Shown one piece after another: positions 1 through 22,449 of a stretch of DNA of 22,449 nucleotides. Within the stretch, counting starts at the first letter, position 1. Each line of letters opens with the position of its first letter. Made by a program: the position numbers and the translations under genes. The notes below the pieces were generated by a model that had not been told where the DNA came from, made no database searches, and saw nothing but the letters and a program-made list of their open reading frames with translations. The DNA comes from a virus. Where the stretch lies: positions 1 to 22,449 of IMG/VR virus record IMGVR_UViG_3300033146_002111. One strand, written 5' to 3'.

Positions 1-189
1 GCACTAAACGTAGATAATATATTAATATCTAATTAAAATTCATTAAAAATTAAATCTTTTTTGTCCCGGTTCAGTATGTAAAAGCAAAGTAAAAGTAAAG
101 TAAAAGTAAAAAGAAGTAAAAGTAAAAGATGATAATTTATTATAGGGCACAGACAGTTACAATAAGTCAGCTTAAATAATTTAGTAAGA
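1..189. repeat. Non-coding AT-rich stretch with repeated GTAAAA units
   Basis: No open frame with a ribosome binding site is visible on either strand. Between about 78 and 129 the sequence is built from repeated GTAAA(A) units (TTTTAC on the minus strand), roughly seven copies at 5 to 10 base spacing, giving a strongly purine/pyrimidine-biased tract. Short spaced iterations of this kind occur in replication origins and protein-binding arrays, but low-complexity drift in an AT-rich genome would look the same. It lies past the sheath terminator and next to the 80-bp repeat, so it belongs to the intergenic gap after the virion module. Confidence 0.4.
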
Positions 190-269
190 TAAGTGTCTTT
201 TAGTGTACTTTGATTGTTAAATGATAAAATTATATGGTTGGACTAAGAAAGTGAAAGGAATGTACTACT
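190..269. repeat. 80-bp direct repeat, copy A
   Basis: These 80 bases match 17160-17239 in the same orientation with only three mismatches (215, 218 and 243). This copy lies between the sheath terminator (287-318) and the GTAAAA tract. It contains repeated AGTG boxes (AGTGT near 192 and 202, AGTG near 250) and ends in GTACTACT. It has no coding capacity, no terminal inverted repeats and no strong hairpin. On the plus strand, TGATAAAAT (222-230) resembles an extended -10 box, so a short plus-strand transcript ending at the hairpin 287-318 is conceivable. See the finding on packaging or recombination. Confidence 0.9.
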
Positions 270-286
270 AATGAACCAAATAAACA

Positions 287-318
287 AAATTAGTCCTTTA
301 TCTCTAAAGGACTAATTT
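287..318 (-). terminator. Rho-independent terminator after sheath 1
   Basis: The arms 287-299 and 306-318 form a perfect 13-bp stem (core ATTAGTCCTTT/AAAGGACTAAT) with a 6-base loop. On the minus strand it is followed by a T-rich run. It starts 17 bases past the stop of the sheath gene at 335 and should end the virion transcript. The plus-strand side is also T-rich, so it may work in both directions. Confidence 0.9.
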
Positions 319-334
319 CTATTGATTATTTAAT

Positions 335-2671
335 CTAAATCTCGTTAATATCTATACCCATATCCATGTTTAATAAATTCACCTTTATATATCGTATAGT
401 GCGTGTAGGTTGTATAATAACATCTAACACAAAAGTATTTGAGTTAATCATTTCAGGTGTATTGTTAGAGCTATCACATATTAGCTTATATGCATATAAA
501 CCTCTATTTGATTTAATAAATTCAAAAACATCTGTAATTCTTTTTAACGTCTTTTTTCTTTGTACATCGTCATTGAACTCAAACCAATTTCCTTTTAATG
601 TAGCTCTTAGGAAATGTTTAAGTGCAATTATCATACGTCTAATATTTGCCTCTGCAGTAATTAAATCCTCTTGTGTATTAGTTAAAAATTCAAAGAAATA
701 ATCTTTATTAAGATCATAGTCACTAATTACATAATTCAAACCATTATTACTTAACCTATTTTGATTGGTTGAACTTGGGCTAAATAATAATCTTTTAAAA
801 TTACTATATGTTCCTCTATTAATTCCTGCGTAAGCCATCCACGGAAAACTTTTTCTATCCATTTCAGCTAGACCTCCAGTAATGTCTCCAACGTTTGGAA
901 TCCATCTAAATTTATCATTATATTTATCGTACATTTGTTTCATTTGTGGTGAGACATAACTCCAGTCATTGAACTCTGTAACTCCACCCATTGACTGATC
1001 CTCTCTTTCATTACCTAAAATATCAATTGCTTTATCTACCATTACATTTTCATCTTTTCCAATAAAATCATCTGCAGACCATAAACCAGTTACAGCAAAA
1101 CTAAAACCTGATTCCTTTGCAATTTTCAAAGGAGTATCCAAATAGCCTGCTCTACGTCTATTATCAAATCCTAATAAAAGTTCTGGTTGGAATAAGCCTT
1201 CTTTACCAAAAATATTCATTGCATTAATTAAAGATTCTGAGTTTAGTCTAATTAAATTAGAATTTAAGGAATCTTCGTCTTCACCTCTTACAGTTATTAC
1301 CTCATCGTATAAGTGATCAGCATTACCTATTAAATTCAATTGGTGAACTGAATATAAAATAGTAGAAAGTAAATAATCTGATGTATTAGTCGCCTCAGTT
1401 ATATCTTCTTTCAATTTACAATAAATTAAATTTGATTCTTTATTAATAACAGATTGCATATTATTTGATAAACCGGTAGAACTTTTTGAATTGAATAAGT
1501 AGCTTCCGATATGTTGTTCAACTAAATTATATAAACCTCCTGTTTTCTTAAATACCAAAACAGCAAATTCGTAATTATCAAAATCTGGTTTTTTGGTCAG
1601 CACGTCAGAATAAGTTTTTGGTTTTTTAGTATTATCATATAAATTAGATGTTAGATATATTTTAGTAATATGTGAATAATACATACTATCTTCATCTTTT
1701 ACTAATTCAAATTTGTTAGGTTGAATAGAAATCTCTAATATTGGACTTCCTGTTAGGTTAAAAATATGGGAGTCCACTACAATCGTTCCAATTTCTGTTA
1801 GAGTATCCACCTCAAATTTTTTGAATTTTTTTTCTGTTGCATCATAAAATTCTTTACTTATTATGCCTGTCCTAGTTGCATCTGCTATACCTAAATCGAC
1901 ATACGTAAAATTGTTTTCTAATTTATTTGCGGTTGCTAATACAAAATGTCCAGGTTCAATATCTACCTCTGTTCCAGTAGAAACATCTTTTAATTTGGTG
2001 GATAATTCAGTATCAGTTGAATTGTCTGCCTCTAATTCAGTATACAAGAAAAATCTATCACCGTGTTTATAATTTTCTATATTAGGTAATATATCTTTAG
2101 TAGTATCATTATATGCACAGAATATATCGCCTGATGAATTTAATAATCTTACAAATTCATTTTCTACTACATCATCTGATATATAAGATGTTAAGTCTGT
2201 TTCCTTTGATATAATCTGAATTGAAACATCATTATTATTTGTTATATCTCTGTTAAAAATCTTTATTACGTCTGTACCAATATCCATATTAAACTCTAAA
2301 GTTTTTTCAGCTTCAGATTCATTATACATATTTGCAGTTTGATCTTTAACCGAAAGAGTAGTCCCGTCCAAAACAGCTGGCGATAAACTTATTGTTGGAT
2401 TACCCCATACTGGCATCATCGGTCTTACGATATATAATGCGCTATCTTTTCTAAGGTGATCTGCACATTGAAACCATTGTTTAGCGTTCGCATCAGTTGG
2501 TTTACCAAATATTTTTATTAGTTCGTTTTCATCTGTTACTAAAGTAGGTTCCAACATTGGACCTTTAGTTGCAGGTAATATAGTACCAGTTCTAGTACTC
2601 TGTAATTTTCCTTTTTTAGGAAGCCTGACCTCTTTTTCAGTAAAAGTCATATTAGGTGAGTTTTTACCCAT
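335..2671 (-). CDS. Tail sheath protein (gp18-like), copy 1
   Basis: Major subunit of the contractile tail sheath, which polymerises around the tail tube and contracts on infection. The 778-residue product is longer than T4 gp18 (659). The N-terminal region (about 1-90) has the usual sheath pattern of a short beta segment, a Phe-Gly-x-Pro turn (IFGKP, near 55) and a Trp a few residues later. The best signature is near residues 588-615: FRWIPNVGDITGGLAEMDR followed by a Pro-Trp and an AGINRG segment, the sheath core domain. The C terminus (RYIKVNLLN) resembles the closing beta-strand by which sheath subunits interlock. The middle (about 120-450) is variable and probably forms surface domains. 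AGAGGT precedes the ATG. It is the last gene of the virion module and has its own late-type promoter and a terminator on each side, so it is probably expressed strongly alone. Confidence 0.88.
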   Translation of the reverse strand: MGKNSPNMTFTEKEVRLPKKGKLQSTRTGTILPATKGPMLEPTLVTDENELIKIFGKPTDANAKQWFQCADHLRKDSALYIVRPMMPVWGNPTISLSPAVLDGTTLSVKDQTANMYNESEAEKTLEFNMDIGTDVIKIFNRDITNNNDVSIQIISKETDLTSYISDDVVENEFVRLLNSSGDIFCAYNDTTKDILPNIENYKHGDRFFLYTELEADNSTDTELSTKLKDVSTGTEVDIEPGHFVLATANKLENNFTYVDLGIADATRTGIISKEFYDATEKKFKKFEVDTLTEIGTIVVDSHIFNLTGSPILEISIQPNKFELVKDEDSMYYSHITKIYLTSNLYDNTKKPKTYSDVLTKKPDFDNYEFAVLVFKKTGGLYNLVEQHIGSYLFNSKSSTGLSNNMQSVINKESNLIYCKLKEDITEATNTSDYLLSTILYSVHQLNLIGNADHLYDEVITVRGEDEDSLNSNLIRLNSESLINAMNIFGKEGLFQPELLLGFDNRRRAGYLDTPLKIAKESGFSFAVTGLWSADDFIGKDENVMVDKAIDILGNEREDQSMGGVTEFNDWSYVSPQMKQMYDKYNDKFRWIPNVGDITGGLAEMDRKSFPWMAYAGINRGTYSNFKRLLFSPSSTNQNRLSNNGLNYVISDYDLNKDYFFEFLTNTQEDLITAEANIRRMIIALKHFLRATLKGNWFEFNDDVQRKKTLKRITDVFEFIKSNRGLYAYKLICDSSNNTPEMINSNTFVLDVIIQPTRTIRYIKVNLLNMDMGIDINEI

Positions 2672-2720
2672 TTTAATACCTCTATTTTTAATTAATTTAC
2701 AATACGATTATTGATTTTCT

Positions 2721-2737
2721 TCTTTTATTTATTTATA
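2721..2737 (-). promoter_or_regulatory. Late-type promoter before sheath 1
   Basis: The minus strand reads TATAAATAAATAAAAGA here, with an exact TATAAATA (2730-2737), the T4 late promoter consensus. It lies about 50 bases upstream of the sheath ATG and just past the terminator of the preceding gene. The ATAAATAAAAGA part recurs before two other virion genes (4669 and 7331). Confidence 0.7.
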
Positions 2738-2745
2738 TAAACGAC

Positions 2746-2772
2746 AAAAGGAACAAATAATATGTTCCTTTT
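2746..2772 (-). terminator. Rho-independent terminator after the winged-helix gene
   Basis: Arms AAAAGGAACA (2746-2755) and TGTTCCTTTT (2763-2772) form a perfect 10-bp stem with a 7-base loop. It lies between the stop at 2796 and the late promoter of sheath 1, separating the two transcripts. Confidence 0.85.
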
Positions 2773-2795
2773 GATTAAAAATATTTTATATAATT

Positions 2796-3146
2796 TTATT
2801 TTATTGCGCCTAAACCTTTATCAGTTATAAAATATCCTTGTCTGTCTTTAGAAATAATATAATTATTATATACTAATTTAGAATAATAACTTCCGAAACT
2901 AGTAGGTTTCATACCATTTGCAATATTGACTATTTTTTTATTAGCTAGTTCGCCTGCATCATTTAATAATGAAATAGTTTTTAAAATTAAAACATATTTA
3001 TTACCTTTTTTCATTTTAGATAAATCTAAAGCATTTGCTGCATCTCTACGTTCTTCTTGTCCTTTATATGTATATTCACCATATTTAAAACCTTCATTTA
3101 ATACTTCATTCACTATTTCCTTAATCATTTCTTTAGATATGGTCAT
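2796..3146 (-). CDS. Small winged-helix protein, possibly an internal head protein
   Basis: 116 residues with two parts. The first 19 residues form an amphipathic helix ending in VLNEG. The segment from about 50 to 116 reads as a winged helix-turn-helix: helix LILKTISLLND, a second helix (KKIVNIANG), a recognition-type helix (FGSYYSKLVYNNYI), then a wing with GYFITDKG. Such a fold suggests DNA or RNA binding, but no known regulator is recognised. L-N-E followed by Gly fits the T4 prohead protease gp21 cleavage rule (Leu/Ile-x-Glu, then a small residue). The N terminus could therefore be a capsid-targeting tag like those of T4 internal proteins; this is inference. AAGGA precedes the ATG. The gene sits among virion genes and has its own terminator. 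Confidence 0.6.
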   Translation of the reverse strand: MTISKEMIKEIVNEVLNEGFKYGEYTYKGQEERRDAANALDLSKMKKGNKYVLILKTISLLNDAGELANKKIVNIANGMKPTSFGSYYSKLVYNNYIISKDRQGYFITDKGLGAIK

Positions 3147-3172
3147 TTTAATTCCTTGTTTTATTGTTATTT

Positions 3173-4669
3173 TTAAATTACTAAATTAAAAGTCAATGTA
3201 CCTTCAATTTTATTAATTGTGTTTGTTAAATATATTAATCTTTTATCCTCACTTGATACATTATGAAAAATTGCAAGTTGTCTAAAAGTATCATCTATTT
3301 TAACCATATTATCAGCTGCTACACAATAATGTAAACCCTCGGATGCATAATATAATCTACCTGGTATTCCATCAACAACATCTGCAATATACGCAACCTT
3401 TAACATTGTTAATTGAAAAGATAATAACATTTTATTAAATCCATATTTCTTTGCTCGCTCAGTATCTGAGGTTACCCAGTAATCAATTGTATTTGTAGGC
3501 TCGTTTGGGTCCATTATTGTTGCTGTAAAATAACCTGGTATCATATCATACCTAGTATCATCGACCGATTTTAATTTTGCATATGCAAAATATCCATATT
3601 GGTCAATTGGAATATCCGCACCTATAGTAATATCTTCTATTAAATTAGTATCATCTGCATTATCAATAAGTGCAATTTCTAAATCTGATAAAAATAAACT
3701 TTTATCTATTTTTCCATCTGACATATAATCAAATTCTAATAAAGCAGGTTTAATTGTTTCATCTATATTAAGGTTATTATCAAATCTATCATCGTCAAAA
3801 ATCATAAAAGAATCTAAATTAATTTCCTGTGAAATTCCTATACTTCTAAATTCACCAGATTGAATAGGATATTGTAAGGTAATAATATTTTCACCATCTG
3901 TTTTTGGAAATTCTAAAATACTTAAATTATTAATAATTATATGTCCGTTTGCATCTACTAATTCAAAACGTTCTGTCATTGGATTAAATGTAGGGTTATT
4001 TTTTATAAATTCTATACCTAAAGAAATACCTTCACTTATCAATTTCTGAGCGCCATCTAAATGACTTGAATTTTTGATTAAATACATATTTTGATTTATT
4101 AAATTAAGAAATCCTGTTAAATTTGGTTGAGGTATTAATGATTGACTAATTAAACTAACAACCTGATCTTTATGATTATAATATTGCTCTTCTTGGTTAG
4201 ATGTTTTTTTAACTTTATACGAATTAAATGAAGTAGCATCATCTAAATGATAAACATTCAATATAATTTCACCAGCATCTAAATATTCATTTAATTTTTG
4301 TTTAAATTTAATGTTAGAATCTTCAATCGTTGAATTATTAATTAATATATAGTCATCATTTATACAATTTAACCTATCCTCGTCCGCGCCTGATAATGTT
4401 TTAGATTGTTTTCTAATTTCATAAGATTCGGTTGCATCTTCCGGGTTCTCTTTAAAACACACTCTATAATCGTCTGTGCTCTCGCTAATATTAGTAATAT
4501 CGCTTTGTATTTGTTCGCCTAAAGCTATTAAACATGAACTACCCCATTCTTGGTCATTACGAGATAATACACCAAAACTTAATTTATCTTTTATCGAATC
4601 TATATAATTTATGTTATTTATCGTATCTATTCTAAAACCGTTAACACGTTCTTTGATTAAATAATCCAT
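3173..4669 (-). CDS. Putative virion structural protein, 498 aa
   Basis: I do not recognise a family. The 498-residue product is acidic, has no membrane segment or signal peptide, and is rich in beta-prone segments. It lies between the gp5-type OB protein and the winged-helix gene, downstream of sheath 2, and its own late-type motif sits about 13 bases before the ATG. That context suggests a tail, baseplate or other virion component. The C-terminal half (about 350-498) has the most regular pattern, with many Tyr-Ala-Asp strands and a closing LTFNLVI strand. The start follows AGGGA. No catalytic motif is visible. Confidence 0.6.
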   Translation of the reverse strand: MDYLIKERVNGFRIDTINNINYIDSIKDKLSFGVLSRNDQEWGSSCLIALGEQIQSDITNISESTDDYRVCFKENPEDATESYEIRKQSKTLSGADEDRLNCINDDYILINNSTIEDSNIKFKQKLNEYLDAGEIILNVYHLDDATSFNSYKVKKTSNQEEQYYNHKDQVVSLISQSLIPQPNLTGFLNLINQNMYLIKNSSHLDGAQKLISEGISLGIEFIKNNPTFNPMTERFELVDANGHIIINNLSILEFPKTDGENIITLQYPIQSGEFRSIGISQEINLDSFMIFDDDRFDNNLNIDETIKPALLEFDYMSDGKIDKSLFLSDLEIALIDNADDTNLIEDITIGADIPIDQYGYFAYAKLKSVDDTRYDMIPGYFTATIMDPNEPTNTIDYWVTSDTERAKKYGFNKMLLSFQLTMLKVAYIADVVDGIPGRLYYASEGLHYCVAADNMVKIDDTFRQLAIFHNVSSEDKRLIYLTNTINKIEGTLTFNLVI

Positions 4670-4681
4670 ACATTTCCCTGT

Positions 4682-4695
4682 TTTCTTTTATTTAT
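4682..4695 (-). promoter_or_regulatory. Late-type promoter before the 498-aa gene
   Basis: The minus strand reads ATAAATAAAAGAAA, the same motif found before both sheath genes. It ends 12 bases before the ATG at 4669, leaving room only for the AGGGA ribosome binding site. It overlaps the last codons of the OB-fold gene. Confidence 0.55.
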
Positions 4696-5000
4696 CTGTT
4701 AAAGTTATTCTTTAACACTATTCCTAACCAAATACCTTTATTAATATCTAATTTTTCTGGCAAAATTCCTGAGTTAAAAAACATCATATATACTTCATCG
4801 CCTACTTGAGGTATATCTCCAGTTCTATATATACTAGGTGAACAATGTTCAAGCCAAATACCATATTTTTTATCTGAAAAATTATCACTTATATCATGCA
4901 CACCTAATACTCTGACAAATAATCGTTCCCTACCATATTCATCTATATTGTTTAAAACATACGCTTTATGAATACCGTTTAAATCAACATCTGAACTCAT
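4692..5000 (-). CDS. gp5/VgrG-type OB-fold protein, stand-alone
   Basis: 102 residues matching the N-terminal OB domain of contractile-tail spike proteins (T4 gp5, VgrG). After a short lead, a strand carries the partner-contact pattern (YGRERLFVRVLGVHD, about 23-37). An IWLEHCSP strand, GDIPQVGDEVYMMFF (about 61-75, the typical Pro-x-x-Gly-Asp-x-Val turn) and a closing IWLGIVL strand follow. T4 gp5 continues with a lysozyme and a beta-helix needle; neither is fused here, so the spike may be split over several genes. The gene starts 3 bases after sheath 2 ends and is probably translationally coupled to it. The role in the baseplate hub is inferred from fold and position. Confidence 0.65.
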   Translation of the reverse strand: MSSDVDLNGIHKAYVLNNIDEYGRERLFVRVLGVHDISDNFSDKKYGIWLEHCSPSIYRTGDIPQVGDEVYMMFFNSGILPEKLDINKGIWLGIVLKNNFNR

Positions 5001-5003
5001 AAT

Positions 5004-7331
5004 TTATTCACCATTTATTTCTATTGAATTTGTATTGATGTTAACTACAATGTTTCTTATAACACCCTGTACAATAATTATTATATTAACTGAAATAGTA
5101 TCTATACCAGTTCTAATTATTTCTATTTTCCTGTCACTAATATATTCATCTGATAATAATGGAGCTAAAATATCCTCGCAATCATTTTTAATATTAGTAA
5201 TTAAAAAATCACTATTTAATTCAAAAATATTTTTTCTTAATTTAAAAAATAATTCTTTTTTAATATAATTTAAAACTCTGCGAATATAAAATTTATCTGA
5301 ATAATCACCAATTCCTGCAGAGGTCATTACATCGAACAAATAATAATTGTTATTTTCTTCATTATATTTAATATTATTAATAGAATTATAAACTTGTTCT
5401 CTTAATTCATCATTATTATATTCAATTAAAAGTTTCTCGCAATTTAATATAGGTGGTGTTTTATATCCAGCAGGTGATTTACATCTTGAAATTTTATCTA
5501 TTTCTGTTAATATTCCGATTATATCGCCACTTAAAGGCAGCCATCTATATTTAGTGGCATAATTATCCTTTTGTAGTTTCATATTGTTATATAATATATT
5601 ATAACTTGATTGTTTATTAAAATATCTAGTTATACTTGATTTACCAAAATTTTCTATTAAATCCCTATGAGTATTCATTCCACTATCAAACGGTGTAATA
5701 ATACAACTTGAGTTCTTCATCATATCCGATAAAGTCGGCATTAAATTTAAGGATAAATATGAGTTACCGGAGGAAAATGTTTTTATTAATTCTATTGGCA
5801 TTAAATAATAATATGAAGAAATTGAGTTATTTAATAATTCTTTTGATAAATCATAAAATAAATCATAATCATTATAATGTGTATAGTCAGGTAGAGTACT
5901 TTCATTATCTGTAAATATTAAATCTAAAATACTATTATCATTTGTACTATATTCCATCATATTTATTGGTTCATTAATATTATCGGTAGTAAAATCATAA
6001 TTAAATTTGAAATAAACCAACGAAGAATTATTATTAACTATTTCTTCTGCAAAATTATTACTTTTATTTTCATATTTTTTATTTAAAATATATTTTTCTT
6101 TTATACTAAATTCATTGTTTACTCTTTTATAAATGAATAAAATAAATTTATTTTCAAAATCAATGTCTTCGTTTAGGATATTAAAATATGTATTTACTAT
6201 TCCTGTGTATGGGTTCTGCACCGCATCGTCGAATACTTTTCTGTATATATCATTTTTATATATCAATTTATATTCTGATTGTTTAGTATATTCAAACGCA
6301 TTGCTTGATATACTATATTTTTTTATAGAGTTTGTCTCGAAAAAATAATACTCCTCTGCATCTTGTGGTCCGTTAGTAGATAATGTAGTAGGATATAAAA
6401 AATTTATGTTTCCGTATTCACTTGAATAAATTACTAAATTATCTTTTAAGGTTATGGTAGTAAAACCACCAGATAGAACAACTGGTTCACTTGATAATAA
6501 ATTATATTTACCTTTAATTAATTTATTCCCACTTAGAATAATTTCCGAGCCAGCTCCAATATTATATTCACCAGGTATAATAATTTCAGTATGAGGTTCA
6601 CCATTAACCAATTTTGTTCTGATGGATGTTATTTTTTCCTTTTCAAAGTCAACAATTTGAATTTTGTATGCAGCTGAGGTGTTTTCAAATAATAAATTGC
6701 TTTTAGGTACAATCTTTTCGTTTTCTATTCTTGTATGTATAGCTTCTAGTTCCTCTGTATTACCTGTTGTCTCTGTATATAAAATATGTTCAATAATTAC
6801 ATTATCAACTTTTTCATTTGTAATAGGTAATTTATAATTCGTTTCATCTGAACATATAGAAAAAGCAACATCAGTTTCTTTTGTTACAAATTTATTAAAA
6901 ATTTTAAATTTTGTGTTTGAATCTAATCCTGTTTCAGAGGTTGCATCACCTAATGTCAATAAAGCCTTATCGTAATTATATAAACCGCTTGCAGAGGTTT
7001 GGTCTAGGCTTCCACTAGATAACTTATACCCATAATTTTTGGTTGCAAGATTGGCGGTTTCGGTTCTAGTATCTAAAACTCTAATCAAATCTATTGGTTC
7101 ACTATGATTATATTGAAAATAATTATAAATATTAAACCAATTTTTATAATTATTTTCATCTGGTTCGCCAAAAATATCCTTAAAATGGTCTTCATTATAT
7201 ATTGTTATTCTTTTATTCGCCCACCCTGTTTTAGCAGTTAACATTCCAAAAACACTAGCTTGTTTTTTAAGTTTTTTAGTTATTTCAGATGTAGTTTCAT
7301 AGGTTTTAATTCCAGGTAGATCAGTATACAT
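5004..7331 (-). CDS. Tail sheath protein paralogue, copy 2
   Basis: 775 residues, nearly the length of the other sheath (778) but clearly diverged. Shared landmarks are the N-terminal IFGEP turn with a Trp nine residues on (about 52-66), and the core signature YRWLPLSGDIIGILTEIDK near 594-612, matching the FRWIPNVGDITG segment of copy 1 at almost the same position. The C-terminal segment GVIRNIVVNINTN corresponds to the closing strand. The Gly-rich AGINRG segment of copy 1 is replaced here by SPAGYKTPP. It is the first gene of the virion module, with a late-type motif upstream and AAGGA before the ATG, and it is followed at once by the OB-fold gene. It may build a distinct part of the sheath (for example a baseplate-proximal ring) or be an alternative sheath. 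Confidence 0.8.
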   Translation of the reverse strand: MYTDLPGIKTYETTSEITKKLKKQASVFGMLTAKTGWANKRITIYNEDHFKDIFGEPDENNYKNWFNIYNYFQYNHSEPIDLIRVLDTRTETANLATKNYGYKLSSGSLDQTSASGLYNYDKALLTLGDATSETGLDSNTKFKIFNKFVTKETDVAFSICSDETNYKLPITNEKVDNVIIEHILYTETTGNTEELEAIHTRIENEKIVPKSNLLFENTSAAYKIQIVDFEKEKITSIRTKLVNGEPHTEIIIPGEYNIGAGSEIILSGNKLIKGKYNLLSSEPVVLSGGFTTITLKDNLVIYSSEYGNINFLYPTTLSTNGPQDAEEYYFFETNSIKKYSISSNAFEYTKQSEYKLIYKNDIYRKVFDDAVQNPYTGIVNTYFNILNEDIDFENKFILFIYKRVNNEFSIKEKYILNKKYENKSNNFAEEIVNNNSSLVYFKFNYDFTTDNINEPINMMEYSTNDNSILDLIFTDNESTLPDYTHYNDYDLFYDLSKELLNNSISSYYYLMPIELIKTFSSGNSYLSLNLMPTLSDMMKNSSCIITPFDSGMNTHRDLIENFGKSSITRYFNKQSSYNILYNNMKLQKDNYATKYRWLPLSGDIIGILTEIDKISRCKSPAGYKTPPILNCEKLLIEYNNDELREQVYNSINNIKYNEENNNYYLFDVMTSAGIGDYSDKFYIRRVLNYIKKELFFKLRKNIFELNSDFLITNIKNDCEDILAPLLSDEYISDRKIEIIRTGIDTISVNIIIIVQGVIRNIVVNINTNSIEINGE

Positions 7332-7350
7332 AATTTTTATCCTTAATGAT

Positions 7351-7364
7351 TTTCTTTTATTTAT
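7351..7364 (-). promoter_or_regulatory. Late-type promoter before sheath 2
   Basis: The minus strand reads ATAAATAAAAGAAA preceded by a run of A. The motif is the same as before the other sheath and the 498-aa gene. It sits 20 bases upstream of the ATG, just past the terminator of the glycan operon, and should start the virion transcript. Confidence 0.6.
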
Positions 7365-7374
7365 TTTTAAAATA

Positions 7375-7405
7375 AAAAAGGAACCCTTTAATAGAGTTCC
7401 TTTTT
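7375..7405 (-). terminator. Rho-independent terminator of the glycan operon
   Basis: Arms AAAAAGGAAC (7375-7384) and GTTCCTTTTT (7396-7405) form a 10-bp stem with an 11-base loop, followed by a T run on the minus strand. It starts 4 bases after the stop at 7409 and separates the long glycan operon from the virion module. Confidence 0.88.
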
Positions 7406-7408
7406 GAT

Positions 7409-8962
7409 TTAATTTAATTTGTCTATAAAATCAATAATTTCTAAAAATTTTTTATAATATAATTCTTGGTTATTTATATTATGTGAATGTAAGGGTATCA
7501 TTGATAAAAATAAGGATGCTGTTATATAATGAATTACCAATAACTCATTTTTAGAATATCTATGTTCTAATTGATCTAAAAATATTTTTTTGATTTCTTC
7601 TTTTCCGTCATTATATATTTTATAATCACCTTTTTCTTTTATGTATAATTCTGAATCTATAAAATCATAGTCCCAAAGTACAGAGTGACATAATTTAGCA
7701 ACATCGTAATAATGACTACCAAATATTTGTCCTCTTGGATCAATCATTATTAATTTATTTGCAGGAATATCATAAAGTAAATTACTGAAACAAAAATCTC
7801 CGTGTAATAAACTATGATTATCACAACATCTGTTATTTATTATATCTATAAAAGAGTTCATAAAATTATTTATAATTTCTTTATCTACAACTAACTCTGC
7901 AGGAAAATCCTCTAATCTGTTATATGTTTTATCTATCATATTATATAACATATTATTAGGTCTACCGAATTTAGACATATCCTTTAGTAATGTAAAGCAT
8001 TTACTAAAAATTAAATTCCATAATTCCGGTGAATTATCAATATACAAAAATATATCTCTAAGTGAATTATGTTTTATTTTTTCCATTTTATAACTAACGT
8101 CTAGTCCTTTTGTATGTATATTAGTAGAAAAAATTCTTGGTGTATGCAATTTAATCGAATCGGGTAAATTCCTGTACCAATTAAATTCATCAATAATTTT
8201 ATCAGCTTTATTATGACTAGACTTTTTGATTGTACCATTATATTCAACTAACTCATTAAAACTCCTAGATTTTTTAATAGATTTATTTTCAAGATACTCA
8301 TTTAATGTACCAAAATCATCTAACTCTGTTTCTACATAATTTAATATATCGTTTTCAATTATTCTATTTAGTACGTAAGAAAATTGAAATTCGTTATTTA
8401 TTCTAACATCATTTTTGAATTGTTCAGTTAAATATTGAATCATTTTGTTTGTATCTTGGATTAAATATATGCCGGATACTGCATAATCTGTATCCGGCTT
8501 TTCTTTAGGTTTGTCAAATAATTTAGTAACCTCTTTTAAACCATCTACCTCTACCATACACCATCTGCTATAATCTTCTACTTCTTGAACTGATATTAAA
8601 TTCAAATCCATATTATAAGAATTAAAAAAATCTTCTTTTGGTAATATGTCACCTAAAAGTATCAACGTCGATTCATCTGTATAATCAATTCCTGTATATA
8701 TTGCATCCGATAAACCTAATTGTGTTTCTTGTTCAATTAAATTAATTTCAATTGGAAAAGTATACATATTAATAATATCAAATATTTTTTCACTTTGATG
8801 TTTAACTACTATATTTACCTCTGATACTTTTTGTTTTACTAACCATTCTATTTGGTGTATCAATAATGGTTTTTCTTTGTAAGGTAAAATTGCTTTTGGG
8901 TAGTTTTTACCAAGTTCTTTGAACCTTAACCCGCGCCCCGCAGCACATATTAATCCTTTCAT
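7409..8962 (-). CDS. Nucleotidyltransferase fused to choline-kinase-like phosphotransferase
   Basis: 517 residues, two enzymes in one chain. The N-terminal part (about 1-235) is a sugar/alcohol-phosphate nucleotidyltransferase: MKGLICAAGRGLRF is the nucleotide-binding loop and YPKAILPY follows at 21-28. The C-terminal part (about 255-517) has the kinase-like fold of aminoglycoside and choline kinases: HGD with Asn five residues on (H387, D389, N394, catalytic loop) and the Mg-binding DPRG (D408-G411). In Gram-negative phosphocholine pathways (Lic) the kinase and the cytidylyltransferase are separate proteins, so a fusion would couple alcohol phosphorylation to CDP activation. The substrate cannot be read from sequence. 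It is the last gene of the operon; its AAAAGGAG lies at the end of the HAD gene. The first domain might use a sugar phosphate rather than phosphocholine. Confidence 0.8.
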   Translation of the reverse strand: MKGLICAAGRGLRFKELGKNYPKAILPYKEKPLLIHQIEWLVKQKVSEVNIVVKHQSEKIFDIINMYTFPIEINLIEQETQLGLSDAIYTGIDYTDESTLILLGDILPKEDFFNSYNMDLNLISVQEVEDYSRWCMVEVDGLKEVTKLFDKPKEKPDTDYAVSGIYLIQDTNKMIQYLTEQFKNDVRINNEFQFSYVLNRIIENDILNYVETELDDFGTLNEYLENKSIKKSRSFNELVEYNGTIKKSSHNKADKIIDEFNWYRNLPDSIKLHTPRIFSTNIHTKGLDVSYKMEKIKHNSLRDIFLYIDNSPELWNLIFSKCFTLLKDMSKFGRPNNMLYNMIDKTYNRLEDFPAELVVDKEIINNFMNSFIDIINNRCCDNHSLLHGDFCFSNLLYDIPANKLIMIDPRGQIFGSHYYDVAKLCHSVLWDYDFIDSELYIKEKGDYKIYNDGKEEIKKIFLDQLEHRYSKNELLVIHYITASLFLSMIPLHSHNINNQELYYKKFLEIIDFIDKLN

Positions 8963-8966
8963 ATTT

Positions 8967-9314
8967 TTATACTCCTTTTAAATTTATAAAATCATCTGGT
9001 AATATACCTCTATCATCAATATAATAATGCGCTATTTTTTTCTGAAAGGATAAAGAATTATATAGTACTTTATTTGCATTTAACCAGTCCTCTATATGTT
9101 TTCGATATTTTTTATCTGCGAGGTTAGAATCTTCATTACAAGTAAGTTGTCCACGCGCAGTGACTATATCTATTACCCAGTCCTCTTTATATAATTTATT
9201 TAATTTTTCGATAAGTTTTTCATTTGGAATAAAACTAGAGAAGTTTCTATTGTCGGCATCATGTAGTGCTAGTGTGTTATCGAAGTCACAAATTATTCGT
9301 TTTATTTTACACAT
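8967..9314 (-). CDS. HAD-family phosphatase of the polysaccharide-cluster type
   Basis: 115 residues, a minimal HAD hydrolase without a cap domain. Motif I is DFDNT (D10 nucleophile, D12 acid/base), motif II is the Thr of VTARG (T52), a motif III Lys lies near 92-93, and motif IV is YYIDDRG (D100, D101) followed by a Pro-Asp-Asp-Phe ending. This compact type often sits in bacterial capsule and LPS clusters, where it removes phosphate from sugar or polyol phosphates. The start codon overlaps the last 8 bases of the octapeptide-repeat gene, and its stop lies within the ribosome binding site of the next gene, indicating tight coupling. The likely role is to dephosphorylate an intermediate of the pathway encoded around it; the substrate is unknown. 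Confidence 0.75.
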   Translation of the reverse strand: MCKIKRIICDFDNTLALHDADNRNFSSFIPNEKLIEKLNKLYKEDWVIDIVTARGQLTCNEDSNLADKKYRKHIEDWLNANKVLYNSLSFQKKIAHYYIDDRGILPDDFINLKGV

Positions 9315-9759
9315 TATGAATACCTTTTAATTTATTTAATTTAATTTTTAATCCTGTTAAGGGGTGAATTATTTCAAAAATATCTCTACGAATTATAACG
9401 CATTCATCGCCTAGTAAAAATTCACATGTATTCGCTACATTAAAAGTACATTCATTCCCTGTTATAAATCTACATGACCAACCAGTATTAAAAACACATT
9501 CGCTTCCTGTATGAAATGTACAATTATATGCAGTTTCAAATGTACACAGTTTACCAGTATTAAATGTACATTCCGGTCCTGTGATAAATGTACATTTATG
9601 TTCAGTGTTAAATGTTATACCTGATATATCTGTAAAATCTAAAACTAATTTACTTTCTCCTGTTGTAAATATTTTAGACTTCTTATTCCAGTGAAATTTA
9701 TCTAATGATAATGGTTCTCCGTTTAATAATACTCTTTGTTGAACTTCGTGTTTATCCAT
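9307..9759 (-). CDS. Cysteine octapeptide-repeat beta-solenoid protein
   Basis: 150 residues. Residues 48-119 are nine consecutive 8-residue repeats of the form x-(C/x)-T-F-x-T-G-x, and nine cysteines fall exactly every eight residues (56, 64, 72, 80, 88, 96, 104, 112, 120). Such strict periodicity predicts a narrow right-handed beta-solenoid with a ladder of stacked Cys and Phe, related in style to pentapeptide-repeat proteins. The flanks (1-47 and 121-150) are non-repetitive caps. No catalytic motif is seen. AAAAGGAGTAC precedes the ATG, and a strong promoter (9789-9817) lies directly upstream inside the end of the preceding gene, so this gene and the two after it can be transcribed separately. 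Its function is unknown; scaffold, DNA mimic or metal binding are all possible. Confidence 0.75.
   Translation of the reverse strand: MDKHEVQQRVLLNGEPLSLDKFHWNKKSKIFTTGESKLVLDFTDISGITFNTEHKCTFITGPECTFNTGKLCTFETAYNCTFHTGSECVFNTGWSCRFITGNECTFNVANTCEFLLGDECVIIRRDIFEIIHPLTGLKIKLNKLKGIHNV
9400..9618 (-). repeat. Tandem 24-bp coding repeat
   Basis: Nine degenerate 24-bp units encode the octapeptide ladder. The units share a TGTACATTTxxTACTGG-like pattern but differ at many third positions, so they are old repeats kept by selection on the protein rather than recent slippage. Confidence 0.7.
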
Positions 9760-9788
9760 GTTTAGTACTCCTTTTTTATTATATCTAT

Positions 9789-9817
9789 AATATAACCAAT
9801 TTAATTCATTTTGTCAA
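9789..9817 (-). promoter_or_regulatory. Sigma70-like promoter inside the glycan operon
   Basis: -35 TTGACA (9812-9817), a 17-base spacer ending in GGT, and -10 TATATT (9789-9794). The -35 lies within the last codons of the TagF-like gene. A symmetric ATTATAGATATAAT (9778-9791) covers the -10 and the start site and could act as an operator. It should drive the octapeptide-repeat, HAD and nucleotidyltransferase/kinase genes. Confidence 0.85.
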
Positions 9818-10829
9818 TAGTTTTTTTGATTAAATTTAGATAATATTTTATTATATCTTCTGTTTTATTTATTGTTAATAAGTCATCGTATAAATGAAAA
9901 CTTATTTTTTTTGATTTATCAAAATCTTTAATATTTACTATATCTGGAAAAATATCACTTTGATTTACTTTTCCTATACCATCATGTTTAGCATTTAAAA
10001 AACTATCAAATGTATAAACAGATTGTTCTTTATTATGTATATTGGACCGTAAAGCAATTTCTATAAACATTGAACTTGAACCTGAAACTAAATATTGACA
10101 CCTATCAGTAAAATCATATTTCCAAGAATCAGCAGGTAATAAAACAACCTCGCCAAATTTACTTAATTTTTTCCATTTATTAACTTTCATATATTTACCA
10201 ATTATTGGATGTCCTTTGATAAAAATAGTTTTGAATTTTATATCTTTTTCAGTAAATACTTTAGTTAACTGATTTATAAAATCTGTTTGACTACTTTTAC
10301 TTGTTGTTATAATTCCTAATGTATCGTATTCCATTTCTACATTAGGTTTTTTAAAAACGTCAATCATTGTTGGATGCGTTAATGTTGGAATATTATGTGG
10401 ATACTTAATAATATAATCATTCATTTGTTTTATGTTTCTCCAAACATCTAAATAAAAACCTATATTTTTATTCCTCTGAACTCCAGTAACCAAATCTTGG
10501 CCCATTCCATTTAGAGAATGGGGCATTTTAATCATATTTTTATATTTACACATATTTTGAATACTATTAAATTTGGACATTTGGTCTTGCCCATCATGTA
10601 TAGCTACACTATATTTAATTCCTATTTCTTTTGTGTGTACCTCATTACCATCTAAATCCCAAACTGATTGCAATTTTCCTTTTTTCGGACCTTTAATAGA
10701 TTTAATAGTATCGACAATATCATTTTTGTACATAAAGTAAACATCCCAACCTGACGCATCTATTATAGGTTTAAACATATCATATTGATAATGCCTAGAT
10801 TCTAAATACCAAACCGGTTTTAATTCCAT
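9801..10829 (-). CDS. TagF/TagB-like CDP-alcohol phosphotransferase (GT-B fold)
   Basis: 342 residues resembling the catalytic half of CDP-glycerol glycerophosphotransferases, which move a phospho-alcohol from a CDP carrier to a glycan. The supporting motifs are KGHP (205-208), matching the conserved Lys/Arg-x-His-Pro, and LVSGSSSMFIE (247-257), at the place of the Asp-Tyr-Ser-Ser nucleotide-binding segment. The usual Asp-Tyr is replaced by Ser-Gly, which may reflect another CDP substrate. There is no signal or membrane segment, so it should act in the cytosol. It overlaps the upstream gene by 10 bases, and its ribosome binding site (GAGGTT) lies within that gene. Next to two predicted cytidylyltransferases it is the natural transferase of the pathway. 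A plain glycosyltransferase of the same fold is the main alternative. Confidence 0.6.
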   Translation of the reverse strand: MELKPVWYLESRHYQYDMFKPIIDASGWDVYFMYKNDIVDTIKSIKGPKKGKLQSVWDLDGNEVHTKEIGIKYSVAIHDGQDQMSKFNSIQNMCKYKNMIKMPHSLNGMGQDLVTGVQRNKNIGFYLDVWRNIKQMNDYIIKYPHNIPTLTHPTMIDVFKKPNVEMEYDTLGIITTSKSSQTDFINQLTKVFTEKDIKFKTIFIKGHPIIGKYMKVNKWKKLSKFGEVVLLPADSWKYDFTDRCQYLVSGSSSMFIEIALRSNIHNKEQSVYTFDSFLNAKHDGIGKVNQSDIFPDIVNIKDFDKSKKISFHLYDDLLTINKTEDIIKYYLNLIKKTIDKMN

Positions 10830-12616
10830 TTCATAACCTCGATTTCTTTTAAAGTTTTTATTATAAATAAATTATCTTGTAAATCTCTAACTGATATTCT
10901 TACAAATTCACCATGTTCGAGTCCAATTTTACCTTTTAATACTTTGATGAATATATTATATTTTTCTAATAATATGTTTGCAAGTGATTCAACATTTATA
11001 TTAATCGCCTCACACATTATATAATTTGACTGAGATTTTCTAGGTGCTAATATTTTAGATTCTATTAAACCTTCGTATAAAACCTCTCTTGAATTTTTTA
11101 TTAGTTTACATGCCTCAGAATAATCTTTTTTGTACTTAGGAAATATTTGCATAAAATTTTCAGCAAAGGAATTGATATTCCATATAGGCATTTTAGATTT
11201 CATATTTTGTAATACTTCTGTATTACTTGTAACCATAATCCCTAACCCTAAACCTGGTACTCCATAACTTTTTGAAATATCCTTAATTAGTACTAAACCA
11301 GGGTACTTATCAATTATAGTTTGATTTAATAAACTTTCATTGCCCTCTGAAAAATCTATAAATGACTCATCTAATATTAATAATTTTCCTGTATTTTTAA
11401 AATCCATATAATCAAGTAATTCAATTACATCAGTTTTAGATGTTAATTGACCCGATGGATTGTCAGGGTTTATTAAAATTACATTATTATTCTTATCTGA
11501 AATATGTTGTAATATATTTAAATCGTAATTAGCACCCGCATTTTTATGAATCCTGTCATTTCCTATTGCTTCATAATATTCATTAAACGTAGGAAAAATT
11601 AAACCGAATGTTCCGTTTATCGAATGTTTTAATTGTTTGATTATTTCGGTTGCTCCATTTGTAACAAGTATTTGATCCGAGTCAATATTAATTATATCGG
11701 ACATTAACTCATTTTGTACATAACCGGTACTAGGATATTGAGTTAATAACATTTCATAATTTTGCTTCATTTCATTTAACATTTTTTCCTTAGGAAAGTA
11801 TGGGTTTACTAAATAACAAAAATCTAACATATTGGAGTGTCTCCAATATCCACCATAAGTTTTTTGTATTTTCTTTATTGGATGCTTAGCAAAAATAGAT
11901 TCTGCAATTTCTTTATCTTGAACATTATCTATTTCATACCATTTTTCTTTATCTAATATAAGAGCATTCATATTAGCGCCGGATAAACCATTTATTACTC
12001 TAAGAACTTCTTCGTAATATTCATTATTTCCATACGCTTTTATATATGCATCTAAAAAAGGAATATAAAACTGAGAACTAAATTCTTTAGAAAACTTGTA
12101 TATATTAATTGTTTTAAAATAGTTATTAATATTGTTAAAATTATATTGGGCTTTATTTACAAAATTTATAATTTCATCATTAATTATTTCAAGTACAGTT
12201 CCGTCCATAAAGGTTTCGTAAGGAGCAACTGTTGCAAGATTTGGTCTTTTATCTTTAATCAATTTACTTATTATTTCTGAATCATAAATTAAATCACTTT
12301 CTAATAATATAGTATCGTCTTTTTCTAATAAATGTTTAACGATATATAATGAATATATGTTATTAGTCTTATCATATATGTTATTCTCGTAGAAGTTAAC
12401 ATCTAACTCTTTGAAATTATCATTTATATATTGAGTTAGACTATCGGCTTTATATCCTACCACAATGTTAATGTTTTTGACTCCATTTTCTATTAATGAG
12501 TTTAACATTCTATCAATTAGTCTTTCATCATTAACCTTTAACATACATTTGGTTTGTTCTTCTGTATATTTTCCTAATCTTGAACCAATTCCAGCTGCTA
12601 AAATTATGGCTTGCAT
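10820..12616 (-). CDS. Cytidylyltransferase fused to PLP-dependent aminotransferase/decarboxylase
   Basis: 598 residues. Residues 1-245 match the LicC/PntC-type nucleotidyltransferases that activate phosphocholine, aminoethylphosphonate and similar compounds with CTP: LAAGIGSRL (6-14), TKCMLKVN (22-29), NNIYSLY (85-91), LLESDL (104-109) and WYEIDN (226-231). Residues 255-598 are a fold-type I PLP enzyme of the HisC/CobD group: NPDNPSG (383-389), LDESFIDF (415-422), the Schiff-base lysine K449 in SKSYGVPGLGLG, and the carboxylate-binding Arg in FVRIS (R573). PntC proteins fused to a transaminase are known; a CobD-like domain would instead decarboxylate a phospho-amino acid such as phosphoserine or phosphothreonine. 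The product may be a CDP-linked amino-alcohol or phosphonate. All key residues of both domains are intact. It starts after AGGAGTAAC, 20 bases past the preceding gene. Confidence 0.82.
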   Translation of the reverse strand: MQAIILAAGIGSRLGKYTEEQTKCMLKVNDERLIDRMLNSLIENGVKNINIVVGYKADSLTQYINDNFKELDVNFYENNIYDKTNNIYSLYIVKHLLEKDDTILLESDLIYDSEIISKLIKDKRPNLATVAPYETFMDGTVLEIINDEIINFVNKAQYNFNNINNYFKTINIYKFSKEFSSQFYIPFLDAYIKAYGNNEYYEEVLRVINGLSGANMNALILDKEKWYEIDNVQDKEIAESIFAKHPIKKIQKTYGGYWRHSNMLDFCYLVNPYFPKEKMLNEMKQNYEMLLTQYPSTGYVQNELMSDIINIDSDQILVTNGATEIIKQLKHSINGTFGLIFPTFNEYYEAIGNDRIHKNAGANYDLNILQHISDKNNNVILINPDNPSGQLTSKTDVIELLDYMDFKNTGKLLILDESFIDFSEGNESLLNQTIIDKYPGLVLIKDISKSYGVPGLGLGIMVTSNTEVLQNMKSKMPIWNINSFAENFMQIFPKYKKDYSEACKLIKNSREVLYEGLIESKILAPRKSQSNYIMCEAININVESLANILLEKYNIFIKVLKGKIGLEHGEFVRISVRDLQDNLFIIKTLKEIEVMKWN

Positions 12617-12635
12617 TTGTTACTCCTCTGATAAA

Positions 12636-14045
12636 TTAAATTCTATATTCTGGTATAATTCTATTGATTTCTTTTTTAGCCATTTTAATCGGATTTTTTA
12701 TATACTCATCTATTTTAAATAGCTTTCTTAGTTTATTTATCAATTCTATTCGTTCATCGTCATGCTCATTAAAATAATCTATTTTTGTTTGAATATCTTC
12801 TGCAGATTTAACAGATAGTCTGTCATATATTTCTTTAGGGATTTGTAAATTATCTGGGTCGTACATATAATCAAAAAATGATAATGTATTCATATATGAG
12901 TTTAATACAGGTCTAAAATTTAAAGAGTTCTCTGGTGATACACATCTAAGTACTAAATTATATTTATATTTAGACATTTCATCTTGTATCATATCTGGTG
13001 TTAATATATCACCTAATAATTTATGTTTAGTTATATCTTCGTATGGTTTGGCGAATACTAATTTTGCTTTATCGTCAACTAGTTTTAATTGTTTTCCTTT
13101 AGCTTTTTTGAAAAAAATACCATTTATTTTCAACGGAATATGTATAGCTGATTTTTCATCTTTAAAATCATGCAAAAAATCATAATAACATTGTAACCTA
13201 GAGCCTTTTAACTGTAATATAGTACCTACAAAAAATAAATTTTTAGCTGGTTTAGGTTTTTCTACTTCAAAAATATCATTTAAAGAAGTAGAACCGAATT
13301 GTTTTTCATAAACTAAATGTTGTAATTGAGATATATCAAATTTAAGAAAATTCCGTGTGCCTCTATTATCGTCTGCAAAATAATAATTCTTAGCTGGTAT
13401 ATTATTCAATTTAAAATATGGTGTGTATATTGCAGGATCAATAGAGAAGGTAATTACATGTTTTTTAATTTTAGTTTTTAAAGAATTAAGTAATCTCATA
13501 AATCCATTTTGCTTTTTTAATCTAAATGCAATTGGTGAGACTGTTTTGTCCCAGTTATCAATAATATGTTGGTTTATATTGTTTATTTCCTTTAATATTT
13601 TAGTATTATTGCCTAAATAATCAAAAAATGAATTAGCTAAGTCGTGCAAATTTTTATTTGTATTAACTGAACAATAATTATGAAATGGTAATTGAAAGAA
13701 AAAATCACCGGAAACTATAATATATTCAATTTCTTTTATATCTGAAAATGATTTAATTAAACTATCGTCAATTATTTTTGTATTATGTTTTATATAATCT
13801 TTATTTTGCGCCTTTCTATCTAATCTATCACTAAATGCAGTGTTAAAAACATATAAGTTTTTAACCTCTGATTTTTGTACAGTAGATACATATATAATAT
13901 TAAATTGAGTTTCTAATAATTTTGCCAGGATTCGACCTGTACCAAATATAGAAGAGTATTTAGTTACCTCTCCTTGTTCCATTACTATAATATTTTTTTT
14001 ATCTGGGTTTAGATTTAATTTAACTTTTGTAAAAATTTCACTCAT
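12636..14045 (-). CDS. GT-B glycosyltransferase, possibly BGT-like DNA glycosyltransferase
   Basis: 469 residues with two Rossmann-like halves. A hinge-type motif LFFVGTILQLKGSRL (about 270-285) begins the C-terminal half, where T4 beta-glucosyltransferase (BGT) has IYGGSFRSGQRESK. Later, TPDMIQDEMSKYKYNLVLR and SLNFRPVLNSYMNTLSFF match the positions of the BGT segments that hold UDP-glucose (with LRVWE in BGT). The similarity is weak and by eye, so the DNA target is inferred mainly from the neighbouring AGT homologue. It has AAAAGGAG before the ATG and starts 12 bases after the AGT-like gene, so the two glycosyltransferases are co-expressed. It has no membrane segment and should act in the cytosol. 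It could also be an ordinary glycan glycosyltransferase. Confidence 0.6.
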   Translation of the reverse strand: MSEIFTKVKLNLNPDKKNIIVMEQGEVTKYSSIFGTGRILAKLLETQFNIIYVSTVQKSEVKNLYVFNTAFSDRLDRKAQNKDYIKHNTKIIDDSLIKSFSDIKEIEYIIVSGDFFFQLPFHNYCSVNTNKNLHDLANSFFDYLGNNTKILKEINNINQHIIDNWDKTVSPIAFRLKKQNGFMRLLNSLKTKIKKHVITFSIDPAIYTPYFKLNNIPAKNYYFADDNRGTRNFLKFDISQLQHLVYEKQFGSTSLNDIFEVEKPKPAKNLFFVGTILQLKGSRLQCYYDFLHDFKDEKSAIHIPLKINGIFFKKAKGKQLKLVDDKAKLVFAKPYEDITKHKLLGDILTPDMIQDEMSKYKYNLVLRCVSPENSLNFRPVLNSYMNTLSFFDYMYDPDNLQIPKEIYDRLSVKSAEDIQTKIDYFNEHDDERIELINKLRKLFKIDEYIKNPIKMAKKEINRIIPEYRI

Positions 14046-14057
14046 TTTTTACTCCTT

Positions 14058-15422
14058 TTATAATTCATAAAAATTTTTTATTTCTGAATAAGGTGCTTTA
14101 TTCAATTGTTTTCCGTTCCATTTTAGTTTATTTATTGTTTCACTAAAAGAAAATTGTAAGTCTTTTGATATTTGAACGGGTTTTTTATTCATTCGTTTTA
14201 AAAATTCTTTAGCGTTTATTTTTATGTTACCTTTTCCTATATCTAAAATTCGTTGGTAATATTTTTCTATAATTATATCTGCATCGTAATTTCTTCTAAT
14301 TACTTCTGTACTTACCTTATTATATTTGTTCCACTCCTCTTCATTTTTAGAAACTTCTATTAATTTATTTAAACCCTCTTCTAATTTATTTGCATTTATA
14401 TAAATTGCTGAGTATGGAATATCAAAAAATGATCTGCCTGAAATATCAAAATTATTCTTAGCCCAATGTTCATCAAATACTGGTACTGTAAGATATGCAG
14501 ATTCCATCATACTATATTCCATTCTGTTGCCATAATTATCTTTTTCTTTTTCTGATAAATGATAAAAATTAGACGAGAATTTAAAATCTGCCATATATTT
14601 CATTCCAACTTCTCTAAAATATGGTTTGCGTACATTAGTCATCATAGGTTTAAAATCTGGGTTTTTTTTATTTATGTAATTTACTAATGGATGTTGTAGA
14701 AATAAGAAATAAGCACTTGGTGATTTTTCTATTCCTAACATTTCAGTAGTAAAATCTGAATTTTCCTTTTTATTTAAAATCTCTTGAAATTTAACAAGTC
14801 TGTCCGGTGCCTTTAGCGAACTACTACGACCTAGATATAAAATTCCATTAGTTTTTTCAGAAAATGGAATACTAGATGAGTATAGGTCCAACTCGTTCAA
14901 GTCTAGTGGTAGAGTATAATCTATAAACCTATCTTGCTCAATATATTCAGGTAAATATTGTTTTATGTCTTTAGCAAAATGTCCTTTTGTATCAAATGTA
15001 ATAACTACATCTGAACTTAGGAAATATAAAGGTAAATTTGGTATTCTTGTATAAATCGGTTTTTTGATTTCATGCATCATATTAACTTTTATAGGCTTAT
15101 TAATAGATGTGTTCCAAAACTTAATTACTTTATATAAAAAATCCAATTCGCATGTTTTATCTGGGTAAGAGTTTAATATTACTACATCATATTCGTTTAT
15201 TCTTTGGATAAAATCTTTGTTTACTAAATCAGTAATTTCTACATTTTCATATAAACCTTTAAAATTCGCTGCTCTTACATAAGATTTACCTATATTCAAA
15301 GAAATAATATCGCATTCGTGATTATTTTTCTCTAACCATGTCTTATGTTGCATAGAAAAAATCGTGACTCCCGTGCCATCTATTGATTTTAACATAAGAA
15401 TTGCTACTTTTAATTTTTTCAT
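14058..15422 (-). CDS. T4 AGT-like (GT72) DNA glycosyltransferase
   Basis: 454 residues from the ATG at 15422. This ATG is preceded by AAAGGTG at proper spacing; a GTG nine bases earlier lies on the ribosome binding site and is less likely. Several segments align with T4 alpha-glucosyltransferase: GTGVTIFSMQHKTWLEKNNHE (16-36, T4 has GCGVTKFSLEQRDWFIKNGHE), VVILNSYP (80-87), LYLGRSSSLK (195-204, T4 WIGRTTTWK), MLGIEKSPSA (228-237, T4 MEGLERSPA), and RMEYSMMESAYLTVPVF (300-316, T4 SLEYTHLELGACGTIPVF) with the paired Glu residues E302 and E307. AGT transfers glucose from UDP-glucose to hydroxymethylcytosine in DNA. The match over the whole length makes a DNA sugar transferase likely, but sugar and base are not readable. 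It is first in the operon, behind a strong sigma70-like promoter. About 50 extra C-terminal residues follow the family core. Confidence 0.82.
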   Translation of the reverse strand: MKKLKVAILMLKSIDGTGVTIFSMQHKTWLEKNNHECDIISLNIGKSYVRAANFKGLYENVEITDLVNKDFIQRINEYDVVILNSYPDKTCELDFLYKVIKFWNTSINKPIKVNMMHEIKKPIYTRIPNLPLYFLSSDVVITFDTKGHFAKDIKQYLPEYIEQDRFIDYTLPLDLNELDLYSSSIPFSEKTNGILYLGRSSSLKAPDRLVKFQEILNKKENSDFTTEMLGIEKSPSAYFLFLQHPLVNYINKKNPDFKPMMTNVRKPYFREVGMKYMADFKFSSNFYHLSEKEKDNYGNRMEYSMMESAYLTVPVFDEHWAKNNFDISGRSFFDIPYSAIYINANKLEEGLNKLIEVSKNEEEWNKYNKVSTEVIRRNYDADIIIEKYYQRILDIGKGNIKINAKEFLKRMNKKPVQISKDLQFSFSETINKLKWNGKQLNKAPYSEIKNFYEL

Positions 15423-15466
15423 TTTTAACACCTTTTTTAATATTGATTTTATTATCTTATGATATA

Positions 15467-15495
15467 AATATAACCAAAAAACTCAGATAAGTCAA
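15467..15495 (-). promoter_or_regulatory. Sigma70-like promoter of the glycan operon
   Basis: -35 TTGACT (15490-15495), a 17-base spacer ending in TTTTTTGGT, and -10 TATATT (15467-15472). The -35 and most of the spacer lie within the terminator hairpin of the previous operon (15479-15512). No other strong promoter is visible until 9817, so this one should drive at least the first four genes. Confidence 0.85.
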
Positions 15496-15512
15496 GAGAT
15501 TTATCTGAGTTT
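15479..15512 (-). terminator. Rho-independent terminator overlapping the next promoter
   Basis: Arms 15479-15490 and 15501-15512 form a perfect 12-bp stem (AAACTCAGATAA/TTATCTGAGTTT) with a 10-base loop, followed by a T run on the minus strand. The loop holds the TTGACT -35 box of the next promoter, and the T run is part of that promoter's spacer. It ends the primase operon 29 bases after its last stop codon. Confidence 0.9.
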
Positions 15513-15541
15513 ATTTATTGTTTTAGTATGTATAAAATAGC

Positions 15542-15865
15542 TTATTTAATATACTTAACTCCGTTTGCCTTAGCATATTTAATCATTTTTTTATTTTTCT
15601 TTAATAGATAACTAAATATTAATTCCACATCATAATGTTTTAGGTTAAGGATAATGTCATCTATTTTTGCATCTTTATCAAAATACCCAATGTTTTTTTC
15701 ACCCCAATAGATTATTTGTTCCTTAGCGTCATATCTAATATCCATTAACGCATTTCTTTTAGCAGCAACGTCTCGCCTTTTTTTGATTTCACTAATATCA
15801 GTATTTACATCTTCTTTTATTACCCGGCTTATTATTTGTTTAATAAGTTTCTTTTTTATTTCCAT
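15542..15865 (-). CDS. Small basic protein with capsid-tag-like N terminus
   Basis: 107 residues, rich in Lys and Ile; family not recognised. The first 19 residues (LIKQIISRVIKED) form an amphipathic helix like that of the winged-helix protein at 2796-3146, and both continue with an Arg-Arg-Asp-x-Ala-Ala segment followed within a few residues by Asn-Ala-Leu. The rest (about 45-107) is predicted mixed alpha/beta with a basic C terminus. Its start overlaps the end of the primase gene by 10 bases, and its ribosome binding site (TGGAG) lies within that gene. It is the last gene before the terminator at 15479-15512. Whether the shared N terminus is a targeting signal is inference. Confidence 0.6.
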   Translation of the reverse strand: MEIKKKLIKQIISRVIKEDVNTDISEIKKRRDVAAKRNALMDIRYDAKEQIIYWGEKNIGYFDKDAKIDDIILNLKHYDVELIFSYLLKKNKKMIKYAKANGVKYIK

Positions 15866-16830
15866 TTACTTAACTCCAGTTTAAGTTTAAATTCTGCAAG
15901 GTCACCCTTTGATATTGTAGATTTAACCAATTTATTTATATTTATTCCTAACATTGATAATTCGTTTAAATCTTTATTATTATATTGTTCGAACCAAGTA
16001 CTTATTGAATATCCTAATTTAACATATTTTAACATAGAAGTTAATCCTGTTAAATCATTATCAAATGTAATTATTACATTTTCCTTATTCAAACCAAATA
16101 ATTCTATATATTCTAAGTTTACTTTAGCAGTATTAACTGCTATCCAATTAGGATCTACATTTGATATATCATAAATTGATTCACCGATATATACTTTTTT
16201 ATTCTTATTAATATTAAATATATTATGATATGAAAAGTACTTATCATCAAAAATTGTTATCTTATTTTTAACCTTAGTTAATGTAGGATTTATGGACTTT
16301 AAAGTGAAACCATATATTTCATTGTTTTTGTAATACAAAGGGTGTACTATATAATTGTCATAGGAATAAAACGTTTTTATTAGTTCCTGTGAAACTTTTC
16401 TTTTTACTAGATATGCATAATGTAAAGAATTTGGTTTTATCTTATTAAATTTTTTAATTTTTGTTATATCTATTAATAAATTTTTGTCTATATTAGTTTT
16501 TACTAATAATTTTTCTTTTTTGTCATTCTGAATAATTAAATTTTCATCTTTTAAACTTGATAATTTAGTTTCATTTATTTCTGCTTTATATTGTGAATAT
16601 AAATCTTTATGAAATGTCCATAAATAAGAACTGAATTTCATTCCTGCTTGACAATTATGACAATAATATCTATAATCTTTATTTTTAAGGAAATATCCAC
16701 GTGATTTATATCTGTGACTATTACCTTCATTACAAACTTTACATTTGCATCTGATAAATGAATCAGTTTCAAGAACTCTTTCAAGTCCATTTCTGAATTT
16801 ATCAAAGTATTTTTCTTCTAAACTAAACAT
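15856..16830 (-). CDS. DNA primase, T4 gp61-like
   Basis: Makes RNA primers for lagging-strand synthesis, acting with the replicative helicase. The 324-residue product is close to T4 gp61 (342). The N-terminal zinc finger uses C30-x2-C33 and C57-x2-C60 (with C28 nearby), in the CxxC...YYCHNC arrangement of phage primases. The TOPRIM-type core shows VYIGESIYDI (213-222, catalytic Glu E217), then VIITFDNDLTG (252-262, the acidic FDND) and KDLNEL (286-291). The start overlaps the stop region of the membrane-protein gene; the ribosome binding site is weak (AAGAAAAA), so coupling is likely. No helicase gene is seen in the window. All key residues are present. Confidence 0.85.
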   Translation of the reverse strand: MFSLEEKYFDKFRNGLERVLETDSFIRCKCKVCNEGNSHRYKSRGYFLKNKDYRYYCHNCQAGMKFSSYLWTFHKDLYSQYKAEINETKLSSLKDENLIIQNDKKEKLLVKTNIDKNLLIDITKIKKFNKIKPNSLHYAYLVKRKVSQELIKTFYSYDNYIVHPLYYKNNEIYGFTLKSINPTLTKVKNKITIFDDKYFSYHNIFNINKNKKVYIGESIYDISNVDPNWIAVNTAKVNLEYIELFGLNKENVIITFDNDLTGLTSMLKYVKLGYSISTWFEQYNNKDLNELSMLGININKLVKSTISKGDLAEFKLKLELSKWK

Positions 16831-16831
16831 A

Positions 16832-17038
16832 TCATTTTTTCTTGTTGAAAAAATTTAAAATCATTGCTAATGAAAACGCAAATAATGTAGTTCCAATAAA
16901 TACAATGAACGGTATCATTAACTGAATTGGTGAAAAATCTATTATTTTAAAATAATCTAGGTACATCATTAAGAAATGAATAGCTAATGAAATATGAAAT
17001 GGTTTGTTATTTTTTAAATTCATTTTATAAGAATACAT
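16832..17038 (-). CDS. Small two-helix membrane protein
   Basis: 68 residues from the ATG at 17038, chosen because AAAGGAGTAAC sits just in front of it. The frame is open further upstream to 17071, but those ATGs lie in a duplicated 12-base unit (ATGATAAAAAGA, 17048-17071) that contains the ribosome binding site itself. Two hydrophobic segments (about 16-30 and 38-62) predict an inner-membrane hairpin with a basic N terminus and a Lys-rich C terminus. There is no known family. It is the first gene of the primase operon behind a strong promoter. Small membrane proteins in this position are often phage early proteins acting on the host envelope, but nothing here proves it. Confidence 0.6.
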   Translation of the reverse strand: MYSYKMNLKNNKPFHISLAIHFLMMYLDYFKIIDFSPIQLMIPFIVFIGTTLFAFSLAMILNFFNKKK

Positions 17039-17089
17039 TTTGTTACTCCTTTTTATCATTCTTTTTATCATTCTCTTTATTATATCTAT

Positions 17090-17118
17090 AATATAACCAA
17101 TTAAAGTTAACTTGTCAA
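17090..17118 (-). promoter_or_regulatory. Sigma70-like promoter of the primase operon
   Basis: -35 TTGACA (17113-17118), a 17-base spacer ending in GGT, and -10 TATATT (17090-17095). The symmetric ATTATAGATATAAT (17079-17092) seen at 9778-9791 recurs here, as does the leader up to the AAAGGAGTAAC ribosome binding site. Confidence 0.87.
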
Positions 17119-17143
17119 GAAAAAAGATTTATTAAATGTAAAA
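17114..17143. repeat. 30-bp exact repeat of 22225-22254
   Basis: These 30 bases are identical to 22225-22254. In the other copy they end inside the left arm of a 26-bp hairpin. Here only that arm remains and its partner arm is missing. The sequence beyond is replaced by a short AT segment and then the 80-bp repeat, so this looks like half of a terminator-promoter unit cut by a recombination event. Confidence 0.85.
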
Positions 17144-17159
17144 TAAATTATTAGCCGTT

Positions 17160-17239
17160 TAAGTGTCTTTTAGTGTACTTTGATAGTGAAATGATAAAAT
17201 TATATGGTTGGAGTAAGAAAGTGAAAGGAATGTACTACT
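17160..17239. repeat. 80-bp direct repeat, copy B
   Basis: Same orientation as 190-269, 77 of 80 bases identical. This copy includes the stop codon (17235-17237) of the terminase small subunit gene and forms its 3' flank; no terminator hairpin is seen there. The AGTG boxes are better kept than in copy A (an extra TAGTG at 17185). The two copies bracket about 17 kb that holds the virion, glycan and primase genes. Confidence 0.92.
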
Positions 17240-17828
17240 CTATCACCTCTACGTCCTCTATTTCTATCTGTTGAGGTTCTTCTTTTATTTTTTTAATAAT
17301 ATCCGATAGATTTGTATTTATTACTTCACTATCATTATCCTTAGCTTCTTTTTCCAATCTTTGTTTCTCTTCAATTTCATATTGTTGAAGTGTATATATT
17401 TCGCGGACATTTTTATATAAATCTAACATCATTTTACTTGACTGATTCATAGAATTATATAATTGCATAATAACATTTATTTGTGCAGGTGAACTTAAAT
17501 TCTTTTTAGTCATTGGAACTGCTGCTAATATCCTTTTTGTTTGACTCATTATTTGTTTCATATTATCTCTAATATCTAAATAATCATGCACAAAGTTTTT
17601 TGTTAATTTATCTATGGTATTATCAGTTATACTATTTGAAACTGTTTCATTTTTTAAATCCAATTCAAAAATTTCGTCTGGCTCTTCTTGTAAACTTTCT
17701 AAGTCATTACTCATAGGATCAATACCTATATCTGATATTTGACCTAATAAATCTGACATCTCAGCCTCCTGTTTCTCTTGCATTTTCTTTTGAATAATTT
17801 GGTTTCTTAACTCTGCTTTACTTTTCAT
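17235..17828 (-). CDS. Terminase small subunit, T4 gp16-like
   Basis: 197 residues, slightly longer than T4 gp16 (164). The central region (about 75-150) matches gp16 by eye: an acidic lead, then DYLDIRDNMKQIMSQTKRIL (T4 [20 protein letters not shown]), a loop with SSPAQINVIMQLYNSMNQSSK (T4 [20 protein letters not shown]) and LDLYKNVREI (T4 LKLHKDMKDI). gp16 forms ring oligomers through this coiled coil, recognises packaging start sites and stimulates the large terminase. The N and C termini are long acidic/Gln-rich helices. AGGTAAG precedes the ATG. In T4 the next gene is the large terminase; here an 80-bp repeat and a new operon follow instead, and no large terminase is in the window. It is transcribed with early-type genes from the promoter at 19418-19446. 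Confidence 0.72.
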   Translation of the reverse strand: MKSKAELRNQIIQKKMQEKQEAEMSDLLGQISDIGIDPMSNDLESLQEEPDEIFELDLKNETVSNSITDNTIDKLTKNFVHDYLDIRDNMKQIMSQTKRILAAVPMTKKNLSSPAQINVIMQLYNSMNQSSKMMLDLYKNVREIYTLQQYEIEEKQRLEKEAKDNDSEVINTNLSDIIKKIKEEPQQIEIEDVEVIE

Positions 17829-17833
17829 TTATC

Positions 17834-18292
17834 TTACCTAAAAATTATATTTTTTGGATATTTATATTTGATATGAACCTGTTTAATTTCCTGTTCTATA
17901 ATTAACCTAGTAGATTCTGGTATTTTGCTCCAATCTTTGTTATATGTTTTTTTATAAAACTCTAAAAATGATTTAGCATCCATATTCGTATTTTTTAACT
18001 TATAAGGACCTGATTGCCAGTCACATATCATTTCCTTAATATTATTTATAATTGGTGATTCATTAAAAAATAAAGTTGCTATATGATGACTTTTTGTATT
18101 TCTATGTTCTATTTGAATTTGTTCGTTATATGTCCCTATAAAAATTGACCATATTTTATCTAAGTCATGCCTCCTAATAGTAGGGTAATTTAACCAGTCA
18201 TTAAATCCATATACTTTTAAATATATTTCATTCACATAATATAAATGTTTAAGTGCATAAATGGTTCTTTTTATCCTTTGAATATAAGTCAA
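17834..18292 (-). CDS. Uncharacterised protein, possible HD-like fold
   Basis: 152 residues starting at TTG (18290-18292). The start is supported by AAAAGGAG six bases upstream. The segment RRHDLDK (about 40-46), a later EHRNTKSHH (about 62-70) and CDWQSGPY (about 90-97) recall small phage proteins of the DUF5662 kind, which carry His-Asp pairs and may bind metal. I am not sure of this assignment. It overlaps nothing and lies 5 bases before the terminase small subunit gene in the same operon. No membrane segment is present. Confidence 0.5.
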   Translation of the reverse strand: MTYIQRIKRTIYALKHLYYVNEIYLKVYGFNDWLNYPTIRRHDLDKIWSIFIGTYNEQIQIEHRNTKSHHIATLFFNESPIINNIKEMICDWQSGPYKLKNTNMDAKSFLEFYKKTYNKDWSKIPESTRLIIEQEIKQVHIKYKYPKNIIFR

Positions 18293-18308
18293 TTAGTACT
18301 CCTTTTTG

Positions 18309-18998
18309 TTATTTTCTTTTACTGGGTATCATTTCTAGTTTAGTAGTTCCTGCAATTGTTTTATTATTTATTATAATTTCCTTTGAAATTTCACATTCGC
18401 CCTTTATTATAGATGCACCTTGAATAGTTACCAATCCAAAAACCTGAGCATCCTCACATATAACTGCCAAATCCTTAATAAGAGCATGACCTCCAACTCT
18501 TGCGTTATCAAATACCTCTACTTTATCAGTAATATCACATTTACCACATATTGATGAGTTTCCATATATTTTAACATCGTCCCTTATCCAGCATCCGTGA
18601 TATACATATGCATTTTCAAATATTTGGGCATTACCATAAATAAGAACATTTTGCATTACCTGAGCATCATCATATACCCTAGCATTACCATAAACAGCAG
18701 CACGTTGATGAACCCAACTATTACCTTCGTGTGATAAATTATGTTCACCCTCAATCCAGCCACCCTTAATATCTTCTGTAATTTTACCGAAATTTTTAGT
18801 AGATATGATTTCTTTTAGTATTACTCCACCCTTACCCTTTTTCTCTTTTCCTGTAAATTTATATTTTTTGTTTATTATAATTTTTGTATTTTTGATTGCA
18901 TCTATATTATTACAGAAAGGACATACCAATCTATTTTCTCTAATATATGTTTTTATAGTTTCTTTTTTGCAAATTGAACATTTAGAAATTCTTGCCAT
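18309..18998 (-). CDS. Zn-ribbon plus left-handed beta-helix protein (YdcK-like)
   Basis: 229 residues. The N terminus carries a four-Cys zinc ribbon (C7-x2-C10 and C26-x2-C29). From about residue 80 the sequence is a chain of hexapeptide-type repeats: GWIEGEHNLSHEGNSWVHQRA, then many turns of the x-A-x-V-Y-G-N-A type (residues about 95-205). This is the left-handed beta-helix seen in E. coli YdcK and in many phage proteins. YdcK-like proteins are called acyltransferases by fold only; the acceptor and donor are not known and no catalytic His can be assigned here. AAGGAG precedes the ATG. It is the second gene of the operon that ends with the terminase small subunit. Confidence 0.7.
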   Translation of the reverse strand: MARISKCSICKKETIKTYIRENRLVCPFCNNIDAIKNTKIIINKKYKFTGKEKKGKGGVILKEIISTKNFGKITEDIKGGWIEGEHNLSHEGNSWVHQRAAVYGNARVYDDAQVMQNVLIYGNAQIFENAYVYHGCWIRDDVKIYGNSSICGKCDITDKVEVFDNARVGGHALIKDLAVICEDAQVFGLVTIQGASIIKGECEISKEIIINNKTIAGTTKLEMIPSKRK

Positions 18999-19014
18999 TT
19001 GGTACTCCTTAGTT

Positions 19015-19359
19015 TTATATTCCTAAACAATATTTATCAGCATCTTCAATTTCTTCAAGCCTTAGAGCATATTCTATAATTCCAATTCCTGTTAATCCAT
19101 TAAATTCTAAACGGCCTGATAATGAATCTAAATGGTACCAAGAATTATTAAAATCTAAATATCCTGTGAATAGTGGTTTAAATTCCCATACCAATTCATC
19201 TCTTAACCAAGTAGTACTTTTAATTCCCTCTGCCCATAAATCTAATTTCTGTTTATAATTTTTATCGCGTTTTGCCTTACTAATCATTAATTCTAGTAAT
19301 TTTAAAGGATTAATTTCGTGTATCTTTTTAATTTGTTTGGTTTTTAACAAGTTAATCAT
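19015..19359 (-). CDS. Uncharacterised protein, 114 aa
   Basis: No family recognised. The N-terminal 40 residues are basic and helical; the rest has several aromatic-rich strands (GYLDFNNSWYHLDSLSGRLEFNG) followed by an acidic helix. AAAAAGGAGAACC precedes the ATG. It is the first gene after the promoter at 19418-19446, and its leader is almost identical to the leader of the gene at 20293-21006. That position suggests an early accessory protein. Confidence 0.6.
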   Translation of the reverse strand: MINLLKTKQIKKIHEINPLKLLELMISKAKRDKNYKQKLDLWAEGIKSTTWLRDELVWEFKPLFTGYLDFNNSWYHLDSLSGRLEFNGLTGIGIIEYALRLEEIEDADKYCLGI

Positions 19360-19417
19360 TTGGTTCTCCTTTTTTAATTTTCATTCTCTTTATTATATCT
19401 ATTGATTTATCAAGATA

Positions 19418-19446
19418 AATATAACCAAAAAAAGTCCTTTTGTCAA
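19418..19446 (-). promoter_or_regulatory. Sigma70-like promoter of the terminase-small-subunit operon
   Basis: -35 TTGACA (19441-19446), a 17-base spacer ending in TTTTTTTGGT, and -10 TATATT (19418-19423). The -35 is in the loop and second arm of the terminator 19431-19453. It should drive four genes down to 17235. Confidence 0.85.
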
Positions 19447-19453
19447 GGACTTT
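19431..19453 (-). terminator. Rho-independent terminator overlapping the next promoter
   Basis: Arms AAAGTCCTT (19431-19439) and AAGGACTTT (19445-19453) form a perfect 9-bp stem with a 5-base loop and a T run on the minus strand. It ends the transcript of the two genes and pseudogene upstream. The hairpin also contains the TTGACA box of the next promoter. Confidence 0.88.
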
Positions 19454-19470
19454 AATTGAATTATGTTAAT

Positions 19471-19882
19471 TTATTTTTCGTATACATTACCCTCGGCATC
19501 TACTCTTATCAAAGGACCATCTGACTTAAATTCCACTCTTGTTAAAAGTTTTTCAAATAAATTCATACGTACATCTGTAAGTTTATAATGAATGTATTGA
19601 GAGGTGAAAATATTCATTTTACCTTTAGTCAAATCTATACTATCACAACATATATAATATCAGGTTGATCTTTATATACAACTCTATCTGTTTTTCAAAT
19701 ACCTCTGATTTTGTATAATGATTTATAGGTACTCTTACCTTTTCCCTGTTATTACACTTTCAATATACATCATTTCTGTACATTGATATATCGCTAATTA
19801 CTTTATATAACCCAGTTGCACCTTGTTGACGATTAACTACATAGTCACATTCTTTAAAAGGAATAAATGGTTTTAATGTATT
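19471..19882 (-). pseudogene. Decayed tandem copy of the 135-aa gene
   Basis: This 400-base gap has no intact gene but still holds coding remnants. One frame, from 19882 to a stop at 19643-19645, reads TLKPFIPFKECDYVVNR then LYKVISD, clearly related to KKPFIPFVLGDYVTHR and LYKVVSQ of the intact gene at 19881-20288. It is broken by TGA at 19760-19762. After a frameshift near 19640, another frame continues to the stop at 19471 and ends FKSDGPLIRVDAEGNVYEK. At the DNA level, 19856-19873 is identical to 20077-20094. There is no start codon or ribosome binding site; the 5' third is absent. This is a tandem duplication decaying by stops and frameshifts. A 48-codon ATG frame near its end might still be translated. 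Confidence 0.7.
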
Positions 19883-20288
19883 AATATTTTTCCTTTTTCC
19901 TTTGCTCTACTTTAGTTAAATCTTTAACTAATTGATTATATAAAATTTTACCAGTTTTAACATTACGGATTACACAGGCATCAAAAATTTCAGGTTTTTG
20001 TGAAACTACCTTATAAAGGTCAAAATCATTTTTATCTGTTGGCTCTATGCGATGTGTTACGTAATCGCCTAACACAAAAGGAATAAATGGTTTCTTGAAT
20101 TTTTTGGGTTGTACAAATTCATTTCTCTGTATCAATTGATTTTTAATTTTAACATATTCATCTTTAGATATTAACCAAATCATATTATTCGTTATTGAAT
20201 GTACTTTTGTTTCTGTAACTACTATTTTATCAGCAGGAATAATATGTTTTTCTTTATTCACCCAATCCATAAATTCTATATATTTCAT
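19881..20288 (-). CDS. Uncharacterised protein, 135 aa
   Basis: Family not recognised. The N terminus (1-55) is a mixed alpha/beta region; residues about 62-110 form a small beta-rich unit (KPFIPFVLGDYVTHR ... LYKVVSQ ... ACVIRNVKTGKILYNQ), which could be an SH3-like barrel reading YKV and ILYNQL as strands. The C terminus is a basic tail. Its ribosome binding site (GAGGTAAC) overlaps the stop of the preceding gene. A degraded relative follows immediately downstream, so this locus has duplicated. Confidence 0.6.
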   Translation of the reverse strand: MKYIEFMDWVNKEKHIIPADKIVVTETKVHSITNNMIWLISKDEYVKIKNQLIQRNEFVQPKKFKKPFIPFVLGDYVTHRIEPTDKNDFDLYKVVSQKPEIFDACVIRNVKTGKILYNQLVKDLTKVEQRKKEKY

Positions 20289-20292
20289 TTTG

Positions 20293-21006
20293 TTACCTCA
20301 TTATAATTTTATTATTATGTTTATATAGTTTTAAAAAACTCGATTTAGTTCCTGAATGTCTTTTGCATTGTTCAAAATCATAAATTTCATAACCAAATCC
20401 GTCAGTTAATATTTTTTTAGTAGAAATATAATACTTATCATTATTAAATCCTGTACTACCTGCACTTTCAACATGACAGCCATCTGATAACCATTTTTCA
20501 AATAATTCTATATTTTTATCCTTTGAATGTATTACTAAATAACCTTCTTCGTCAATTTTACCTATTGACCGATCTCCTATATGTATATGACCTCTTATAT
20601 CATATTCGCCTATTACAAAATGCAGTTCCTTATCATAAACTTTTAAATTTAATGTAGTATCATTTTTCTTTAGTTCTTTAAGTAATTCTTGTTTATTTTC
20701 TATTTCAGTTTCTAAAATATATATTTGCTCTTTTATATTAGTTTCTGTTTCGTAAGTTTTTTTAATTATAGGTTGTTTAATATTTGGTAATTCATTCTGA
20801 ACATTTATTTTTGTATCTGTATTTACTAGATAATGACAATTATTTTTTATATAAGTATCTACCTCTCTAACTATTCCGTCATTGCCATATAAACAAATTC
20901 CTTTTGATGTTAAATCAGCAAGTTCAAATGTTGAATAATAACCAATTACATTTTTATTAGTCGCTTCAGTTTCGTTCGCGTACACTGCATATACAATTTC
21001 GCCCAT
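20293..21006 (-). CDS. Uncharacterised coiled-coil protein, 237 aa
   Basis: Family not recognised. Residues 1-65 form a small alpha/beta unit with YAVYANETEA at the front, as in short phage proteins that handle time-out or tag-like roles; the match is not strong enough to name. Residues about 88-118 are a coiled coil. The C-terminal half (about 120-237) is beta-rich with repeated Gly-His and Asp turns. AAAAAGGAGAACC precedes the ATG, with a leader shared with the gene at 19015-19359. It heads the operon started at 21043-21072. Confidence 0.6.
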   Translation of the reverse strand: MGEIVYAVYANETEATNKNVIGYYSTFELADLTSKGICLYGNDGIVREVDTYIKNNCHYLVNTDTKINVQNELPNIKQPIIKKTYETETNIKEQIYILETEIENKQELLKELKKNDTTLNLKVYDKELHFVIGEYDIRGHIHIGDRSIGKIDEEGYLVIHSKDKNIELFEKWLSDGCHVESAGSTGFNNDKYYISTKKILTDGFGYEIYDFEQCKRHSGTKSSFLKLYKHNNKIIMR

Positions 21007-21042
21007 TAGGTTCTCCTTTTTTAATTTTTATTCTCTTTATTA

Positions 21043-21072
21043 TATATAATCAAAAAAAAGTCCTTTTGTCAA
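21043..21072 (-). promoter_or_regulatory. Sigma70-like promoter, weaker variant
   Basis: -35 TTGACA (21067-21072) with an 18-base spacer to TATATA (21043-21048), or a 17-base spacer to TTATAT. The GGT before the -10 seen in the other promoters is changed to TGA. It should drive the genes at 20293-21006 and 19881-20288. Confidence 0.65.
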
Positions 21073-21078
21073 GGTTTT
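21056..21078 (-). terminator. Weakened terminator hairpin
   Basis: On the minus strand AAACCTT-GACA-AAAGGACTTT followed by eight T. Compared with 19431-19453 the first arm lacks GT, leaving a short CCTT/AAGG stem with a 2-base bulge. It lies 9 bases past the stop of the gene at 21087 and probably lets some transcription through. Confidence 0.5.
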
Positions 21079-21086
21079 TAATTGAA

Positions 21087-21359
21087 TTAAATTAAAAATT
21101 CATCTAAATAATTTTTTAATTTAATTACCTCTTTTTTATTTAATATAGTTTCTGAAAAATGGCCGTAATAATTATTATATCCAAAAATATATTTCAGTGC
21201 TACCCATATCCTTTGAATAAAATTATATGATGTGTTCATATATTTAGTAAAATATATTTCTTTATGGTAATCCTCATTAGTAAAATACATAAATTGTAAA
21301 TCGTGCGCAGGTTCAAATTTACAATCGCAATTAACATTTAAGATTTTTCTGTTTTCCAT
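21087..21359 (-). CDS. Uncharacterised small phage protein, 90 aa
   Basis: No function assigned. The centre (about 45-70) reads FIQRIWVALKYIFGYNNYYGHF, a Trp-Lys-Tyr-Ile-Phe-Gly-Tyr pattern that recurs in small uncharacterised phage proteins; two Cys (11, 13) lie near the N terminus. It ends in an acidic helix. The start overlaps the previous gene by 22 bases, and its ribosome binding site (AAAGGATC) lies within that gene. Confidence 0.6.
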   Translation of the reverse strand: MENRKILNVNCDCKFEPAHDLQFMYFTNEDYHKEIYFTKYMNTSYNFIQRIWVALKYIFGYNNYYGHFSETILNKKEVIKLKNYLDEFLI

Positions 21360-21514
21360 TTACGTGATCCTTTTAGTAATTGATAAATTTTATTCTCTGC
21401 TATTTGAAGCTCTTCTATATCTAATTGCTCTAGTGCCTCAATTAACCTACTATATGTTCTTTTAGATTTCTTACAAGTACATTTATTTTTATCCTCTCTT
21501 TCACCTTTATTCAT
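21338..21514 (-). CDS. Small charged helical protein, 58 aa
   Basis: Open from ATG 21514 to TAA 21338: a basic N terminus with a CTC pair (C12, C14), then a helical part (YSRLIEALEQLDIEELQIAE) and a basic C terminus. AAGGAG lies 9 bases upstream, inside the end of the preceding gene, whose stop overlaps this start (ATGAATAA). It overlaps its neighbours on both sides, as expected for a real gene in a tight operon. Function unknown. Confidence 0.65.
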   Translation of the reverse strand: MNKGEREDKNKCTCKKSKRTYSRLIEALEQLDIEELQIAENKIYQLLKGSRKWKTEKS

Positions 21515-21926
21515 CTATTGACTCCTTTACTTTTATATTGTATTTCCTAGTATTTTCTAATAGCCTTAGATTATTAACTTTATAATTATATTTTTTTATC
21601 TCTATACAATGGACCTCTGAATTTAAAAATTTTTCAAATATTCTAGTAATATTAATTTTTTCATTATCTATGGTTATGAATTGCTCACTTGATTTATCCT
21701 TATATACGACAGTTTCTATTTCGTAAAATTCTGAATGCGTATATTCTGGGTCTGTTGAATATGACCATGTTGCTATGGACGCTACTGATATTATTAGTAA
21801 AGCAAGTGTACCTCCATTGATAATGGTCAATTCAGAATTATTTTCGGCAAGTGAAATTAAATATGTAAAAAATAAAATGATTAATATTATTGTAATTATT
21901 AAGATGATTGGTGTTGGTATGAACAT
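21507..21926 (-). CDS. Small membrane protein with cytosolic or periplasmic C domain
   Basis: 139 residues. Two hydrophobic segments (about 6-27 and 38-55) predict a membrane hairpin; the remaining 80 residues are hydrophilic and beta-rich (FYEIETVVYKD, EQFITIDNEKINITR, VHCIEIKKYNYKV). No family is recognised. AAGGAGTAAT precedes the ATG. It lies in the operon started at 22201-22229. A role at the host envelope fits the topology but is inference. Confidence 0.6.
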   Translation of the reverse strand: MFIPTPIILIITIILIILFFTYLISLAENNSELTIINGGTLALLIISVASIATWSYSTDPEYTHSEFYEIETVVYKDKSSEQFITIDNEKINITRIFEKFLNSEVHCIEIKKYNYKVNNLRLLENTRKYNIKVKESIDE

Positions 21927-21997
21927 TTTATTACTCCTTATAAATTATTATTAGTACTATTATAAAAGATATTGATAGCATATATAACATGTGCATT

Positions 21998-22162
21998 TTA
22001 ATTTAATAGTTTCCAGTTAATATATGACCATTCTTCTATACTTGTACCCCAATCTGAAACTACATCCATAATCTTACAATCGCTATATTCCTTTGGAACT
22101 ACTAATATTTCTTCTGCTACTAATTTTTCAGCATCGTTAAAACATTCTACTTTAATTTTCAT
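21998..22162 (-). CDS. Small acidic protein, 54 aa
   Basis: Open from ATG 22162 to TAA 21998, starting MKIKVECFNDAEKLVAEEI and ending with a Trp-rich tail (VSDWGTSIEEWSYINWKLLN). AAAAGGAGTAT lies 5 bases before the ATG and a strong promoter lies about 45 bases upstream, so this is the first gene of its operon. Strand, helix and strand segments suggest a small compact fold; function unknown. Confidence 0.7.
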   Translation of the reverse strand: MKIKVECFNDAEKLVAEEILVVPKEYSDCKIMDVVSDWGTSIEEWSYINWKLLN

Positions 22163-22200
22163 TTTATACTCCTTTTATATTATTTTCTTTCTTATGATAT

Positions 22201-22229
22201 AATATAACCATTTAATGTTATTTAGTCAA
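22201..22229 (-). promoter_or_regulatory. Sigma70-like promoter of the small-gene operon
   Basis: -35 TTGACT (22224-22229), a 17-base spacer ending in TGGT, and -10 TATATT (22201-22206). The long hairpin 22240-22299 lies just upstream. Confidence 0.85.
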
Positions 22230-22254
22230 GAAAAAAGATTTATTAAATGTAAAA
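22225..22254. repeat. 30-bp exact repeat of 17114-17143
   Basis: Identical over 30 bases to 17114-17143. It covers the -35 box of the promoter and the outer 15 bases of the left hairpin arm, so this copy is the intact form of the terminator-promoter unit. Confidence 0.85.
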
Positions 22255-22299
22255 AAGTACATAATATTAATTTATTATGTACTTTTTTACATTTAATAA
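22240..22299 (-). terminator. 26-bp perfect hairpin, terminator of the upstream gene
   Basis: Arms 22240-22265 and 22274-22299 are perfectly complementary over 26 bases around an 8-base loop, unusually long for this genome (others are 9-13). The inner part (AAAAAAGTACATAAT) looks like a normal terminator with an A/T flank. It begins 15 bases past the stop of the partial gene at the window edge and can work on both strands. Confidence 0.85.
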
Positions 22300-22314
22300 T
22301 TTAAAAAATGTCAT

Positions 22315-22449
22315 TTAATTGATATACATAGTTAATTCAAATTCTTTTGTATTAGTTTCTCTATTATAGACCTGAGCGTGTAATGCTTTTCTTTGAGGTT
22401 TTCCATTTCTAGTTAATGAAAATGTATGTTTTTTAGTCTGACCAGGTCT
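22315..22449 (-). CDS. C-terminal part of an uncharacterised protein
   Basis: An open frame enters from the window edge and ends at TAA 22315, giving 44 residues: basic, beta-prone (HTFSLTRNGKPQRKALHAQ, then FELTMYIN). It is followed by a strong terminator, which supports a real gene end. Too little is present to name a family. Confidence 0.6.
   Translation of the reverse strand, partial: RPGQTKKHTFSLTRNGKPQRKALHAQVYNRETNTKEFELTMYIN

Follow-up and report, generated by a model that had tools for sequence, protein, structure and literature searches.

A phage-borne cytidylyltransferase–PLP enzyme fusion from a bacterial family that probably makes CDP-ethanolamine

The window, the whole 22,449-nucleotide stretch of DNA in an IMG/VR virus record, is phage DNA. 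Its markers include a tail sheath (phrog_23), a primase (phrog_47) and a T4-AGT-like glucosyltransferase (phrog_2888); the match of Phage_sheath_1C (Pfam) to the sheath protein was below the cut-off. Proteins of 778 and 775 residues, both large and tail-sheath-like, are encoded close together, at 335-2671 and 5004-7331, and no close phage relatives of the window were recovered in DNA or single-protein scans. The fusion gene described here (10820..12616, minus strand) lies within a run of minus-strand genes extending from 15431 to 7409, whose members overlap slightly or lie no more than 41 bp apart.

This run opens with the AGT-like glucosyltransferase gene (14058..15431; phrog_2888, 1.5e-58; 33% to Bacillus phage G gp306), followed by a gene for a 469-residue protein (12636..14045) that had no matches in family and homology searches and may possibly be a glycosyltransferase. 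After the fusion comes a gene for a candidate phosphotransferase with K-HP and SSS-E motifs (9801..10829), which overlaps the stop of the fusion by 10 bp. Its product showed a weak and only suggestive likeness to CDP-glycerol glycerophosphotransferases (hhalign, E 0.026, one template). The sole homologue in the phage collection came from Vibrio phage Va2, a profile search of IMG/VR retrieved no relatives, and AlphaFold2 prediction of the protein alone from a single sequence gave no usable model (pLDDT 35). The run continues with a Cys-rich repetitive protein (9307..9759), to which no Pfam or NCBIfam families could be assigned and whose C-x-F-x-T-G repeats possibly form a small beta-helix, and with an EcbF/BcbF-like HAD phosphatase identified by family matches (8967..9314). 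It ends with a second nucleotidyltransferase (7409..8962), the C-terminal half of which had no Pfam hit and was read as kinase-like. The HAD and nucleotidyltransferase pair (7409-9314) recurs in Enterococcus phage 9183 (L107, 7645-9620), where it adjoins thymidylate synthase and dUTPase genes; the DLP6 paper gave no answer on whether phages with a homologue of the 7409-8962 gene modify their DNA. Neither LicD nor a serine kinase was present among the window proteins scanned, and a scan against Pfam gave no match for PEP mutase.

The interval 10820..12616 is filled by one minus-strand open reading frame of 598 codons, the only long one there, the plus strand being riddled with stops. Residues 3-133 matched NTP_transferase and NTP_transf_3 and residues 309-576 matched Aminotran_1_2, all above the Pfam cut-offs, confirming that the fusion proposed in an earlier note on this DNA is real. 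The N-terminal domain (residues 1 to about 245; 11881..12616, minus strand) is a LicC/PntC-like cytidylyltransferase, and the C-terminal domain (from about residue 255 to 596 or 597; 10826..11854 for residues 255-597, minus strand) is a CobD/SMUL_1544-like PLP domain. AlphaFold2 predicted two confident domains (pLDDT 90.1, pTM 0.83), and no viral protein in BFVD matched both of them well. The motifs that the note had quoted were all present (LAAGIGSR, 6-13; LLESDL, 104-109; WYEIDN, 226-231; NPDNPSG, 383-389; K449 and R573). Its statement that both active sites look intact held for the cytidylyltransferase half, which retains its invariant active-site residues, but not for the PLP half, which keeps N386, D416, K449 and R573 and has three changes in the PLP-phosphate cup (G319T, S446D and R457G).

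To place the PLP domain, 44 such domains were compared in a maximum-likelihood tree. A strongly supported clade (100/99) contained the fusions, an annotated serine-O-phosphate decarboxylase of Sulfurospirillum, four stand-alone phage enzymes, and proteins of Spirosoma and rhizobia that carry a HisC annotation. The window domain fell inside the main fusion clade (100/99), although the tree did not settle its exact place within it, and CobD, then HisC (99/92), branched outside. The best solved match to the domain, both by phmmer and by Foldseek, was SMUL_1544 (6oux). The Aminotran_1_2 match and this tree position indicated a class I/II rather than a class V enzyme, so that the contrast drawn previously with the class V AEP transaminase of PntC-AEPT stands. 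The PLP-domain phylogeny proposed in the note also excluded the outcome that would have told against it, a place among histidine-pathway transaminases only. Separately, four viral contigs (L093-L096; match at about 9001-9999) encode a stand-alone SMUL_1544-like PLP enzyme between AMP-ligase-like and sugar-dehydrogenase-like genes, with phage replication genes nearby in the two that were read (L093 and L096).

A profile scan revealed at least 561 stretches in genome contigs that encode relatives of the fusion. The best 80 were full-length and shared 43-51% identity across almost their entire length (residues 1-590), and full-length homologues also occur in plasmid and chromosome records, among them one of Fusobacterium vincentii with 45% identity. 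Collinear homology over both domains, together with the shared clade, places the window protein in this bacterial family. Three other viral contigs encode the fusion, namely L090 (49%), L091 (44%) and L092 (33%); open reading frames for DNA polymerase and clamp-like proteins were read in L090 and for RecA- and SSB-like proteins in L091. Since L090 and L091 occupy different supported parts of the tree, tailed phages have taken up the fusion more than once. CobD/HisC hits also came from "phage" records of Listeria, Acinetobacter and Salmonella, which were set aside because they appear to be host DNA. The contig is indeed from a phage, but fusions of this type are widespread in bacteria and no peculiarity of phages, and the novelty lies mostly in their large, unnamed family, which is annotated only as "aminotransferase class I/II". 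A literature search, which did not cover subscription journals, found no description of a bifunctional phosphoserine decarboxylase/cytidylyltransferase.

The gene neighbourhoods of the fusion were counted in the 80 best-scoring of the at least 561 loci, many of them from related Bacteroidales. LicD was encoded in 48 of these 80 loci. Twelve fusion-bearing genomes (1.7-5.6 Mb) held just 13 LicD matches in all, so this linkage is far above chance. Octopine-dehydrogenase-like proteins occurred in 36 loci and OCD/SbnB-like reductases in 19, and the two were found together in a single locus against about 8.6 expected if they were independent; such near-exclusive occurrence would be expected if both kinds act on the same free amine. 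In addition, two CDP-glycerol-glycerophosphotransferase-like clusters were present in 12 and 5 loci and a methyltransferase in 4, and 71 of the 80 contained one or more of six partner families. A CDP-alcohol phosphatidyltransferase (PF01066) lay near the fusion in two loci (L010 and L007).

Serine-kinase-like genes adjoined the fusion in two loci in all. In Fusobacterium (L003:10820-11869), the gene directly downstream was the only DUF1015 match in the record, and we take this protein to have a kinase role. In Providencia rettgeri (L021:8810-9199), the gene directly downstream resembled free serine kinases (PDB 5x0b, E 2e-16; SerK NF053625, 75.7 bits; SbnI, 41.4 bits), with scores below the NCBIfam cut-offs. 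N-(1-carboxyethyl)ethanolamine phosphate is known from a Proteus O-antigen, although our literature search found no paper on it. In vitro, CDP-ethanolamine serves a LicD-family enzyme as donor of phosphoethanolamine (PMC11982090). Taken together, LicD, the reductases, the methyltransferase, the Providencia serine kinase and the Fusobacterium DUF1015 gene suggest a path from serine through phosphoserine, phosphoethanolamine and CDP-ethanolamine to LicD transfer, in which N-alkylation or N-methylation would be optional.

The acceptor site of the cytidylyltransferase domain was compared with its nearest solved relatives, LicC (1jyk; the best solved match, E 3e-24 with the family profile) and Tde-PntC. 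G9, G11, R13, K23, E106, D108, K168, E202, E228 and D230 are retained in the phage copy and were invariant in 83 full-length relatives. In Tde-PntC, Glu104 and Glu196 are reported to lie where they can touch the primary amine of AEP; in LicC, which acts on choline, Asp105 and Asp192 occupy these positions (PMC6697681). E106 aligns with Tde-PntC Glu104, and E202 aligns with LicC Asp192, which PMC6697681 equates with Tde-PntC Glu196, although a direct HMM alignment to Tde-PntC put Glu196 one residue off E202. As both positions are Glu, not Asp, in 83 of 83 relatives, the residues suit an acceptor with a primary amine, for instance phosphoethanolamine, better than phosphocholine; the Asp pair of the LicC choline site (Asp105 and Asp192) is accordingly absent.

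From the domain identity, family membership, gene linkage and residue conservation described above, we infer substrates, a reaction order and an acceptor glycan as the best explanation: the fusion is probably a phage-borne member of a bifunctional family that makes CDP-ethanolamine from phosphoserine by way of phosphoethanolamine for glycan decoration. In the family, the PLP domain would most likely decarboxylate O-phospho-L-serine to phosphoethanolamine, which the N-terminal domain would convert with CTP to CDP-ethanolamine, releasing pyrophosphate. Ethanolamine phosphate would then be placed on a glycan by a phosphotransferase, LicD-type or other, often after N-methylation or N-carboxyalkylation. 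The phage copy, whose gene stands among closely packed genes for sugar handling, may do the same job for a phage-directed glycan, drawing on host phosphoserine or phosphoethanolamine, or may be active solely as a cytidylyltransferase for phosphoethanolamine. CDP-ethanolamine, one of several products suggested earlier, is thus favoured by the SMUL_1544 clade, the LicD and serine-kinase neighbours and the acceptor-site Glu residues; as for the suggestion that the PLP domain decarboxylates or transaminates its substrate, decarboxylation of phosphoserine is the better supported, and transamination less so.

The decarboxylase step is doubtful in the phage copy itself, as judged from its sequence, because the PLP-phosphate cup has changed. 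The phage protein departs from 1 of 50 near-invariant columns in the cytidylyltransferase half and from 4 of 55 in the PLP half, and three of these four (G319T, S446D and R457G) are at the PLP-phosphate site; they are also among the six columns at which it differs from at least 95% agreement among relatives. Positions 446 and 457 were invariant in 83 of 83 full-length relatives, none of which has S446D or R457G, and position 319 is Gly in 81 of them and Thr here. The two other closely related phage copies keep S446 and R457. Relative to K449, positions 446 (K-3) and 457 (K+8) presumably match Ser255 and Arg266 in aspartate aminotransferase, residues that bind the phosphate of PLP. Codon 457 (GGG) differs from an Arg codon by a single base, but no serine codon can become codon 446 (GAT) with fewer than two base changes, and simple error in sequencing is therefore not a ready explanation for both changes.

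Therefore, it is quite possible, if somewhat short of an even chance, that the phage copy has lost its PLP chemistry, that only the cytidylyltransferase works, on host phosphoethanolamine or similar, and that the PLP domain is structural. The cup changes and the well-kept cytidylyltransferase half speak for such a loss. On the other hand, the Schiff-base lysine K449 is kept, as are D416, N386 and R573, the domain is full length, free of stops and confidently predicted to fold, and the changes were read from one contig of unknown read depth.

With CDP-ethanolamine as the preferred product, the phage might hang ethanolamine phosphate on a phage-made sugar. Glucosylated DNA comes into consideration as acceptor because the AGT-like gene opens the gene run of the fusion, but we regard this whole scheme as unlikely. 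To our knowledge, no DNA or virion decoration of a zwitterionic, ethanolamine-phosphate kind has been described.

A phosphonate role, in which phosphonoalanine or phosphonoacetaldehyde is handled and CMP-aminoethylphosphonate is made as by PntC-AEPT, was also considered. PntC-AEPT was the top full-length structural match in Foldseek, and E106 and E202 would fit a primary-amine phosphonate equally well. PEP mutase is encoded near two fusion loci (L033 and L064, with Ppd-like genes) and near a split version of the fusion, found close to aepX in Rhizobium sp. 007; the third protein with a motif hit (L063) resembles LicD instead. Furthermore, Vibrio phage Va2, which has the homologue of the 9801-10829 gene, encodes PEP mutase and a TPP enzyme. 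These three genes (L109, 6838-7938, 11639-12943 and 17645-18703) may belong to a phage phosphonate pathway of Va2. However, PEP mutase near just 2 of the 80 best loci is too rare for a general phosphonate pathway, the PLP domain is not class V, and the serine kinase beside the Providencia fusion points to phosphoserine. We therefore consider this role decidedly unlikely for the phage protein, and aminoethylphosphonate, a substrate named in the note, unlikely for the family in general, although some members (L033, L064 and the Rhizobium sp. 007 split version) may use phosphonates.

It is similarly improbable that the PLP domain decarboxylates phosphothreonine, which would lead to CDP-1-amino-2-propanol. 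CobD (TIGR01140) was its best NCBIfam hit, but the score of 142.5 bits is far below the cut-off of 290.55, CobD branches outside the clade of SMUL_1544 and the fusions, and a serine kinase, not a threonine kinase, adjoins the Providencia fusion. A true HisC-like transaminase coupled to nucleotide activation is the least probable alternative: HisC models matched (TIGR01141, 108.6 bits against a cut-off of 276.55) and the fold is common to the whole superfamily, but HisC falls outside the clade, and the fusions have DESF where the two HisC sequences have DEAY. Cut-offs and tree together thus led us to reject HisC and CobD as the identity of the domain.

If the phosphoserine to CDP-ethanolamine route is correct, a common gene annotated "aminotransferase class I/II" gains a testable job as a one-protein route to surface-glycan decoration, and its repeated uptake suggests a benefit of zwitterionic glycan decoration to tailed phages.

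Several known systems resemble parts of this arrangement. SMUL_1544, the L-serine-O-phosphate decarboxylase for norcobamide (PDB 6oux), shares a clade with the fusion PLP domain at 26-27% identity; unlike the fusion, it is a stand-alone enzyme in a cobamide operon, and it keeps the Arg and Ser of the PLP-phosphate cup, both of which are replaced in the phage copy. The CTP:phosphocholine cytidylyltransferase LicC (PDB 1jyk) has LicD partners in bacteria, as do the fusion loci, but has Asp at the two acceptor-site positions and no PLP domain. PntC-AEPT of Treponema denticola (Tde1415; PDB 6pd1/6pd2) likewise joins an N-terminal LicC-type cytidylyltransferase to a C-terminal PLP enzyme and shares the Glu at the primary-amine position, whereas the PLP half of PntC-AEPT is an AEP transaminase of class V, and phosphonate genes are seldom near the fusion described here. 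Further counterparts are the bacterial "aminotransferase class I/II-fold" fusions of Providencia, Fusobacterium, Bacteroidales, Treponema and Campylobacterales, full-length homologues that differ from the phage copy in lying mostly in surface-glycan loci and in keeping S446 and R457 in the PLP cup.

Follow-up and report, generated by a model that had tools for sequence, protein, structure and literature searches.

Putative PeSL-like terminator-promoter cassettes in a very AT-rich contig of a T4-like phage

Introduction

T4-like phages carry promoter-terminator cassettes known as PeSL (promoter-early stem-loop) elements, which were reportedly described by Arbiol in 2010. These elements have been proposed to offer homology for gene shuffling in T4-like phages. 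Two vibriophages that matter for the present comparison, nt-1 and KVP40, are said to have been compared with each other by Comeau in 2014. For the Kayvirus group, which includes Staphylococcus phage K, RNA-seq of a related phage has mapped 58 early promoters and 42 terminators (PMC7698491).

Terminators and neighboring promoters have also been connected through the polymerase itself. In vitro, the Escherichia coli enzyme mostly stays on the DNA after intrinsic termination and can restart at nearby promoters, with downstream reinitiation at 37%, or 55% when sigma70 is added (PMC6978380). A coupling of promoters near terminators via the retained polymerase was suggested by Harden et al. in 2020 (PMC6978322), and a study from 2024 gives a useful range of about 1000 bp for reinitiation, an in vivo demonstration still lacking (PMC11347151).

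The intergenic elements described here, from an uncultured phage, are very probably a compact form of the promoter-terminator cassettes already described in T4-like phages.

The contig and its genes

The window, that is, the whole stretch of DNA analyzed, is a viral contig of 22,449 bases with 25.6% G+C, and its - strand carries all the main genes. Two of the encoded proteins resemble the tail sheath (gp18-like), family matches point to a T4-type DNA primase and a terminase small subunit, and the ORF at 15431-14058 (-) has a weak match to DNA alpha-glucosyltransferase (AGT domain). Judged by these predicted proteins, the window thus comes from the genome of a T4-like myovirus; the carrier is thus of the same kind as that of PeSL elements, as indicated by the sheath and by the primase and terminase families. 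The part from 14500 to 22449 has no near DNA match in the phage collection, protein searches of viral contigs returned no relatives of the primase, the tail sheath or the 598-aa ORF (12616-10820), and neither Rfam families nor tRNAs were found within the window.

Several genes, at 12616-10820, 8962-7409, 15431-14058 and 10829-9801, perhaps serve sugar or DNA modification: by reading, this run resembles a nucleotidyltransferase-aminotransferase fusion, a nucleotidyltransferase-kinase fusion and glycosyltransferases.

A promoter family on the coding strand

Six sigma70-like promoters of the form TTGAC[AT]-N17-TATATT, recognized by sequence only, lie on the - strand of the window. Five are exact and one is degenerate, with -35 boxes starting at 22229, 21072 (the degenerate one), 19446, 17118, 15495 and 9817. 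The strong sigma70-like promoter characteristic of PeSL elements is in this way present at the sequence level. The string GGTTATATT occurs five times in the window, in every case on the - strand and 15 nt downstream of TTGAC, with an expectation of 0 under an order-3 Markov model. The earlier note had proposed counting the combined promoter and hairpin motif; the motif does recur, in a family that is larger than that note recognized (it also includes 17118 and 9817) and in which only three of the six promoters are accompanied by a convincing terminator hairpin.

Hairpins around the -35 box

The coordinates of the hairpins and promoters are collected in Table 1. Read on the - strand, positions 15512-15467 run AAACTCAGATAAATCTC-TTGACT-TATCTGAGTTTTTTGGT-TATATT. 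Hairpin A has a stem of AAACTCAGATAA/TTATCTGAGTTT with a 12-bp core, the -35 box occupies its loop and 3' arm, and its T-run falls within the 17-nt promoter spacer. Positions 19453-19418 (-) read AAAGTCC-TTGACA-AAAGGACTTTTTTTGGT-TATATT, and here the 9-bp stem of hairpin B takes up the -35 box in its 5' arm and loop. The stems of A and B are unrelated in sequence, and their phase is identical: the T-run begins 16-17 nt past the start of the -35 box and forms the end of the spacer. Two claims of the earlier note, that the -35 box lies inside the preceding terminator-like hairpin at A and B and that the T-run doubles as promoter spacer, are borne out by the folds in Table 1 and by the fixed phase of a T-run within a 17-nt spacer between same-direction genes. 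Stems of the B type have only three G-C pairs, which counts against the cassette explanation given below.

The weakened copy that had been noticed around 21072 is indeed one, since the mutated 5' arm of hairpin C leaves only a 4-bp core, which is missed at a detector threshold of -6 kcal/mol. For hairpin D, a 92-nt segment folds with a dG of -29.3. This hairpin had been placed at 22201-22299 as lying directly next to the -35 box; the adjacency holds, with a gap of 10 nt, and the sharing of bases does not, as not one base is common to both.

In general, the predicted stem-loops of nested sites have a dG of -10 to -15 and are followed by a T-run on the downstream side, where a terminator needs it, starting in most copies at +16/+17 relative to the first base of the -35 box. 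The nested sites stand 14-49 nt past the previous stop codon, between genes of the same direction, and where a start codon could be identified it follows 63-92 nt after the -35 start, with a ribosome site of the AAAAGGAG type.

Table 1. Predicted hairpins and promoter elements of the window
Feature	Position	Strand	Details
Standalone terminator, related arms	286..319	-	AAATTAGTCCTTTA gaga TAAAGGACTAATTT; dG -15.4
Standalone terminator	7375..7405	-	AAAAAGGAACTCT attaa AGGGTTCCTTTTT; dG -14.5
Promoter F	9789..9817	-	TTGACA-N17-TATATT; no hairpin; -35 within 3' end of upstream ORF
-10 box, promoter A	15467..15472	-	TATATT; precedes glycosyltransferase-like ORF 15431-14058
Terminator-like nested hairpin A	15479..15512	-	AAACTCAGATAAATC tctt GACTTATCTGAGTTT; dG -14.9; then TTT (6 T in total)
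-35 box within hairpin A	15490..15495	-	TTGACT; spacer to TATATT 17 nt
Promoter E	17090..17118	-	TTGACA-N17-TATATT; without terminator hairpin at promoter
-10 box, promoter B	19418..19423	-	TATATT; precedes ORF 19359-19015
Terminator-like nested hairpin B	19431..19453	-	AAAGTCCTT gacaa AAGGACTTT; dG -10.1; 7-T run extends into spacer
-35 box within hairpin B	19441..19446	-	TTGACA; motif and fold
Decayed nested hairpin C	21056..21078	-	around -35 at 21072-21067; 5' arm AAAGTCC -> AAAAACC
Promoter D	22201..22229	-	TTGACT-N17-TATATT; motif match
Tandem hairpin D	22240..22299	-	ends 10 nt upstream of -35 (22229-22224); ATCTTTTTTC between

Sister contigs and the frequency of nesting

When the combined-motif pattern was run over 2.9 million viral contigs, it found two contigs from one sample with many copies, G003 (59,178 bases) and G004 (19,078 bases), both of about 25.5% G+C, in which the motif recurs every 3-4 kb along the coding strand. 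These contigs may belong to the same genome as the window or to a close relative, and their copies are non-independent. Across the window, G003 and G004, the exact motif TTGAC-N15-[AG]GTTATATT has 29 matches on the coding strand and 0 on the other, with 0 expected under an order-3 Markov model. A looser promoter pattern applied to IMG/VR was abandoned: among the matches listed, most were apparently due to chance, and it was the composite pattern that found true relatives.

Terminators were called as hairpins with a dG <= -7 and at least 5 T in 7, and a site was counted as nested when the T-run started +11 to +23 after a promoter-like -35 box, the null being a circular shift of positions. The three contigs hold nine nested sites against 0.66 expected, a number reached in 0 of 1000 shifts, although the copies are related by descent or duplication, so that these odds overstate independence and do not count independent origins. 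When terminator calling was not a prerequisite, a hairpin with a dG <= -7 was present in 9 of 82 promoter-like sites with a spacer T-run, against 0.07 expected with shuffled arms. Of these nine, eight are clear and one (dG -14.5, on the - strand of G003) overlaps a standalone terminator and is without the family -10. The nested overlap is non-random.

Nesting is found in 8 of the 31 family promoters of the three contigs, and the other 23 are not nested. At window position 21072 and at G003 48709 the stem is lost and the promoter kept. At G003 58526 the 3' half known from copies with a GACAA loop is paired with AAAAGTCCTTTT, located upstream, over a 19-nt loop (stem AAAAGTCCTTTT/AAAAGGACTTTT), so the stem is kept there despite a differing loop. 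In the stretch 6288-7754 of G003, a nested cassette lies upstream of a transposase gene.

Dispersed near-identical cassettes

A blastn comparison of the window with G003 gives 59 matches, mostly intergenic, and the matched window positions are 24% coding, as opposed to 90% for the whole window (ORF call). Among proteins, the window and G003 share one weak match only. The cassettes, with identities of up to 94-99% between the intergenic copies, are therefore far more alike than anything else that both contigs share. As with PeSL elements, many similar copies are dispersed among different genes, and near-identical cassettes stand before unrelated genes, an arrangement compatible with recombination between copies shuffling genes.

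A further intergenic repeat, about 110 nt long, has the form GGTTCATTAGTAGTACATTCCTTTCACTTTCTTAGTCCAACCATATAATTTTATCATTT...AGTACACTAAAAG. It is found at 319-189 and 17239-17119 (-) in the window and at 9835-9966, 23497-23600, 27640-27776, 39395-39530 and 50729-50857 in G003, being up to 94-99% identical between the contigs. Often a standalone AGTCCTTTA terminator immediately precedes it and an early-type promoter follows; it may represent a further class of promoter or a structured RNA.

Nested hairpins in other phages

Named phage genomes were examined with these detectors as well. Nested sites exceed expectation in vibriophage nt-1 (9 vs 0.48 expected), vibriophage KVP40 (5 vs 0.53) and Staphylococcus phage K (6 vs 0.73). 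In the vibriophages a typical unit reads AAAGGGTTGACAGATGTCAGCCCTTTTTTGTATTAT, its -35 box being part of the 5' arm. In phage K the six sites have several different stems and a T-run offset of +14 to +17, and tandem terminators are also abundant (15 vs 2.6 expected). Two contigs unrelated to the window, G005 and G006, have the nested architecture with other stems, AACACCC...TTGACTTATGGGTGTTTTTTGGTTATAAT being common to both. With this detector, no nested sites were found in T4, T5, CP220, Los1, HTVC008M, phage OC or S-CRM01. RB49 has none either, and carries instead 13 tandem terminators upstream of the -35 box (2.5 expected).

On the - strand of RB49 (AY343333), for example at 158969, 123294, 122881, 121736, 117409, 115033 and 43031, the promoter spacer holds a GC-rich hairpin with no T-run, such as TTGACAGGGGATCGGTGATCCCCTATAAT; because the T-run is missing, these hairpins are probably not terminators. 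Another contig, G001 (73.6 kb), was rejected as a relative: it carries a promoter motif resembling that of the window on one strand, but has spacer hairpins without a T-run, has no DNA in common with the window and is unrelated to it by blastn. From about 54000 to 72600 it shows a dense one-strand row of promoters with -10 boxes TATATT/TATAAT, often with GC-rich spacer hairpins and extra upstream TTGAC boxes.

Proposed function and origin of the cassettes

The window elements are very probably PeSL-like composite terminator-promoter cassettes of a large T4-like phage, which would provide compact insulation and possibly gene shuffling. In the proposed mechanism, transcription arriving from upstream would end at an intrinsic terminator, and the next transcript would start from a host-type, sigma70-like promoter, presumably active early, within the same roughly 45 bp, with the -35 box held in the hairpin, the T-run in the spacer and the -10 box directly after. 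Such a cassette would take up very little room while insulating neighboring small operons and letting each be driven independently. Near-identical copies, being scattered among unrelated genes, may in addition provide homology through which genes are shuffled, in line with what has been proposed for PeSL elements, and recombination may make use of them. The composite may itself have arisen from standalone terminators, a route suggested by the related arms of the clade's standalone terminators: a GACAA loop between CCTT and AAGG yields TTGACA for free. The AAATTAGTCCTTTA/TAAAGGACTAATTT arms of the window terminator, for instance, recur in G003 at 9844, 27653 and 50727.

It is possible, if somewhat doubtful, that sequence economy is all there is to the overlap, with standalone terminators having AGTCCTT/AAGGACT arms gaining TTGACA at no cost (CCTT-GAC-AAAAGG) and spreading by duplication, the overlap having no function. 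This is a narrower form of the cassette explanation rather than its opposite. The nearly identical arms of the clade's standalone terminators speak for it, and so does the phase: a T-run would leave both promoter boxes intact only if placed within the spacer or ahead of the -35 box, which would explain why unrelated phages reach the same phase. However, hairpin A and the phage K hairpins have stems of unrelated sequence, meaning that one and the same phase arose repeatedly, which suggests selection for co-located signals. The dyad around the -35 box, a common operator position, could also be taken for the binding site of a repressor or activator instead of a terminator. This is very improbable and was discarded, given that stem sequences vary while the geometry is constant: the stems differ between A and B, phage K has several different ones, each dyad is followed by a one-sided T-run, and the sites lie just past stop codons.

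The earlier note had seen in the overlap a compact switch, with RNA polymerase that leaves one operon sitting on the promoter of the next. Spelled out, a polymerase terminating in the spacer would stay on the DNA and restart at the promoter it covers, so that upstream transcription activates the next operon. The predicted release point, judging from the geometry, would precede the next start site by about 12 nt, E. coli RNAP is retained and reinitiates downstream in 37-55% of terminations in vitro, and the gene coupling suggested by Harden et al. concerns promoters near terminators (PMC6978322). Nevertheless, such a handover is unlikely. As reinitiation acts across hundreds of bases in vitro, with an estimated range of up to about 1000 bp, the overlap would be unnecessary, and a polymerase already at the promoter would be expected to block an arriving one before the hairpin is transcribed. 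About three quarters of the family promoters (23/31) are non-nested, decayed copies keep the promoter, and the terminators of RB49 lie upstream without shared bases, so the switch is not supported. There is likewise little probability that nested elements evolved independently in several large phages as an operon-to-operon relay, with each promoter capturing the polymerase that is set free on its spacer.

On the cassette explanation, composite promoter-terminator elements are also present in a T4-like lineage that is uncultured and very rich in A+T. One uniform test finds the nested form again, with unrelated stems, in vibriophages and in a phage of Staphylococcus, and not in T4, T5 or RB49. 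This form offers a natural test bed for the reuse of terminated RNA polymerase at an adjacent promoter. If the coupling is true, it would explain a convergent design; if not, the elements are a neat case of sequence economy.

Comparison with known systems

The PeSL cassettes of T4-like phages are likewise reported to combine a sigma70-like promoter with a terminator stem-loop and to be present in many copies among variable genes, in the same orientation as the genes. RB49 differs from the window in that its stem-loops lie upstream of the -35 box and share no bases with it. The nested hairpins of nt-1 and KVP40 emerge with the detector used on the window, yet their stem and promoter sequences are unrelated to those of the window, and their -35 box lies in the 5' arm, whereas in the window clade it lies in the loop and either arm. 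Nested sites are present as well at the early promoters of Staphylococcus phage K (Kayvirus), which belongs to an unrelated phage family and infects an unrelated host. Finally, post-termination recycling of RNA polymerase (Kang 2020; Harden 2020; Song 2024) has been proposed to couple two transcripts at a promoter adjoining a terminator, as the nested elements might; in contrast to these, it was demonstrated in vitro with the E. coli enzyme, acts over longer distances and involves no dedicated overlapping element.
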